A stretch of 64,000 nucleotides of DNA, taken from Candidatus Nitrotoga arctica. Its GTDB lineage: Bacteria > Pseudomonadota > Gammaproteobacteria > Burkholderiales > Gallionellaceae. The stretch spans positions 1,798,001-1,862,000 of the forward strand of contig NZ_OU912926.1 in NCBI RefSeq assembly GCF_918378365.1, in the 5' to 3' direction. Under the pieces are notes generated by a model. That model was not told the DNA's origin. It made no database searches and saw only the letters and a program-made list of their open reading frames with translations. Positions 1 through 64,000 of this stretch are shown here, in pieces. Each line of letters opens with the position of its first letter. Position 1 is the first letter of the stretch. The position numbers were made by a program, and so were the translations under genes.

Positions 1-202
1 GCGTTTTGTTAGAGGATAGCGCTAATAACCAGGCATCATGCCATACGTGATACAGCAGGCTGGTTAACACGAGCGAGGCCAGTAGTATCTTCGCCCATAA
101 TGGCAAAGCTAATGGAACCAGAACCGCGAGCGCAGCGCCATGCGAAGCAACCAATGCGATTGTAAAATAAATGGAAGGTTGAAGATTAAATTGCCGTTGC
201 AT
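1..202 (-). CDS. YgfX/CptA-like small membrane protein (partial)
   Basis: The gene starts with ATG at 202 and runs off the left edge, leaving about 67 residues. The visible part opens MQRQFNLQPSIYFTIAL and carries two hydrophobic stretches (about residues 13-33 and 36-52) split by a short polar turn, with a His-Gly pair in the first. That layout matches the N-terminus of the YgfX/CptA inner-membrane family, which in E. coli pairs with the succinate dehydrogenase assembly factor SdhE. The partner gene would lie outside the window. The family call rests on overall pattern only, so another two-TM protein is possible. Confidence 0.45.
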   Translation of the reverse strand, partial: MQRQFNLQPSIYFTIALVASHGAALAVLVPLALPLWAKILLASLVLTSLLYHVWHDAWLLALSSNKT

Positions 203-260
203 GGTTACTTTTTGGCAACTCGAAATATCTTCAAGGAAAAATCAGAGCTTGGCGCCTATT

Positions 261-1211
261 TCAGGAGCGCACTTTATTTTTAAACGGTGTTGTGCTGCGA
301 CGTGAGTCTGTCTTGCGATGGGGAGCGGCGCTCATGTCAGTGCCTATTTTTTTGCTTTTATGCCCTGCATCCGTAATTCCGTTATCAAATTTTTCGGCCT
401 TGCTTCCAGTCCATGGGGCGACTTTCTCCGTAACAGGTTTCGATTCCATGCCCACCCAGTCAAGAATTTGACTCACCTCTCCTGTGCCGAGTTCTGCCAG
501 CGTGCCGCGCTTCAAACGAGGCGGCAGATTAACGATGCCGAAGCGCACACGTATTAAACGGCTAATGGGCAAACCTAATGCCTCGAAGGTACGACGCACA
601 ATGCGATTGCGTCCTTCCTTCAACATCAGGCGATACCAGTGGTTGTAGCCCTCCCCTCCTTCGTCGGTAAGCCTCTCGAACTTCACTGGGCCATCCTCCA
701 AGGTGATTCCTTCCTTCACCATCAGCTCCATCTGCTCATCAGTCATACTGCCCTGCACGCGCACAGCGTATTCACGTTCTACTTCAAAACGCGGATGCAT
801 TAGTCGGTTAGCCAGATCACCAGAGGTCGTAAAAATCAACAGCCCACTGGTATTAAAATCGAGCCGCCCAATGGCAATCCATTTCATGCCTCGCAACTTA
901 GGTAATTTGTCGAATACGTTTGCACGCTTTTCCGGATCATCGCGACTAACAATCTCGCCTTCCTGCTTGTGATACAGCAATACACGCGGCAAATTATTGT
1001 TACTTGTTCTAATGTTAACAATACGCTTGTCGGCACGTACTACGTCATCTTCGGTCACACGCATACCCAGCGTCGCCACTTCTCCGTTCACCGTTATGCG
1101 CCCAGCGGAAATCCATTCTTCCATAGTACGACGGGAACCCAAACCGACTTGCGCCAATACCTTCTGTAAGCGCTCGCCTTGTTGTTCTGGTTGCTTTACC
1201 TGTTCGTTCAT
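261..1211 (-). CDS. rluB: 23S rRNA pseudouridine synthase RluB
   Basis: The product (316 aa) fits the RluB/RsuA family, which isomerises a uridine of 23S rRNA helix 80 to pseudouridine. An N-terminal S4 RNA-binding domain (residues about 14-60, with [14 protein letters not shown]) is followed by the catalytic domain, whose conserved [14 protein letters not shown] motif carries the catalytic Asp. A basic, low-complexity tail (from about residue 260) resembles the variable C-termini of RluB. Its start overlaps the end of recR by 4 bp, so the two are probably co-transcribed. In many betaproteobacteria rluB sits next to scpB; here scpA-scpB lie about 42 kb away. Confidence 0.93.
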
Positions 1212-1807
1212 CCCGTAACCTCTCGCCTTTCCAGCACGGCTTGCGCCAGCGTACCGCTATCCACATGTTCCAGTTCGCCACCCACTGGCAGCCCACGCGC
1301 GATGCGTGACACTTTGATGCCCTGCGCACATAGCAAGATAGTAATGTAGTGTGCAGTGGCATCACCTTCGACGGTGAAATTAGTGGCGAGTATCACTTCG
1401 CATGTATTTTCCTGTGCCCGCCTAACCAGCCGTTCAAGGTGCAATTCACGCGGGCCAATGCCATCCAGTGGAGAAAGCCGTCCCATCAGCACAAAATACA
1501 TACCGCGATAGCACTGCGCCTGTTCCATCATGAGCAAGTCTGCCGGCATCTCCACTACACACAGCAGGCTAGCATCACGCTTGGGCGAACGGCATAAAGC
1601 GCAAATTTCTTCTTCGGAAAAATTATTACACTTGGCACAATGATGGATGCTTTCCACAGCGTGTCCAAGCGCCCGTGCCAGCCGCAATGCGCCTGGTTTG
1701 TCACGTTGCAACAAGTGGTATGCCATACGCTGCGCAGATTTAGGTCCAACACCGGGCAGACAGCGCAAGGCGGCTATCATTTCATCCAGACTGGAAAGCG
1801 TGTTCAT
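1208..1807 (-). CDS. recR: Recombination mediator RecR
   Basis: RecR (199 aa, full length for the family) acts with RecO and RecF to load RecA on SSB-coated gaps. Visible features are the N-terminal helix-hairpin-helix ([17 protein letters not shown]), the four-cysteine zinc finger ([16 protein letters not shown], about residues 57-72) and the Toprim domain starting with [15 protein letters not shown]. It follows ybaB at 25 bp and overlaps rluB by 4 bp, the usual dnaX-ybaB-recR order of proteobacteria. Confidence 0.97.
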
Positions 1808-1832
1808 TCAGGTACTAAAAACATTATGGTTT

Positions 1833-2165
1833 TCAGAACGGCAAACTCATGCCGGGCGGCAGATTCATGCCCGCTGTGAAACCGCCCATTTTTTGTTGGG
1901 TCACTGCAGCAACCTGTTTCATCGCATCATTCATTGCCGCCACGATCAAATCTTCCAGCATTTCCTTATCGTCGGATAACAGGCTGTTATCCAGCATCAC
2001 GCGGCGTACATCGTGCGCACAGGTCATAACTACTTTTACCATGCCGGAACCGGCTTGGCCTTCTACCTCGACTGTAGCCAGCTCGTCCTGCGCCTTTTTC
2101 ATGTTCTGTTGCATCTGCTGGGCTTGTTTCATCATCCCGGCCAATCCGCCCTTCATCATGTGCAT
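1833..2165 (-). CDS. ybaB: YbaB/EbfC nucleoid-associated protein
   Basis: This 110-residue protein belongs to the YbaB/EbfC family, small dimeric DNA-binding proteins associated with the nucleoid. The N-terminus ([20 protein letters not shown]) is the typical Gly/Met/Gln-rich helix, followed by the conserved [16 protein letters not shown] core and a C-terminal helix with [15 protein letters not shown]. It lies 12 bp downstream of dnaX and just upstream of recR, the conserved operon context that supports the assignment. Confidence 0.95.
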
Positions 2166-2177
2166 ACCCTCCTTAAC

Positions 2178-3803
2178 TTATTGTATTGATTTAATCGTTT
2201 CTTCAAGTATCTGCGCGCCTAGTTGTGCCTGTGCCTCACGCACAAATGGGTCTTGCATAATGGCCTCAACTGCGTGCTGCTGACGTGTCTGTTTTACACG
2301 TTGCTCGACTGCGGCTGGCGTTGCCACGTTGTTCACACCTAACGTAACCGACAATCGCACTGACTGAACGAAATAGTCGGCAAGAGCAGTCTGCAATTTT
2401 TCCTGAGCCATTTTATTGGTCAACAAATGTTTGTGCTGCGGCGCTAAAATTAAAGTTAACCGCCCCTCAATAAAACTTTCCAACGTGCAATGCTTCGCCA
2501 ATTCGCGCGCCATACCTTGCACATTCAGTTGTGCCAATAATGTGCTCCAATCAAGCGCCACCGAAGTAATTTCTACCGGATTGACTGGTGGGGAAATAGT
2601 CTGAATAGGTTGCGGTTGAAGTTGCTGCTTCGGTTTTGGCACAAGTGTCTCGGTAGCGTGAACTGTCGGCGGCGCAGTGACTTCAGCTGTGCGCTGTTCC
2701 AACATTGCCTTAGTGCCAGCTGGCCTAAATGCCAACATGCGCAACAAGGTCATGGTAAAACCAGCATACTCATCAGGCGCAAGGTCAATTTCATTACGCC
2801 CGTGTATGGCAATCTGATAATACAACTGGATTTCCTCCGCGCTAAAAATCTGCGCCAGTTCTAGTAAGCGCGTTCGCTCCGGCTCATCTTCTGCGATGGC
2901 TTGCGGCACCGTCTGTGCCAAAGCAACATGGTGCAACAGAGTCGCCAAGTCTTGCAAGGCAACATCAAATGCCAAACTGCGACTTTGCATATCGTCAGCA
3001 ATACGCAGTAAACCAACTCCGTCCCGCGCTAGCAACGTTTGCAACACGTCATACAGATAACTTTGGTCAATCGCGCCTAACATATTACGGACCGTCGCCT
3101 CATCGATTCTGGAATCGGAATAGGCAATGGCTTGATCGAGCAAGCTTAACGCATCGCGCATACTGCCCTGCGCCGCACGGGCCAGCAATGACAGCGCAGC
3201 GATTTCAAACGTGATGTCTTCCTGCCCCAGCACATACTCCAAGTGTGTGACGATTAGTGCGGGCGGCAATTGTTTCAGATTAAACTGCAAACAGCGCGAC
3301 AGCACAGTGACGGGGATTTTTTGCGGGTCAGTTGTGGCAAGAATAAATTTGACGTGTGCGGGCGGCTCTTCCAATGTCTTCAACATCGAGTTAAACGCTG
3401 CCTTGGAAAGCATATGTACTTCATCAATCAGATAAACTTTGTAGCGTCCCAATGTGGGCAGATATTGCGCGTTATCCAGTACTTCGCGCATATTATCAAT
3501 CCCGGTATTAGACGCTGCATCCAATTCAATGAGATCAACAAAACGTCCACTGTCGATTTCCGTGCACGCGCTGCAAATTCCACACGGTGTGGCGGTAACG
3601 CCGTTGATACAATTCAAGGATTTTGCAAAAATGCGGGCGATGGTGGTTTTTCCCACGCCGCGCGTACCAGTAAACAAATAGGCGTGATGTAAACGGTTTT
3701 GTGTCAGCGCATTGCTTAATGCCTGCACAACATGCTTCTGCCCCGCCAATTGCGCGAAGATCTTAGGTCGCCATTTGCGCGCTAGAACAGAAGTTACTGA
3801 CAA
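2178..3803 (-). CDS. dnaX: DNA polymerase III subunit tau/gamma
   Basis: DnaX (541 aa) is the clamp-loader ATPase and the organiser of the replicative holoenzyme. The AAA+ module shows Walker A (GTRGVGKTTIARIFAKSLNC, about residues 46-65), a zinc-binding cluster (CINGVTATPCGICSAC), Walker B (VYLIDEVHML) and sensor region (ATTDPQKIPVTVLSRC). A Pro/Gln-rich linker (about 380-410) leads to a tau-type C-terminal domain (from about 415). I did not find an obvious slippery A-tract for making gamma, so only the tau form can be asserted. First gene of the dnaX-ybaB-recR-rluB run, with the SRP RNA a short way upstream. Confidence 0.97.
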   Translation of the reverse strand: MSVTSVLARKWRPKIFAQLAGQKHVVQALSNALTQNRLHHAYLFTGTRGVGKTTIARIFAKSLNCINGVTATPCGICSACTEIDSGRFVDLIELDAASNTGIDNMREVLDNAQYLPTLGRYKVYLIDEVHMLSKAAFNSMLKTLEEPPAHVKFILATTDPQKIPVTVLSRCLQFNLKQLPPALIVTHLEYVLGQEDITFEIAALSLLARAAQGSMRDALSLLDQAIAYSDSRIDEATVRNMLGAIDQSYLYDVLQTLLARDGVGLLRIADDMQSRSLAFDVALQDLATLLHHVALAQTVPQAIAEDEPERTRLLELAQIFSAEEIQLYYQIAIHGRNEIDLAPDEYAGFTMTLLRMLAFRPAGTKAMLEQRTAEVTAPPTVHATETLVPKPKQQLQPQPIQTISPPVNPVEITSVALDWSTLLAQLNVQGMARELAKHCTLESFIEGRLTLILAPQHKHLLTNKMAQEKLQTALADYFVQSVRLSVTLGVNNVATPAAVEQRVKQTRQQHAVEAIMQDPFVREAQAQLGAQILEETIKSIQ

Positions 3804-3816
3804 AATTTACGTTGTC

Positions 3817-4347
3817 TCAAAAATGGTAGGCAAGGCGAATTTGGCTAAAATTGATGCCTGGATTTGGGTGCTTAATTGAACCATTAGATAGATGCTGGAA
3901 ACGATAGCCCAGATCGAACTGCTTCCGATCACCGAAACGCAGGCCTGCGCCGAGATGATCACCGAATTGAAAAGCGGTACTAAATCTACGGTCGGCATTG
4001 ATATGAATATCGGAAATCAGATGAACTCCGATCCCTGCTTCCAGATAGGGCGCTAAGCCGGAAAGATTTTTCTGTTGCAAACGAAATACCGGAGTAAAAC
4101 CGATATCCGTAATGTTGTGATTACTGCCCGCACTGTTTTGGCCGTTCCAACGTCCCGCTGAAGCTTCCCAATAGCCAGTCACCAACCAGTTGCCCTCGGT
4201 AAACCACTTCTTTTGCCAATCCCATTGGGCGCCGATACGCGCCATATTGGTTTTATCGCCACTTCCAATCTCAGCGGAAACACCATCTATGGCCCACACA
4301 TTCCCATTTAACAATAGCGCACCGATCAGTACACAGATTTTTTTCAT
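3817..4347 (-). CDS. pagL: PagL-type lipid A 3-O-deacylase
   Basis: A 176-residue outer-membrane beta-barrel enzyme of the PagL family, which removes the 3-O-acyl chain of lipid A. A signal peptide (MKKICVLIGALLLNGNVWA) precedes eight-strand barrel-like sequence. Near the C-terminus RFQHLSNGSIKHPNPGINF matches the family's active-site region with the His and Ser of the catalytic set; the third, acidic residue is not obvious because Asn follows PNPGI. The last residue is Phe, as usual for barrel proteins. I chose the ATG at 4347, which has GGAG 7 bp upstream; the longer frame to 4392 would run into the SRP RNA gene. Confidence 0.8.
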   Translation of the reverse strand: MKKICVLIGALLLNGNVWAIDGVSAEIGSGDKTNMARIGAQWDWQKKWFTEGNWLVTGYWEASAGRWNGQNSAGSNHNITDIGFTPVFRLQQKNLSGLAPYLEAGIGVHLISDIHINADRRFSTAFQFGDHLGAGLRFGDRKQFDLGYRFQHLSNGSIKHPNPGINFSQIRLAYHF

Positions 4348-4374
4348 TGTCACTCCAACTTCGAATAAGGAGGC

Positions 4375-4467
4375 GAGCCTTGCCCCCGGCACTTGCAGTA
4401 AATGGTTATGGCTGCTTCCTTCCGGATCTGACCAGGTTCACCACCTTGCAATGCGGGGAGGCCCGCC
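4375..4467 (-). ncRNA. ffs: Signal recognition particle RNA (4.5S type)
   Basis: Read on the minus strand the segment contains the invariant SRP domain IV core CAGATCCGGAAGGAAGCAGC, closed by GGTGAACCTGGT on the 5' side. The outer arms pair (GGGCCTCCCCGCATTGCA with TGCAAGTGCCGGGGGCAAGG), giving the single long hairpin of the roughly 95-nt bacterial SRP RNA that binds Ffh. Its position just upstream of pagL and dnaX is a known arrangement in proteobacteria. Ends are set from stem pairing and may be off by several bases. Confidence 0.93.
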
Positions 4468-4712
4468 AATTCTTTCAAGCTATCCAACAGCCTGCTGCGC
4501 AATACCAAGAGACCGTAACTAAGCCACTAAAAATACTAATGTATTTGTATATAATGCGCATTCAGGTTTCATTCTTAATGCGTTTTGCCCTGGCGATACT
4601 TTCTACGGCTATTGAACCACTTATATCTTATTATAATACTATCAAATGAATCGGCTGGCAAAATCCAGCCTTGTACAATGTGGTATGAACCCGAACGAGA
4701 GCTGTATTCCTA

Positions 4713-5723
4713 CTAGCGTTTCTCGTGATGTCCACCGAATTCATAGCGCAAGGCGGACAATAATTTATTGCCATAATCTGCTTCTCCACGCGAATTAAAG
4801 CGATCAAATAATGCGGCGGTGAGAACCGGCGCGGGTGTACCCGATTCGATAGCGGCGATGCTGGTCCAGCGTCCTTCGCCGGAATCCGACACCTTGCCGC
4901 CGAACCCTTCCAGGTTGGGATCGGCTTGCAACGCGTGCGCGGTCAAATCCAGTAACCAGGAACTCACCACGCTGCCGCGCCGCCACAATTCAGCCACTTC
5001 AGCCACGTCGATATCGTAGCGGAAAGCTTCCGGCTCGCGTAATGGGGTAGTCTCCGCATCCACCCCGTGTGACATGTTACCCACATTGGCATGACGCAGC
5101 AGATTGAAACCTTCGGCAAAGGCGGCCATCATGCCGTATTCAATACCATTGTGAACCATCTTGACGAAGTGCCCGGCTCCCTCAGGGCCGCAGTGCAAAT
5201 AGCCGATCTCGGCCGTGCTCGGCTGGCCGCTGCGTCCTTCGGTGCGCGGCGTGGTTCCCACACCCGGCGCCAGTGCGGCAAAGATGGGTTGCAAGCGCGC
5301 AACCGTGTGCTGCTGGGCACCGATCATCAGGCAATAGCCGCGCTCCAGCCCCCAAGTCCCACCGCTGACTCCCACATCCGCATAATGGATGGACTGCGCT
5401 GACAGACTCTTTGCGCGGACGATGTCGTCTTTATAATAGGAATTACCGCCGTCAATGATGATGTCGTCCGCACTCAGCAACGGGGTCAGTTCCGCGATGC
5501 TGGCGTCCACCACCGCCGCGGGCAACATTAGCCAAATGGCGCGCGGTGCACTCAATTTATTCACAAACTCCTGCACGCTGGCAGCAGGTGTCATGCCTTC
5601 TTTTGCCAGTGCCTGCACCGCTTCGCTGCTGCGATCGAACACTACACATTGATGTCCGGCGCGCTGCAAACGACGCACCATGTTTGCACCCATACGTCCC
5701 AACCCTATCATTCCGATCTGCAT
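4713..5723 (-). CDS. gnd: 6-phosphogluconate dehydrogenase, short form
   Basis: This 336-residue enzyme oxidatively decarboxylates 6-phosphogluconate to ribulose 5-phosphate. The N-terminal Rossmann motif MIGLGRMGANMVRRL is typical, followed by DGGNSYYKDD, the substrate-binding GVSGGTWGLERGY and the catalytic HFVKMVHNGIEYG with the active Lys and His. The length (about 300-340 aa rather than 470) places it in the GndA/YqeC-like short class, often NAD-preferring; the cofactor choice is not settled here. It follows glk and zwf on the same strand, forming an oxidative pentose phosphate group; the lactonase gene pgl is 48 kb away. Confidence 0.93.
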   Translation of the reverse strand: MQIGMIGLGRMGANMVRRLQRAGHQCVVFDRSSEAVQALAKEGMTPAASVQEFVNKLSAPRAIWLMLPAAVVDASIAELTPLLSADDIIIDGGNSYYKDDIVRAKSLSAQSIHYADVGVSGGTWGLERGYCLMIGAQQHTVARLQPIFAALAPGVGTTPRTEGRSGQPSTAEIGYLHCGPEGAGHFVKMVHNGIEYGMMAAFAEGFNLLRHANVGNMSHGVDAETTPLREPEAFRYDIDVAEVAELWRRGSVVSSWLLDLTAHALQADPNLEGFGGKVSDSGEGRWTSIAAIESGTPAPVLTAALFDRFNSRGEADYGNKLLSALRYEFGGHHEKR

Positions 5724-5832
5724 TATTTACTCCTTTAATAAAATTTTCTGCGGCATGGGGTGTAACCCCGGTTCAGTGCTCTGCATCCAGACATAAAGCC
5801 AGCCCCGAAATGTTCGGCACGGTGAAAGCCGT

Positions 5833-6840
5833 TCAAACTATCTTTTCAGCATGATGTGCAGCGAATAAGGCCGGACCATACAATGCCGCGCGATCATTCA
5901 GAATCACCTTGACCGGCATCGCCGTCAGTAATGGTCGCATTCGCCCTTTATCAAGAAAGGCATTGAGGAAATCACCTGTCTGCAACAGCGGTAATATTTT
6001 CGGCGCGATGCCACCACCAATATAGAGACCGCCCCGGCTCATGACCTTGAGTGCCAGATTGCCGGCTTCCGCGCCATACAAGCTGACGAATAATTGCATC
6101 GTCTCCAGGCATATTGTATCGCTGCCTGCCAGTGCCGCAGCGGAAATAGCCGCCGCTGTATCTGCGTTACGCATCTCTTCCGCTAGCCACGCCGGGGTTG
6201 ATACATGCCGGTAGTCAAGCAAGAATGCATACAGATCTAGCAGCCCCATGCCGGAAACGACACGCTCCCAACTGACATGTCCCCTCATGTGCTCAGAATG
6301 GCGTTGTTGTAAATGTCTTAGTAAGGCAAATTCCAAGGTATTGCGCGGACTGAACGTAGCGTGTCCGCCTTCCGTAGCGAAGGGGCAATGGGATTGTCCG
6401 TCCCAATATAAACCCGCCTCGCCTAAACCCGTCCCGGCAGCGATCACCGCCACATTACCCAGCGCTTCGGGCGACCCCGCTTGCAGCGTCAATAAATCAG
6501 CATCACCTAGCGCGGGCAAACCATAAGCTGTGGCCTCTAAATCATTCAGCAGATGACAGCGCAAAAAACCGAAGCGTTGGCGCAGCGCGGCGGCATCGAT
6601 CCGCCACGGCAAATTAGTCGCTTGCGCCACGCCACTCTGCACCTGCCCGGCAATGCCAAAAGTCGCATCGTCAACGTGATTACCCGCTGACAAAAACTCA
6701 CTCAGCAACGTTTCAAAAGTGTCATAACGCTGGCTGGCATAACTAAGTTCGTGGAGGATCACAACGTCACTACCGTTCACGTCGACTAACGCCAAACGGG
6801 TCTTGGTACCGCCGATATCACCGGTAAGGATAGGTCCCAT
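5833..6840 (-). CDS. glk: Glucokinase
   Basis: Glucokinase of the ROK-unrelated bacterial Glk family (335 aa), phosphorylating glucose to glucose 6-phosphate. The start MGPILTGDIGGTKTRLALVDV carries the phosphate-1 ATP loop; LPWRIDAAALRQRFGF and HLLNDLEATAYGL contain the glucose-binding Asn-Asp, and VIAAGTGLGEAGL the second phosphate loop. EGGHATFSPRN holds the conserved Glu/His. I chose ATG at 6840, which begins 1 bp after the zwf stop and is preceded by a GAGG inside zwf; an in-frame ATG at 6864 would overlap zwf and precedes the domain. Confidence 0.94.
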   Translation of the reverse strand: MGPILTGDIGGTKTRLALVDVNGSDVVILHELSYASQRYDTFETLLSEFLSAGNHVDDATFGIAGQVQSGVAQATNLPWRIDAAALRQRFGFLRCHLLNDLEATAYGLPALGDADLLTLQAGSPEALGNVAVIAAGTGLGEAGLYWDGQSHCPFATEGGHATFSPRNTLEFALLRHLQQRHSEHMRGHVSWERVVSGMGLLDLYAFLLDYRHVSTPAWLAEEMRNADTAAAISAAALAGSDTICLETMQLFVSLYGAEAGNLALKVMSRGGLYIGGGIAPKILPLLQTGDFLNAFLDKGRMRPLLTAMPVKVILNDRAALYGPALFAAHHAEKIV

Positions 6841-6841
6841 T

Positions 6842-8347
6842 TTAATATGCCTCAAGATTGCCACCTTCTGGATTTAAGGAATGGCGCCAGAACTGGTCTT
6901 CACGATCGAACAGGCGGTAGGTGCCGCGCGGCCCCCAGCTACCGGCGGGATAGGTATTGATGAAGCTGCGCTCCATCGACCACACCTTGATTACTGGATC
7001 GACCACGCGCCAGGCCGCCTCGACTTCATCGATGCGCAGAAACAGCGAGTGGTCGCCGAGGATGACATCAAGGATCAATCCCTCGTAAGCATCAAAATCT
7101 TCCTCGCCAGCTTTGCGATACGTCGCGTCCAGGCTGATGGTACGTGTTTGCATATCCAACCCCGGCACCTTGACCTGCAATTCCATCTTCAGACAATCGT
7201 CCGGCTGGATGCCGAGCATAATCCAGTTTGGTTGCGGCGCACCTTTACGGATGTGCCGCAGCAAATCCTGCGGCGGCGCCTTGAAGCGAATGCAAATCGC
7301 CGAGCTACCTTCCGCCATGCGTTTGCCGGTACGCAGATAAAACGGCACGCCCGCCCAGCGCCAGTTGTCGATGAATAATTTCATTGCGGCATAAGTTTCG
7401 GTCGTGCTGCCCGGCGCGACATTTGGCTCTTCCAAATAACCAGGCACGGTCTTGCCGCCGATGACGCCGCTGGCGTACTGGCCGCGAAAAGCATGGGCAT
7501 GCACCGCGTTCTGGGTGATGGGACGGATGGCTTTCAGCACTTTTACTTTTTCGTCACGCAAGTGTTCTGCCGACATGCTCAACGGCGGCTCTATCGCCAC
7601 CAGCGCTAACAACTGCATCAAATGGCTCTGCACCATGTCGCGCAGCGCGCCTGCACCTTCGTAGTAATCGGCGCGTCCTTCCACCCCCAGCGTTTCGGAA
7701 TGGGTGATCTGCACATGGTCGATGTAGTGATTTTTCCACAACGGTTCCAGCAGCAGGTTTGCGAAGCGGAACACCATGATGTTCTGCACCGTGCCCTTGC
7801 CGAGGTAGTGATCAATGCGATAAATCTGCGGCTCATCGAGATGACGATAAAGACTGGCTTGCAGGGTCTGCGCGGAAAGCAGGTCGTAGCCGAACGGTTT
7901 TTCAATCACCACGCGACGCCAGCCGTTGTGCTGTTTCAACAGCCCGATGTTGCCCAGTTTTTCCACGATACCGGGATAATCAACGGGGCGCACCGCCATG
8001 TAATACATCACGTTTGGTGGAAACTTCGGATCATCGTCCAGCAAGGTTTGCAGTCGCGTATAAGCTTCATCATCACCGGGTGGAATGGAAAAATAATGCA
8101 GGCGAGTACAAAAACGTTGCAGTGCCCCCTCGTCAATTTTCGCACCATGCACTTTACGCAGAATGTCACATACAAAATCCAGCCATTGTTCATGCTCGTA
8201 GGGGGCAATATCGCAGCCCAGGATGATCAGGTGGGCAGGCAGACGCTGTGCAGTTTCCAGATGAAACAATGCTGGAATCAGTTTGCGTCGGCTGAGGTTC
8301 CCGCCGGCACCGAAAAAAACCAGCGTGCAGGGTTCCAGGGTTTTCAT
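6842..8347 (-). CDS. zwf: Glucose-6-phosphate 1-dehydrogenase
   Basis: Zwf (501 aa) catalyses the NADP-linked first step of the oxidative pentose phosphate pathway. Visible motifs are the nucleotide-binding VFFGAGGNLSRRKLIPALF (the usual GATGDL/GASGDL varied to GAGGNL), the substrate site RIDHYLGKGTVQNIMVFRF with the conserved His and Lys, and EKPFGYDL. The start at 8347 is supported by AGGA 9 bp upstream; a longer frame to 8446 adds 33 residues lacking family similarity. It heads the zwf-glk-gnd group. The GAGGNL variant may affect cofactor preference, but that is inference. Confidence 0.96.
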   Translation of the reverse strand: MKTLEPCTLVFFGAGGNLSRRKLIPALFHLETAQRLPAHLIILGCDIAPYEHEQWLDFVCDILRKVHGAKIDEGALQRFCTRLHYFSIPPGDDEAYTRLQTLLDDDPKFPPNVMYYMAVRPVDYPGIVEKLGNIGLLKQHNGWRRVVIEKPFGYDLLSAQTLQASLYRHLDEPQIYRIDHYLGKGTVQNIMVFRFANLLLEPLWKNHYIDHVQITHSETLGVEGRADYYEGAGALRDMVQSHLMQLLALVAIEPPLSMSAEHLRDEKVKVLKAIRPITQNAVHAHAFRGQYASGVIGGKTVPGYLEEPNVAPGSTTETYAAMKLFIDNWRWAGVPFYLRTGKRMAEGSSAICIRFKAPPQDLLRHIRKGAPQPNWIMLGIQPDDCLKMELQVKVPGLDMQTRTISLDATYRKAGEEDFDAYEGLILDVILGDHSLFLRIDEVEAAWRVVDPVIKVWSMERSFINTYPAGSWGPRGTYRLFDREDQFWRHSLNPEGGNLEAY

Positions 8348-8535
8348 ATGGACTATCCTTTCATGTGAAATGACTTGTATATCCGGCAAGCCGGAACAGC
8401 GGTTCGGGTAAACGGGTGGATTCGGGGTTTTACTCTCCCTTAACAAGTAGAAATTGGCATGAAAAAGGGGTTTTTCAAAGTGTTCCTATTCGTTATGTTT
8501 GCTTTTGCTAATGTGACAGAACCCCCTGCCGTGGT

Positions 8536-9150
8536 CTAAGCGATTGAATAGCGCATGACCTGCAACGCGATCTCGTCCTGGTCGTGGAGCATAATATTTA
8601 GTTCTACCTCGTTTACAGAGCCAACGCTCATCCGCGCAAGAGAAAGCTTAATACGTTCCGCATCCATCCGTAGCGCGACCAATTTTGCAAATTCATTTGG
8701 AGAGGCGATCGACACTCCACTAGGGCTCTTGATGACCAGTTCGGACAATGTCGCTACCAAGCTGCCGGCGACCGCAGCAAGTGCAGTGAGAAAAGTGCTG
8801 TTCGATTTCCCCTCCTCGGTCCAGGCCAAATAGGCAGTGATGGCACTGGTTAATACTGCGCCAATCGCACCACCTTGCTTGATCCAGAAGGCCAAGTTCA
8901 TCTTCTTCCGTGCGTAGGCCAACAGCTTGTCGAGCTGTTCGCGATTGGCCTTGTCACCAGCCTTGGCATGCGCAAGTTCCACACCACTGGACGATGGTGT
9001 GGCCGCTAGTGACACGGGTGCAGTTTCCTCTGCGCCAAAATGTTTATAGACTGAAAACCGAGATTCATTTCCAGGATAGGATGCCTTAAGGCCTTGCAAT
9101 TCGCCGTGGGCGACCATGTCGATGACGGCATTGAGATTACTGTAGGTCAT
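8536..9150 (-). CDS. Two-TM protein, partner of CHAT-like gene
   Basis: I do not recognise a named family for this 204-residue protein. It has a soluble N-terminal part (residues 1-90) containing a charged helix (KANREQLDKLLAYARKKM), then two hydrophobic segments (about 93-110 and 118-138) separated by a short loop, and a C-terminal helical region with alternating charges. The layout (helix, two TMs, long helix) recalls SLATT-type effector domains, but no diagnostic motif is visible. It starts 4 bp after the stop of the CHAT-like gene, with GGA in that gene's last codons as ribosome site, so the two are almost surely one operon. Confidence 0.7.
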   Translation of the reverse strand: MTYSNLNAVIDMVAHGELQGLKASYPGNESRFSVYKHFGAEETAPVSLAATPSSSGVELAHAKAGDKANREQLDKLLAYARKKMNLAFWIKQGGAIGAVLTSAITAYLAWTEEGKSNSTFLTALAAVAGSLVATLSELVIKSPSGVSIASPNEFAKLVALRMDAERIKLSLARMSVGSVNEVELNIMLHDQDEIALQVMRYSIA

Positions 9151-9154
9151 AAAT

Positions 9155-10393
9155 CTATTTCCGTTTCTCGTTAAGGTTAAGGTACAGGGAGTATAGCAAG
9201 ATTAGTGCCAGTAGCAGAAATGGAGAAAGCGCCAGGAGAAATACCACAAGAAATACCACGAAGATGATCGCCGCGACTACAAGGCCGGTCTTCCTGGCAA
9301 ATCGGAATAACCTCATCATTTGAAACAATATGCCCAGCCAGTTAACACGGGTGCGATTGGCAAGTATGAAGCGGCTGGTCGATAAGCGTACTGTGATTAG
9401 TTCAGCGACCCACGCGAAACCAGTCGCCAATGTTAGTCGCTCCACGAAACGCAACACTAACGGTGTGTCATTGGTCAAGTTGGCATCCGTCACGTCGGCA
9501 TAAAGGTCTTTGGGGAATTCCATGCGCGCGTGCATTCCACCGTACGTTTGTGTATCGAACTGTCCGGTTTCTTTCTGACTTGAGCTCGACGTAGAGGGGC
9601 TGGATTTTACAACTGGAGCTAACATCGCATTGATGAGGGGCTCCCCTTGTTCGAGGTCAATCTTGATGGGACCGATTAGCTCCATCGCGCTAAACAGACT
9701 TCTAAAAGTGGGCTGACTGTCGATCTTCGCTAAAAAACGCACGACTCCACCTGCATTGATCTTGTTCAGGAAGCCAAAAGGGTTGCCGGTGGCCGCTGTC
9801 TCGCAGCCAAACGCTAGTAGTAGCACTCCATGCCTTGCGGCTTGACTAGACAAGGCGGCCATCGGCAACCTCGCCTTGTCCTTACCATTCGCGTCGGTTA
9901 ACACATAGTCGCCGTCAACCACATGACCGATCAGGACTATAGTACTCCCGACATAGAGCTTGAAATATACTTCGATTGCGTCCGGTTCGCTGGGAAAAGT
10001 GTCTGGTGCCACACCGTTCTTCCCTTTCCAAGCCTCGTCGATCTCCGCTTTATCGCGCTTGAAGTAGTCACCGTCGAGCAGGGTCGCGACAATTAAAGTG
10101 GGGCCTGGTACTCGCTTGTCGAGCAGTCTCGCAAATGCCGCCTTTTTAGACTCGGAGCCAACGGTATTCCAACGTTCCAGATAGGTCGAATCGGCTACCC
10201 GTTCGTTGGTTGGTTCCGGCCTTCGATCGGTTGGCCGTGAGATATCACTTTCATGACGAGGTGCGGGATCCGTCTTGTACGCATGTCCGCCAGTCGGGCG
10301 CCCTATTGGCGGTGCAGCTGCATTCGCTGCAATGGTCAGAGCGCAAATGGCTACGAAAGCCAGGGCAATCCAATGTTTGAATCGATTGTTCAA
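9155..10393 (-). CDS. Secreted, membrane-anchored CHAT/caspase-like protein
   Basis: This 412-residue protein starts with a clear signal peptide (hydrophobic 9-23, cleavage near AANAAA). Residues about 145-205 look like the catalytic core of clan CD/CHAT peptidases: a hydrophobic strand ending in TIVLIGH (His157), a polar stretch, then GVLLLAFGCETA (Cys197), comparable to the His...SACETG dyad of CHAT domains. The usual HG is HV and the context is divergent. A Ser-rich linker (about 262-275) and a second region follow, and two strongly hydrophobic segments (about 370-404) with a basic tail (NEKRK) anchor the C-terminus. Inferred topology puts the catalytic part in the periplasm. Function unknown; the downstream two-TM gene is its only evident partner. 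Confidence 0.6.
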   Translation of the reverse strand: MNNRFKHWIALAFVAICALTIAANAAAPPIGRPTGGHAYKTDPAPRHESDISRPTDRRPEPTNERVADSTYLERWNTVGSESKKAAFARLLDKRVPGPTLIVATLLDGDYFKRDKAEIDEAWKGKNGVAPDTFPSEPDAIEVYFKLYVGSTIVLIGHVVDGDYVLTDANGKDKARLPMAALSSQAARHGVLLLAFGCETAATGNPFGFLNKINAGGVVRFLAKIDSQPTFRSLFSAMELIGPIKIDLEQGEPLINAMLAPVVKSSPSTSSSSQKETGQFDTQTYGGMHARMEFPKDLYADVTDANLTNDTPLVLRFVERLTLATGFAWVAELITVRLSTSRFILANRTRVNWLGILFQMMRLFRFARKTGLVVAAIIFVVFLVVFLLALSPFLLLALILLYSLYLNLNEKRK

Positions 10394-10777
10394 GGCGGCT
10401 TCCTTTTATTAGAAGCTGGATGAAAATGCTGCATTGAAGTCAACCCTCTGGGAGAAACTCTTCAAAAGTATAGTGTCATCGTAGGGGTTTTCATAATTTT
10501 TTTGTGAGGTTCATACCTGAATGAGACGGCACAATTCCCAAGGTGGACTTGATCCCGGAGAGGGTTGCACTGCCTACACGTTCTTCGCATACAATTTAGA
10601 GAATTTAAGGAAATGAGGCAGTATGCCTCGTTATGTTCCAAGTCACTCCCCCTGTGTCAGCCTAGTTATCGCCTCTAATTTTTATATTAAATCCAGAGGC
10701 AGTAATGAAAATAAAGTATTAGTAGGAAACTATAATTGACTAGGGCACTTGGGCCGAGATGCGTCCCGGAACTGGCT
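10394..10777. other. Intergenic region without a recognised gene
   Basis: About 380 bp between the CHAT-like operon and the transaldolase relic. It must hold the promoter of the CHAT-like gene (minus strand), but I found no convincing -35/-10 pair. An AT-rich piece lies around 10480-10510. No RNA gene or repeat was seen. Confidence 0.5.
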
Positions 10778-10930
10778 TTAGTATTTTCGATGAGTGGAAG
10801 TAACAGCCTTGAGCAGCAATAAAGGATTGGTGGTGGCATCCTGCAGTTGGTGATAGTGATCGCCTTGATATCGCCGGTATCTGCCACGATGGTGATAATA
10901 AATTTCATGCTGTTCCAGCAAGTTGTGCAT
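10778..10930 (-). pseudogene. Transaldolase N-terminal relic, frameshifted
   Basis: The minus-strand frame starting at 10930 reads MHNLLEQHE, loses similarity, then reads QLQDATTNPLLLLKAV. The missing middle is present in another frame as TIVADTGDIKAI. Spliced together these match the start of transaldolase B (family pattern VVADTGDI...PQDATTNPSLILKAA), including the conserved Asp of the first strand. Two compensating indels thus scramble about 16 residues, and similarity ends after about 43 residues, so this is a short decayed fragment rather than a gene. It lies close to the zwf-glk-gnd group, where a transaldolase would fit metabolically. Confidence 0.75.
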
Positions 10931-10972
10931 GTTATTTCTCTTGTCAAGTATTGGTCTAGAACTGAATATTGG

Positions 10973-11731
10973 TCAGGGCTTGCCCGCAACATGCTCTGCA
11001 AAACACGCCGCATCTTTCTCAACAAACTGAAAATCAGCGAAACCGGCGTGAGCGTGTTCTCCAGTATTGTCGGTGTCAGATGCAACGGAGAGCAGAACCA
11101 GGTGCGCCTGCTCTGATCCGAACTCCGTAACCATATCCTTGTGCACGTCGTGGCGTGCAACGACCCATTTTCCTGCATTCGCAGCACCCGATTCGGCCAC
11201 TATCATGTGGATGCGGTCGGTATAGACATTGGGCTTGCGCGTACCCACCGGATAACGGTTGTCCCACACATAACTGATCGCGGCATCTGGCATCGCATCA
11301 CCATAGATACTGCGTGCCAACTTGAGCTTGACGCGCGTCGCAAAACTCAGCGCGGACGCAGGCATGGCAAACGACACATATACGCGCGCAGCATAATCAT
11401 CCCCTTCTTTGGTGGCCATGTCGGCCGTGACCAGCGGGGCATCCACGCGCCAACGCCAGCACAGCACCGGCGTGTGATTCAAATCGATCTCAACCGGTCG
11501 CGCCAGCAACGTCATACTGCGCTCAGCAGTGGCTTCGATGGCCAACACATCATCCCATCGCGTGACGCGGTAATGGGTGGGTGGTACTTTTTTATTAAGC
11601 TGTATCAATTGCCACGGAGACGGGACATCCGCGGACTCCTGGGTGAAATGATCAAGCCTGACTTCCTCGCTCGCTTGAGCCAGTGAAGAGAAAATTGCCC
11701 CTATCAGCAGCACTAAGTTTCGTAATGTCAT
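10973..11731 (-). CDS. DUF3047 secreted protein
   Basis: A 252-residue protein with a signal peptide (MTLRNLVLLIGAIFSSLAQA). The mature part contains PVLCWRWRVDAPL, EGDDYAARVYVSF and ISYVWDNRYPVGTRKPN, which I associate with the DUF3047 family, beta-rich proteins of unknown function. Start chosen at 11731, whose ATGA overlaps the stop of the upstream glycosyltransferase; the open frame extends further upstream only through that gene. As last gene of the arsS-type operon it is probably exported while the others act at or in the inner membrane. Its role there is not known. Confidence 0.8.
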   Translation of the reverse strand: MTLRNLVLLIGAIFSSLAQASEEVRLDHFTQESADVPSPWQLIQLNKKVPPTHYRVTRWDDVLAIEATAERSMTLLARPVEIDLNHTPVLCWRWRVDAPLVTADMATKEGDDYAARVYVSFAMPASALSFATRVKLKLARSIYGDAMPDAAISYVWDNRYPVGTRKPNVYTDRIHMIVAESGAANAGKWVVARHDVHKDMVTEFGSEQAHLVLLSVASDTDNTGEHAHAGFADFQFVEKDAACFAEHVAGKP

Positions 11732-12342
11732 GAGATCTCTATTTTTGGTAGCAAGTATTTCAAATCCTGCGGCGTATCCACATCGTGCAACAATTGCCCG
11801 ACATACAGCGACCAGCCGAGCTGCTCGATGCGCGCAATGGTAGTACTGGCAACCGCATCGGTGCTCCACGGCATGCCACTGAATAGCACTGCACTGTAGC
11901 GCTTGAATCCCAGCAGCGCATAACCGCCATCGGCGGTGCAATGAATGACTGCATCGTGTTCGTGCAATGATTGAGCAGCCTCGCGCAACAAGGTGGCGGA
12001 CATTTCAACGCAGTCTGTCCCAATCAATAAAACGAATCCTGCATTTTCAATGGCGCGCTCTGATGCACGCGCCAGTCGCGCACCGAGATCATCTTCGCCT
12101 TGATCGGTAATTTCAATCCCAACCGGCAATGCAATACCTTGCCAAGCGATATCGTCAATCTTGGGCGTGCTGCATAACTCGACCGTGCCGATGCCAGCGG
12201 CCAGTGCGTTGAACAAAGTGTTGGACAGCATCTGCAGCGCCAGTTTGGCCGCAGCCTCAGCCCCCAGCAAAGGGATCAAGCGCGTCTTGGCAAAACCGGG
12301 CTGCGGGGCTTTGGCAAAGATAATGATGCGCGTGGGTATCAT
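11728..12342 (-). CDS. TIGR04282-type glycosyltransferase (DUF2064)
   Basis: This 204-residue protein begins MIPTRIIIFAKAPQPGFAKTRL, the signature of the TIGR04282/DUF2064 family of nucleotidyl- or glycosyltransferase-like GT-A proteins. The motif VLLIGTDCVEMS (about residues 98-109) resembles the GTDCP metal-site segment of the family, and HDVDTPQDLKYLL the C-terminal one. Family members cluster with TIGR04283 glycosyltransferases and the radical SAM protein ArsS, exactly as here, where it overlaps the next gene by 4 bp on both sides. A role in arsenosugar or a related glycoconjugate is inferred from context. Confidence 0.87.
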   Translation of the reverse strand: MIPTRIIIFAKAPQPGFAKTRLIPLLGAEAAAKLALQMLSNTLFNALAAGIGTVELCSTPKIDDIAWQGIALPVGIEITDQGEDDLGARLARASERAIENAGFVLLIGTDCVEMSATLLREAAQSLHEHDAVIHCTADGGYALLGFKRYSAVLFSGMPWSTDAVASTTIARIEQLGWSLYVGQLLHDVDTPQDLKYLLPKIEIS

Positions 12343-13013
12343 CGGTACAACCTCACCAACTCACCCGCATCCGTGCCGCGCCAATACGCCCAACGCAAAC
12401 GCCACATCAGCAAAATGGTGCGCCACACCCCGCGCGCCTCCCAACGGCGACCGGATGTCGTCACACAATGCGCGATGCAGGTGGGACGCGAGAACGCCAG
12501 CAACCGTTTGCTCAGCTCCACATCCTCCATGAGCGGCTGATCAGGAAATCCCCGCAAATGCTCGAACACGGCACGCCGCACGAATATCGCCTGGTCACCG
12601 GTGGCGATTCCGGTCAAGCGCGAGCGCCAATTCATCAAGCGGCTGACCACGCGCAACATAATGGGACGACCGGTAATGCACACATCGAAACGCCCCCAGC
12701 AAGGCTCTTTATTTGCCAAAGCTAGCTCGATGTGATGTGTTGCACCCTGTGGCAGACGCGTGTCGGCATGCAAAAATAACAACACATCACCGCTGGCCTG
12801 TGATGCACCGGCATTCATTTGATTTGCTCTGCCGCGAGAAGTGCACAACGCAATGAATCCAGCCATCTCTAACAGCATTGCTGACCCATCCGCACTGCCG
12901 CCATCAACAAATATGATTTCGCAACCGGCTTTCTGGTATGGCAACAAGTGCGCGAACAATTCCGGCAATTGCTCCGCTTCATTGAGCATCGGCACAATAA
13001 TGGACAGACGCAT
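12339..13013 (-). CDS. TIGR04283-type family 2 glycosyltransferase
   Basis: A 224-residue GT2 enzyme. The N-terminus MRLSIIVPMLNEAEQL and EIIFVDGGSADGS show the nucleotide-sugar fold; LLFLHADTRLP carries the DxD-like metal site, and GDQAIFVRRAVFEHLRGFPD followed by LMEDVELSKRL the acceptor and catalytic acidic residues. It matches the TIGR04283 arsenosugar-associated family. The start is 3 bp after the stop of the oxidoreductase fusion, and its end overlaps the next glycosyltransferase by 4 bp, so translation is probably coupled. Confidence 0.9.
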   Translation of the reverse strand: MRLSIIVPMLNEAEQLPELFAHLLPYQKAGCEIIFVDGGSADGSAMLLEMAGFIALCTSRGRANQMNAGASQASGDVLLFLHADTRLPQGATHHIELALANKEPCWGRFDVCITGRPIMLRVVSRLMNWRSRLTGIATGDQAIFVRRAVFEHLRGFPDQPLMEDVELSKRLLAFSRPTCIAHCVTTSGRRWEARGVWRTILLMWRLRWAYWRGTDAGELVRLYR

Positions 13014-13016
13014 CGT

Positions 13017-15167
13017 TCAGCCTCGCTTCCATGCGTGATAGCGCTTCAGCCACGCCAGCACTTTTTGCGGCGCATGGGCGCGTTTCCATTCCCCAGCAGC
13101 ATATTTGTTCGCTTCAGCCAGAGTCGGGTAAATGTGGATGGTACTGAGTATCTTATTCAGCCCCAGCCCGTATTTCATCGCTAACACGAACTCGATTAGC
13201 AAATCGCCAGCGTGTTCGCCAACGATGGTGGCACCGAGGATCTTATCCTTGCCGGGCACGGTCAGCACCTTGACAAAGCCGTACGCCGTGCCATCAACGA
13301 TGGCGCGATCGAGATCATCTATGCCGTATTTCACTAATTCATAAGGGATGCCTTGCTCGCGCGCTTCCTGTTCGTTGAGCCCGACGCGCGCGATTTCCGG
13401 ATCCATGAAAGTTGACCAGGGTATCACCGAGTAATCTACCTTGAATTTCCAGAAATCACCAAACAATGCGTTCACCGCTGTATACCACCCTTGGTGGGCG
13501 GCAATATGGGTAAACTGATAAGGTCCGGCTACATCGCCCGCCGCAAAAATATTGGGATAAATAGTTTCCAGATAGTCGTTGGTAACCACTGTGCGCTGGG
13601 TTTCAATACCCAGCTCTTCCAGGCCGTAGCCTGTCAACCGCGCCACGCGGCCTACAGCACACAACAGCGCGTCGAACTCGATACGGCGCGATTTGCCATC
13701 CTGTTCAACCACGATGTATTTGTGACCGTCTTCCTGCTCGCAGCGCACGGCCTTATGGTCGGTCAGCACGCCCACCCCATCTGCGGTGAGCGACGCGCGA
13801 GCCAACTCGGAGACTTCGCTATCTTCGCGAACCATGATGCGCGACCCCTTCTCGATCTGGGTGACATGCGAGCCCAATCGCGCGAAACTCTGTGCCAATT
13901 CACAACCGATCGGGCCGCCGCCCAGCACCACCAGTCGCGCAGGTGCCGTGTCCAGCTTGGCGAATGTTTCCCACAGAGTTTCGCTGGTAACGTAGCCCAC
14001 CTCATCCAAACCGGGCAGCGGCGGCACGAAAGGCCGCGCACCGGTGGCAATGATGATACTGCGCGTGGTGAGCACTTGAGTCGTGCCATCGTTCAATTTT
14101 ATTTCCACCGTCCACGGGTCGGTAATGCGCGCATAGCCTTGCAGCACTTCCACGCCCAGGTCGGTATAGCGTTCCTCGCTGTCGTGCGGCGCCACGGTGC
14201 GGATGACCTCATGCACACGCGCCATCACTTTTTGAAAACTGAACTTTGCTTCGTTCGCCTCTAGCCCATAATAATCGGCGTGACGTATTTGATGCGCCAG
14301 CTTGGCACTTCTGATCAACGCCTTGCTCGGCACGCAGCCGTAATTGAGGCAATCGCCCCCCATCTTGTTCGCCTCAATCAGCGTCACCTTGGCCTTGACC
14401 GTCGACGCGATATAGGCGGACACCAGCCCACCCGCTCCGCCGCCGATCACGATCAGATTGCGGTCGAATCGTGCCGGAAGATTCCATTTGGCATAAATGC
14501 GGCGGCGTTGCAGCCAAGTCGTTATTTTTTTGGCTATTATCGGGAAAACTCCCAACAGTACAAACGAAAACAATAAGCCCGGTGACAAAATACCGGCCAG
14601 ACTTTGCAATTGCGCGAGTTGTGTCCCCGCATTCACGAACACCAATGTGCCCGCCAACATCCCCACCTGACTAACCCAATAGAAGGTGCGGGTGCGCATC
14701 GGCGTGAGTCCCATTAGCAGGTTGACGAGAAAAAATGGAAACACGGGAATCAGACGCAAGGTAAACAGGTACCAAGCCCCGTCTTTGGCCACCCCGTCGT
14801 TAATCGCTTTCAACTTGTCGCCGAAGCGTTGCTGCACAGTGTCGCGCAACACAAAGCGCGAAGCCAGGAAAGCTAGCGTCGCGCCGATGCTGGAAGCAAA
14901 TGACACCAACAGCGTGCCCATCAGCAACCCAAACAACGCACCCATGGCCAGTGTCATAACCAATGCGCCCGGCAAGGAAAGCGCAGCGACGATTACATAC
15001 AGCACAAAACCAACTGCCGCGACCAACCAGGGCGACTGCGCCTTGAACGCAGTAAAATCATGCTGACTCTGCTTGAGCGATTCCAAGGTCAAAAACCGCT
15101 CTAGATCGAAGGCAAAGAAGCTGACGACCAGCACAAGAATCAACATAACGAGCAGCGCACGCTTCAT
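13017..15167 (-). CDS. TVP38 membrane domain fused to FAD disulfide oxidoreductase
   Basis: A 716-residue fusion. Residues 1 to about 215 form a multi-pass TVP38/TMEM64 (SNARE-associated/DedA-like) domain. From about 235 onward comes a class I pyridine nucleotide-disulfide oxidoreductase related to mercuric reductase: FAD motif LIVIGGGAGGLVSAYIA, redox-active pair CLNYGCVPSK, NAD(P) motif LVVLGGGPIGCELAQSF, second FAD motif NIFAAGDVAGPYQFTH and the dimerisation domain. There is no N-terminal heavy-metal domain and no C-terminal Cys pair of true MerA. The ATG at 15167 overlaps the arsS stop (ATGA), fixing the start. Its substrate is unknown; context suggests a membrane redox step linked to arsenic or thiol chemistry. 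Confidence 0.88.
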   Translation of the reverse strand: MKRALLVMLILVLVVSFFAFDLERFLTLESLKQSQHDFTAFKAQSPWLVAAVGFVLYVIVAALSLPGALVMTLAMGALFGLLMGTLLVSFASSIGATLAFLASRFVLRDTVQQRFGDKLKAINDGVAKDGAWYLFTLRLIPVFPFFLVNLLMGLTPMRTRTFYWVSQVGMLAGTLVFVNAGTQLAQLQSLAGILSPGLLFSFVLLGVFPIIAKKITTWLQRRRIYAKWNLPARFDRNLIVIGGGAGGLVSAYIASTVKAKVTLIEANKMGGDCLNYGCVPSKALIRSAKLAHQIRHADYYGLEANEAKFSFQKVMARVHEVIRTVAPHDSEERYTDLGVEVLQGYARITDPWTVEIKLNDGTTQVLTTRSIIIATGARPFVPPLPGLDEVGYVTSETLWETFAKLDTAPARLVVLGGGPIGCELAQSFARLGSHVTQIEKGSRIMVREDSEVSELARASLTADGVGVLTDHKAVRCEQEDGHKYIVVEQDGKSRRIEFDALLCAVGRVARLTGYGLEELGIETQRTVVTNDYLETIYPNIFAAGDVAGPYQFTHIAAHQGWYTAVNALFGDFWKFKVDYSVIPWSTFMDPEIARVGLNEQEAREQGIPYELVKYGIDDLDRAIVDGTAYGFVKVLTVPGKDKILGATIVGEHAGDLLIEFVLAMKYGLGLNKILSTIHIYPTLAEANKYAAGEWKRAHAPQKVLAWLKRYHAWKRG

Positions 15168-16141
15168 GTGGCGAGGCTTTCTTCTTCTTTCAATGCGCCG
15201 CCGCAACTGCTGCCTTGTCCGGCAGTGCAGCCGTAGCAGTGGCCAGCAACATGGATCGGATGATCCTGCAAGTCTTGCTGCAGCAAATCACGCAGATGCG
15301 GACGACCTTGACCGCGGATAGCCAATCCCAACTGCTGGTTGAAATCGCAGTCGTAGAGAAATCCCTGCCAGTCCACGCTGACCAGGTTGCGGCACATCAC
15401 CGTGTCGAGATTGGCAGCGGCGAAGTTTTCTTGCAGTAGGCGCAAGTAGTCGTTAAACCGGCCTTTGGAGACCAACATTGAACCGAAACGCTGGATCGGC
15501 ATATTGGTAATGACAAACAGCTGGTTGAACACGATACCAAAATGCTCGAACAGCTCGCGCTGATAATCTGCTTGCAACGCAGTCTGATCTGGCGGCAGTG
15601 AAGCGCCCTGCGGATTGAATACCAGGTTCAGCGTCAGGCCGCTGTCAGGCTGCCCGTAACCCAGCATATTGAGTTTTTGCAGTGCGACAATACTCTTATC
15701 GAACGTGCCTTTACCGCGCTGCTTGTCCACATTGTCCTGCGAGTAACAGGGTAGCGAGGCGACGATCTCGACCTGCTGCACGGCAAGAAATTCGGCGAGA
15801 TCTTCCTGTCCCGGCTCGAACAGAATGGTGAGATTGCAACGGTCAATCACCGTGCGGCCTTGCGCGCGAGCGGCGCGCACCAGATCACGAAAGCCCTCAT
15901 GCAATTCCGGTGCGCCACCAGTCAGATCAAGCGTATGCAAGTCGCGCGCCACCAACACCTGTGGAATCAGCGCCACCGTTTCACTATCCATCATCTCGGT
16001 ACGAGTCGGTCCGGCATTCACATGACAATGCACGCAAGTCTGGTTGCACTTGTAACCCAGATTGACTTGTAGAATTTCCAGCGTGCGACGACGCAAAGCG
16101 GGGAATTCAGTGGCTTGTAGCAAAGGCAGAGTGGCGTGCAT
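15164..16141 (-). CDS. arsS: Radical SAM protein ArsS-type
   Basis: This 325-residue enzyme has the radical SAM motif CNQTCVHC (about residues 33-40) and the family's C-terminal cysteine-rich segment HCYGCTAGQGSSCGG, as in ArsS/TIGR04167 (DUF3641), proposed to add the ribosyl group in arsenosugar synthesis. CRNLVSVDWQGFLYDCDFN is another conserved block. It is first in a run of five genes with 3-4 bp gaps or overlaps. No arsM methyltransferase is present in the window, so the link to arsenosugars is a family-based inference. Nothing in the sequence shows how the operon is regulated. Confidence 0.9.
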   Translation of the reverse strand: MHATLPLLQATEFPALRRRTLEILQVNLGYKCNQTCVHCHVNAGPTRTEMMDSETVALIPQVLVARDLHTLDLTGGAPELHEGFRDLVRAARAQGRTVIDRCNLTILFEPGQEDLAEFLAVQQVEIVASLPCYSQDNVDKQRGKGTFDKSIVALQKLNMLGYGQPDSGLTLNLVFNPQGASLPPDQTALQADYQRELFEHFGIVFNQLFVITNMPIQRFGSMLVSKGRFNDYLRLLQENFAAANLDTVMCRNLVSVDWQGFLYDCDFNQQLGLAIRGQGRPHLRDLLQQDLQDHPIHVAGHCYGCTAGQGSSCGGALKEEESLAT

Positions 16142-16347
16142 GACTTACTCCTGTAAATTCTTTTATCCATCACAATTTCACCAGATGGACAATGCAATGC
16201 GTTCCTGAGTTGTAGTCGTTACAGAAACCAGATTACTTACAACGTAAATTTGCAGCATCTTATTCGATAACTAACAAACTTTCATTTTGGCAACCTCTGC
16301 TCAATTGCAAGAAGAGTATTGTGCAGTTGATCAAGATCGAAGTCTTC

Positions 16348-16758
16348 TCAATAAAATTTATAGATATGCGCGTCAAGTGCGCGAAGAAAGACTTTATTCG
16401 GGAACCCTTTTGTCCCTGTTACAAGATTCATGTCAAAGAAAGGGCTGCCATCATATTTTGATACCCAATGATCTAGCCTTTCGTCAAAATGCTCTAAATG
16501 ATTTCTAAGCCTGCGGAAAGGCTTGAGGTCTATGCGTGAAAGGTCAACACGATTGAGTAGTATTTGTTCACGTTCACTACCTTTTTTTGGATCGAGGGTC
16601 TTATCTACAATTGCCGCGTGACTTAAGAAGTGTTGAAGATGGAGAAAAATTTCTTCTACGCACCCTCTCTTTTCCGAATTCTCGAACGCAGCCCACGCAT
16701 ACTTCGCGTACTCAATCTGAGCGTGGGCTTCCTTTGTATAAAATCGCCACTTATCCAT
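16348..16758 (-). CDS. HEPN-like hypothetical protein
   Basis: A 136-residue, mostly helical protein without a named family that I can recall. It carries RLRNHLEHFDERLDHW (about residues 84-99), in which R-N-H-L-E-H fits the R(x4)H motif of HEPN ribonucleases, preceded by a long four-helix-like region (HAQIEYAKYAWAAFENS). HEPN proteins are common as toxins or RNases, but there is no MNT partner beside it. It sits at the left end of a toxin-antitoxin patch. The motif alone is weak evidence, so the enzymatic role is tentative. Confidence 0.55.
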   Translation of the reverse strand: MDKWRFYTKEAHAQIEYAKYAWAAFENSEKRGCVEEIFLHLQHFLSHAAIVDKTLDPKKGSEREQILLNRVDLSRIDLKPFRRLRNHLEHFDERLDHWVSKYDGSPFFDMNLVTGTKGFPNKVFLRALDAHIYKFY

Positions 16759-16821
16759 GTTCTGTTTTGCTCGGTAATGCCGAGTTCAGCGGCAACAACT
16801 TGTTAGGCCCTCACTGGGGCT

Positions 16822-16968
16822 TCACTCGATATGGCCTTGCTGTTCCAGGAGTTTGGCCGCTGACTCAAATGCGGCGAGAAACTCAGAGGCAACCTCACGA
16901 ATACGCTCCAGGCTGCCTTCAGTTATGTTCAAGTGGCGATCCACTCCTTGGTAATGCGCCGATGTCAT
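16822..16968 (-). CDS. Small hypothetical protein (48 aa)
   Basis: A minus-strand frame from ATG 16968 to TGA 16822 encodes 48 residues (MTSAHYQGVDRHLN... to LLEQQGHIE) with an amphipathic helical pattern and codon use that looks coding. No ribosome site is obvious, and no family is recognised. It may be a small gene or the tail of a lost one; the sequence just upstream (16975-17050) shows a short tail-like frame ending in MTKEWG, suggesting rearranged DNA. Confidence 0.35.
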   Translation of the reverse strand: MTSAHYQGVDRHLNITEGSLERIREVASEFLAAFESAAKLLEQQGHIE

Positions 16969-17063
16969 GCCGGAATGTTAACCCCATTCCTTTGTCATGG
17001 TCGAGTCACTGCGCGCATTGCAGAAAAAAGTTGCACAAAAGGGGGCAGATCTAGCTAAATTGG

Positions 17064-17368
17064 CTATTCAAACTGCTGGGGAAGATTGCGCGCACTGTGC
17101 AGCACCCGCTCGACCAGGATGACAGAATCAGTTTCAGAAAAGAAAAGGAAATCAAATATCGCTCATACGGAAGCTGGCGCAAGTCTTCGGCCAAGTCTGG
17201 CCTGGCGACTCCCAGCCCCGGTTGTTCCACCAACAACGTGCATTGCAGGCGCAGTTCATTCATAAAACCACGGGCGCGTTGCGGGTTGTCGCGAGCAATG
17301 TAACGGGCAATTTCCAACAAATCTTTGCGCGCCCATTTGGCAAACTCCAGTTGTGCCGTCTTCGCCAT
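17064..17368 (-). pseudogene. ParE/RelE-type toxin, frameshifted
   Basis: The frame starts MAKTAQLEFAKWARKDLLE and continues through IARYIARDNPQRA and LRQLPYERYLI, a typical ParE/RelE-family toxin of plasmid-addiction systems. After the T-rich run near 17140-17150 family similarity continues only in another frame (ETDSVILVERVLHSARNLP, stopping at 17064), while the uninterrupted frame runs on with unrelated residues to 17051. So the C-terminal strand, which holds catalytic or interface residues, is out of frame, and the toxin is probably inactive unless this is a sequencing error. It overlaps the antitoxin stop by one base, the usual layout. Confidence 0.75.
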
Positions 17369-17667
17369 TACGCGCTGGCTTGTTCAATGGCCACCTGATC
17401 AATTGCTGCATTCATTTCGGCGAACATTTGTTCAGCTGAAATTGGCGGTTGCTGGTCGCGTCGGCTAATCGCAATCGCTTCGCGCAAAGTTGCTGTGTCC
17501 AATGCCTCCATCTGACGCATATACAGTGCCGCCGGAACCAAATACGCCGCCGGGCGATTATGATTCAACACGGCAACCGCTTCATCGCCCGCTTGCTCGA
17601 TAATGGCGCTGGGGCTGCGTTTAAGTTCAGTGATGCTAACCGAACGATTAGCCAATAATTGTTCCAT
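17368..17667 (-). CDS. Phd/YefM-family antitoxin
   Basis: A 99-residue antitoxin. The N-terminus SVSITELKRSPSAIIEQAG and VAVLNHNRPAAYLVPA match the Phd/YefM (StbD-like) DNA-binding fold; the acidic helical C-terminus (AEQMFAEMNAAIDQVAIEQ) would wrap the toxin. The start at 17667 has GGAG 9 bp upstream; the longer frame to 17820 lacks similarity. It is followed directly by the frameshifted ParE-like toxin (TAATG overlap), so it may now be an orphan antitoxin. Confidence 0.85.
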   Translation of the reverse strand: MEQLLANRSVSITELKRSPSAIIEQAGDEAVAVLNHNRPAAYLVPAALYMRQMEALDTATLREAIAISRRDQQPPISAEQMFAEMNAAIDQVAIEQASA

Positions 17668-17949
17668 GATTTTGTCTCCAATAGGCACTAAATAAGATGC
17701 CGAATTGTGACCATTATTTTCGCAGCGGTCAATGCTAGACATCGCGCCAATGTACCAATCCACTCGCGAACAAATGCCCGCTTGCTCGGTTCTATTGCCC
17801 TTGCAACGGCTCGGTCCCAAATCCTCCTCTCACCAACCACGCCTTTGCCACGCCGGACATCACCTGCGCCGCCCTACAAGATTTTTCACCTTGGTCGAAA
17901 TGAAAGTCCATTGAAGTTACCCATAGCCAACCCGCATGCCTTGTGCTAA

Positions 17950-17972
17950 ATTCTGTCCAGTCTGGCCAGAAT
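17950..17972. promoter_or_regulatory. Palindromic operator upstream of antitoxin-toxin pair
   Basis: A 23-bp near-perfect palindrome with arms ATTCTG and CAGAAT around an inner CCAG/CTGG pair, ending 26 bp before the antitoxin start at 17999. Phd-type antitoxins bind such palindromes to repress their own operon, so this is the likely autoregulatory site. The symmetry is directly visible; binding is inferred. Confidence 0.65.
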
Positions 17973-17998
17973 TAACGCCAGTATTAACGGAGGACATC

Positions 17999-18250
17999 AT
18001 GCATAGGGAATGGCAACTGCAAAAAGCGAAAGGCAACTTCAGTCAGCTTATCAAGGAGGCGGTGAGTGGCGATGCCCAAGTAGTTACGGTGCACGGAAAA
18101 CCCACGGCGGTAATTGTTTCGGCTGAAGAATACGCTCGACTCACCCGCCACCGAACCAAGCTCTCCAGCGCACTGCTGCGTCCCGATCTCGCAGCCGAAG
18201 ATCTGGATATTTCCCGCAGCCGCGACGCCGGGCGCGACATCGATCTATGA
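17999..18250 (+). CDS. Phd-family antitoxin of PIN toxin
   Basis: An 83-residue antitoxin. The segment EWQLQKAKGNFSQLIKEA, then VVTVHGKPTAVIVSAEEY, is the standard Phd/YefM DNA-binding domain; the tail (DLAAEDLDISRSRDAGRDIDL) is the disordered toxin-binding part. The start at 17999 follows GGAGGACATC closely. Its stop overlaps the toxin start by 4 bp (ATGA), so the two are translationally coupled. A palindrome just upstream is the probable operator. Confidence 0.92.
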   Translation: MHREWQLQKAKGNFSQLIKEAVSGDAQVVTVHGKPTAVIVSAEEYARLTRHRTKLSSALLRPDLAAEDLDISRSRDAGRDIDL

Positions 18251-18669
18251 GCTGGCTGCTGGATACCTGCGCGCTTTCCGAATACGCCAAAAAGGCCCCC
18301 ACACCGAAAGTTATCGCCTGGCTGGATGAACAAGACGAAACCAGCCTGTTCATCAGCGTCATCACGCTGGGTGAAATCGAAAAAGGCATCCTCAAACTAC
18401 GCGCAAATGACCCGCACCGCAGCCAGAAACTCACTGCTTGGCTGGGTAAGGTGGAGCAGCGCTTTGCTGGGCGCATCCTGCCGCTCAATGCCGCTGCCCT
18501 TCACGTATGGGCGCAAATCACCGCACACTCCGAACTGACTGGACAGCCCATGCCGGTGATGGACGGCCTGCTCATGGCCACTGCCCAATGCCACGGCTTC
18601 ACCGTGGTCACCCGTTACGTGCAGGATTTCGCGATGTACCCGCAAGTGTTTAATCCTTGGGCGTTGTAA
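18247..18669 (+). CDS. PIN-domain toxin (VapC/FitB type)
   Basis: This 140-residue PIN ribonuclease toxin shows the acidic residues of the family: LLDTC with Asp6, LGEIEKG with a Glu around residue 43, and PVMDGLLMATA with a further Asp, followed by VVTRYVQDF, where VapC proteins usually have TRN. It is coupled to the Phd antitoxin by an ATGA overlap and appears complete. The 3' end overlaps the truncated end of a decayed antitoxin gene on the other strand. Confidence 0.92.
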   Translation: MSWLLDTCALSEYAKKAPTPKVIAWLDEQDETSLFISVITLGEIEKGILKLRANDPHRSQKLTAWLGKVEQRFAGRILPLNAAALHVWAQITAHSELTGQPMPVMDGLLMATAQCHGFTVVTRYVQDFAMYPQVFNPWAL

Positions 18670-18896
18670 ATCCGTCGGAGTGAAGCCGTCGTTCGCGGAA
18701 TTGCTCTACCACTTCTCGCGACAACCGCATGGTGATGCGCTCTTTAAGTCGGTGCTTTTTGAGGGCCACGCACGCCTAGTTTCTTTCTCAGGGACAGTGG
18801 CAACACTTCAGTGGTCGACCTAAATTTCGCCATATCTTCGGCGGTTAGTTCACGGACCTCCCCGTCTTCGTCAATCAAGGGTTTGCGATTTGCCAT
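18650..18896 (-). pseudogene. BrnA-like antitoxin, frameshifted and truncated
   Basis: From ATG 18896 the frame reads MANRKPLIDEDGEVRELTAE and continues to GVRGPQKAPT, then stops at 18744. One inserted T makes the stop: dropping it restores KERITMRLSREVVEQF, the ribbon-helix-helix of the BrnA/CopG-type antitoxins. Similarity then breaks off after FRE, and the frame stops at 18650 inside the end of the PIN toxin gene on the opposite strand. No BrnT toxin lies upstream. This is a remnant left by recombination. Confidence 0.75.
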
Positions 18897-18922
18897 GTCT
18901 ATTTTCCTCTCTCGTATTTGCC

Positions 18923-19333
18923 TTAACGGCTTACCACGTTCAAGTCCGGCTTCAATTCGTTTTCATCGATATACCCAATAGCGCCGGGTGTGGTTTGGAC
19001 AAAGCTAATGACTTCGGCGGCACTCGATAGCTCTTTTGGCGGAATACCCTTACCGATGAAGCGGCGCACCGTCCAATAAGCTGTGTATTTGTCATCTTTC
19101 TGATTCAGGTAGCGCTGCAAGAAACGATCACGCACTGCGCCTGCCTTGTGATTCACCGCCGTGACATGCATGCCATCAACTTCGATGACCTTGCCGGTAA
19201 ATATTCTTTGTACGGTATTCGCATTCAACTTACTTAAACCCGCATGGCCGATAACAACTACGTTCTCCGCATGCGCCTCACCTATCGCAAGCGCCAGTAG
19301 CGCGGAGATCAGCTTGAGTTTGAATTTCATCAT
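18923..19333 (-). CDS. PstS-like short phosphate-binding-type protein
   Basis: A 136-residue periplasmic protein with a signal peptide (KLISALLALAIGEAHA). The mature part (VVVIGHAGLSKLNANTVQRIFTGK ... FVQTTPGAIGYIDENEL) matches the single-lobe PstS-like substrate-binding family found near sensor kinases and porins. The GAIGYI segment is typical. Start with GGGAG 6 bp upstream. It follows the porin by 11 bp, so the pair is probably one operon; a true phosphate-uptake role is not shown, since no ABC permease or ATPase is nearby. Confidence 0.8.
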   Translation of the reverse strand: MMKFKLKLISALLALAIGEAHAENVVVIGHAGLSKLNANTVQRIFTGKVIEVDGMHVTAVNHKAGAVRDRFLQRYLNQKDDKYTAYWTVRRFIGKGIPPKELSSAAEVISFVQTTPGAIGYIDENELKPDLNVVSR

Positions 19334-19344
19334 GGCTGTCTCCC

Positions 19345-20652
19345 TTAGAACGTAAAGTTGTAAGAGAGAGAAAACACATTGATACGTTGATCGCCGGATT
19401 TTCCACCCGGCGGTGCATCAATAAAACTGGACGCGATGCCGGTCTGTACGACAGACCATTCAGCCTTGATTTTGCTGTTGATGCCAAGCGAGTAGGCGGT
19501 GCCGAGCGCCCATGTGTTTTGGTCATACACCACCATCGTATCGGCCAGGTTGCGCTCCAAAGCGTTAACCGCCGGGATAATCGTCTGGACGCCATTTATC
19601 GCCTGATACAGGTCGCGGTTTTTCGTGATTAGCTTGGCGTAGGTCAGGTAGGGTGTCCAGTTACCGATTTCTTTCTGCAGGCTCAGGTAAAAGCCTTTGC
19701 TGTCGGGAGAAAGGGTTGAGCCTTCATTTTTGCGTCTGACATACTCGCCGATTGTGCGAAAGCCGTGCCCCAAATCAATGCTGGCACCTAAATTGGTGGT
19801 AACGGTTTTTATCCTGGATGGGCCGTCCGCAGCAGGGCAGTAATAGTCGCCAATGAATGCCGGCGGAATGCCAATTGGTGCGCAACCCCCAGCCGGTGCG
19901 GGCACATACGTCGATGGCCCCAGTGTGGTGCCGTTACGGGCCGTGGTATTGGCTAAATGCATGCCCGCCAAAAAAGTGTTTCCGCCGCGATTCAAGCTCA
20001 GCCGCAGTCCTTTTGACTCGGTCGCCAAGGGTGCAAAGAATTCACCCGCCGCACCGCTTTGGGTGAGGATATTACCGGGGTCACGCGCATGGAAGCGCCA
20101 TGATTCCTTCTCGGCATTTCCCCAATAGCCATCAAGAATAAATTCGTTCTCGTTGAGTTGCCAGGTCTTGGCGAACGATGCCCCAATAAAGTCCACCGTA
20201 GATGCGGAGGCATAAACCTCAACCGGCAAGCGAGCCGCGGCGTAAGTCGTGCCTACATTGGCATTCTCGGAATTCAGGTAAAAAGGAATACGTAATTTTC
20301 CTACGCGAAACAACCAATCGTCAGCTGGACGGTAGGATAAAAATGCCCAAGTAAGGGTTGGTTGCCAGTTTTGACTGTCACTTAGCAGTGCGGGCGGCGC
20401 TACTCTGGCTTGTAGCGTCGCGCTCCATTCGGGATTAAATTGGGCATTTAATTGTGCGCCAAACGTGGTGTCACGGTCGAAGCTGCCTTTGTTATTGATG
20501 TAACGCTGGTAGGTGTAGTCTTTGTCGGAGATGGCATAGCCTATCGTGCCATAACCCGACAGGGAAAAATCGACTGCTTGCGTGGATAAGCTGACCGTGC
20601 CGAGCAGGAGGCAGGCAAGCGTGCATGCACTATTTCTAAGCCGTTTTTGCAT
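19345..20652 (-). CDS. Outer-membrane porin-like beta-barrel protein
   Basis: A 435-residue protein with a signal peptide (MQKRLRNSACTLACLLLG ... ending near STQA) and a mature part of alternating amphipathic strands (VDFSLSGYGTIGYA; ATLQARVAPP; LFRVGKLRIPFYL) ending in Phe (FSLSYNFTF), the usual outer-membrane insertion signal. It resembles porins of the 'phosphate-selective/DcaP-like' type found with PstS-like proteins. The start at 20652 is chosen for its proper signal peptide; in-frame ATGs lie further upstream to 20682. Substrate unknown. Confidence 0.78.
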   Translation of the reverse strand: MQKRLRNSACTLACLLLGTVSLSTQAVDFSLSGYGTIGYAISDKDYTYQRYINNKGSFDRDTTFGAQLNAQFNPEWSATLQARVAPPALLSDSQNWQPTLTWAFLSYRPADDWLFRVGKLRIPFYLNSENANVGTTYAAARLPVEVYASASTVDFIGASFAKTWQLNENEFILDGYWGNAEKESWRFHARDPGNILTQSGAAGEFFAPLATESKGLRLSLNRGGNTFLAGMHLANTTARNGTTLGPSTYVPAPAGGCAPIGIPPAFIGDYYCPAADGPSRIKTVTTNLGASIDLGHGFRTIGEYVRRKNEGSTLSPDSKGFYLSLQKEIGNWTPYLTYAKLITKNRDLYQAINGVQTIIPAVNALERNLADTMVVYDQNTWALGTAYSLGINSKIKAEWSVVQTGIASSFIDAPPGGKSGDQRINVFSLSYNFTF

Positions 20653-20779
20653 GGCCATTAGCATTATTATGAGGCGGATCAAGGCGGTTGCAGGATTTTA
20701 GAATTCAAGGGTTCTATTTAAAACGCGGCAAATTATAACCGTTTGGCTTTTCCTTTTGGCTCTTCCTTCGCAGGTTTGC

Positions 20780-21868
20780 TCAATACCCAGGCTTTGGACA
20801 TTTGCAATAGCCATTTAGCTCTACATAGGCTTGGCCGTTTACTGCGCCGCTGATGGTGCACGCCCCTTCCCAATACACCGGGCCGACCCAGAAGTTGTGA
20901 TTGCCGCGAATTTCCTGGTCTGGCACGGCAGGCTGCACGGTGAAGATTTCGCTGCCGATTGTCACCGTCCAGCCGGCGGGATAGGTGCAGCCAGTGGTGG
21001 GACTGGTCCAGTAACCCAGTATGATCACGTCGAATTGATGCGCGGCGAGATTTGTGGTTAGCCCCTGTGCGTCTGTGATTGAGCCGGATTTTTCTACCGT
21101 GACATCTTCGCCGTTGAAATCGAACAGCATGATTTGGCGGTTGTCTGCCAGTTCGATGGCGAACCATTGCCAGCCTTTATCGATCGCTTGAAACAGTTCG
21201 CCGTACTGGCGGTCAAACCAGCTGGTTCCGGTGACTTTGTAAGACTTGCCTTTAATGCTCAAGGTGCCAGTCGTCGCCATGTGGGTGCGCGAGTAGTAGT
21301 AGGTGTAGCCGCCAAAAACATAGGGGTGCGCGTCGCCGCCGTAGTGCAGCGCGGGCGGTTTAGTTGATTGCAGGTCAATATCCAGCACGTAGTCACCAAC
21401 TACGCTGTGCAAGTGATCTGTGCCATTGCCGCCCACCGCGGTGATGGAGTTGTTCGCACCGGCACTGAGCTTGAAGCCATTGGGGGTTTTGTTGGGGAGC
21501 TTGAATTCGACAAATTCCTCAAATTCAAAGCGATTGCCGTTCACATCGGTGATGGCCGCCTGCACCAGCTGATCGCGCATGAACAGGAAAGCATCGAAGG
21601 TAAAAAACACCACTTCAAAACCAAAATGCTGGCCGTCTTCCGTTTCCAGATGGCCCGTCCAGTACCACCACTGCACCTCTTCGGTGGATAAAAATGCATC
21701 GTCTGCAGGCAGGATCACCGGACCAATCAAACCGCGTTTTGGGCTAAACCAGCACTTGAAAATGACTGCCACCAAGAGTATCCACGGCAGTAACGGTGGG
21801 TATTTCCAAACCAACAGCGCCAAAATTAATACGATGAGCCAAGGTGACTTTTGCCAGATTGTGCGCAT
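20780..21868 (-). CDS. CrtC/AttH-like lipocalin-domain membrane protein
   Basis: A 362-residue protein with one or two N-terminal hydrophobic segments (about residues 10-40), then a CrtC/AttH (hydroxyneurosporene synthase-like, DUF2006) fold: QWWYWTGHLETEDGQHFGF near the N-terminus, YYYSRTHMATTGTLSI, and GTSWFDRQYGEL with WQWFAIELADNRQIMLF. Such proteins include carotenoid hydratases and secreted lipocalin-like enzymes, but no carotenoid genes are here. The start at 21868 lies 2 bp after the stop of the PleD-like gene, so it probably shares that operon. Function is not determined. Confidence 0.75.
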   Translation of the reverse strand: MRTIWQKSPWLIVLILALLVWKYPPLLPWILLVAVIFKCWFSPKRGLIGPVILPADDAFLSTEEVQWWYWTGHLETEDGQHFGFEVVFFTFDAFLFMRDQLVQAAITDVNGNRFEFEEFVEFKLPNKTPNGFKLSAGANNSITAVGGNGTDHLHSVVGDYVLDIDLQSTKPPALHYGGDAHPYVFGGYTYYYSRTHMATTGTLSIKGKSYKVTGTSWFDRQYGELFQAIDKGWQWFAIELADNRQIMLFDFNGEDVTVEKSGSITDAQGLTTNLAAHQFDVIILGYWTSPTTGCTYPAGWTVTIGSEIFTVQPAVPDQEIRGNHNFWVGPVYWEGACTISGAVNGQAYVELNGYCKCPKPGY

Positions 21869-21870
21869 GC

Positions 21871-22806
21871 TTAAACGTTCCTCGGGGTAAAATTTTTGTG
21901 CCAAGATTTTACCTGATTGCGTCCAGATTGTTTGGCCAGGTAGAGCGCCTGGTCAGCCAGTTTGAGCAACTCCGCCTCCAAGTTTGTTTCGCTCTGGGTG
22001 TTGCAAGCGGCCCCGATGCTGATCGTGATATGTGCTGCGGCAGGTGAGTGGGCATGGGGAATCTGCATGGCGGCAACGGTTTCGCGCAAGGACTCGGCTA
22101 CTTTACGCGCATCTTCCAGATCAGTTTCAGGTAATAAAACGACAAATTCTTCGCCGCCGTAACGCGCTAGCAAATCCATCGGACGGTTCACTTCGGCCTG
22201 CATGGCTTGGGCGACCCGCATCAAACATTGATCGCCCAAGCCGTGACCATAGTGGTCGTTAAACAGTTTGAAGTAATCCACATCCAGCATCAGCAAAGAC
22301 AATTCATGTTGCTGCCGTACCGCACGCCGCAGCTCGTTGCCCAGCGTGTCGTCGAAACGACGTCGATTGGCGACCTGAGTTAGTCCATCCATGAACGAAA
22401 GGCGTTTTAACGCATCGGTTTGCAGTTTGAGCGCAATGTGGTTGCGCACCCGTGCTTTGATAATCGGCGGGCTAATCGGCTTATGAATGTAGTCCATTGC
22501 GCCCAGCGTCAGTCCGAGTTCTTCATCTTCGGTTTGGTTGCGGGCGGTGACGAACAACACGGGAATATCACAGGTGTCTGGATTGGCCTTGAGACGTTTG
22601 CAGACTTCATAACCATCCATCTCCGGCATCATCACATCCAGCAAAATCAAATCCGGCGAGCTGGCCGCAACCAGCGCCAGGGCTTTGGCGCCGCTGGTCG
22701 CCAACTGGACACGGTAATCCTCGCGCAAGATGCTGCTCAACACGCTCAGGTTGGCGGGCACATCGTCCACCAGCAAGATAGTCGCGCGTTTGGTTTTGGC
22801 AAACAT
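21871..22806 (-). CDS. PleD-like response regulator diguanylate cyclase
   Basis: A 311-residue two-domain protein. A receiver domain (about 10-125) has the phosphoacceptor in LILLDVMMPEMDGYEV and the conserved Lys in DYIHKPIS. The GGDEF domain (about 145-300) carries the active-site signature YGGEEFVVLLPE, and MDGLTQVANRR is the typical opening. It should make cyclic di-GMP when phosphorylated. It lies 45 bp downstream of the hybrid histidine kinase, its likely partner. A possible RxxD inhibitory site was not examined in detail. Confidence 0.93.
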   Translation of the reverse strand: MFAKTKRATILLVDDVPANLSVLSSILREDYRVQLATSGAKALALVAASSPDLILLDVMMPEMDGYEVCKRLKANPDTCDIPVLFVTARNQTEDEELGLTLGAMDYIHKPISPPIIKARVRNHIALKLQTDALKRLSFMDGLTQVANRRRFDDTLGNELRRAVRQQHELSLLMLDVDYFKLFNDHYGHGLGDQCLMRVAQAMQAEVNRPMDLLARYGGEEFVVLLPETDLEDARKVAESLRETVAAMQIPHAHSPAAAHITISIGAACNTQSETNLEAELLKLADQALYLAKQSGRNQVKSWHKNFTPRNV

Positions 22807-22851
22807 GGGGCTGTACTCCGCTATGTTATAAAGTTTCAGGGTTTTAAAGTT

Positions 22852-25227
22852 TCAAGTTTCCGGCAACAAGGCCAGGGCAATATCAAAATCAAAATTATCC
22901 AGTGCCACCGAGATGCGATGTACGGTTTGCACTGGCAGCAAGCTTTCAAATGCGGGCTTGTGGGCCTGCCATAAATCTGCCGCCTCAACATTGCATTCTC
23001 TCAGCAATATTCTGAGTTGGGGCAAACAGTCTGGCCATTGGCCTGGTAGTGTGACAGTCTCTGGCTGTGCGCTTGGTTCATGCGGCGGCGATGCGGGCGC
23101 ATGCTCCGACAGGCCCTTGAGTAAATGTCGTAGCGCCTCAGGCAATACAGGTTTGGACAGGAATAGATGAGCATTCAATCTCAAGACGGTGTCGTGCATG
23201 ACATCCGTATCGTAAGCGGAGACGACGACCGGTAAAGGCTGGTTGGCTGGAGGTTGTGCGTGCAGACTGCGCAAAACTTGTTCGCCATCCATGTCGGGCA
23301 TGACCCAGTCCAACATCAGCAGATGATAGGGGCGGTTTTGTTGCTGTGCCTGGGCAATCATCTCTAGCGCAACCTGCCCGTTTTCAGCACTGTCGATGCC
23401 AGCTCCCGGTGTTTCACCCACGCCAAGATGATGCAGCATTTTGACCAGCACCATGCGCGCTTCAGGTTGATCGTCCACGACCAAAACGCGCAGGGTCTGT
23501 ACGCCGGACAAGCTCGCTGGGGGAGCCGTGCCCTGTTGCGCGCGCAACAGATGGGCGGTAAAGATAAAGCACGAACCTGCATCTGGTTTGCTTTCCACCC
23601 AGATGCGCCCGCCCATCAGCTCGACAAAACGCTTGGCAATCACCAGTCCCAAGCCCGTCCCCCCATATTTTCGCGTGGTGGAGCCATCCGCCTGGATGAA
23701 CTCTTGAAACAAGTGTTCTATCTGTTCCGCCGTCATGCCGATACCCGTATCGCTCACGGTAAAGCGTAGTGTCATCGATTCGGCATCTTGTGCGTCGATA
23801 CCCAGCGTCAATTTGACATGACCGCTATGCGTAAATTTGATGGCGTTGGATAACAGGTTGATGAGGATTTGCCCTAGGCGCAGCGCATCCCCAACTAAAG
23901 CGCCCCCTTCATCCAGCAAATGTGGGGTGTCCACTTCGAACAATAATTCCACTTCTTTTTCGTAAGCGCGTTGCTGCAACAAGGCCAGGGCGTTGGAAAC
24001 CACCTCCTCAACCAGAAAGCGATTTTGTTCCAGCTCCAGCTTACCAGCTTCAATCTTGGAAAAATCCAGGACGTTGTTGATGATGTCCATCAACATCTTG
24101 GCAGCGTTATGCACCTTGGAAATATAATCGCGTTGACGCGCATTCAGGTCTGTTTTTAGCGCTAAGTAAGCCATACCAAGAATAGCGTTCATGGGCGTGC
24201 GGATTTCATGGCTCATCGTAGCCAAAAACATGGATTTGATCTTGGTCGCATTCTCGGCTTGATTGCGCGCTTTTTCCAATGCCAACTGTACGGTTTGGCG
24301 ACGGCTGATATCAGCTTCAATTGATTGCGCCATACTGTCAAACGTCTCGCTCAACACGGCCAGCTCATCTACCTCTGAGTCCCGTGCCGAATCCAGTCGG
24401 GTGCGGCTGGTGTAGTTACCTGCTGACAATCGGTCAGCAGACAGTTTGAGTCGTTCGATCGGCTTTAATACCTGGCGACGCACGGTATTAAAGGCTAACC
24501 CAACCAGACCGATGGTGACCGCCATGCTTGCCAGCAAAACCATAATGAGCCGCTGCAAGTGTGCGGTTGCTTGCTCGACCTCGCCCTGGGTGCGCTTGCT
24601 GACTTGTTCCTTCAGCCCCTCTACAGCGTGTGCCAAATTGGCTTTCAGCCCGTTATAAGTCTGGCTGTAAACCAGCTTGCTGGCAAAGTCGAGGCGGGGA
24701 GTCCCTTCGGAAACGAATGCGCGTTTGTCTGGGTCATAAAGCCCTTGTGTAGCGGCAAAAGCGATCTGTTCGGTTTGTTTCATGGCCTCGGTGGCCGCAA
24801 AAACCTGCGTTAGTGTTTGGAGTTCCTGTGCGTTGAAACCCAAAGCGCGCATCCTGTCCGTTAATACATGGCGTTCAACTTTTTCGGGGAGGACATGCAG
24901 CACCCGCTCTGCAATCACATCATCCCAATAAGTCGCTGGATTAAACATGGCAGGCGCGGATTTTTTGCCCTGACGTACGGCGAGGATGTCGTAGTAATAA
25001 AACAGATAGCGCGACTCGCCGGTGGTCGTGTATGCGCGCACCAAACTGGCCAGTTGCTCGGTCTCTTGTTGCAGTTCGTTGGACAATTGAATGGACAGCC
25101 GCCGATGCTCTTGCACGGCCATCATTTTGCTGTACGCCTGCTCAATCAGCACGACACACAACATATTTGCGCCCAATACCAGCAACACCCCCACAGAAAA
25201 CCAGATTGAGAGTTTGCGCAGTTTCAT
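22852..25227 (-). CDS. Hybrid sensor histidine kinase
   Basis: A 791-residue kinase. TM1 (about 8-30) and TM2 (about 226-248) flank a helical periplasmic sensor without a recognised named domain. A HAMP domain follows (PIERLKLSADRLSAGNY), then HisKA with SHEIRTPMNAILGM, a HATPase with LINLLSNAIKFTHSG and TGLGLVIAKRFVELMGG, and a receiver with LMLDWVMPDMDGEQV. The last 90 residues are Pro-rich, then helical (DNFDFDIALALLPE) without a clear HPt His motif. It would phosphorylate the PleD-like regulator downstream and its own receiver. The ligand is unknown; the adjacent PstS-like gene hints at a periplasmic signal. Confidence 0.93.
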   Translation of the reverse strand: MKLRKLSIWFSVGVLLVLGANMLCVVLIEQAYSKMMAVQEHRRLSIQLSNELQQETEQLASLVRAYTTTGESRYLFYYYDILAVRQGKKSAPAMFNPATYWDDVIAERVLHVLPEKVERHVLTDRMRALGFNAQELQTLTQVFAATEAMKQTEQIAFAATQGLYDPDKRAFVSEGTPRLDFASKLVYSQTYNGLKANLAHAVEGLKEQVSKRTQGEVEQATAHLQRLIMVLLASMAVTIGLVGLAFNTVRRQVLKPIERLKLSADRLSAGNYTSRTRLDSARDSEVDELAVLSETFDSMAQSIEADISRRQTVQLALEKARNQAENATKIKSMFLATMSHEIRTPMNAILGMAYLALKTDLNARQRDYISKVHNAAKMLMDIINNVLDFSKIEAGKLELEQNRFLVEEVVSNALALLQQRAYEKEVELLFEVDTPHLLDEGGALVGDALRLGQILINLLSNAIKFTHSGHVKLTLGIDAQDAESMTLRFTVSDTGIGMTAEQIEHLFQEFIQADGSTTRKYGGTGLGLVIAKRFVELMGGRIWVESKPDAGSCFIFTAHLLRAQQGTAPPASLSGVQTLRVLVVDDQPEARMVLVKMLHHLGVGETPGAGIDSAENGQVALEMIAQAQQQNRPYHLLMLDWVMPDMDGEQVLRSLHAQPPANQPLPVVVSAYDTDVMHDTVLRLNAHLFLSKPVLPEALRHLLKGLSEHAPASPPHEPSAQPETVTLPGQWPDCLPQLRILLRECNVEAADLWQAHKPAFESLLPVQTVHRISVALDNFDFDIALALLPET

Positions 25228-25343
25228 CAGTGCGGGCGATTATCTACAGCGATGTGTTCACAATGTTCAGGCATATTCGATCGCGTATGACTGCTTTCAG
25301 CATAAAGTTTCATCATCGTGCCACAAGTTTCACCGCCAAGCCA

Positions 25344-25496
25344 TCAGGGTTCCCCACATGCGAATGGCTCGAAGCGTTCGCCGATCAGATCAACGCGCCT
25401 CGAAGATAGATCGAGATCAAGCTGTATCTCGGGATAGATTTCGATGAAGGTAGCGAACAGGATATAGTCGTCAGCGGAGATATTCTTTTGTTCCAT
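25344..25496 (-). CDS. Possible small ORF (50 aa)
   Basis: A frame from ATG 25496 to TGA 25344 encodes MEQKNISADDYILFATFIEI followed by an acidic stretch. It lies in the gap between the histidine kinase and DoxX and has no obvious ribosome site or family. It may be a small gene or a remnant. Confidence 0.2.
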   Translation of the reverse strand: MEQKNISADDYILFATFIEIYPEIQLDLDLSSRRVDLIGERFEPFACGEP

Positions 25497-25600
25497 TTGT
25501 GGAACAGCTTATCCCATCTTCATGGCTTTATCTATCTTTTCGAGCCGTCTAAGATGTAGCCACATTACTTCAATTGAGGAGTCAACATGATTTATTTTGA

Positions 25601-25714
25601 ATGATTCATTCTGAAATTCCCGAGCAAAAAGACGGCGTGATGGAAATGATGATTTTAGGAATGGGCACTTTGCCTGAATCAAATAATTTCAAACCAACAA
25701 GGAGCATGACATGA
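25601..25714 (+). CDS. Possible leader ORF before doxX-like gene
   Basis: A 37-residue frame (MIHSEIPEQKDGVMEMMILG...) ends in ATGACATGA, overlapping the ATG of the DoxX-family gene at 25711 by 4 bp. A five-codon ORF (ATG at 25588) sits just before it with a GAGGAG ribosome-like site. The overlap could give translational coupling, but the peptide resembles nothing I know and may be the tail of a deleted gene. Confidence 0.25.
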   Translation: MIHSEIPEQKDGVMEMMILGMGTLPESNNFKPTRSMT

Positions 25715-26163
25715 CTACCAACAATATTTTCAGGCAGATCAATGGCAATATCGTGAAATTGGTATCAATACCCGCGGTCAGCGCGTCGCTTGCGCTCGTC
25801 GCCAGACTTTTAGCGTCGGTAATCTTCATTGGTGCAGGATTCAGCAAGCTGGGAGCGGGTTATGCAGGAGCGCAAGCCTATATGGCATCTGTCGGTCTCC
25901 CCGGTGAGCTTCTTCCCTTGGTGATCGGGCTGGAAATGGGGGGTGGACTGGCGTTGTTGCTTGGGTTTCAGACCCGCTTGGTGGCATTCGCGCTGTCGGT
26001 ATTTTGCATCGTTTCCGCTGTGTTGTTTCACTCTGGTGCAGACCCGATGCAACAGATCATGTTTATGAAAAATCTCGCGATGGGAGGCGGATTAATGGCC
26101 TTCACCTTATTTGGTGCGGGTCGTATGAGTCTGGATGGGGAAACACAGGTTCAGGCTTCTTAA
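25711..26163 (+). CDS. DoxX-family membrane protein
   Basis: A 150-residue, four-TM protein of the DoxX/SURF4-like family. ARLLASVIFIGAGFSKLGA is the characteristic first-helix motif, followed by GLPGELLPLVIGLEMGGGLALLLGFQTR. Family members are membrane components linked to quinone or thiol redox functions in some bacteria. Preceded by AAGGAGC 5 bp before the start. It is 57 bp upstream of the Old Yellow Enzyme gene; DoxX and OYE genes are commonly adjacent, often under LysR or TetR control, though no such regulator is adjacent here. Confidence 0.92.
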   Translation: MTTNNIFRQINGNIVKLVSIPAVSASLALVARLLASVIFIGAGFSKLGAGYAGAQAYMASVGLPGELLPLVIGLEMGGGLALLLGFQTRLVAFALSVFCIVSAVLFHSGADPMQQIMFMKNLAMGGGLMAFTLFGAGRMSLDGETQVQAS

Positions 26164-26219
26164 CATGGAGTCACTTACCCGTATCTTAATTGAGAAAATA
26201 TCTAGTAAGGAAAAACAAC

Positions 26220-27287
26220 ATGACCACTACCCTGTTCACCTCCACCACGCAAGGCAAACTGCAACTGAAGAACCGCATTGTCATGGCACCACTAACGCGT
26301 TCACGCGCCATCGGCAATGTGCCGAACGAACTGATGGAAAAATATTATCGACTGCGTGCCGGAGCCGGACTCATCATTACTGAAGGCACATCGCCATCGC
26401 CGAACGGACTCGGCTATGCGCGGATTCCAGGTATATATAACGATGCACAAGTACAAGGCTGGCGGCGAGTGACGGACGGTGTACATCAGGCAGGTGGCAA
26501 GATATTTATGCAATTGATGCATACTGGGCGGGTTAGTCATCCCGCGAATATGCCAGCCAACGCCAGGGTGCTCGCGCCATCCGCCATTGCCACGCCAGGT
26601 GAAATGTGGACGGACAGCAATGGATTGCAACCGCATCCTGTTCCCATTGCAATGAACGAAGCCGATATTGCTCAGGCTATCGCCGAGTATGCAGCTGCCT
26701 CCAAGCGGGCGATCGAAGCTGGATTCGATGGAGTAGAGTTGCATGGGGCGAATGGCTACTTAATCGATCAATTTCTTAACTCCGCTTCCAATCAGCGCAC
26801 TGACCGCTGGGGCGGCAGTATTGAAAATCGCATTCGCTTCGCCGTAGAAGTTGCCAAAGCTGTCGCCGTGGCTATCGGTGCAGATCACATCGGTATGCGC
26901 ATCTCACCTTATGGTGTATTCAACGGAATGACTCCCGATGCTGAGATGGACGCGTTGTACGAGCGCTTGATCGCCGAATTAAACAGCATCGGCTTGGTTT
27001 ATATCCACATTGTCGATCACAGCTCGATGGGCGCACCGGAAGTTAGCCCAGCGTTGAAGGCAAAGATACGTGCCACGTTCAAAGGAAAATACATTTTGTC
27101 AGGCGGCTATGATTTGACTCGCGCGAACATCGATCTCAATTTGCAACGTGGCGACCTCGTCGCATTCGGCCGCCCATTCATCTCCAATCCCGATCTGGTG
27201 GAAAAACTACGCAATGACAGCCCCTTGGCTTCACCAGACTTCAATACCTTTTATACGCCGGGAGAAAAAGGATACACCGACTATTAA
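26220..27287 (+). CDS. nemA: Old Yellow Enzyme alkene reductase (NemA type)
   Basis: A 355-residue FMN flavoenzyme that reduces activated C=C bonds, N-ethylmaleimide and nitro compounds. The features are NRIVMAPLTRSRA (flavin site with Thr), ELHGANGYLIDQFL (the substrate-binding His-Ala-Asn), RTDRWGGSIENRIRF and LVAFGRPFISNPDL. The start at 26220 has AAGGA 7 bp upstream; the longer frame lacks similarity. It is in the same direction as doxX and probably forms a stress-responsive pair with it. The specific substrate is not known. Confidence 0.95.
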   Translation: MTTTLFTSTTQGKLQLKNRIVMAPLTRSRAIGNVPNELMEKYYRLRAGAGLIITEGTSPSPNGLGYARIPGIYNDAQVQGWRRVTDGVHQAGGKIFMQLMHTGRVSHPANMPANARVLAPSAIATPGEMWTDSNGLQPHPVPIAMNEADIAQAIAEYAAASKRAIEAGFDGVELHGANGYLIDQFLNSASNQRTDRWGGSIENRIRFAVEVAKAVAVAIGADHIGMRISPYGVFNGMTPDAEMDALYERLIAELNSIGLVYIHIVDHSSMGAPEVSPALKAKIRATFKGKYILSGGYDLTRANIDLNLQRGDLVAFGRPFISNPDLVEKLRNDSPLASPDFNTFYTPGEKGYTDY

Positions 27288-27371
27288 TGCAAGCAATGAC
27301 TATGAGGGAGCCATTCTTGCCTTAAGAGTAGCACCAACCTTAAATACTTAAACTTTAGATGCTTTTATTTT

Positions 27372-27405
27372 AAAGAAAAAAGGGTGGCGTCGTCTTTTTT
27401 CCTTT
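27372..27405. terminator. Bidirectional terminator
   Basis: An A-rich arm (AAAGAAAAAAG) and a T-rich arm (CTTTTTTCCTTT) can pair around an 11-base loop, with one mismatch or bulge. The hairpin lies between the convergent ends of the OYE gene and the DGQHR gene. T-rich tracts on both strands fit a shared intrinsic terminator, though the stem is A-T dominated and weak. Confidence 0.45.
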
Positions 27406-27408
27406 ATT

Positions 27409-28851
27409 TTACGCACCTTTCTTATGCCGAATCGGAAGGTCAAGTCGCCAGCGAATCATATCGCCAATGATTGGATATATGTCATTGTGCTTGGCACCAA
27501 AGCGCATGAACCCACCTTGAAATTTACCAATGTCGCGATTAACAGTAATGTCATTCTCTGGCAAATAAAGCGCCAAATCTTCAAAATCGCCACCTTTACG
27601 CTGCTCCTCAGTCATATCAAAATACTGCCACATTGGATTCTGATGCGAAAAATCGACTTCTGTAATGCCATCAAAAATTTGATTGAGGATCACGTCACCA
27701 TTGTCAGGCCTTCGATTACTGAATGCAAAATCATACACAAGCTTCGCGAGAGCTTTAAGAACAACTGGCTGAGCGGCCACGGTCTTTTCACGAGCCTGGG
27801 GCTCTCCGAATCCTGAAATGGCTGTAACGGCTTCCCAAAATCGATAAGCAACCTCTACCTTTGGAGTCACCTCGGGGGGAATTGCGCTTGCAATATTGGT
27901 CTTATTAAGGAATAAGATTGCGTTTACAGCCACCAAATCTTTGCGCGTTACACTCCCGTCATCTGTATGCCAATCAGACTGGTCACGTTCTTGCACTTTG
28001 ACGCCTAGATTGTTGATGATTCGATCCTTGATAAACAGATTTACAGGATTAGAGTTATCGAAACTTAGTGCAATGCTGGTCTCGACTTTCTTACTGAGTC
28101 GATTCAAATCGTGAAAAAGCTGACGCTCTTGATCAATATCAAGCCCGAGATGTACCTCAACCACTATAGTGCAAAAAGTGCGCGCAACCACGAAGCATTC
28201 TTCCCACAACGCCATTTCGTCAGGACTGATTTCTTGAGATGGAGATTGAAATAGGCTGCCCTTTTTGGGATAAGCTCCCTTGGATCTCAGCTCGTCTAGA
28301 AACTGGAATACCATTTCCATTCCCTTTCTACGATGCTGCCCATCAACCACCCATAAAACATGCTTTTGCGAAAGAAAAATTTTAAAAGCGGCGGTCTCAT
28401 GGTCGGTTGTAATCAACCGAATACCTCGAAGGTTCTCACCGCTAGGGCTACACTCTCTGACATTCACAACAAGTGGCTGCAAAGAAAGATATGGTTGTTT
28501 TCCAAGGTTTGTTTGTACTTCAATGAATTTATCGGGAATTGTTTTTTTCTCAATTCCGCGTCGAGTAATCGTAGCCGTCACTAACCCTTTCAATATGTAC
28601 AAAGCCAATTTTTGAGCGTGAGTAATATCAAGTTTACGTTGAGAAATGGCTTCACCATCCCTAATTGGATCATTAGCCACCTCAGACATTTCAAAGAATT
28701 CATGCATGGGGACATGCATTACAAATGTTCTAAAACCGAGGTTGTGCCCAATAAATACTTTCATTGGCTTGTCTGCAGTCCCCCCTTCGTCTATTAAATT
28801 ATCAAGCGATGTTAAAGGCGAAGGTGTTCCTTGAGCATTTGCTGGGTACAT
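27409..28851 (-). CDS. DGQHR-domain protein, DndB-like
   Basis: A 480-residue protein with the DGQHR motif (VVDGQHRRKGMEM, about residues 168-180) that defines the DndB/DpdB-related family, and the second family block HDLNRLSKKVETSIALSFD. DndB regulates DNA phosphorothioation genes, and DpdB belongs to the deazaguanine DNA modification system. No dndA, C, D, E or dpd partners are within the window, so it appears as an orphan. Its own promoter region contains an array of CCWGG sites, suggesting it binds DNA and autoregulates. AGGAG lies 6 bp before the ATG. The gene is AT-rich compared with its neighbours, suggesting transfer. Confidence 0.85.
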   Translation of the reverse strand: MYPANAQGTPSPLTSLDNLIDEGGTADKPMKVFIGHNLGFRTFVMHVPMHEFFEMSEVANDPIRDGEAISQRKLDITHAQKLALYILKGLVTATITRRGIEKKTIPDKFIEVQTNLGKQPYLSLQPLVVNVRECSPSGENLRGIRLITTDHETAAFKIFLSQKHVLWVVDGQHRRKGMEMVFQFLDELRSKGAYPKKGSLFQSPSQEISPDEMALWEECFVVARTFCTIVVEVHLGLDIDQERQLFHDLNRLSKKVETSIALSFDNSNPVNLFIKDRIINNLGVKVQERDQSDWHTDDGSVTRKDLVAVNAILFLNKTNIASAIPPEVTPKVEVAYRFWEAVTAISGFGEPQAREKTVAAQPVVLKALAKLVYDFAFSNRRPDNGDVILNQIFDGITEVDFSHQNPMWQYFDMTEEQRKGGDFEDLALYLPENDITVNRDIGKFQGGFMRFGAKHNDIYPIIGDMIRWRLDLPIRHKKGA

Positions 28852-28860
28852 TTTATATCT

Positions 28861-28955
28861 CCTGGGTTGTTTATGTTAAATTCCAGGGACAACTATAATT
28901 ATAGTCCTGGTTAAAGTCAATATTATTTCCAGGATATATTTAATAATATTCCAGG
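28861..28955 (-). promoter_or_regulatory. Promoter with five phased CCWGG sites
   Basis: In AT-rich DNA before the DGQHR gene, CCWGG occurs five times: 28861 (CCTGG), 28883 (CCAGG), 28906 (CCTGG), 28929 (CCAGG) and 28951 (CCAGG), at steps of 22, 23, 23 and 22 bp, about two helical turns. A sigma-70 promoter reads toward the gene: -35 TTGACT (28915-28920), 17-bp spacer, -10 TATAGT (28892-28897). The 28906 site lies in the spacer, and the first site overlaps the ribosome-binding AGGAG. Sites 28883 and 28906 form an inverted pair around TATAATTATA. This geometry suits cooperative repression; the binding protein is inferred to be the gene product. Confidence 0.75.
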
Positions 28956-29098
28956 GATATCATTAATCAGAAATTATAAATAAATTTCTATGGGGTTACG
29001 TAAAGGCGCTCTCTTTTATCTATCGGAGAGATAGAGCATGGAGTGCTATAACCTTTTTAATCAATCCACAGCTCGTTACCTGAATTCACCTACAAAAG

Positions 29099-30511
29099 TT
29101 ACACCTCAATGTTGTATCCGCCATTTTTAAAAAACTCGAACGTTGCATCGTCGCCACAATGAGCTACATTAAACCTGAACCAAGGTGAAGATTCCTGGTG
29201 CGGTCGGAACATGTTTCCGGGGGCGAGCATGATTCCATCTTTTGCAGCGAGGCTTGCAATTTCAGCCGCATTATTTTGATCATTCAATTTTGCCCAAACG
29301 AACATCCCGCCTTCCGGCTCACAATAAAGTGTAAAGCCAAGATTTTCGAGTTTTGCAATCGTGTTTTGTCGCGCCAGTTGCAATTTTGCTCGAAGCTTAT
29401 CCAAATGCTTTCGATAATGGCCGTCAGTCAAGAGCTGATATATCAGTCGCTCGCTCACTTCCGAAGTGGTAAGACCTGTCAGTAGCTTAACGTCACAGAG
29501 GCTCTCTGCGATTTCTCGGTTACATGCAAAATATCCAACACGCAGACTTGCTGAGACCGATTTCGAGAAGCTGCTTACATAGATCACCCGATTGAGCTGG
29601 TCGAGCGTAGCAAGACGAGTTGCTGTCGCAGGGTGAAAGTCGCCATAGATGTCATCCTCGACCAACATCAAGTCGTATTTTTCGGCCAGCTGAAGCATGC
29701 GATGAGCGACAGGCTGACTAATGCTGGCACCGGTTGGGTTGTGCAAAATCGTATTGGTAAAAAAGAGCTTGGGATGATGTTCTTTGATCAACGCTTCCAT
29801 CGCACAGGTATCAGGGCCATCATGGTTCCAGGGTACCCCGACGATTTTGGCGCCAAATGATTTCAGCCCACCAAAAAGAATGAAATATCCCGGATCATCG
29901 ACTAAAACAGCGTCTCCGGGCCGTATGAAGTAACGCGTTACCAGATCCATCGCATGCGTCACTCCTGTGGTCAGGATGATCTGCGAAGTGTCCGCTACCA
30001 CACCGATATTGGATAACCTTCTTTGAAGTAGATCCCTCAGCGGTAAATAACCACCCGGCGTGCCATAGGCAGTAAGAAACTCTCCATCTTTCAGTGACAA
30101 TGCCCTCAAACTTTTTTTGATGCCTGTTTCTACCATCCATGAGGCTGGAAGCCACCATGCTCCGGGCATCGTCTTGCTGGCACGATCCTTAAGAGAATTC
30201 CTTAACAGCCAAACGACATCTATGACGCTATCGAGTTTGTACGCCGCTTCCGACGAATCTCGTGGTGCCGGACGCGATGAAACATAAAAACCAGAACCTT
30301 GCCTCGAATGCAGATATCCCATTGCCACCAGCTTGTCATATGCCTGGACGACCGTGAAGCGGCTTATCCCATGGTTTTGAGCGAAACTTCGAATCGAAGG
30401 CATGCGCGCGCCCGACCGAATCGCCCTGTCGTCTATCATTTTTTTGACGGCATTGGCGATCTGGTCAATCAGCGGTAAAGGATCATTTGAATCTAAACTT
30501 AACATTGGCAT
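29099..30511 (-). CDS. MocR/PdxR-type GntR-aminotransferase regulator
   Basis: A 470-residue regulator. The N-terminal GntR winged helix (about 10-80) shows SGARMPSIRSFAQNHGISR and VVQAYDKLVAMGYLHSRQGSG; the rest is a fold type I aminotransferase with GDAVLVDDPGY, LVEDDIYGDF and SSFSKSVSASLRVGY, the latter with the PLP-binding Lys. MocR proteins sense PLP or amino compounds and usually act on a divergent target. Here the divergent gene is a membrane protein at 30693. Candidate operator repeats lie in the shared intergenic region. The ligand is unknown. Confidence 0.93.
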   Translation of the reverse strand: MPMLSLDSNDPLPLIDQIANAVKKMIDDRAIRSGARMPSIRSFAQNHGISRFTVVQAYDKLVAMGYLHSRQGSGFYVSSRPAPRDSSEAAYKLDSVIDVVWLLRNSLKDRASKTMPGAWWLPASWMVETGIKKSLRALSLKDGEFLTAYGTPGGYLPLRDLLQRRLSNIGVVADTSQIILTTGVTHAMDLVTRYFIRPGDAVLVDDPGYFILFGGLKSFGAKIVGVPWNHDGPDTCAMEALIKEHHPKLFFTNTILHNPTGASISQPVAHRMLQLAEKYDLMLVEDDIYGDFHPATATRLATLDQLNRVIYVSSFSKSVSASLRVGYFACNREIAESLCDVKLLTGLTTSEVSERLIYQLLTDGHYRKHLDKLRAKLQLARQNTIAKLENLGFTLYCEPEGGMFVWAKLNDQNNAAEIASLAAKDGIMLAPGNMFRPHQESSPWFRFNVAHCGDDATFEFFKNGGYNIEV

Positions 30512-30523
30512 GGTTAATGAACC

Positions 30524-30558
30524 GGTACAGGTGGGTAAAATATAAAAATAACTGTACC
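30524..30558. promoter_or_regulatory. Candidate MocR operator repeats
   Basis: GGTACAG at 30524-30530 and its reverse complement CTGTACC at 30552-30558 flank an A-rich spacer in the gap between the MocR gene and the divergent membrane protein gene. A further CCTGT occurs just downstream. MocR regulators often bind paired half-sites of this kind. The repeat is visible; regulator binding is inferred. Confidence 0.5.
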
Positions 30559-30692
30559 TGTATTGTCAGATTATTGTCCTGTAATGTAAGGGCTGAGAGA
30601 TAGGGATGAGTACAAAACATCTCTCAAACAAGAGGCACCTTGAAAAATTTTAAAAATAAATGTGTAGTTTGACTGAAAAAGGAGTAATAAAA

Positions 30693-31148
30693 ATGAATTC
30701 TCGATATATTAAAGGATTTATTGCTGTGTTGGTTGGCATGGCAATAAACTATTTGGGAGATAAAGCGCTGGGGGTCAATATCGAAATATTTACGGGTATC
30801 TCCACCTTTACTTTTGCCTGGATGATAGATATATTTTTGGTGCCTTTCATCGCGGGGTTGGCGGTGTCCTGGATTTTTGGTCTAGGCGGGAAATGGTTGG
30901 CTTGTTTACCCCCCCTGTTTGTACGCTGCATCAGTTTTGTCTATTTAACCTATTTCGACAATTCTTCTACAGATACAGACCTGTTTTTCCAAGTCCCCCT
31001 CGCCTACTGGGGGCCTTGTCTCATTTTGGTAGTCGAGGCTGCCAATTTTGGAGGAATTATCGGAGAAGTTTGGAAAGGGGTATATCGTCGTCCAAACAAA
31101 GAGAATGGGGAAATAAACATGACTACCCCTACCAAAATAACCACTTAA
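30693..31148 (+). CDS. Four-TM membrane protein of unknown function
   Basis: A 151-residue protein with about four hydrophobic segments (near residues 6-24, 31-50, 55-73 and 100-122) and a short hydrophilic tail (KENGEINMTTPTKITT). I do not recognise a named family. The start at 30693 has AAAGGAG 7 bp upstream. Being divergent from the MocR regulator, with likely operators in between, it is the best candidate target of that regulator. Low GC like its surroundings. Confidence 0.75.
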   Translation: MNSRYIKGFIAVLVGMAINYLGDKALGVNIEIFTGISTFTFAWMIDIFLVPFIAGLAVSWIFGLGGKWLACLPPLFVRCISFVYLTYFDNSSTDTDLFFQVPLAYWGPCLILVVEAANFGGIIGEVWKGVYRRPNKENGEINMTTPTKITT

Positions 31149-31275
31149 TTCTTTGTTTAATTAATTTATTTTAGTATTTATCGGGGCAGCGCGCTGCATA
31201 TAAAAACTACCTTTTTTACTGAAGGTTATCTTAATAGAATGGCTGCCTGTAAGCCATTAGAAAGGATGAATAGCC

Positions 31276-31449
31276 ATGTTGAAATTTCTGCCATATTTTA
31301 TTCTAAGTTCGATTATAGCCATCAATATGAGCGCACTCACAGTCATGCTGCAAATGGATTTAATTAACAATTCAATCACTGCTAAAACCATCTCGTGGAT
31401 ATTAACGGCATGTGCATGGTCTTTGGTGTACGTTTATCGCAACCGATAG
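31276..31449 (+). CDS. Small two-TM membrane protein (57 aa)
   Basis: From ATG 31276 to TAG 31449: MLKFLPYFILSSIIAINMSA and a second hydrophobic stretch (TISWILTACAWSLVYVY) ending in RNR. A good ribosome site (AAAGGAT, 8 bp before the ATG) supports translation. It is too short for normal ORF cut-offs, and I know no family. Same direction as the four-TM gene 127 bp upstream, so it may belong to the same unit. Confidence 0.55.
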   Translation: MLKFLPYFILSSIIAINMSALTVMLQMDLINNSITAKTISWILTACAWSLVYVYRNR

Positions 31450-31627
31450 TGTTGAGCAGAAAATGGCCCAAGATTCCTCTTAAAAATGGGATGCTACCCT
31501 TTTAAGCACGATTGGATATAAGGGTTGTACGCCCCAATCCACGAAAATTTCAGAGTCCCCGGTTTTCTCAGCGTCCCAGCATCTTCTGACCGTCTTGGCG
31601 CAGCGCGCCGTCAGGGCCAATATGCCG

Positions 31628-32530
31628 TTAAAGGGTCTGGCGCGCGCGGTGTGTGTTATCTGCGATGACTCCGGCCACAAACCCAAACAGCGATGGTGGA
31701 AAATCGTGGCCCATTCCCTCGACGATGAGTAGTTCGGCTCCTTTAATATTGGCCGCCGCGTCCTTCCCAGCTTCCGGGGGAACTAGTGGGTCGTCTGACC
31801 CATGCAACACAAGCGTCGGAGCACTTATGTTGGCTAGTCGTGATCTTAAGTCACCGGTTGCTGCGATGGCGGCGATGTGCCGCCAAAACCCGCTTGGGTT
31901 GTATGCTCGTTTGACTTCGGCTAAGGCTTGATCTCGTTGAGCGGATTCGTCAAACGGATAGCCTCGCCCGGCAATCACTTGAGAAAAGGCAACGCAATGT
32001 GCGAGATAGCCCTGTTCGTCTTTCAAAGGATGTGGCGCGGGCGATGTCATCGCCGCCATCACTGCTGGGCTGGCCTGCGGCAGATCACGATTGCCAGTAC
32101 TCGACATAATGCAAACCAGAGATAGAACGCGGTCAGCATGCTCGCTGGCCACCAGTTGTGCGATCATGCCGCCCATTGATCTCCCAACCACGTGCGCTCG
32201 TTTGATCATCAACGAATCGAGAAGTCTTACAGCGTCGTTCGCCATATCGAACAGCGTATAAGGCACATTGGGCGTTTCGCCGCGAGAGACTGCGTCGGCA
32301 ATTGCAGCGAGATCTGGCATCGACGCGCTATCGAAGTGAGTTGAAAGGCCTGCGTCACGATTATCAAAGCGAATCACGCGGTAGCCTTGTTCTACCAATA
32401 TCTGGCAAAACGTTTCGCTCCAACGAATCATCTGCGTACCCAGACCGGAAATCAGCAGAACAGCTTCCGCGTCGTTATTGCCAAAACAATCGTATTCAAT
32501 TTCAATTCCGTTCGCTTTAGTCTTGGGCAT
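31628..32530 (-). CDS. Alpha/beta hydrolase
   Basis: A 300-residue alpha/beta hydrolase. The oxyanion region follows AEAVLLISGLGTQMIRW; the nucleophile elbow is VVGRSMGGMIAQ (Ser about 119), the acid LVLHGSDDPLVPPE, and the catalytic His in VEGMGHDFP. The substrate is not predictable. It is last in the same-strand group behind a MarR regulator, a GIY-YIG protein and DUF2239, with a 148-bp gap before it, so co-transcription is likely but not certain. Confidence 0.88.
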   Translation of the reverse strand: MPKTKANGIEIEYDCFGNNDAEAVLLISGLGTQMIRWSETFCQILVEQGYRVIRFDNRDAGLSTHFDSASMPDLAAIADAVSRGETPNVPYTLFDMANDAVRLLDSLMIKRAHVVGRSMGGMIAQLVASEHADRVLSLVCIMSSTGNRDLPQASPAVMAAMTSPAPHPLKDEQGYLAHCVAFSQVIAGRGYPFDESAQRDQALAEVKRAYNPSGFWRHIAAIAATGDLRSRLANISAPTLVLHGSDDPLVPPEAGKDAAANIKGAELLIVEGMGHDFPPSLFGFVAGVIADNTHRARQTL

Positions 32531-32678
32531 GGCGTGTGGTCTTTAAATGTTCTTGCGTCGTGCGCTTTTTGGGAGCGCTCCGCTATTTCGTTTGGTCGGC
32601 TTCTCTACTGCACAACGGATGCACCACCGGGCTATGCAAGTAGCCACGTACCTAACAAATCGGTGCAGAGACGGTTGC

Positions 32679-33110
32679 TCATGAGAGTGCTAAGGTTGGC
32701 GTGCGTGCAAGCGTTACCATTACTGCGGAAACTGTCGCAACCACAGCAGAGTCGATTGACTCGACAGCTCCGGTGCAAATGCTATCGGCAGTTTCGCGCG
32801 CGGCGTTCACCAGCGCACGCCCGGCCGGGCGAAGCACGGCCTGACGAAATCCATTCGCACCGTCGCGCACCACGAGGCCAATCTTCTCGAGCACGATCAA
32901 CTGACGCAGCACAGCCGATTGAGGCTGACCAATCGGACGCACGAGTTCCGGAATGCTTACCCGACCACCGTCCGCTTGCGCGAGCAAATTCAGCAGCGCA
33001 AAGTCGCTGAAACTGATGCCATGGTATGTGCCCAACTCATCGTCAAGCTTGAGTTGCAGGCTGGCGTGGGCACGATGTAGCGCCAAACAGAAGTCGAGAT
33101 TCGTGTTCAT
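32679..33110 (-). CDS. MarR-family transcriptional regulator
   Basis: A 143-residue regulator with the winged-helix core: DFALLNLLAQADGGRVSIPELVRPIGQPQSAVLRQL, then the wing around GLVVRDGANGFRQAVLRPAGRALVNAA. (Fragments only; the recognition helix is PQSAVLRQLIVLEK.) It overlaps the GIY-YIG gene by 4 bp. Two identical operator-like repeats in the promoter of the first gene of this operon are plausible binding sites, making the operon self-regulated. Its effector is unknown. Confidence 0.88.
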   Translation of the reverse strand: MNTNLDFCLALHRAHASLQLKLDDELGTYHGISFSDFALLNLLAQADGGRVSIPELVRPIGQPQSAVLRQLIVLEKIGLVVRDGANGFRQAVLRPAGRALVNAARETADSICTGAVESIDSAVVATVSAVMVTLARTPTLALS

Positions 33111-33475
33111 CGAGGATCCCTCCTCGGTTCGTCATAGCCGAGTTCGCCGTGACAAGGGATTTCTTGGCGCCACAGGCTAACCAGCATTTCCAATTCCTGT
33201 GCGGCATTGAACGCTGGATCTTCGCTGGGTTTGACCATGTCGAGTACTTCGAAGAGAAAGTTGGTCTCGCCATGTTCGACCCAATCCTGCGCAAGCCTCA
33301 CGTTGCGATGCTGTCCATGCTGCAGTTCAAAACGATGCCGGTTGAGTGTGCCCTGAACGTTCGTACTTCCGGCAACCAACGCCCGGCCCGTGATCTGGTT
33401 ACGGATCGCATATACGCCTGCTCGGGTTTTCGTCTCCAGGTACTGTCGTTTCAGCGTCTTTCTGTTTGTCATCAT
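33107..33475 (-). CDS. GIY-YIG nuclease-family protein
   Basis: A 122-residue protein resembling a GIY-YIG-like family: AGVYAIRNQITGRALVAGSTN replaces the GIY and YIG elements by GVY and VAG, followed by NRHRFELQHGQHRN and a late Glu-containing helix (EDPAFNAAQELEML). The catalytic Arg-like position (NRHRFEL) and Glu are present, so it may be active. ATG at 33475 follows AAAGGATTG; the frame upstream to 33502 has weaker support. It stands between DUF2239 and marR in a cargo operon. Target unknown. Confidence 0.75.
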   Translation of the reverse strand: MMTNRKTLKRQYLETKTRAGVYAIRNQITGRALVAGSTNVQGTLNRHRFELQHGQHRNVRLAQDWVEHGETNFLFEVLDMVKPSEDPAFNAAQELEMLVSLWRQEIPCHGELGYDEPRRDPR

Positions 33476-33524
33476 CAATCCTTTTTGTTCCAAATGAGTC
33501 ACGGTGCAAGCGATGGCACTTCTG

Positions 33525-34136
33525 TCAGCGGAGTGGATAAGCTAGGTACCTGACGTAATCGCGAACGTCGGCCGGCCAAGCTTCGGTCAGTTGGCGGAAC
33601 TTTGCCGCGTCGTTTGCGAACAGCGCGCGCGTGGCCTCTTCAAAGCCAGCCATATCACCAGCCATGACTGACATGAAGTGGTAAGCACATTCACTCGCCC
33701 GGCGTTGCCGGTCTCGGTCCACGTTGGCCCGGCGTGCCTCATCAACCAGTTTCCGTAAAGTCACCGATGCACCGCCTGGCTGTGCAGCCAACCAATCCCA
33801 GTGGCGCGGCAGTAGCGTGACTTCTCGCGCGACAACCCCAAGCTTTGGCCGGCCACGGCCACGTGGCTCACCAGATTCCCCGGAATCGATCAGTGCCGAT
33901 TCGTTTCCTTGAGGCTGGCACCCCTCTGGAGGTAGACGTGCAAACATCTCGGCATCGCTTCCTCGAATGTCGATCTCGACAACTTGACCAGTCTGGTCGC
34001 AGAAGGTCAGCAGCGGACTGGGTGCGCCGGATGCCAGAGCGTGTTTCACAGCCAATGCATTGACCGGCAAGCTGCAAGAGGCGATGCGCTTGTGGCCGTT
34101 GAAGCTGGTGTAGGAAGGCGTAGCGGTATCAATCAC
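33525..34136 (-). CDS. DUF2239 protein
   Basis: A 203-residue protein with the DUF2239 features: YTSFNGHKRIASCSLP at the N-terminus, a Gly/Arg-rich hinge (GRGRPKLGVVAREVTLLPRHW) and WDWLAAQPGGASVTLRKLVDEARR, a region resembling a short DNA-associating helix. The function of the family is unknown. It is the first gene of the operon that continues with GIY-YIG, marR and the hydrolase, and is preceded by a strong promoter with two operator copies. Confidence 0.85.
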   Translation of the reverse strand: MIDTATPSYTSFNGHKRIASCSLPVNALAVKHALASGAPSPLLTFCDQTGQVVEIDIRGSDAEMFARLPPEGCQPQGNESALIDSGESGEPRGRGRPKLGVVAREVTLLPRHWDWLAAQPGGASVTLRKLVDEARRANVDRDRQRRASECAYHFMSVMAGDMAGFEEATRALFANDAAKFRQLTEAWPADVRDYVRYLAYPLR

Positions 34137-34164
34137 GGTGAGATTTGGCTTGAATTGGATGAGC

Positions 34165-34213
34165 CAATAATACCCGGGTTAAATTGCCGCGTCAATAATA
34201 CCCGGGTTAAATT
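34165..34213 (-). promoter_or_regulatory. Sigma-70 promoter overlaid by two identical 21-bp repeats
   Basis: The same 21-bp sequence with core TACCCGGGTTA occurs at 34165-34185 and 34193-34213, offset 28 bp. Toward DUF2239 the promoter is -35 TTGACG (34190-34195), a 17-bp spacer and -10 TATTAT (34167-34172). One copy covers the spacer and -10, the other covers the region just upstream of the -35, so binding to both would block the polymerase. The MarR protein encoded in the operon is the obvious candidate. Confidence 0.7.
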
Positions 34214-34741
34214 TTAGCCATGGTGCTTCTGTGACTGGCGCATCGGTACTGCCATGGGTTGAAATCCCAATCCGGCGAAAGTTGTCAAGCGCTCCAGAAC
34301 CGGCGACTACTCCCAGTCAATCCCCGCCAAAACAGCCTCCAAATCAATCAGATTGCGCTTGTCTCTGAAGGCATAGTGCCCAAGAAAATGCAGGTGCTGC
34401 CACGCCGCCGGTGAAATCCGTCTGAGTAAATCCAATGCCTTGTCGTTCCCCGTTGCCAGACACCGGCCAAGCAGTCCCGACAGCAGCATCGAGTTGTAAG
34501 CGATTACCACATTGGCAATCAGCCGGCCACACTGGTTGCTGATGTCCACGTCCAGGTCGGTACGTCCGGTAAGTTCCTTTTTACCGTTGACCTGGGCGAT
34601 GGTGGAGCGCAGCTGGTGGTAGGACTCAATGCGGTTTTCCGAGCGGTGGACATCACGCTGCAATTGAGGGTCGCGCAAGTAGCGCAGCGTGTAGATCGTG
34701 CGGATCAGCTTGTCATAATCGAAAAGGGCCTTAGAGCCTGT

Positions 34742-35254
34742 TCACGATCTTCGCAGCAGCAGAACCAGGAAGGCAAGGTGGATGAATTGCAGGCTGGTAT
34801 TGAGTTTGCGTTCGCAGTTCTTCCATAGCCGTCTGCATTTCTCCAACCAGGCGAAGCTGCGCTCAACCACCCAACGCTTTGGGATGACGGCGAAGGTGTG
34901 CAGTTCGTTGCGCTTGGCGATCTGCACCGATGCCCCCAGTATTTCATCGACTGCCAACGCAAATGGTCGACCTACATAACCACCGTCAGCCAGAATACGT
35001 TGTACCTGCGCAAGGCCTGGTTTGCACCGTGCCATCGCCTGCAAGATACCTTTCCGATCAGTGACCTCAGCGGTGGTCACCGCAACTGCATGCGGTAGTC
35101 CTTGGGTATCCACCGCAATGTGGCGCTTGATTCCAGAGATCTTCTTGCCTGCGTCATAACCCTTCTGACCCGCCGTGTCCGTGTTTTTCACGCTCTGCGC
35201 GTCCACAATCAATAGCGTCGGCTGTGCGTTGCGCCCCTGTCTCGTACGGGCCAC
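34742..35254 (-). CDS. IS5-family transposase, downstream frame (orfB)
   Basis: This frame (170 aa from a downstream ATG) has the DDE catalytic domain: LLIVDAQSVKNTD (first Asp), ILADGGYVGRPF (second Asp) and VVERSFAWLEKCRRLWKNCER (the Glu and K/R of the Y(2)R(3)E(6)K-like signature). It is probably made as a fusion with the upstream frame by ribosomal slippage on a run of seven A (35265-35271), about 10-20 bases before this frame's own start. Confidence 0.88.
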   Translation of the reverse strand: MARTRQGRNAQPTLLIVDAQSVKNTDTAGQKGYDAGKKISGIKRHIAVDTQGLPHAVAVTTAEVTDRKGILQAMARCKPGLAQVQRILADGGYVGRPFALAVDEILGASVQIAKRNELHTFAVIPKRWVVERSFAWLEKCRRLWKNCERKLNTSLQFIHLAFLVLLLRRS

Positions 35255-35534
35255 GCCAACTTGATTTTTTTAACGCCCGCTCCAGCAGGCTCATTCCTTC
35301 CTCGTCCTGCTCACTCCACTTGGCAAAGTAGGAGTGCACCGTGCGCCATTTCGGAAACTCCCTCGGTAGCATTCGCCACTGGCAGCCGCTCTTGAGCAGG
35401 TACAGTACCGCGCTCCAGACCTCATATAAGTCCACCGTGCGGGGCTTGGTACGCTTGCGCGCCCCTTCCAGCAAGGGCCTAATTTGCTCGAACTGCTCGC
35501 GGCTGATGTCGCTTGGGTATTTTTTCTTGCGCAT
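35154..35534 (-). CDS. IS5-family transposase, upstream frame (orfA)
   Basis: A 126-residue frame beginning MRKKKYPSDISREQFEQIRP, with the typical IS5/DUF4096 N-terminal domain (VDLYEVWSAVLYLLKSGCQWRMLP and PKWRTVHSYFAKW). After the seven-A run its own frame continues without similarity, whereas a +1 shift leads into orfB. So the true product is a fused protein and the last 40 or so residues of this frame are probably not meaningful. Confidence 0.88.
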   Translation of the reverse strand: MRKKKYPSDISREQFEQIRPLLEGARKRTKPRTVDLYEVWSAVLYLLKSGCQWRMLPREFPKWRTVHSYFAKWSEQDEEGMSLLERALKKSSWRGPYETGAQRTADAIDCGRAEREKHGHGGSEGL

Positions 35535-36122
35535 TCGGACATTGTCTCGGATTTCAGCAAGATCGTGAACAGGCTCTTACGCGTGCGGTGGTGTCCAGAC
35601 AGGGTGCAAATTTTGCGCACCAGCACACTTTGGCTCATTTCCTTGAGCCCGAGGGTGGCAGCAATGTGATCCAAATTGGATTTTTCAGCGCCAATCAGAT
35701 GACGGCCAATTTGACCCATAGGCTGAATCAGGAAATCAGCATAACCCTCCTGGCCAGGGCCACGGTAGAGGTGCTTCAACTGGGCATGCAAATTGGTGAA
35801 ACGCGGTGCCAGGTTCATGCCAAACCACTGCAGGATGGCAAAGTTGGCCATGTTGATGCTGTGCATGTCGCCGGTGATCGTGGTCGGCTTGATGTCCGAG
35901 GTGTTGTTGTAGCAGATGTCAAACACCCAGTAGCTCTCATGCTGGTTAGCACCCAGCATCTGGGTCTGCAACGCCACATGGTTGGCCAGCAAGGTATAGG
36001 CGACAACGCCACGGTCCTTACCAAAATACTTGCGTGAATGGCGGGCCTTGAGCGTTGTGGGGAGGCCGCGGCAAACTTTTGCCCGTCCACGCTGCCGTAC
36101 AGCACATCCATGTCGATGGAGT

Positions 36123-36162
36123 AGCTCGGTAGGTTGGGCTGAATGAAATGAAGCCCAACATC
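36123..36162 (+). repeat. REP-like inverted repeat, left copy
   Basis: A 40-bp sequence starting AGCTCGGTAGGTTGGGCT with an internal hairpin (GTTGGGCT / AGCCCAAC around an 11-base loop). Its near-identical inverse (one mismatch) lies at 36563-36602. This is the form of REP elements mobilised by RAYT transposases. It marks the edge of the Tn3 fragment. Confidence 0.85.
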
Positions 36163-36555
36163 TCACCGCTCACCATAACCATCTACTCCATCATCTATTT
36201 TCTCACCCCACAATCCGATGCTGCCAGATGCCGCGCTCAAGCTTGGCTTGGCGGCTGACACGAATGTGCTCGCCTTTTGCCAGCCGCCGAGAGAACCTGG
36301 CCTTGATAAGCGACCAGCGCAGTAGATAGTCTGAATCGCCCGGTTGCAAGCGCGCCATATCGCATGCAGGTGTTCTGGTAACACCACCATCGCCAGAATA
36401 GCAAACGGATGCGCGTCTTTCACCGTTTTCATGGCCGCGCGCAATTCATCGATATGCCGCACCAATACGTCGGAGCGCCGTTCAGCCAAATTAACAGTGA
36501 AGAAGTATGTGCCCTCCGCTGCATCGGCACGTCGGTAATGTATCTGTTCATCCAC
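36163..36555 (-). pseudogene. REP-associated tyrosine transposase (RAYT), decayed
   Basis: A TnpA-REP/Y1 transposase remnant. MDEQIHYRRADAAEGTYFFTVNLAERR, cut here, starts the family domain (MDEQIHYRRADAAEG, then FFTVNLAERR), and LPEHLHAIWR shows the HLH of the HUH active site. Two extra bases after IWR put the remainder in another frame (LLRWSLIKARFSRRLAKGEH, then ERGIWQHRIVG and stop), and the usual C-terminal part (around NPVKHG) is absent. It lies exactly between the two inverted REP copies, as functional RAYTs do. Confidence 0.85.
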
Positions 36556-36562
36556 TCCTTGG

Positions 36563-36602
36563 GATGTTGGGCTTCATTTTATTCAGCCCAACCTACCGAG
36601 CT
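36563..36602 (-). repeat. REP-like inverted repeat, right copy
   Basis: The inverted partner of 36123-36162, identical except for one base in the loop. Again the GTTGGGCT/AGCCCAAC stem is present. Together they enclose the decayed RAYT gene. Confidence 0.85.
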
Positions 36603-36810
36603 CGCCCGCGTGGTGCAGGCCGGTGTTGTACCCATGGACACGGCCGCCGTGGCGTCCGAGCTGCAAGGCTCTTGGAACCGAGAAGACGCGATGGAATGGG
36701 CCAACATTTACACCAAGATTTTCCCGGCCTATCAACTGCTCATCGAGAGCTACATAAAAGCGCAGGATGTGGCGAAGAGCAACGAGTTATTGGATTCCCA
36801 GCGCAAGTAA
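36603..36810 (+). pseudogene. 3' fragment of an unidentified gene
   Basis: The plus frame after the REP reads VVQAGVVPMDTAAVASELQG and AMEWANIYTKIFPAYQLLIE, ending LLDSQRK at 36810, and is followed by a terminator-like hairpin. It looks like the C-terminus of a soluble protein truncated on its 5' side by the REP/RAYT unit; a plasmid- or ICE-type gene is possible, but I do not recognise the family. Confidence 0.4.
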
Positions 36811-36824
36811 TTCGTCGGGTTCAC

Positions 36825-36852
36825 GGCCCCCATCGCAAGGGGGGGCCTTTTA
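36825..36852 (+). terminator. Rho-independent terminator
   Basis: GGCCCCC and GGGGGGCC pair around a short ATCGCAA loop, followed by TTTTA, 15 bases after the plus-strand fragment's stop. A GC-rich stem with T-tract is the classic intrinsic terminator. A tiny frame with a ribosome site follows (ATG at 36870, six codons), perhaps the start of another truncated gene. Confidence 0.75.
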
Positions 36853-36889
36853 CTTTGGAGACTACTTTCATGAAAGCAGCCGTTATCTA

Positions 36890-37300
36890 ATCGTTCGAAC
36901 ATCCGCCGCGTTTGACACCGCAGCAAGTGCACAGGAGGGGTGCCCGTTTGGCGATTTCTTCACTGCCCAGATGTCTGGCCGAGAGGATTTTTCAATTCGT
37001 TCTTTGATCGGTTGGAGTTGTGTTTCAAGCAGGCCGGGTTGAATGTTGCTGGGTCGTTAGCAACGCATGCATACAACTCGGTTTCACAAACCATAGCCCG
37101 GTAAGTTCGAAAGTTTGACCATCTATCAGGGCGTAGTGGTAGCCGTTGCACGAGCGGTCATATTCAATCGGTGCATTAAAGAACAGCCGCAGTTCCTGAA
37201 TAACAAGGTTGATCGTGGCGCGAGAGAATTCGAGTATTTCTTGCAACACCCGATGCGGCACAGTCTGGCGTCAGCCTGCAAGAATCTAATGTAACCTATA
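36890..37300 (-). pseudogene. WYL-domain transcriptional regulator relic
   Basis: The readable frame PHRVLQEILEFSRATINLVIQ, then FFNAPIEYDRSCNGYHYAL and ELTGLWF (37261-37025), is the HTH-plus-linker part of a WYL-domain regulator. Matching segments continue in other frames: QADARL upstream near 37290, and NIQPGLLETQLQPIKERIE and ARHLGSEEIAKRA downstream near 36960-37050. Several frameshifts and loss of the WYL core mean the gene is dead. Confidence 0.7.
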
Positions 37301-37361
37301 AATTCGTTACAAGTAAGTGAAGGAAGTTAGTTAAAAAGCCAGCATGGCCGGGCTTTACATA

Positions 37362-40300
37362 TCACTTCAACGTGAAATCGACACGGTTAGGCTTGCCCTG
37401 ATCCTTTATGCCTTCTGCCGTCAGTTTGGGTGTCACCAGGAACATTCGCCCATTCGCCACTTTGCCTTGCTCTTCCAGATGTCGCTTGACCAACAGTGCG
37501 CGGCTCTCAGCTAATGCCTTGAGTTCGTTTTGACCAATTGGTGCATTTACAATCATCAAATTTTCCATTTCTTTGGGCGGCAGAGATTTTAGTAAGCCGA
37601 TCAAATTACGTGGTTTTGAAAACTTTTCTGCTTTGTAGGCTCGCTCCAGGAATTTTGGATATTCCTCAGGCGTGACAACCACCTCCTCTACATTTACGGA
37701 GGCTCCATCAGATTTCAGACTGCTTATTTTTTGCGCCTTTATTTTTTGCGTGACATAGACACGGCGGGCGCCATCACGATCAGTGACGGGATCGACACGG
37801 CCGATGATTTCAAGCTTAAGCGCAGGCCGATCATTAAGCGCTTTGGCCAGTGTAGCGAGCTTGGCCAGTGCTTCCGGCGTCAGGCTGCTGATACCAGGGG
37901 CAAATTCTACATAGCCCAGTTCATCGCCGCCGCCAAAAGCTGAGGCTAACAACGAGAATGGCGAGATGATGGCCTTGGTTATCAGGTTAACGAATACCTT
38001 AAAAATGATGCCGCCGAGGCTGAATTTAGGGTCGGATAGCGAACCAGAAACGGGCAGGTTGATATCGATTTCACCTCGGCTATTTTTCAACAGTGCGACC
38101 GCAAGTAATACGGGCAATTTGAGCGCATCAGGGCTGTCCACTTTTTCGCCGAAGGTTAGCTGATCGAGAAATATGTTGTTCTTGGCATTCAACTGACCAT
38201 TCTCAATGTGATATTTTACATCTACTGATAGCTTACCTTTTGTTATCGGATAGCCCGCATATTTTGCCGCATAGGGAGTCAAACGAGTCAGCTCGATACC
38301 ATGAGCTTTGGCGGCCAAATTAAGAAATAATTGCGTGCCCAGCGGGTTGATCTTACCGATAATTTCCAACGCAGCATCATCGTCAATTTTGCCATTCATG
38401 ACGAGGTCGGCTGGTGTGGGATCATCAGACTCAACCTTTGAAACCGAACCGGTCAGACCCGTCAGGTTAGCACTGTAGCTGGGCTTGATAAAGTTATCGG
38501 AAAAATAGATATTGCCGCCTTGCAGGGTAATTTGACCAATGCGTATTAATGGTCTGGCACTTGCATCTTTAATAGCCGGAGCTTCGCCTGCCGTCTGGGC
38601 TGAGACAACGGTAGAAGATACATTCGAGGCAGCCACATTTGCTGACGCAGTCATGGTTGGCGTAGGTGATTCAACAGCAGCAACTTCAGTGGAATTGTCT
38701 GTTGAAGGTGTCGCCTGTGTCAGACTGGTGGAAGTGGGTTGCCCCTGGCCATTTTTTGTTGCGATATCCTGTAGGTTAAGGTGTCCGTCTGCATTGACAA
38801 TAACCCGTGCATAAAAGTCAGAAAGTGCAATATTGCCAAGCGATACTGCCAACGGATTTTTCTGCGTGTTGATTTGTGCGTTTATATTGCCGATGTACAA
38901 CGATTTCCAGCGCATGAAGTCATCGCCGCTAATTTTATCCAACGCCTGGATATCGGCCAAGCTGATTGAACCAATATAGCTAGCGCGCAGCGGTCGACGC
39001 TCAGGTAATTGCACCATCAGCTTGCCCTTGGTACTAAGATTGCCGTTGGTAAAAATGGCATTAATCTGATCCGCGAAATAGGGCTGGAATGCCTTTACAC
39101 TAAGCTTTTTGCTATCGATTTTAAGATTAACGCCAAACGGACGTAATGCCAGGGTGCCATTGGCATTCAGATTGCCCCGTTTGTTGTGGCTAAGCTTGAG
39201 AATCAACGGCGAAGGAGTTGAAGTGGCAGCCTCAGTCATCAAGGCAATACTCTCAAGTGTGAGGTCTATGTTACTCAGTTGCTGTACTGCAGGCTTGCCT
39301 CCATTTTGAGGTGCCACCTTTGCGTCGCTAAAATGAATATCGGATTGCTCGATTTTCAGTTGCTTCAATGATGCCTGCCAAGCGCTGGGCTTGGCAGATG
39401 TGCGGACGTTAGCTGTGGTTTCTTTTGTTGCATGGCGATTGCCTGCAAGCATCGCCATTAAATCGATTTCACCTTTTGCGTTGCGCTTGATTTTTATATT
39501 GGCAGCGTTTACGACTATGCCATCGAGCACGGCGATTTGTTTAACAAGGTCAAACTGAAAACCATCAAGCGCGATGTTTTTGGCAGTGATGCTGCTGTCT
39601 TTTTCTTTTGGCAGCTTCATTTGCAGGTTGCGCAGATGAGCACTGGCGTTGGTGAGCACCAGATTAACGCCGCTTTCCGGCCAAGTCAGCTGATAAGGTA
39701 ATTTGGCATCCAGCAACGTATCTGCCAGTTCGGCGGCAAAAACTGGGGCAAAGTATGGCCGCAAGTGCTGCGGCTGAAGGGCTGTGATTTGCAAATCGCC
39801 TTGCAAAGATTTGCCGTTAAGCATGAGTGATCCCTGGTGACTCAAGATCTCACCTGCATCGGTTTCTAATTTGATATTTACAAGTGCTGGCGTATTTCCT
39901 TCAGTGCTGAATTTGGACAGGCTGGCATCCAATCGTTTGATCAACAGCGCGGCGGGCCCAAACGTAGGGTCGGTAGTGGCATCCTGCCAGTCTACGTGCC
40001 CGTTCACAATCTCGGCATTACCGAGCGAAAAGATAAAAGTCTTGGACTTGGCAGTGGTGGGCTGACTGCTTGGCGTTGTGCTTGCACTATTACTAGCTTT
40101 GTCCTTCTGAGCTTTCGAAGGCAACACAAATGCATGCAAAAGATTTAGCGAGCCATCCTGCAGTCGCTTTACTTGCAAATCCGGTCTTTCCAGTTTGATT
40201 TCGCGCAAACGCACCAGATTGTTAAACGGCTCCACACGATCAAGTACCACCGATAGCTTGTCCCATTGCACCAACGGTACTCCCGATTTTTCCTGCAACT

Positions 40301-41159
40301 GCAATTTACGGACGCTAGCATCACCGCTGAGAACGATGCTTTGCGTGCTGCCGCTTTGTTTAAAATCGACCTTCAAGCGCGTATCCAGCAAAGCGGAAAC
40401 CAATTTAAAATTTAGCTGTAATGGCACAAAGGGCATATAGGTTGGCAGCGACAGCCCGTCGAGGTTGATCTGCACTGAACTGTCGTGTGACGTAGTAAAC
40501 GGCTTGGTTTTAGCCTTGATACCGAGTGGAGTGCCGTTTACCTTTGCACTAAACGCTGGGGAAATAAAAATCTCGACATCGTGTGGGAGGTTTGAAATAA
40601 ATGGAATAGCAAGTTCAAAATCGGAAATGGTATGACGTGATTTGAGCACACGGTCGTCGTAGTCAATGCGGCCTTGATGGATGTGGATATTGTTTAGCGA
40701 GAAGCGTGCAGGCGCATCGTCAGATTTTGGTTTAGCCAAAATTTTGTTGACTATATCTGAAAAATTGAAGCTGTTTCCTCCTATGCGGATGATGCGCACG
40801 ACCGGCTGTGTAATCCGAATTTCATTGATAACAGGCGCAAAACGGCTAGCGCTAGCCAGTGAGGCATCCACATAAAGTTCATCTATAGCGAGAGTCTTTT
40901 CCTGTAGTTGACCAGGTTCGTAGATGGCGATGTTGCGTATCGTTGCTGACAGCGTAAAGGGGTTAATATTGACTGCGCCGAAATCAACCTTGCGTCCTAT
41001 TTCCTCACCAATTTTTTTGGCTACAAATGATTTGACGATTGGTGGTCCGACAAAAAAAAGAAGTGCGCTAAAAACAAGAAAGACGATAGCAGTGATTTTG
41101 CCAATCGAAAGCAGTTTACGCTTATGCTTATGGGTGAGATTCAGTGCGAGTTTGCGCAT
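37362..41159 (-). CDS. Very large DUF748/AsmA-like protein
   Basis: A 1265-residue protein with one N-terminal TM segment (about 18-40), then a long periplasmic beta-rich region of repeated AsmA-like units, an Ala/Thr/Ser linker (about 785-860), and the DUF748 C-terminal block (DPKFSLGGIIFKVFVNLITK, VEFAPGISSLTPEALAKL and ALKLEIIGRVDP, OmpA-like). AsmA/TamB-like proteins form lipid-transfer bridges between membranes, and DUF748 may do the same. It stands alone; the closest neighbours are the WYL relic and DUF883 gene. Length is within the family's usual range. Confidence 0.9.
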   Translation of the reverse strand: MRKLALNLTHKHKRKLLSIGKITAIVFLVFSALLFFVGPPIVKSFVAKKIGEEIGRKVDFGAVNINPFTLSATIRNIAIYEPGQLQEKTLAIDELYVDASLASASRFAPVINEIRITQPVVRIIRIGGNSFNFSDIVNKILAKPKSDDAPARFSLNNIHIHQGRIDYDDRVLKSRHTISDFELAIPFISNLPHDVEIFISPAFSAKVNGTPLGIKAKTKPFTTSHDSSVQINLDGLSLPTYMPFVPLQLNFKLVSALLDTRLKVDFKQSGSTQSIVLSGDASVRKLQLQEKSGVPLVQWDKLSVVLDRVEPFNNLVRLREIKLERPDLQVKRLQDGSLNLLHAFVLPSKAQKDKASNSASTTPSSQPTTAKSKTFIFSLGNAEIVNGHVDWQDATTDPTFGPAALLIKRLDASLSKFSTEGNTPALVNIKLETDAGEILSHQGSLMLNGKSLQGDLQITALQPQHLRPYFAPVFAAELADTLLDAKLPYQLTWPESGVNLVLTNASAHLRNLQMKLPKEKDSSITAKNIALDGFQFDLVKQIAVLDGIVVNAANIKIKRNAKGEIDLMAMLAGNRHATKETTANVRTSAKPSAWQASLKQLKIEQSDIHFSDAKVAPQNGGKPAVQQLSNIDLTLESIALMTEAATSTPSPLILKLSHNKRGNLNANGTLALRPFGVNLKIDSKKLSVKAFQPYFADQINAIFTNGNLSTKGKLMVQLPERRPLRASYIGSISLADIQALDKISGDDFMRWKSLYIGNINAQINTQKNPLAVSLGNIALSDFYARVIVNADGHLNLQDIATKNGQGQPTSTSLTQATPSTDNSTEVAAVESPTPTMTASANVAASNVSSTVVSAQTAGEAPAIKDASARPLIRIGQITLQGGNIYFSDNFIKPSYSANLTGLTGSVSKVESDDPTPADLVMNGKIDDDAALEIIGKINPLGTQLFLNLAAKAHGIELTRLTPYAAKYAGYPITKGKLSVDVKYHIENGQLNAKNNIFLDQLTFGEKVDSPDALKLPVLLAVALLKNSRGEIDINLPVSGSLSDPKFSLGGIIFKVFVNLITKAIISPFSLLASAFGGGDELGYVEFAPGISSLTPEALAKLATLAKALNDRPALKLEIIGRVDPVTDRDGARRVYVTQKIKAQKISSLKSDGASVNVEEVVVTPEEYPKFLERAYKAEKFSKPRNLIGLLKSLPPKEMENLMIVNAPIGQNELKALAESRALLVKRHLEEQGKVANGRMFLVTPKLTAEGIKDQGKPNRVDFTLK

Positions 41160-41499
41160 GGAGGTCAGAATAATTAAATATTACTCATTATCAATCCCGC
41201 CAGCAATGCTGGATGGCATTAAAAAAGAAAACCACCAGCAAACCTTTGTCTATTATCGTCAAAGGCCCGTTGTCAAGAGTCCCTCACTTGCGCCAGTTCT
41301 GTGCGCTGGCGCCTACTTTTGGCCATCAGCGATGGCTTTGCGTATTGTTAAGCTAATCAGTTCCGCGTTCATAATAGATGGCTGGTTAACTTTCCCGACT
41401 TTTGATAATTCCGCAATATAAACAAGATCAATAAACGGTGGGTATAGCCAGATTATCGACCTTTAAACGCTCCTGCGATTCAGAATTCATAAGAGACTC
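41160..41499. other. Intergenic region without a recognised gene
   Basis: About 340 bp between the DUF748 gene start and the DUF883 stop. It should contain the DUF748 promoter on the minus strand. A GC-rich hairpin (GCGCCAG...CTGGCGC, 41290-41312) is followed by CTACTTTTGG; this could be a weak terminator. No gene was found. Confidence 0.5.
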
Positions 41500-41829
41500 T
41501 CAGCGACGCGAAATAACTGCGCCAAGGAGAATACCAACCGCTGCCGCAATTCCTATGGCCTGCCATGGATTAACGTGTACGTATTCATCCGTGGCCGTGG
41601 CAACAGCCTTAGTTTTTTCCATAACCGCCACTTGTGCATTGGAAAGCCGAGTCTTGGCTGCTTGCAGTGACTCTCCTGCCTTGGCACGTGCTGCTGCGAT
41701 ACGTTCCCCAGTCTGATTTGCAGTTGCCTTTAGCAGTTCTTCAGCATCTGCTACCACTATTCTCAAATCATCCATTAGCTTTTCTTTGGAAATATCCACT
41801 GTTGACGTTGCTGCTCCTAGCATATTCAT
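41500..41829 (-). CDS. DUF883/ElaB-YqjD-like protein
   Basis: A 109-residue protein. A long coiled-coil N-terminal part (about 15-80; KEKLMDDLRIVVADAEELL) leads to a C-terminal Gly-rich TM anchor (VNPWQAIGIAAAVGILLGAV) with basic end ISRR. This matches the DUF883 family, whose E. coli members ElaB/YqjD bind ribosomes and sit in the inner membrane under stress or stationary-phase control. ATG 41829 is preceded by AAAGGAA. Monocistronic as far as visible. Confidence 0.9.
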   Translation of the reverse strand: MNMLGAATSTVDISKEKLMDDLRIVVADAEELLKATANQTGERIAAARAKAGESLQAAKTRLSNAQVAVMEKTKAVATATDEYVHVNPWQAIGIAAAVGILLGAVISRR

Positions 41830-42007
41830 TATAAAGTTCCTTTCGTTAAGAAGCGCCATTTACTGTTTTCACTATAACAACCAAAATTGAGCAAATCAAG
41901 CCGCCCATTTGAATTCTATAAAATGCGAGCTGAAAGAGTACGTCCATTCAATTTCTCCTGGCGTAGATTTCCAAGCAACAATTTGCTTGATATTTGCGGA
42001 TCAATGA

Positions 42008-42787
42008 TTACCTGCGTTGCCTCACTGCTTCGAACAAACATACAGCGGTGGCCGCAGCAACGTTCAATGATTCGCTACGCCCCGGCATGGGAATAGTAAT
42101 GTGCTGGTTGATCACTGCCAGCAAATTTTCAGACAGCCCTGCTCCCTCATTTCCAACCGCAAAGGCAATGTTGCCACGAAGATCACAATCATATAGATTG
42201 CTTTTTGCACCCACCACAGTAGCAAAAACTTTCCCTTGAAATGCAGTAGCCATGGCGAGCAAATCCATTGATTCATGGATACTTAATACAAAATGTCCAC
42301 CCATCCCGGCACGCAGCACCTTAGGCGACCATGCATCGGCGCAGTTCTTGGACAAGAATAATGTATCGCAACCTGCCGCAGCAGCGGAACGCAATATGGA
42401 TCCAAGATTGCCAGGATCCTGGATGTCTTCCAGCAACAAACAAAAGCTGCTCTGCACTGATGCGATTGGGATTCGAGGGAATTCAATAAGAGCGAGAATA
42501 CAACTGGGAGTTTTGAGCTCGGACAGTTCAGCAAACAAGCCATCGTCCAATTGAGATAAAGGTACATCAGGAAACTTTTTCAACAACTCTGCCACTTCGC
42601 GGTTTTGCACTGCCGCTTCCGTCACAAATAGATGCTGAGGCTGTTGGTTGCCGGAGGCATGATACGCTTGCAGTAGGTGTGCGCCTTCTAATAGAGTCTG
42701 CTGAGTCTTTCGGCGTTGACGTGCTGAACTGGCCAGCTTGAGCAGTTCTTTAAAGAAAGGGTTGCTGTGCGAGCTGATGTATTTCAT
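42008..42787 (-). CDS. TrmH/SpoU-family RNA 2'-O-methyltransferase
   Basis: A 259-residue SPOUT enzyme. The N-terminal substrate-binding part (SNPFFKELLKLASSARQR, LLEGAHLLQAYHASG) is followed by the catalytic motifs QDPGNLGSILRSAAAAGCD (motif 1), FAVGNEGAGLSENLL (motif 2) and IPMPGRSESLNVAAATAV (motif 3, SAM knot). It probably methylates a ribose in rRNA or tRNA, but the exact site (RlmB-like or TsnR-like) cannot be told. It follows scpB by 21 bp. Confidence 0.9.
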   Translation of the reverse strand: MKYISSHSNPFFKELLKLASSARQRRKTQQTLLEGAHLLQAYHASGNQQPQHLFVTEAAVQNREVAELLKKFPDVPLSQLDDGLFAELSELKTPSCILALIEFPRIPIASVQSSFCLLLEDIQDPGNLGSILRSAAAAGCDTLFLSKNCADAWSPKVLRAGMGGHFVLSIHESMDLLAMATAFQGKVFATVVGAKSNLYDCDLRGNIAFAVGNEGAGLSENLLAVINQHITIPMPGRSESLNVAAATAVCLFEAVRQRR

Positions 42788-42808
42788 GGATCAGTTTGCA
42801 CTCAAAAT

Positions 42809-43399
42809 TCATGCCTCATCGTGTTCCAGCAGACTGCTCATTTCTTCCAGCGGGGGCAACTCCTGCAACGAACGCAGATTAAGGTCGTCCAGCAGTTGTT
42901 TGGTGGTAGCGAACAATTCTGGTTTACCGGGTGTATCGCGTGTTCCGACTACATCTATCCAGCCGCGCGCTTCCAAGGTCTTTAAAATTTGCGAGGATAC
43001 TGCTACCCCGCGAATCTCTTCGATATCGCCACGTGTTACTGGTTGACGATAAACGATAATTGCGAGTGTTTCCATTACTGCGCGCGAATAGCGCGGCGGT
43101 TTCTGCGGGTTGAGGCGATCTAGATAAGGTTGCATCTCAGGACATGCGCGAAAACGCCAACCATTTGCCACGCGGTTGAGTTCCACGCCGCTGCCTCTAT
43201 ATTCCTGCGCCAATTGTTCCAGTATTTTTTCTATAGTATGGTTTTCTACCGGTGCATCGCTAAGTTTTTTCAGCTCCGCCAGTGACAGTGGCTCTGGGGT
43301 AGTCAACAGCGCAACTTCTAATATTTTCTTGAGTTGCACCGCATCAATTTGTGCGGCAGCTCCTTCACTCAGAGGTAAGGCTACGGCTTGCCCGGACAT
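42809..43399 (-). CDS. scpB: Segregation and condensation protein ScpB
   Basis: A 196-residue winged-helix protein. [21 protein letters not shown] opens the first HTH, and [20 protein letters not shown] and [25 protein letters not shown] are the conserved second-domain blocks. ScpB binds ScpA and SMC in chromosome organisation. Its start overlaps scpA by 35 bp, so translation is probably coupled. Start choice within this overlap is not certain. rluB, the common neighbour downstream in many betaproteobacteria, is far away. Confidence 0.93.
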
Positions 43400-44177
43400 A
43401 AATATTTCCCAATGTTTCGGTTTGAGTAATTTCGACCAATGTCTCCTTGGCCAACTCCAGAATTGCGATAAAAGTCACTACTAGTGGAGCAATACCACCG
43501 CTCGCCTCAAACAGACTCTCAAATGCTTCGAACTCGCCGTGCCACAACTGGCGCAACACACGCGTCATTTGTTCGCGTACCGAAAGCTCCTCGCGCCGCA
43601 CTCTATGATGAGTATTTAGTTTTGCACGTGCCAGCAGCGCCAGCCACGCTTGGCGCAAATCTTCCACAGTAATATTCGGTAATCGCTGCTCTTCAACACG
43701 TTCGATCAAGACTTGAACCAGCTCAAAATCTCGCCCGGCCTGCGGCAATTCGTTGAGCTTCTGCGCGGCTAGTTTCATCTGTTCGTATTCCAGCAAGCGA
43801 CGCATCAGCTCGACACGTGGATCTTCCTCTCCCGCATCTACAAGTTTGGACGGCCGCGGCAACAACATGCGTGATTTAATCTCAATCAGTACCGCCGCCA
43901 TTAGCAAATATTCGGCGGCCAACTCTAAACGGTTGTGCTGCATGATCTCAATATAGACCATGTATTGTTGCGTCAACTGTGCCATCGGTATATCGAGCAC
44001 ATCCAAATTGTGCTTACGGATCAGGTACAGCAATAAGTCTAACGGTCCCTGGAAAGTCTCAAGAACAATTTCCAAAGCATCCGGCGGAATATAAAGGTCA
44101 AGTGGCATCTCCAGCAGCGGTTGGCCATGGATATGAACGCCATGCGTGTTTCCCGGAGACTGCGCCAAAGTATTCAC
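43365..44177 (-). CDS. scpA: Segregation and condensation protein ScpA
   Basis: A 270-residue kleisin. [28 protein letters not shown] is the signature N-terminal region (cut here: [18 protein letters not shown]), with [20 protein letters not shown] and a C-terminal winged helix ([17 protein letters not shown]). It bridges SMC heads together with ScpB. It lies 44 bp downstream of trpS and overlaps scpB, forming the standard trpS-scpA-scpB arrangement of the group. Confidence 0.94.
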
Positions 44178-44221
44178 CTGTTATGCCAGCATCTATAAAT
44201 CAGGAATATCTCTCGCCCTGT

Positions 44222-45424
44222 TTAGCTGTAAATCAGACCCATCGCCTCGCGCACGTCACGCATGGTCTCGGCCGCCAGCTTGCGTGCTTTCTCGCAACCA
44301 TCAGAGATGATGTTGCGCACCAACGTAGGATCGTCCAGATAGAGCTGAGCACGTTCGCGCATTGGTTTTTGTTCAGCCAGAACTGCATCTATCACCGGTT
44401 GTTTACATTCGATACAGCCTATGCCTGCGCTCGTACAGCCTTGTTGCACCCAGTGCTTGGTATCCTCATTGGAATATACCTGATGTAACTGCCACACAGG
44501 ACATTTCTCCGGATTTCCTACATCGGTACGGCGTACACGCGCTGGATCGGTCGGCATAGTGCGAATTTTCTTCGTCACACTCACTTCGTCCTCGCGCAAA
44601 CTGATTGTGTTATTGTAAGACTTCGACATTTTCTGTCCGTCCAGCCCGGGCATTTTCGAAGCCGCAGTAAGCATGGCATGGGGTTCGAATAAAATCATTT
44701 TTCCACCGCCTTCAAGGTAGCCGAAGAGACGCTCGCGGTCGCTCATGCTTAGGCTCTGCTGTTCGTCGAGTAGTAATTTGGCAGATTGCAACGCTTCGTC
44801 ATCACCTTGCTCCTGATAACGAGTACGCAACTCGTCATACAGTTTTGCTTTCTTGCCCCCCAATTTCTTGACGGCGGCTTTGGCTTTTTCCTCGAAACCC
44901 GATTCGCGCCCATAAATGTGATTGAAACGACGTGCAATTTCGCGCGTGAACTCGATGTGCGGCACCTGATCCTCACCTACTGGCACTTGGGTAGCGCGGT
45001 AGATGAGAATATCCGCACTTTGCAATAGCGGATACCCAAGGAAACCATATGTACCCAAATCCTTCTCTGACAGCTTTTCCTGCTGGTCTTTATAGGTCGG
45101 CACACGTTCCAACCATCCTCGTGGCGTAATCATGGATAGCAACAGATGTAATTCGGCGTGCTCTGGGACCCTGGATTGAATGAACAGCGTAGCTCGCGCT
45201 GGATCAACTCCCACAGCCAGCCAGTCAATGACCATATCCCATACACTTTGTTCAATAATCTGAGGGGTATCATAATGTGTGGTCAGCGCATGCCAGTCAG
45301 CAACGAAAAAAAAACACTCGTATTTTTGCTGCATCTCCACCCAGTTTTTCAACACGCCATGGTAATGCCCAAGGTGCAGGCTACCCGTGGGCCTCATTCC
45401 TGATAACACTCGATCAACAAGCAT
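44222..45424 (-). CDS. trpS: Tryptophanyl-tRNA synthetase
   Basis: A 400-residue class I synthetase. SGMRPTGSLHLGHYHGVL holds the HIGH-like motif (LGHY), and DGQKMSKSYNN the KMSKS loop. The extended C-terminal part with CTSAGIGCIECKQPV is typical of the longer proteobacterial TrpS form. The start at 45424 gives MLVDRVLSGMRPTG, 10 bp after the M50 protease stop; the frame can run 7 codons further up without similarity. Ribosome site (GAAG) weak. Confidence 0.95.
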   Translation of the reverse strand: MLVDRVLSGMRPTGSLHLGHYHGVLKNWVEMQQKYECFFFVADWHALTTHYDTPQIIEQSVWDMVIDWLAVGVDPARATLFIQSRVPEHAELHLLLSMITPRGWLERVPTYKDQQEKLSEKDLGTYGFLGYPLLQSADILIYRATQVPVGEDQVPHIEFTREIARRFNHIYGRESGFEEKAKAAVKKLGGKKAKLYDELRTRYQEQGDDEALQSAKLLLDEQQSLSMSDRERLFGYLEGGGKMILFEPHAMLTAASKMPGLDGQKMSKSYNNTISLREDEVSVTKKIRTMPTDPARVRRTDVGNPEKCPVWQLHQVYSNEDTKHWVQQGCTSAGIGCIECKQPVIDAVLAEQKPMRERAQLYLDDPTLVRNIISDGCEKARKLAAETMRDVREAMGLIYS

Positions 45425-45434
45425 AATTTTTACT

Positions 45435-46082
45435 TCACAGTCCAAAAATAGAATTAATTAACTTAATAAGTCCGATTACAGGCGGCCCCAATATCCAGCT
45501 GAGAACAGGCGATATCGCCAAAAAAATTAGTATGAACATACCATAGGGTTCAACTCTCTCCAGAATGGAAGCCTGACGATGGGGTAGCAGGCTGACGGCC
45601 ATACGTCCACCATCCAGAGGCGGTAGCGGCAGCAAATTTAGCACCATTAATACGACGTTGATTTTAATTCCGATCTGTGCCATTTCCAACAATGGCTCGG
45701 CGAAATAATTTGCCGGTAATGTCCATGCCAGCTTGGCCAGTGCCGCCCAGAGTAGCGCCATGAACAGGTTCGCGATCGGACCGGCCAGCGCCACCCACAG
45801 CATGTCTTGCTTTGGACGGTGCAGTGCAGCGAAGTTCACAGGCACCGGTTTGGCCCAACCGAACAAGATTCCACCCATCCATAGCGTCAGCAACGGTAAC
45901 AGGATCGTACCGACAGGATCAATGTGACGAATGGGATTCAAGCTGATACGCCCCTGCTGATAAGCCGTCATATCGCCGAAATGGCGCGCTACATAGCCAT
46001 GCGCCGCCTCATGTAAAGTAATTGCAAATAAAATTGGAATCGCTGCAATGGCAATGGTTTGTATTAATTGGTCGATCTGCAT
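45435..46082 (-). CDS. Site-2 protease-family metalloprotease (M50)
   Basis: A 215-residue multi-pass membrane protease with the zinc motif FAITLHEAAHGYVA (HEAAH, about residues 20-26) and the second site LLPLPPLDGGRMAVSLLP (the DGG Asp). About five TM helices. This short, PDZ-less M50 type is common next to trpS and scpA in betaproteobacteria, and its substrate is usually unknown. It starts 7 bp after the YciO gene. Confidence 0.92.
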   Translation of the reverse strand: MQIDQLIQTIAIAAIPILFAITLHEAAHGYVARHFGDMTAYQQGRISLNPIRHIDPVGTILLPLLTLWMGGILFGWAKPVPVNFAALHRPKQDMLWVALAGPIANLFMALLWAALAKLAWTLPANYFAEPLLEMAQIGIKINVVLMVLNLLPLPPLDGGRMAVSLLPHRQASILERVEPYGMFILIFLAISPVLSWILGPPVIGLIKLINSIFGL

Positions 46083-46089
46083 TTATTAT

Positions 46090-46719
46090 TTATTTCTTAC
46101 TTAAAAATGGTGAAACATCACCCTTGCCGAAGCGAACTACCACAGGTATATCCGTAGTTAGGTCGATTACCGTGGTCGGTTCTAATCCCACCGCGCCACC
46201 ATCCACCACCAAATCAACTTGATGCTGTAACAGGTCGCGAATCTGTTCGGCATCATTCATTGCAAACTCTTCATTTGGCAAAATCAAAGTAGAACTTATC
46301 AGCGGCTCTCCTAGTTCTTCCAGCAGCGCCAATGCCACCGGATGATCGGGAATGCGCACGCCGACCGTGCTGCGCTTGGGATGTTGTAGGCGCTTAGGAA
46401 CTTCCTTGGTCGCTTCAAGGATAAATGTATAACTGCCGGGTGTATTATTTTTTAGCAGTCGAAATTGCACATTATCCACCCGCGCATAGCGGGCTAGCTC
46501 GGACAAGTCACGGCAAACCATCGTCATATGATGTTTATCATCCACACCACGTATTTGGCGAATGCGCCCCACTGCTTCCTTATCACCAAGATGACAACCT
46601 AAGGCGTAGCAGGAATCAGTAGGGTAGACAATCACCGCACCATTGCGAACTAAATCGGCGGCCTGTTTAATCAGCCGTGGCTGTGGATTTATTGGATGAA
46701 TCGTGAAAAATTGTGACAT
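46090..46719 (-). CDS. yciO: Sua5/YciO/YrdC-family protein
   Basis: A 209-residue protein: AVIVYPTDSCYALGCHLGD, MTMVCRDLSELARYA and STVGVRIPDHPVALALLEELGEP. (Fragments are separate.) The KRxTxGVRxPxH-like pattern and phosphate-contacting residues of the YrdC family are present. The form is closest to the YciO branch rather than TsaC, so the t6A role is not certain. It sits between the PHP phosphoesterase and the M50 protease, in a conserved order. Confidence 0.88.
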   Translation of the reverse strand: MSQFFTIHPINPQPRLIKQAADLVRNGAVIVYPTDSCYALGCHLGDKEAVGRIRQIRGVDDKHHMTMVCRDLSELARYARVDNVQFRLLKNNTPGSYTFILEATKEVPKRLQHPKRSTVGVRIPDHPVALALLEELGEPLISSTLILPNEEFAMNDAEQIRDLLQHQVDLVVDGGAVGLEPTTVIDLTTDIPVVVRFGKGDVSPFLSKK

Positions 46720-46721
46720 GG

Positions 46722-47648
46722 TCAGCGGTTTACTGTCTCCGCTTTTCCTTGTTCCTTCTCTGGAGAAATGAGCAAAGTGCCTGAAGACGGAGATGGGTCA
46801 GTTTCCCACGCCAGCCAAATAGGACGGCAATCCAACGGAAAATCGGGCAAACGTCCTAAATCCCGATAGCTTTCACCTGGCCCATGAAAATCTGAACCAC
46901 ACGAAGCCAGCAAATTAAATTCATTAGCATAGCGCGCAAACTCGGCATATTGCTCTGGCGTGTGGCTACCACACACTACCTCGATCCCCTGTCCGCCCAA
47001 ATCGATAAATTCACGCAGCAATTCGCGCAATGTCTTCTGTCCCATACCTTTGCGCGCCAGAGTATAACGACCCGGATGTGCCAGCACGGCAACACCACCG
47101 CTGCCGCATATCCAGCTAACTGCATCCGGCAACGAAGCCCATTGATGCGGCACATATCCGGGTTTATCCTTAACCAGATAATTCTTGAACACGCTACGCA
47201 CATCCTTGCAGTAGCCTCTCTCGACCAAAAATCGTGCGAAGTGTGTGCGTCCAATAATGCCATCGTTATCTGCATATTGATAAGCACCTGCCAGCGCCCC
47301 GCTAATGCCGCTCCTGGCCAGCGACTCAGCCATCAGCTGCGCACGTGCTCCACGTCCACTGCGAATGTTACGTAAACCTTCCGCCAGCGGTTTATAGTTC
47401 GGATCGATACGTAAACCAATAATATGCAGGGTGTAGCTACGCCAAGTGACCGAGATTTCCACTCCGTTAATAAATTGCATACCGTGCTGTGCAGCGGCCG
47501 CAGCGGCCTCAGCCAACCCAGATAGATCGTCATGGTCAGTCAACGCAAGAAACTTCACTCCTCGCTCAGCCGCACGTGCAACCAGATCTGTAGGCGATAG
47601 CAATCCGTCCGAAACAGTTGAATGGCAATGCAGGTCGTAATCTAACAT
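46722..47648 (-). CDS. PHP-domain phosphoesterase, RNase AM (YciV) type
   Basis: A 308-residue PHP-domain protein. DYDLHCHSTVSDGLLSP and ALTDHDDLSGLAEA give the first metal-binding His/Asp residues; GGVAVLAHPGRYT and ASCGSDFHGPG give the later His and Asp. The length and motifs match YciV/RNase AM (RNM), a 5'-3' exonuclease that acts on short RNAs and 5S rRNA ends. Just 2 bp separate it from yciO, so they are co-transcribed. Confidence 0.9.
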   Translation of the reverse strand: MLDYDLHCHSTVSDGLLSPTDLVARAAERGVKFLALTDHDDLSGLAEAAAAAAQHGMQFINGVEISVTWRSYTLHIIGLRIDPNYKPLAEGLRNIRSGRGARAQLMAESLARSGISGALAGAYQYADNDGIIGRTHFARFLVERGYCKDVRSVFKNYLVKDKPGYVPHQWASLPDAVSWICGSGGVAVLAHPGRYTLARKGMGQKTLRELLREFIDLGGQGIEVVCGSHTPEQYAEFARYANEFNLLASCGSDFHGPGESYRDLGRLPDFPLDCRPIWLAWETDPSPSSGTLLISPEKEQGKAETVNR

Positions 47649-47724
47649 TTAGTAACCCTAAGTAAATCTCGGCTTGCCGCACAGATGGATATCCATTTAA
47701 TAGGCTAACAGGCACATTGCAATA

Positions 47725-48174
47725 CTAATCTGGTCTCTCATTTCCTGTATAAATCTTTTCTGCACGATGAACAAAAGCATCCACAAAACTATTGGCAATA
47801 AAATGAAAAATGGGGCCGAACACTTTTTCCAGTAACTTGTTAGAAAATTCGTAATGCAACTTAAATTCAATTTTACAGGCAGATTCGGAAAGAGGTATAA
47901 AGTGCCAATCACCGTCAAGGTGCTTGAACGGTCCATCTTTCAGAGTGATATCAATTTGATGCGGAAACTGACGCACATTCTCGGTGGTAAAACTTTGCTT
48001 AATATGGTGATAATTGATATGTACTGTCGCATGTACGGTATCTCCATCCACTGAGATGACACTGGCTCCGCCACACCACGGCAAAAACCGCGGATAATCC
48101 GCCACATTATCCACCAGAACGAACATCTGCTCCGCGCTGTAGGGAACCAGTACTGATTTCTCGACTAAGGCCAT
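47725..48174 (-). CDS. ratA: RatA-family START-domain protein
   Basis: A 149-residue START/Coq10-type protein: VEKSVLVPYSAEQMFVLVDN, DYPRFLPWCGGASVI and the C-terminal helix FGPIFHFIANSFVDAFVHRA. RatA was described as a ribosome association toxin in E. coli and the family also relates to ubiquinone-binding Coq10. The start at 48174 is used because a longer frame would overlap smpB on the other strand. Divergent from smpB, with 42 bp between them: the classic neighbour pair. Confidence 0.92.
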   Translation of the reverse strand: MALVEKSVLVPYSAEQMFVLVDNVADYPRFLPWCGGASVISVDGDTVHATVHINYHHIKQSFTTENVRQFPHQIDITLKDGPFKHLDGDWHFIPLSESACKIEFKLHYEFSNKLLEKVFGPIFHFIANSFVDAFVHRAEKIYTGNERPD

Positions 48175-48216
48175 TCTAGCAGTACGTCCATGCAAAGCTG
48201 GTAGAATATACAAATT

Positions 48217-48666
48217 ATGAGCATAGTCCAAAATAAAAAAGCATACCACGACTACTTCATCGAAGACCGCTATGAGGCTGGTATCATGCTGGAAGGCTGG
48301 GAAGTCAAAGCAATCCGCGCCGGACGCGCCAATCTCAAGGAAGCCTATATTACGGTGAAAGATAGCGCCCTGTATCTGTTCGGCTCCCATATCAGCCCAT
48401 TGACTACCGCGTCCACGCATATATATCCTGACCCGGTTCGCACGCGCAAATTACTATTACATGCAGCTGAGATCAACAAGTTGATCAGCAAAGTGCAGCG
48501 CGCTGGATACACGCTTATGCCATTGAACATGCACTTTAAAGGCAGTCTCGTCAAACTGGATATCGGCCTTGCGAAAGGGAAAAAGCAACACGACAAACGT
48601 GACACCGAGCGTGAACGCGATGCTTCACGCGAGGCTCAACAAGCAATGAAAAAATCACGCAATTAA
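48217..48666 (+). CDS. smpB: tmRNA-binding protein SmpB
   Basis: A 149-residue protein: [39 protein letters not shown], and the basic tail [19 protein letters not shown]. It delivers tmRNA to stalled ribosomes in trans-translation. The oligonucleotide-binding beta barrel and the flexible basic tail that fills the mRNA channel are complete. Divergent from ratA. No tmRNA gene was recognised in the 240 bp that follow. Confidence 0.96.
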
Positions 48667-48907
48667 CTGCACTACAATCACTCTGCATCGAAATACTGCA
48701 TCAACCATCATACCTATCGCCTACCCCGCATATTTCACGACCAACCAATACCATGATCGTGTGATCCAATAGCAAAGTTTTGACACAGCGAACCGTCGCA
48801 GGTCGCTCAACATGCGATGACAAAGCTATGCTAGTTACACCGGCATGAATAACAGAATAGTTTAATTAAAATAGCGCGACTCTGCGTGAGAGATACGCTT
48901 GCAGCAT

Positions 48908-49639
48908 TTATGAACCAACCTTTGCAAGCTCTGCGTGCAGAGTAGCGACAATGGAATCATATTGATTTGGGTCAGTCTCATTGCCTGCTTCGTATATAGC
49001 GGAGCCGACCACAAAAGTGTCAGCACCAGCCATGGCAATTTGTGCGATATTGCCTAAATTCACGTCACCGTGAACTTCAAGAATGATATTGCGCCCGCTC
49101 TCATTGATTTTTTTGCGTGCCATGCGCACCTTATTAATCGCCTCGGGAATAAATTTCTGACCACTAATTAAGCCAGTCTGTTTAGACATGATCAAGACCA
49201 CGTCGATCTTGCTTATAACATGATCGAGGTAGCTAAAAGGCGTGCCAGCATTGAAGGCCAACCCGGCTTTACAGCCATTTTCATGAATTAAATCAATGAC
49301 CCGTTCTATATTTTCGAAGGACGGTAGGTTGTACGCATCTCGATCAACTGCTTCAGGATGAAAAGTAATAATGTTTGCACCCGCCTTAGCGTACTCCGGT
49401 ACAAGGTCATTCAGTGAATTGTCTACATTGTATCCACTCGTCAGGTGTATCTCTATTGGCGCTTGAGTAATAGGGCGGATGGCCGCGCATGCCTTCGAAC
49501 CATTTCTGAAAGTGGGCACAAAGTGCTTATTCATCACTTCCAGGTGAATAATGTCTGCGCCCGAGGCAAGAACATTGATAATCTCTTCGCCAAGCTTAGC
49601 AAAATTGGCAGAAATAATACTGGGTGCGATTTTGTACAT
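48908..49639 (-). CDS. Ribulose-phosphate 3-epimerase-like paralogue with changed active site
   Basis: A 243-residue TIM-barrel protein clearly in the RPE family (MYKIAPSIISANFAKLGEEI, AGANIITFHPEAV, ENGCKAGLAFNAGTP). Compared with canonical Rpe, the first metal strand HxDVMDG reads HLEVMNK (Asp to Glu, Asp to Asn), the HLMV strand reads HLTS, the phosphate loop SVNPGFGGQ reads SKQTGLISGQ, and the catalytic EVDGGV reads EVHGDV (Asp to His). So it keeps two His ligands but loses the catalytic Asp. Epimerase activity on ribulose 5-phosphate is doubtful; another sugar phosphate is possible. Monocistronic between smpB and the porin. Confidence 0.82.
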   Translation of the reverse strand: MYKIAPSIISANFAKLGEEIINVLASGADIIHLEVMNKHFVPTFRNGSKACAAIRPITQAPIEIHLTSGYNVDNSLNDLVPEYAKAGANIITFHPEAVDRDAYNLPSFENIERVIDLIHENGCKAGLAFNAGTPFSYLDHVISKIDVVLIMSKQTGLISGQKFIPEAINKVRMARKKINESGRNIILEVHGDVNLGNIAQIAMAGADTFVVGSAIYEAGNETDPNQYDSIVATLHAELAKVGS

Positions 49640-49947
49640 TAAAGATGCCTTTAAATAAATTTTGAAAAATAGTCATTCTACCCGAAACTCATGGCGAATA
49701 ATTTTAACGGCAGATGTCATGAGGACATGTTAATTCATCAGTTAATACAATTGAATTAATCATAAGCCGAATGTCCAGAGCGCTGTTCAATAGTACGGGA
49801 AGGCCTGATCATTTTTACCGTTAGTTCATAGCTAACCCAGAATCCGCGATTTAAATTTTATAAACCATATTACGAAGCATTCGTTCAAATAAATGTACAT
49901 GCAATCTATTCGTTACAAAGCACTTTATTACAAAAAACAAATTCAAA

Positions 49948-49962
49948 GCACCTGAATGGTGC
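49948..49962. promoter_or_regulatory. NtrC-type enhancer site 1
   Basis: GCACCTGAATGGTGC is a perfect match to the NtrC consensus GCAC-Y-N5-R-GTGC. Its centre is about 130 bp upstream of the start expected from the sigma-54 promoter at 50057. A second, weaker site lies 32 bp downstream, three helical turns away. Confidence 0.75.
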
Positions 49963-49978
49963 GATATCTATTTTTAGA

Positions 49979-49995
49979 TGCATAAAATTAGTGCA
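49979..49995. promoter_or_regulatory. NtrC-type enhancer site 2 (degenerate)
   Basis: TGCATAAAATTAGTGCA keeps the TGCA...TGCA frame and 7-bp internal spacing but has GCAT instead of GCAC on one side. Its centre is 32 bp from site 1, the same spacing used by cooperative NtrC dimers at glnA. Confidence 0.5.
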
Positions 49996-50056
49996 TAAAA
50001 TTAAATTTTATCTTCACGATACGCATCAATGTATTGCTTTAATTAACTAAATAATA

Positions 50057-50073
50057 TTGGCACGAAATTTGCT
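50057..50073 (+). promoter_or_regulatory. Sigma-54 promoter
   Basis: TTGGCACGAAATTTGCT has the -24 GG and -12 GC with exactly 10 bases between them, fitting the RpoN consensus closely. It is 54 bp before the porin start, and NtrC-type sites lie upstream, so transcription of the porin and probably of the P-II gene should be nitrogen-controlled. Confidence 0.82.
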
Positions 50074-50127
50074 TTTAATTGATTGGGCGTTACTGAATTT
50101 CGCTCCCAATCTTAGAAAGAAAACGCC

Positions 50128-51429
50128 ATGTACAAGACTAAATTACTCATTGTTGCTCTAGGTGCTTTGTTCATACTTCCCGCAGCAGCTGCCGATGAAT
50201 CTGCATCTTTATTTAAAGATAATGGCATTGAAGTCGGCGGTTGGATCAATGCAGGAATAACTTATAACGCGAATAACCCAGCTGATCGATTCAACGGCCC
50301 TGTCACTTTCGCGGATCGTTCTAAAGAATTTCAATTGAATCAGCTTAATGTATTTATGCAGCGCGCCGTGGCGACAGAGGGCAAAGCGTGGGATTTCGGC
50401 GGCCGGTTTGATTTAATGTTCGGTACTGACGCTATTTTTGCCCAAGCGTACGGCATTCCCGCATTCGATGTGAATACCGGCCAACCTTTGAAAAGGAGCA
50501 ATTGGGATCTGCATTTATGCTGTTCTTCTAGTCGCTTCTACAATATGGCATTACCACAGCTTTATATAGAAACCTATGTGCCGGTCGGAAACGGCCTAAA
50601 TCTCAAGATCGGGCATTTTTATTCACCAACCGGTTATGAAACGGTTCCAGCTCCTGACAATTTCTTTTATACACGTTCTTACACCTTTAGTAATGGCGAG
50701 CCATTTACCCATACCGGCGTGGTGGGTAACTACACAGTCAACAAAAATTGGTCGTTTATGGGCGGTGCAATCACCGGCAGCGCAACCGGCGGTTGGGATG
50801 GAGGTTGGGATAAAGAGTTGAGTAATTGGGGCGGCTTAGCCGGAACTACCTGGACCAGCGACGACAAGCGAAGCTCAGTCAATCTCACGGGCTCTTACAG
50901 CAGGACTTCTACACGAAGCAATGAACCTTGGGCTTTCTACAGTCTTGTGCTACAACATAAAATCACTCCCCAAACACTCCTGGTTTTGCACCATACTAGC
51001 GGTTTCGCGGGTGGGGTCTTCGTACCTGACGGCCATAAGGATATTACCTGGCATGGCATCGACATGCAGTTGCATCATGATCTCAGGGAGGATTTGTCGG
51101 TGGGCATCCGTAGTGAGTGGTTCCGTGATAAAGACGGCTTTCGTGTCTGCTCACCACTACGGGTCGCTCAAGCAACCAATAGTGTACAGATTAGCTTTGC
51201 GGCTGACTTCTTGGCTACCTGTAAACCTGCCGATTATTATGATGTCACCTTAGGCATGAATTGGAAGCCGGCTAAACAGTTAAAACTTGATTCAAAACTG
51301 ATGCAAAAGCTGAATATTCGCCCAAATATCCGTTACGACAGAGTGGATGGCGTTGGTCAGGTATACAAGCCTTTTGATAATAAAAAGGATCAATTGCTAT
51401 TATCAGTCGATGCGACGATCCCGTTCTAA
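50128..51429 (+). CDS. BBP2-type outer-membrane porin
   Basis: A 433-residue beta-barrel with a signal peptide (MYKTKLLIVALGALFILPAA, cut near AAADE). Strand-like segments such as LNLKIGHFYSPTGYETVP and KLDSKLMQKLNIRPNIRYD and a terminal Phe fit the putative beta-barrel porin-2 (DUF1597) group. Two Cys (about 131-132) and two near residues 340-360 could form disulfides. The sigma-54 promoter and NtrC-type sites suggest uptake of a nitrogen compound. P-II gene follows at 157 bp with a hairpin between. Confidence 0.85.
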   Translation: MYKTKLLIVALGALFILPAAAADESASLFKDNGIEVGGWINAGITYNANNPADRFNGPVTFADRSKEFQLNQLNVFMQRAVATEGKAWDFGGRFDLMFGTDAIFAQAYGIPAFDVNTGQPLKRSNWDLHLCCSSSRFYNMALPQLYIETYVPVGNGLNLKIGHFYSPTGYETVPAPDNFFYTRSYTFSNGEPFTHTGVVGNYTVNKNWSFMGGAITGSATGGWDGGWDKELSNWGGLAGTTWTSDDKRSSVNLTGSYSRTSTRSNEPWAFYSLVLQHKITPQTLLVLHHTSGFAGGVFVPDGHKDITWHGIDMQLHHDLREDLSVGIRSEWFRDKDGFRVCSPLRVAQATNSVQISFAADFLATCKPADYYDVTLGMNWKPAKQLKLDSKLMQKLNIRPNIRYDRVDGVGQVYKPFDNKKDQLLLSVDATIPF

Positions 51430-51445
51430 AGTCTAAAGCGGCAAT

Positions 51446-51477
51446 ATTTGGACAGGTCGAACTTTGCCTGCCCAAAT
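51446..51477 (+). terminator. Hairpin after the porin gene
   Basis: ATTTGGACAGG pairs with CCTGCCCAAAT around a ten-base loop, 17 bp after the porin stop. There is no U-tract, so it may be an mRNA-stabilising or attenuating hairpin between the porin and the P-II gene rather than a full terminator. Confidence 0.5.
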
Positions 51478-51567
51478 ACACTCACCATGAAACGATGACT
51501 TTCCTTTCTAAGGAAACGTTACTGATTGATCAACAATAGATTCTGAATATTGCTGTTTACGCTCTAA

Positions 51568-51927
<360 letters not shown>

Positions 51928-52076
51928 GGTGACACATCAAGTTTCCGTACCGACTTGCTGGCTCGATAAAGGAACGGCTCTATTGTACAGCGCTATGCGG
52001 TGGATGGCTTTGACGGCTGCTACATAATACTGTGGATACCGCCTCCACGGGAAGGATGGCGACGGTCATGATTTAT

Positions 52077-52565
52077 TTAGACACTGTTCAAGATACGGCC
52101 TGACACGGGTAAGCTGGGCTGGCCGTCAGATCCATATAAGCCATTGGCACTATGTGTGGCATTGTGCAGTATGGTTAGTGTCTGCTGGTTAAGACGCATT
52201 TTTACTTGAATTAATTCACCATTGGTGCGGTTCATATGCTGTGCATGGGTAGCCAGTTGCCGGATTTCGTGCCACGCGGGTAAATTAATTGCAGTGTGGG
52301 TTTGCAACCAAGTTTCCATACTGCCGGGTTCAATTTTTATACCCCGCGTAAGCATGCCATTCCTCCGAGCATTCACCAGCTTGGTTAACTCCTGTACCAT
52401 CTGGGTCTTGGTGTCAGCCAGCACATGTATTTGTTCGCTCTGTTCATTGAGTAAGGCTTGTTGTTCAGTTTCAAGCAAGCCTATAAAAGCCTGTAAGGCA
52501 GCGCGCTCTGCATGCATCTGAGAAATAAACTCTGCCGTCGCAGCGGCAGATATGTCATTAATCAT
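52077..52565 (-). CDS. flgN: Flagellar export chaperone FlgN
   Basis: A 162-residue, all-helical protein: HAERAALQAFIGLLETEQQ and LLNEQSEQIHVLADTKTQMV, then RNGMLTRG and the C-terminal helices. The pattern (about 140-160 aa, coiled-coil) fits FlgN, which chaperones the hook-filament junction proteins FlgK and FlgL. It lies 6 bp downstream of flgM, the usual flgMN unit. Confidence 0.85.
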   Translation of the reverse strand: MINDISAAATAEFISQMHAERAALQAFIGLLETEQQALLNEQSEQIHVLADTKTQMVQELTKLVNARRNGMLTRGIKIEPGSMETWLQTHTAINLPAWHEIRQLATHAQHMNRTNGELIQVKMRLNQQTLTILHNATHSANGLYGSDGQPSLPVSGRILNSV

Positions 52566-52571
52566 ATTGCA

Positions 52572-52877
52572 TCAGGTTTTGTGCGAACTAATCAAATCCT
52601 TCACCGTTTGGATCAGGCCATCAGCCACAGCACTGGAATTAACCTGAAAACGACCTTCACTGATGGCTTGCTTAATATCTGCGACTTTAGCTGCATCCAC
52701 TAGCGGTGTGTTTGCCATGCTGCTTTCCATTTTTTGAAGTTGTGCGGAAGTTGCACCCAGATGTACGCTGGTGGCAGTGGATTGTGTGCTACTCGCAGGG
52801 CTAGCAGTGGGCGCACGCGCCCGCTCTTCACCCGACGTGATAGTAGGCAACGGTTTACTATTTTTTTCAATTTTCAT
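52572..52877 (-). CDS. flgM: Anti-sigma-28 factor FlgM
   Basis: A 101-residue anti-sigma factor that binds FliA until it is exported through the completed hook-basal body. The disordered N-terminal half (Ser/Thr/Pro-rich) and the C-terminal FliA-binding helices (DAAKVADIKQAISEGRFQV and DGLIQTVKDLISSH) are present. The start at 52877 follows AGAGG; a longer frame to 52895 includes the ribosome site itself. A FliA-type promoter lies 34 bp upstream, so FliA drives its own antagonist. Confidence 0.92.
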   Translation of the reverse strand: MKIEKNSKPLPTITSGEERARAPTASPASSTQSTATSVHLGATSAQLQKMESSMANTPLVDAAKVADIKQAISEGRFQVNSSAVADGLIQTVKDLISSHKT

Positions 52878-52910
52878 GATGACCTCTTTTTCCAACGCGG
52901 ATAAAATTTA

Positions 52911-52937
52911 CTATCGGCAGCCAAATGCAAAACTTTA
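52911..52937 (-). promoter_or_regulatory. FliA (sigma-28) promoter of flgMN
   Basis: Toward flgM the sequence reads TAAAGTTT, 11 bases, then GCCGATAG: an essentially perfect match to the flagellar sigma-28 consensus (TAAAGTTT-N11-GCCGATAA). It is directly upstream of flgM. Confidence 0.9.
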
Positions 52938-53064
52938 GAACACAGCTTTTATACACCAGCAAAACTTTCTGCACAATATGGCTCGCAGGATAGACATGCA
53001 AATAAGCCTATGCAGTAGCTTGGCTTTTATATGCGAAATTACATAATATTTAATCTATCTAAGG

Positions 53065-53754
53065 CTAAGGCCGAATGTTTACCGCTCCATCCGGCTGCAC
53101 TACACCGCTCACCACCTGACCCGATGAGGTTTTAACCTGTATAGTTTGTCCTTCCGCCGCGTTACTTAATGCTTGACCATCAGCGTGAATTTTGAGGCCT
53201 TGTCTTTCAACTTGAATTTGTACTGTCTGTCCCTGCCTTACTACGTAGGATGCGCGTAGCATGTCTTGTTTTAACACTTGTCCTGCCCCAACACTATATT
53301 TAAGTACTTTGCCAATAGCTTGCAAAGGGTCAGTGAGAATACCTGGTTGAGCTAATTCACTTTTCTGGTTTCCAATATCTTCGGCACGTAGTACATGCCC
53401 CTGTTGCAGGGGGCTATTGGCGATAAGCAAATTCGCACTCACTTTAATATGCACTGGCACGAACAGTGTCCATTTCTTCATATCAGCAGTGCAGCGAACG
53501 CCTACTGTGCCGTTGCCCAACAGCTGTCCTCCAGGAGGAAGAAATGCCTCCAGCGCTGGACAGGCTGGAAGCGAGACGCGCCGATCAATTTCATTCACCA
53601 TGATAGTAACTTGGCCCGGCAGGTTAAGCGTTTGCTCGTGCACGAAAGCAGCAATGAGTGTGCGTATTTCAACATGGCTTTGTTGCGGCACTGCCCATGC
53701 GGACAGGTTGCACAGTAGTGCGCCGAGCAACGTCCATTGCAAAATATTTTTCAT
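53065..53754 (-). CDS. flgA: Flagellar P-ring assembly chaperone FlgA
   Basis: A 229-residue periplasmic chaperone of the P-ring. A signal peptide (MKNILQWTLLGALLCNLSAWA) precedes the SAF-like domain with PLQQGHVLRAEDI and the C-terminal block YVVRQGQTVQIQVERQGL, GQTIQVKTSSGQVVSGVV. (Fragments only.) Start at 53754 is taken for the signal peptide; the longer frame has none. It is 187 bp upstream of flgM. The flgBCDEF operon, normally divergent from flgA, is not in the window. Confidence 0.92.
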   Translation of the reverse strand: MKNILQWTLLGALLCNLSAWAVPQQSHVEIRTLIAAFVHEQTLNLPGQVTIMVNEIDRRVSLPACPALEAFLPPGGQLLGNGTVGVRCTADMKKWTLFVPVHIKVSANLLIANSPLQQGHVLRAEDIGNQKSELAQPGILTDPLQAIGKVLKYSVGAGQVLKQDMLRASYVVRQGQTVQIQVERQGLKIHADGQALSNAAEGQTIQVKTSSGQVVSGVVQPDGAVNIRP

Positions 53755-53958
53755 ATTGATAATGTCTGCTTGCAGTAGATATAGAGGAGCTTTCAAAGTG
53801 TCACGCCACCGTTTGTTTGCTTCCATCTCTATCGATAGAGCAGTTCCAACAGACAATTGCGACACAGGTTTAATTGTGTCGTATTTAATAAACTAAACCA
53901 GCAATCTCAGCCACCCTTACAATCCTACACATTGTCATGTTACTCCCAGGTGAATTGT

Positions 53959-54669
53959 ATGTCTTTATTAACCAGCAACCCACCGCAACAATGCCGTTGG
54001 CACAGTTTCAAAACAACCGCCGCATTAGAGCAGGCTGCAACACAAACAATATTGCAAGCTGCGCTGCAGGCCATTAGCCTACGCGGGGCATTTCAAATCG
54101 TGCTGGCCGGCGGCACAACACCGCGCCGTGTATATGAGTCGCTGCGCAACGCTGATGCAGACTGGGCTGCCTGGCATGTTTATTTCGGTGATGAACGTTG
54201 TCTGCCAGCTGACCATGTAGAACGCAACAGCTGGATGGCCGCGCAGGCGTGGCTGAACCATGTCGCCATCCCTCTTACCCAGATTCACTTTATTCCCACA
54301 GAGAAAGGCACACAGGCAGCAGCCAGCGCTTATACACAGACACTGGTAGGCATCGAGTTATTCGATTTAGTTTTACTGGGATTAGGAGAAGATGGCCACA
54401 CTGCCAGCCTGTTTCCTGATCACGAGCTGGCTAACACGGCCAATGCTCCAGCCGTTATTGTAGTAGAAGATGCGCCAAAATATCCGCCACAGCGAGTATC
54501 GCTCAGCGCGCATCGCTTAAGTGCCGCACGCAAAGTTATATTTATCGTGAGCGGTGCTACGAAACAGCAGGCAGTAAAGAACTGGCGCAATGGGATCGCT
54601 ATTCCTGCTGCTGCTGTTAATCCGACAAACGGTGTGGATGTATATCTTGAGGCGGCGCTGCTAGCGTGA
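53959..54669 (+). CDS. pgl: 6-phosphogluconolactonase
   Basis: A 236-residue enzyme that hydrolyses 6-phosphogluconolactone, the product of Zwf. Motifs are IVLAGGTTPRRVYESLR, VYFGDERCLPADHVERNS and LVLLGLGEDGHTASLFPDH, which carry the active-site Asp, Arg and His. The start at 53959 follows an AGGTGA site; an upstream TTG frame adds unrelated residues. It is separated from zwf and gnd by about 45 kb, but completes the oxidative branch in this window. Confidence 0.95.
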   Translation: MSLLTSNPPQQCRWHSFKTTAALEQAATQTILQAALQAISLRGAFQIVLAGGTTPRRVYESLRNADADWAAWHVYFGDERCLPADHVERNSWMAAQAWLNHVAIPLTQIHFIPTEKGTQAAASAYTQTLVGIELFDLVLLGLGEDGHTASLFPDHELANTANAPAVIVVEDAPKYPPQRVSLSAHRLSAARKVIFIVSGATKQQAVKNWRNGIAIPAAAVNPTNGVDVYLEAALLA

Positions 54670-54729
54670 GTTGCTTATCGCATGGCGGATTCAAGAATCA
54701 ACCACAACAATTAATGTTTAGTCGCAGAT

Positions 54730-54955
54730 TTAACGAGTTCCATATTGAGCAGTGGGCTCGTTGTAAGCCACTACCGGCAATCGAAATCCGAGCGATTTCC
54801 TCGGACGTGTATTTGAGCTCCAAGCAATTTCATCCAACTGTTCTTGCGTGTAAGTCAACAGGTCTGCCCCTTGGGAAAATACTGGCGCAGCAGTCCGTTA
54901 GTACTTTCATTCAAGCCGCGTTGCCATGTGCTGTGCAGGAAAGCGGTAAATATAA
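54730..54955 (-). pseudogene. IS30-family transposase C-terminal relic
   Basis: In one frame (54955 downward) [21 protein letters not shown] matches the IS30 catalytic-domain block (reported in pieces: [14 protein letters not shown] and RQYFPKG), then a one-base indel shifts to [20 protein letters not shown] and PRKSLGFRLPV, ending at 54730. The 5' two thirds of the gene and the terminal repeats are missing. It separates pgl from the GH57 gene. Confidence 0.8.
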
Positions 54956-54965
54956 TAGCTGATAA

Positions 54966-56990
54966 TTACAGCATCACGTTGCCCGGATTTATGGTCAACA
55001 TAACGCTCATTTCATTTTGTGCAAGCGGCCATTGCAGGGTTAGCATTACGGCCTGCATAATCTTCTCGAATCCGGCTTCGGATTGCGAAACTGTGAAATA
55101 TGGCATGCCAAGTAACTGGATCGGGTGGTTGCTATTCAGCACTAAATTCCCGCCTAATACACGGTCATCAAGTACCAAGCCATTCATATCAGTCAATTCG
55201 AGCTCACTGCCAAAACCGCTGAGAATTTTTTCATCCCGGATATAACGACCGGCATAACCATTACAACTCGGCATCGCCAGTGCCACACGAGTGAGAAAAC
55301 TTCCTTGTAATGCGCTATCGAAGGTGTAACTAACATATAGACAATTAGCGTTCAGACTAATACGTTTTTGTATAGTTTTACCACCAAAATCAGTACGGAA
55401 TAATATTCCTTCGGTGTTTGCTTCAACCAATTCATAAGCAAGCTCAATTTCTTCGGCATTCAGCAGTAAGGAATCGCGAAATAAGGTCTGTGCGTGGCTA
55501 TCTGCCATCAAATTTTTCGCAGTGATTTCATGCTTGAAAGCCACGCGATCATGCGCTGAAACAATACCACCACCTTCATGCGGGTGCGTGGCGTGACTGG
55601 ATTCAATTTTGCGGAAATAATGCTCCAACTGACGGCGCAGGGTATCACCGAAGTTGTGGTGCAATTGATATGCATCAAGTTCGGATATGCTGGCGCTGCC
55701 ATCAAGTTTCACGATAGCTTGCAGCATTGCGTTATGCAGGAAAACTTCATCGTGGCCGTCGCTATCGGCATCTGTGCAAATACAGGCTGAACGCGGGAGA
55801 ACATTATCTAGTAAGGACTCCAGCTTAACGATGGCGCCATATACTGCACGGCGCAGATGTGGCAGATACAACCCGCCAAACAAGCCATGCCAGTATGCGT
55901 CGTTGGCTTGCGCAATATAGAGTTGATCCAGCATCTCAGGTGTGCGTTTCTCTTCCGGCAGGACATGCAAACGCTCGGACAACCCCAACATGCGCTTGTG
56001 CATCCAGTTAGATTCCGGATAGCGAGAGAAAAAATTCTTCCAAATACCGCCGCGCAAAAAAGCCTTGCGCTCTTCGTAATGACCGCTTGCTTTTTCCGTA
56101 TGGACCAAATCGGCATACGTATGTGCAGCAGCCATCGGCAAAGTCCACTCGTTCATTTCAATGTAGGAAGTAGTGGGCAGATATACTATGCCGCGCGTTT
56201 TTTCATTTGCGTGATAGTCACGATAGGTCTGAGTGGTAATTTTCGGTGAAGCCAGCACTCCTCGAATAAAATCTTCCAACCAGCCTTTTTCATAAACCCA
56301 CTGGTAAGTTTCCGGCCAGATACCGAACTTTTCGATGTCATCGAAATACACGGCTGATGCTTGCATGTCGTTACGCGTCAGGCTTTCCAAATAGGCCACT
56401 ACTTCATGCGCCGGAGAAAACGGCATGCGGTAGCGTAACGCCTCGGAAATCGGAAACAGGTCGAGTTTACGGCCGTCCTCTTCGGTAGTGAAATAGCCAT
56501 TCAATTCTTCAATGCGTTTGCCGCTGCACAAAAAGTGGTAATCATCTACTGTAACGTACTTAATTTTGGAATCTGATAAGGCAGGAACTACCGTTGCCTC
56601 CCACACGCGTTCGGTTAACCATGCACCTTGTGCCCTAGTGCCCATTCTGGCTTCCAATTTGTCAGATAACCTGATGATCTGCCCGATACGATCACGATTG
56701 GGAATAACCGCCAGAACCGGCTCGGTATCTCCGCCACCAAACATTTCGACCTGGCCGCGTTGTACCATTTCCGTGAGTAAAGCCATATCTTGCGGATATT
56801 TATTAAACAGGTAATCGAGCAACCAGCCGCTGAAATGTGCAGCAAAACGAAATTCCGGATAGCGATGCAAGATATGCAGGAATGGCTTGTAACAACGTTG
56901 ATGCGCGTCATCTACCACTTCCGGGAAGTTGCCCACCGGCTGATGAGCATGGACACCAAAAAGTAAGGAAACTGTTTCGTACGTTTTCAT
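54966..56990 (-). CDS. GH57 alpha-glucan enzyme (4-alpha-glucanotransferase/amylase type)
   Basis: A 674-residue glycoside hydrolase family 57 enzyme with DUF1925/DUF1926-type C-terminal domains. The N-terminal (beta/alpha)7 part shows LLFGVHAHQPVGNF, VEMFGGGDTEPVL, GAWLTERVWEATVV with the candidate nucleophile Glu, and AVYFDDIEKFGIWPETY with the acid Asp. The size fits GH57 glucanotransferases (about 650-690 aa). Likely role: remodelling or debranching of glycogen, near the second GH57 gene and glgC. Specificity is not determined. Confidence 0.88.
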   Translation of the reverse strand: MKTYETVSLLFGVHAHQPVGNFPEVVDDAHQRCYKPFLHILHRYPEFRFAAHFSGWLLDYLFNKYPQDMALLTEMVQRGQVEMFGGGDTEPVLAVIPNRDRIGQIIRLSDKLEARMGTRAQGAWLTERVWEATVVPALSDSKIKYVTVDDYHFLCSGKRIEELNGYFTTEEDGRKLDLFPISEALRYRMPFSPAHEVVAYLESLTRNDMQASAVYFDDIEKFGIWPETYQWVYEKGWLEDFIRGVLASPKITTQTYRDYHANEKTRGIVYLPTTSYIEMNEWTLPMAAAHTYADLVHTEKASGHYEERKAFLRGGIWKNFFSRYPESNWMHKRMLGLSERLHVLPEEKRTPEMLDQLYIAQANDAYWHGLFGGLYLPHLRRAVYGAIVKLESLLDNVLPRSACICTDADSDGHDEVFLHNAMLQAIVKLDGSASISELDAYQLHHNFGDTLRRQLEHYFRKIESSHATHPHEGGGIVSAHDRVAFKHEITAKNLMADSHAQTLFRDSLLLNAEEIELAYELVEANTEGILFRTDFGGKTIQKRISLNANCLYVSYTFDSALQGSFLTRVALAMPSCNGYAGRYIRDEKILSGFGSELELTDMNGLVLDDRVLGGNLVLNSNHPIQLLGMPYFTVSQSEAGFEKIMQAVMLTLQWPLAQNEMSVMLTINPGNVML

Positions 56991-57329
56991 TTTTCAGACT
57001 CGGTGTTAATTGCTAATGACATCGGGATATCTCAAAAAATGGTCATCCTGACATCTGCGTAAACAATAATTACTAGATTTCTCAGGCTCCCAGAATATCC
57101 ACTAAAATTGAGGCAGAAAATCAATCTTCATGATCGAGTTTATCTACTTTAGGTAAATCAGATTTTATTGAAACGAGCGACAGAATGAATTTCTACTTTC
57201 GATCGTCGGTAATTTTTTATGTTCATCTTTGATCACTTTCCTACACAAAAATTCACACTCAAAAAATATTTAATTACGATTGATACACAGTGAACCAACA
57301 TTAGTCGCCAGTTAATTGCAAGTGCGCCA
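56991..57329. other. Intergenic region between two GH57 genes
   Basis: About 340 bp, AT-rich, without a recognised gene, RNA or repeat. It should hold the promoter of the first GH57 gene (minus strand), but no clear -35/-10 pair stands out. Confidence 0.5.
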
Positions 57330-59048
57330 TTAAGAGCCACGGCGCATCGTACCACCTGATTCAGGTAAACCCCCACCTTGGCTGATTGGAGAGTTTAAGA
57401 TAGCTGGAACAGGTAATTTCAAGTAACGATATAACTGCATTAGATTGCTGCGATAGAGGCGATCAAAACTTTCCACTGCATGAGCAGGATTGTAATCACC
57501 GAACCACCAGAACCAGTCGGAGCTTTCGCATGAAGCCAATTGTTTTTCGGCAATCAAGCGCTCTGCCTCGTTCAAGCGGTCGCTTGCCATCACCAAGTCA
57601 TAATTTTGTTTCGCTATACACAACAAATCCCAAGCGCGGTTTTTGTCGGGCGAGCCAATCCATGTGGAGAAATCACCGTATACCCAACTACCGGCAACGA
57701 GACGCGGTAGTTCTTCTTCCTTGGCAAGCTGTTTGTTTCCTTCAGCCTCATCAAGCCGATCCAGATAACCGCTATAAGTCGTGGTTCTGATTGTCGAGTG
57801 TGTTTGTAACGCAGAATATAAATCGGTAAAGAAATGATAGCCATTATAGGGATAATATTCCCAAGCGTTTTCACCATCCAGGATAACACTGACTACTGGC
57901 GCTTCGCCCTCAGGTGCCTGTTGTGCAATCGCTTCGAGCTGGGAAATAAAATGCAGTGCGGCATCCTTGCCATTCCAACGCGAATATTCAAAACCAATCA
58001 AATCGGATAGGCGGTCATCTCGAAAAAAACAGCGCACACCACTTGCTGCACCTTGCAAATGATAGGGACGATAGAGATATTGGGCACGCTCAGGCAAATA
58101 ATGCTCCGCCGTACGTAAGCTGTTAGCCAGCACGCCCTCGCCACTCGCCGTCCAACGGCACTCTTGCACCGCAAACACTTCCAGCAACGCGGTTGAAACC
58201 GCTCCTTCAGCTGGCCAAATACCGTGTGGCGTGACGCCAAAACGTGTTTGGTGACTTTTTTGGGCAGAAAGAAGATGCGCCTGGACGCGTGATTTTCCGC
58301 CGGGATAGCATTTCGATTGCGGCAGACTGATATCCGGTTTGCTTTCACGCGCACTATTAATATCCAGCAACAATGGCGCAAGCGGATGGTAATGAGGTGT
58401 CGTGGAAAGTTCAATTTGACCGCTTTCAGCCAATTTGCGATACCGCGGAATAATGCCGCAAATGACTTGTCCGATCAGATCGAATAACCATTTGCGATCG
58501 GCATGACTAAAGCCTTCATTCTTGCTCATTAAGCCAATAACCAAATTGTGTTCGCGGCGCACGCTTTCGCCACACCAGACCAAATGGTACCAAGTCAGCA
58601 AGTCGGCAAAATATTGTCCAGACAAATAGGCAAGCTCTGTACTGCCGCCTGGTTCGAGCATTTTGTACAAATCGGACAGACGCTTGTAGGCTTGATACGG
58701 CGCGACCATACTATGATGGTTACTGCGGAAACAACTAGTCAACACCAGATCGCGTTCCTCTACATTCAGATCATTGAGATTCTCGCGCGCCAGCAGTCGC
58801 AACAGCGGATCGCGTATCTGGCCAGTGGTGAACTGCTGTTCGTAATCTTCCAGTTGATCCAACAAAACCGGCACAAAATTCACCGTCACTTTCACCTGAG
58901 GATGTTGTTCCAGATGAAAAGCCATATCGGTGTAATCCTTAATCGCGTGCAGATAAACCCACGGCAACAAAAAATCGCCACTGGCATGATCGCGATAATC
59001 TGGCTGATGCATGTGCCAGAGAAAAACTAAATCGAGGGGCCTTGACAT
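57330..59048 (-). CDS. GH57 glycoside hydrolase (amylopullulanase-like)
   Basis: A 572-residue GH57 enzyme: LDLVFLWHMHQPDYRD (start of the domain with conserved His residues), IELSTTPHYHPLAPLLLD, HGIWPAEGAVSTALL with candidate nucleophile Glu, and ILDGENAWEYYPYNG with the acid Asp. It differs from the first GH57 gene in length and in the C-terminal part, so a different specificity (branched or linear alpha-glucan hydrolysis) is likely. It is 37 bp from glgC and probably co-transcribed with it. Confidence 0.87.
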   Translation of the reverse strand: MSRPLDLVFLWHMHQPDYRDHASGDFLLPWVYLHAIKDYTDMAFHLEQHPQVKVTVNFVPVLLDQLEDYEQQFTTGQIRDPLLRLLARENLNDLNVEERDLVLTSCFRSNHHSMVAPYQAYKRLSDLYKMLEPGGSTELAYLSGQYFADLLTWYHLVWCGESVRREHNLVIGLMSKNEGFSHADRKWLFDLIGQVICGIIPRYRKLAESGQIELSTTPHYHPLAPLLLDINSARESKPDISLPQSKCYPGGKSRVQAHLLSAQKSHQTRFGVTPHGIWPAEGAVSTALLEVFAVQECRWTASGEGVLANSLRTAEHYLPERAQYLYRPYHLQGAASGVRCFFRDDRLSDLIGFEYSRWNGKDAALHFISQLEAIAQQAPEGEAPVVSVILDGENAWEYYPYNGYHFFTDLYSALQTHSTIRTTTYSGYLDRLDEAEGNKQLAKEEELPRLVAGSWVYGDFSTWIGSPDKNRAWDLLCIAKQNYDLVMASDRLNEAERLIAEKQLASCESSDWFWWFGDYNPAHAVESFDRLYRSNLMQLYRYLKLPVPAILNSPISQGGGLPESGGTMRRGS

Positions 59049-59085
59049 GAAAATTCCATTTAATTAAATGTGAGTAAAACTAAGT

Positions 59086-60366
59086 TCAGCGCACGCGGTG
59101 CACTTCCTGGCCCAGCATGTCCGGAGTGATCAGTGTAATACCGTTATCACTTACAAAAAAACGTCTCGCATCTTCCTCACGGTTGACCCCGGCGGTTAAG
59201 CCCTCCGGAATCACACAATTTTTGTCCACCACCACGCGCTTGAGCGTTACATTACGAGACACCTTTACGTTGGGCAAAATCACCGAATCCTCGACATTAC
59301 TGTAACTATGTATGTGCACGTTGGAGAAGAGAAGCGAATTGCGCACGTGTGCACCGCTAATGATGCAGCCTCCCGATACTAAAGAATCCACCGCCATACC
59401 GCGGCGAGTACTGTCATCAAATACGAATTTGGCTGGTGGTAATTGTTCCTGATACGTCCAGATTGGCCATTCCTGATCGTACATATTAAGGGCAGGGGTA
59501 ACCTTGGTAAGTTCCATGTTAGCTTCCCAGTAGGCGTCTATAGTTCCCACATCTCGCCAATAGGGTACTTCACCATTCAGATTTACACAGCTATCTTCAA
59601 AACTCTGCGCAAACACACGGTAGTGCGCAGACACTAAATGCGGGATGATGTCCTTGCCGAAATCGTGGCTGGAATTCTTATCATCTGCGTCCCGCACCAA
59701 TTGTTCGTACAGAAAGCGTGTGTTGAACACGTACACTCCCATACTGGCCAGCGCCATATCAGGGTTTCCCGGGATCGGAGTGGGATGATCAGGCTTCTCA
59801 TTAAAGTTCACCACTCGTGATTCCATATTCACGCCCATTACACCGAATCCACAAGCATCTTTGATGGGAACCTCGATACAAGCAACAGTCATGTCGGCCT
59901 GCTTTTCTACATGGAAGGCGAGGAGTTTGCCGTAGTCCATCTTGTAGACGTGGTCACCCGCCAATAACAGCACGTAATCCGGATTAGTTGTGCGCATGAT
60001 ATCCAGATTTTGAAATACCGCATCGGCCGTGCCCCTATACCACATTTCCTCTATCCTTTGCTGAGCCGGCAGCACGTCAATGAATTCGCCGAACTGGCCA
60101 TTCAGGAAACTCCAGCCGCGCTGAATATGCTGGATCAAACTGTGTGACTTGTATTGCGTCGCCACACCGATCCGTCTGATGCCAGAATTCACACAATTTG
60201 ATAGCACAAAATCAATAATGCGAAACTTGCCGCCAAATGGCACCGCAGGCTTAGCCCGCCAGTCTGTAAGTTGATGTAGACGAGTGCCACGCCCCCCCGC
60301 CAGAATCATGGCGTAAGTGCTTTTAGTTATGGAACTCACAAAACGTAATTTTTCAGTTAGCGGCAT
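59086..60366 (-). CDS. glgC: Glucose-1-phosphate adenylyltransferase
   Basis: GlgC (426 aa) makes ADP-glucose for glycogen synthesis. [20 protein letters not shown] is the pyrophosphorylase motif, and [22 protein letters not shown] and [16 protein letters not shown] are conserved. The C-terminal left-handed helix repeats follow, including [15 protein letters not shown]. It is divergent from glgB with 95 bp between them; no glgA is in the window. Confidence 0.96.
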
Positions 60367-60446
60367 GATTCCCCTCGTAGTCGTTGATTCTGAATCTTGT
60401 TCAGAACTGTATCAGATTGTAATTATAGCCGGGTCTTAATTGTGGT

Positions 60447-60452
60447 TATAAT
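60447..60452 (+). promoter_or_regulatory. Candidate -10 box close to the glgB start
   Basis: TATAAT lies 9 bases before the glgB ATG and no ribosome-binding sequence occurs between them. If used, transcription would begin nearly at the start codon (leaderless mRNA). No good -35 is visible, so this is only a suggestion; another promoter upstream of 60420 is equally possible. Confidence 0.25.
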
Positions 60453-60461
60453 CACCTCACC

Positions 60462-62666
60462 ATGAGAAAGAATCTTCGCATCAAACTTGATCCGCGTGCT
60501 GAATTATTGTTGCAAGGGCGACTGCATGATCCCTTCGCTTATCTTGGCCCACATCAGAAAAATGAAAGATATGTAGTGCGGGTATTTAACCCTCACGCAA
60601 GTGAAATCTGGCTGAAAACCGCGCATGGCGATGAAGCCCTAGAACGCGTTCATCCAGATGGATTATTCGAATGGTACGGTCGCGAAGAACCACGCCATCC
60701 CTATAGTCTGCGTATCATAGAAAACGAATCAGGGCTAAACAACGGAATTGAACGTTTAGTGCATGATTGCTATGCCTTTGCACCACAAATTTCCGATTTC
60801 GACCTGCACCTTTTTAACGAAGGAAAGTTACATCAGGCCTATCGCGTACTGGGCTCACATGCAATGCAAATTAACGGCATTCCAGGTGTGCGTTTTGCAG
60901 TGTGGGCGCCAAATGCCGAGCGAATCAGCGTAATCGGTGAATTTAACCGCTGGGATGGGCGCATCCATCCGATGGCGGCACATGGTTCCAGCGGCGTTTG
61001 GGAGTTATTTATCCCAGAAATTGAACAAGGCACGCTGTACAAATTTGAGATCCGCAACCATGCCGGGACCTTGCTGGTCAAAACCGACCCCTATGCCAAC
61101 ACGTTTGAATTGCGCCCTGGTACTGCTGCTCGCGCTGGATCTGCTATCCATCACACATGGCAGGATATAGAATGGACGAAGCAGCGTAACAACTGGGACT
61201 GGCTACACGCCCCACTCAATATCTACGAAATTCATGCGGGATCATGGAAACGTCACCCAGACGGACGTTTTTATACCTATCGCGAACTGGCTGAAAACCT
61301 TGTTCCCTATCTCAAAGACATGGGTTATACCCACGTTGAACTAATGCCTGTTTCGGAGCACCCGTTAGACGAGTCATGGGGTTACCAAGCGACTGGCTAT
61401 TTCGCCGCGACCAGCCGCTTCGGATCCCTTGATGATTTATGCCACTTCGTAGATAACTGTCATCAGGCCGGAATTGGCGTGCTGCTCGACTGGGTGCCAG
61501 CGCATTTCCCGCAGGACGCGTTTGCGCTGGCGTATTTTGATGGCACCGCACTCTATGAACACGAAGATCCGCGCCTCGGCTTTCATCAAGACTGGGGCAC
61601 GCACATTTTTAACTATGGTCGTAATGAGGTAAAAAGCTTTTTGTTGTCGAGTGCGCATTACTGGCTGTCGCAATTTCACTTCGATGGCCTGCGTGTGGAT
61701 GCGGTGGCTTCCATGTTGTATCTCGATTATTCGCGTAGGGAAGGTGAATGGCTACCGAACAAATATGGCGGGCGAGAAAATCTCGAGGCCATCGAGTTCC
61801 TGCGCGAACTGAACATCATGGTACATGACGTATTTCCAGGTGCGTTGACACTAGCCGAGGAATCCACCTCATGGCCGGGGGTATCGCGTCCGGTGTATCT
61901 TGGTGGGCTTGGCTTTTCAATGAAATGGAACATGGGTTGGATGAATGACACACTTAGCTTCATGCAGTTAGACCCAGTTCACCGCCGCTATCATCTTAAT
62001 CAACTTACCTTTAGTCAGCTTTATGCTTATAGCGAAAATTTCATGCTGCCGTTTTCGCATGATGAGGTGGTACATGGCAAAGGTTCGCTACTCGACAAAA
62101 TGCCCGGCGATAGCTGGCAGAAATTTGCCAACCTGCGGTTACTACTTACTTATCAAATAACAAGTCCAGGCAAGAAGCTCAACTTCATGGGCAATGAATT
62201 CGGCCAAGGACGTGAATGGAGATCGAGCTGGGAACTTGAATGGTGGCAACTCACCCTGGAGCCGCATCGAGGCATACAAAGCATGGTGCGCGACTTAAAT
62301 CATCTTTACCGTGACTTACCGGCTTTATATGAACAAGACTTTGAACAAAGTGGTTTTTCCTGGATTAATTGTCAGGACACCGAACGTTCGCTGCTTTCTT
62401 TCTTGCGCCATGGGCGAAATGGCGAAACAGTTGTAGTTGCCTTTAATTTCACTCCAGTCCCACGTCACCGCTACCGCATCGGAGTGCCATTCAATTGTAC
62501 TTATCGCGAAATTTTTAACAGTGATTCACACTATTATGGCGGCGGCAATCTCGGAAATTCTAGTGAGATACATGCCGAACCTCTATCCTGGATGGGACAA
62601 CCCTATTCCGTCGAAATAGAATTGCCGCCGCTCGCAGGTATTATGCTAACGCCGGTACGAGTATGA
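60462..62666 (+). CDS. glgB: 1,4-alpha-glucan branching enzyme
   Basis: GlgB (734 aa, GH13) introduces alpha-1,6 branches in glycogen. CBM48 modules occupy about 1-210 ([27 protein letters not shown]). The catalytic domain has [42 protein letters not shown] with the nucleophile Asp, [15 protein letters not shown] with the Glu, and [14 protein letters not shown] with the third Asp. C-terminal beta domain complete. Divergent from glgC and followed by pgi 193 bp downstream. Confidence 0.97.
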
Positions 62667-62723
62667 AACTAACGTTTATATTCTATTGTCATGTTATTGA
62701 TCTTTATAATTTATACCCAATAA

Positions 62724-62768
62724 CATCATTCTCGTCTTGGCGAGAATGATGCAGGAAAATATCCTGCA
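62724..62768 (+). terminator. Tandem hairpins after glgB
   Basis: CATCATTCTCG and CGAGAATGATG form an 11-bp stem (62724-62751), immediately followed by a second hairpin (GCAGGA...TCCTGC, 62751-62768). No T-run follows, so this may be an inefficient terminator or an mRNA-protecting structure between glgB and pgi. Confidence 0.5.
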
Positions 62769-62859
62769 TATTGCAAATATTCTGAATGACAAACCTCTGT
62801 CTGTAATAGTGAAATCGTTAATAATATAACTGTTCAATCAATAAATACTTAAGACAACT

Positions 62860-64000
62860 ATGTCGACTTTAGTCCATTCGCCAGCTTGGCAAGCTTTAAC
62901 AGCTCATCAAATAAAAATCAGTCAGCAGACCATGCGCGAAATGTTTTGCGATGACCCGCAGCGTTTCGACAAATTCTCATTGCAATGGGATGGTCTGCTG
63001 CTGGATTACTCGAAGAATCTCATTACCGCAGAAACACTCACACTATTATTGAACCTTGCACGCCAGTCAAAACTGGATGACTGGATTGTTCGCATGTTCA
63101 ATGGCGACAAAATCAATACTAGCGAACAGCGTGCGGCGTTGCACACTGCATTGCGCGCTCCCCGAGGCACTTCGGTGTATGTAGACGGCAAAGATGTTGT
63201 GCCGGACGTACATCGCGTGTTGGATCATATCCGCCACTTCTCCGAAGCAGTGCGTAATGGTACCTTCTGTGGGCATACCGGGAAACCATTTAGGGACGTG
63301 GTAAATATCGGCATCGGCGGTTCCGCTTTAGGGCCGCTTATGGTCAGCGAGGCGCTCAAATCTTATGGCAGCGCGCAATTGAACGTACATTTCGTTTCTA
63401 ATGTGGATGCGACAGACTTGGTAGAAACATTGAAACGTCTCGATCCAGAAACCACTCTTTTTATAATTAGTTCAAAAACATTTACCACACTGGAAACACT
63501 TACCAATGCCCATTCCGCGCGCGATTGGGTAGTTAAGCATTTGGGCGCTGACGAAGTTATCGGCAAACATTTCGTTGCGGTCTCGACTAACCTCACTGAA
63601 ACATCCAAATTTGGCATTAACCCAGAGAATGTGTTTGAATTTTGGGATTGGGTTGGCGGCCGTTACTCATTATGGTCGGCTATAGGTTTGCCCATTGCGC
63701 TTTATATTGGAATAAACAATTTTGAACGCCTGCTTGCCGGTGCTCATGCCATGGACACCCACTTTCGTGAAGCGCCCCTGGAGCGCAACATGCCAGTAAT
63801 ACTTGGAATACTTGGCATCTGGTACGCCAATTTTTTTGGTGCCGCTTCGCATGTCATCCTTCCCTACGATCAATATTTGCAACACTTTCCCGCTTATCTG
63901 CAACAGCTGGAGATGGAAAGCAATGGTAAACGCATAGACCGCAATGGGCAGGTAGTGGACTATGCCACCGGTATGGTAATTTGGGGCGAACCTGGCACCA
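62860..64000 (+). CDS. pgi: Glucose-6-phosphate isomerase (partial)
   Basis: The gene starts with ATG 62860 and runs off the right edge with about 380 codons visible. [44 protein letters not shown] and [19 protein letters not shown] are the conserved PGI blocks, including the phosphate-binding Ser/Thr residues and Arg of GGRYS. It links glucose 6-phosphate with fructose 6-phosphate and completes the sugar-phosphate set around glgB/glgC. The C-terminal active-site His and Lys lie beyond the window. Confidence 0.95.

Follow-up and report, generated by a model that had tools for sequence, protein, structure and literature searches.

Helically phased CCWGG sites upstream of an orphan DndB-like gene: a putative operator for self-control

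The upstream region of an orphan DndB-like gene in the window (the whole 64-kb stretch of Candidatus Nitrotoga arctica DNA analysed here) carries five CCWGG palindromes at intervals of 22-23 bp, which raises the question of what the array does and which protein recognises it. CCWGG is the classic word of the Dcm/EcoRII methylase and restriction enzyme. The initial annotation had proposed an operator bound cooperatively, probably by the DGQHR protein itself, and had suggested that cytosine methylation might be read there.

The array and the DndB-like gene

The features of the locus are as follows.

27409..28851, minus strand: orphan DndB-like (DGQHR) gene, 480 aa, PF14072 at E = 2.1e-30
28861..28865: CCTGG, gene-proximal site, -14 from the ATG, overlapping a ribosome-binding-like AGGAG
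28883..28887: CCAGG, site at -36
28892..28920, minus strand: predicted sigma-70-type promoter of the DndB-like gene, TTGACT-17-TATAGT (consensus match)
28906..28910: CCTGG, site at -59, within the predicted -35/-10 spacer
28929..28933: CCAGG, site at -82
28951..28955: CCAGG, gene-distal site at -104; the counterpart in relative L002, at -103, is CTTGG (one mismatch)

Rechecking of the window letters found all five sites exactly at the positions first reported, spanning the predicted promoter of the minus-strand gene, and the placing of one site in the promoter spacer (28906) and another on the ribosome-binding-like stretch (28861) was equally correct. Five CCWGG stand in the 200-nt upstream region (31% GC), against 0.20 per dinucleotide shuffle and a maximum of 3 in 4000 such shuffles, which bears out the original remark that the word is uncommon in such DNA and the cluster not a product of chance. 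Across the 64 kb, CCWGG is neither strongly enriched nor depleted (113 versus 99 ± 9.4 in shuffles) and the cluster is local. The promoter itself is a prediction, the region having 2 promoter-like sites compared with 1.2 ± 1.4 in shuffles.

The protein scored 106.4 bits against the Pfam DndB model PF14072 (gathering cut-off 29.1). It fell below the cut-offs of NCBIfam TIGR03233, the DndB equivalog of dnd clusters (24.3 bits versus 328), and of the DGQHR domain TIGR03187 (51.7 bits versus 58.85); the letters DGQHR themselves stand at residues 170-174. A DGQHR-type motif is also borne by the restriction proteins SspE and BrxU/GmrSD; unlike these, the window protein has PF14072 as its sole Pfam match and no nuclease domain. 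Residues ~38-258 are predicted to have an arrangement like that of ParB/SspE-type domains, with ~260-480 not placed. The predicted N-terminal domain resembles ParB, Noc and KorB and is probably of the ParB fold; Foldseek gave nothing under E 0.001. Next to the gene lie those of a flavin oxidoreductase and of a MocR-type regulator, with no dnd genes among the neighbours, and the DndC model TIGR03183 had no match in the host genome, a search with a weak control as its cut-off was passed in 0 of 14 control genomes. Stand-alone DndB-like genes carry the annotation 'DNA sulfur modification protein', yet the search for modification genes next to the window gene found none.

Arrays at related genes and where they stop

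Relatives of the gene were collected from MAG contigs, plasmids of Proteobacteria and Bacillota, and IMG/VR contigs, giving ten loci: the window and nine distinct relatives 47-77% identical to the window protein. Two genes with 77% identity, L002 and L003, came from a scan of genome contigs, each lying on a MAG contig; plasmid records gave seven matches, five of which were compared (H6 and H7, partial matches, were left out); and IMG/VR gave three further close relatives (L017, L018 and L019), the same three being returned by the final viral scan. A viral scan using the single window protein found nothing. Samples of 61, 369, 398 and 399 genomes, partly overlapping and each including the host's own, held no other full-length relative and a single hit that was weak and partial (G554, E = 2.4e-4). 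On metagenome contigs, 1715 homologues were listed. L008, a near copy of L006 whose gene is broken in annotation, was not counted among the ten. The CCWGG positions relative to the start codon are given below.

Window: -104, -82, -59, -36, -14
L002: -82, -60, -38, -15
L003: -80, -57, -35, -13
Paracoccus plasmid: -100, -68, -25
Paenibacillus plasmid: -127, -96
Peribacillus plasmid: -151, -128, -97, -75
Polymorphobacter plasmid (L009): -96, -74, -52; plus a lone site at -176
L017: -110, -87, -65, -43, -21
L018: -121, -99, -77, -45
L019: -96, -74, -31

Sites outside the arrays (the lone -176 of L009 and -251 of L005) were omitted from the motif table. Positions in L005 are counted from the ATG at 1914, the RefSeq start being 1935, and those in L018 from the ATG at 5998, with another in-frame ATG at 5962.

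All nine distinct relatives outside the Pseudomonas phage group have 2-5 upstream CCWGG, and in all ten loci the array is confined to the 200 nt upstream of the gene, which it accompanies in both Pseudomonadota and Bacillota. The in-array steps are exclusively 22/23, 31/32 or 43 bp, i.e. 2, 3 or 4 helical turns. Counting steps of 21-23, 31-33 or 42-44 bp as phased, the ten loci hold 27 phased steps, whereas 6000 rounds of shuffling averaged 0.03 and never exceeded 2; when 96 palindromic cores were compared over the same loci, the runner-up to CCWGG had 2. Between the window, L002 and L003 the central A/T of the sites flips while the CC and GG are kept at the four gene-proximal places, the -14 site of the window corresponding to -15 in L002 and -13 in L003. 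Linkers in these three loci agree at 4-11 of 17-18 positions, with a mean of 7.9 over nine comparisons versus 6.8 ± 1.9 by chance, and the flanking positions are AT-rich, A/T being weakly preferred. Judged by these alignments, selection appears to act on the CCWGG word itself, the linkers being barely above chance. Among one-mismatch words CCSGG never occurs within an array in the ten loci; therefore the central A/T is really required.

The best predicted promoter has a CCWGG in its spacer in eight of the ten loci, as scored with an approximate sigma-70 matrix (the scores of L005 and L009 were low); in both loci from Bacillota it lies just downstream of the array. By simple arithmetic a random spacer within a 22-bp array would enclose a complete site in about six cases out of ten, and the overlap of array and promoter is therefore the firmer point. 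Conserved sites at the gene's own predicted promoter, the arrangement that marks an autoregulatory operator, were found here (in the Bacillota, upstream of that promoter). An array over the promoter in eight of ten loci is consistent with repression, while the Bacillota arrays, placed upstream of the predicted -35, make activation possible as well.

The association with orthologues holds for the nine relatives at 47-77% identity; it does not extend to the phage group, to 35%-identical and remote relatives, or to other PF14072 genes. The Pseudomonas phage relatives (~48-50% identity) showed no CCWGG at all in the 260 nt upstream (0 of 7, from 21 records). Eight of the ten IMG/VR relatives L027-L036 (without L033 and L034), six of them phage-like and two 35% identical, had none, nor had three of six remote relatives (L023-L025 left out). 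PF14072 is present in 16 of the 369 genomes of the class-wide sample; 14 of the 16 other matches could be judged, the genes of L133 and L136 not having been located, and in the 200 nt upstream of the earliest possible start codon each of the 14 had one CCWGG at most. A single change accounts for the array on a tree of 24 proteins, with moderate branch support (83/78) and very long outgroups, which gives moderate support to the array belonging to one clade. A three-site profile search of the host genome gave three hits, all at the window array, and no second array up to E 10 (150 of 640 candidates scored).

In the Pseudomonas phages L010-L016 and L027-L032, of which several bear the label Otagovirus, the related DndB-like gene encodes ~485 aa and has no CCWGG upstream. 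By eye, most phage DndB-like genes are preceded by TTGAC promoter-like and CTAGGAG-like stretches. A shared alternative palindrome was sought in this group and rejected, the best, TTSAA, having just 2 phased steps over 11 loci. PMC12345140 bears on how phages antagonise Dnd, which is a separate matter.

The proposed operator and its alternatives

Taken from sequence comparison, the array is likely to be a cooperative promoter operator of the adjoining DndB-like protein that represses its own gene, and very probably a docking array for self-control by that protein. Most probably, then, the initial annotation described a real feature and read its main point correctly; its proposal of cooperative binding, probably by the DGQHR protein, gains support from the arrays in 9 of 9 distinct relatives outside the Pseudomonas phage group at 47-77% identity. 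We infer the following mechanism. Dimers of the DndB-like protein would each recognise one palindromic CCWGG and, since the sites lie whole helical turns apart (two here, three or four elsewhere), they would all occupy the same side of the helix, and their binding would be cooperative. The host genome, at the density of the window, is expected to contain several thousand CCWGG, and cooperativity may lend the 5-bp word enough specificity to pick out one promoter. The full array would cover the promoter and transcript start, leading to negative autoregulation, with the NTP-bound state of the ParB-like domain probably setting affinity.

The nearest known system appears to be that of Salmonella enterica DndB (DptB), a DGQHR-motif protein that binds palindromes in the promoter of its own dndBCDE operon, as described in PMC4507180. 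Both proteins are of the DGQHR-motif DndB type with palindromes at their own promoters, which we infer to be bound in the window case too. The Salmonella operator, as reported there, consists of two TACGN10CGTA and goes with a linked dndCDE operon, whereas the present clade has 2-5 CCWGG at 22-23, 31-32 or 43 bp; likewise dndC is linked in Salmonella but has no match in the window host's genome. An operator of Salmonella type was looked for between 24994 and 30239 and rejected, no TACGN10CGTA occurring there with up to one mismatch. Among regulators of the ParB-CTPase fold, KorB, Noc and ParB have a similar predicted N-terminal domain arrangement, but no chain among the solved structures had a sequence match to the window family profile at E ≤ 1. 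KorB is titled a transcriptional repressor in PDB entries and a cited reference. The titles and abstracts listed from open-licence literature yielded no description of a phased CCWGG array at DndB-like genes, though papers outside it may have been missed by such a search. As a putative operator of phased 5-bp palindromes in a distinct mobile DndB-like clade, the array would be an operator of a new type, its regulator being of a familiar kind.

The array shares its 5-bp word with Dcm/EcoRII, and this favours an epigenetic switch in which the DndB-like protein, or another, reads Dcm-type CCWGG methylation and expression depends on it, as does the Polymorphobacter plasmid, where a C5-cytosine methylase and vsr lie ~2-4 kb downstream of the dndB-like gene. 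That methylase, however, reaches only 26.7 of 710 bits against the PRK10458 DNA cytosine methylase subfamily, far below the cut-off. In the window the word is instead repeated in helical phase at a promoter, CCWGG is not depleted, and the host genome has no PF00145 match, the same search being positive in 10 of 14 control genomes; its sole PF01555 methylase matches mainly adenine-methyltransferase models, below their cut-offs. With no PF00145 match, a C5-methylation reading was rejected for this host, and the Dcm-type reading offered at first is not upheld: the evidence so far is that no Dcm switch operates at this array here. Strictly, the one PF01555 gene might still encode an N4-type CCWGG methylase, and methylation sensitivity is conceivable in other hosts, yet overall we regard such a switch as quite unlikely. 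The predicted likeness to ParB, Noc and KorB would also suit a parS-like loading or partition site, on which a ParB-fold protein loads and spreads as an NTP-dependent clamp with promoter control secondary, and several homologues are plasmid-borne, one ~3 kb from a ParA gene. Against this, the array stays within 200 nt upstream of the gene in all ten loci, the neighbouring genes scanned in the window, L002 and L003 include no ParA-type family, the 5.8-kb Paracoccus plasmid has no ParA annotation, and a second array was not found in the host genome; this explanation is very unlikely.

It is highly improbable that a host factor with a CCWGG-type site binds the array in place of the DndB-like protein, as the array accompanies the gene across Proteobacteria, Bacillota and IMG/VR contigs and was seen neither upstream of the other located PF14072 genes nor, within the sensitivity of the profile, elsewhere in the host genome. 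As for chance or a decayed tandem repeat, most of the 4-site CCWGG patterns listed for viral contigs have the look of tandem repeats, but the window linkers are free of repeats except for a single pair of 23 nt at 74%, and the same phasing is seen in independent loci. Chance is ruled out by 5 versus 0.20 sites and 27 versus at most 2 phased steps, and a tandem repeat by the linkers, the one-mismatch words and the shuffles over ten loci, leaving this origin a negligible probability. The viral array-pattern scan gave 84 stretches, those listed being mostly tandem repeats, and one array recognised as true (L119, the same contig as L017). In the viral contigs L081, L114 and L096, CCWGG recurs roughly every 22 bp within degenerate, AT-rich repeats, probably diverged tandem repeats.

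Mobility and associated genes

Comparison with the relatives G007 and G006 delimited the following segment.

27291..29089: segment with the gene and array, absent at the same place in G007 and G006; homology stops on both sides

In these two genomes ~5.5 kb of other DNA takes its place between the oxidoreductase and the MocR gene, comprising in G007 (L150) a FecR/LysM gene and a CHASE2-GGDEF-EAL gene, and in G006 a FecR/LysM gene and an ORF equal in length to the latter. The spot is variable, as seen in window 27291-29089 versus L150 and L151. The dndB-like gene was absent from 60 of 60 other near genomes searched, and its homologues have different neighbours from case to case, being found on viral contigs, on one plasmid of 5.8 kb and on larger ones; from this distribution the clade appears to be mobile.

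On the Polymorphobacter plasmid a Cap15 effector gene begins 10 nt downstream of the dndB-like gene, and a CD-NTase gene comes next. The array, dndB-like, Cap15 and CD-NTase genes of NZ_CP080244.1 (L009:4995-8222) lie head to tail, with the 10-nt gap and one overlap. The arrangement looks like a CBASS operon led by the DndB-like gene, with the C5 methylase and vsr nearby; plasmid relatives of Cap15 numbered 70 records. In L017 a 612-aa ORF (3278-5116) starts 62 nt after the dndB-like gene. It matched no Pfam or NCBIfam model; its homologues (among the candidates scored, at least 887 with E ≤ 0.001) have PF02518 or PF13589 domains or are named ATP-binding protein, which points to a GHKL-type ATPase. 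Contigs of equal size in the DndB and L017-ATPase homologue lists (5026, 5364, 5420 and 8875 among them) hint at linkage, but chance could yield about as many, and they were not counted. These two single cases suggest a link of array-dndB genes to defence.

A more far-reaching, rather unlikely possibility is that the clade consists of mobile, NTP-switched ParB-fold sensors that measure cellular CCWGG, titration off the array releasing protein and cargo as a defence trigger. If array binding were held only by cooperativity, DNA entering the cell or replicating fast, and rich in CCWGG (perhaps unmodified), would titrate the protein off the operator, and given the Cap15/CD-NTase and GHKL-type ATPase cargo the array would then be a defence trigger as opposed to simple homeostasis. 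Aside from the sensor possibility, the array gives the clade a definable, easily tested DNA target and suggests that these proteins act at DNA on their own. It could serve as a clean model of the way helical phasing might let an NTPase, probably of the ParB fold, read a word of 5 bp, and gene plus array form a signature for tracing the mobile gene and the defence genes that follow it in single cases. On plasmid pPC02 (L008:4995-6420) the dndB-like gene is annotated in pieces; it is whole on the sister plasmid pPC01, and the upstream 260 nt are the same.
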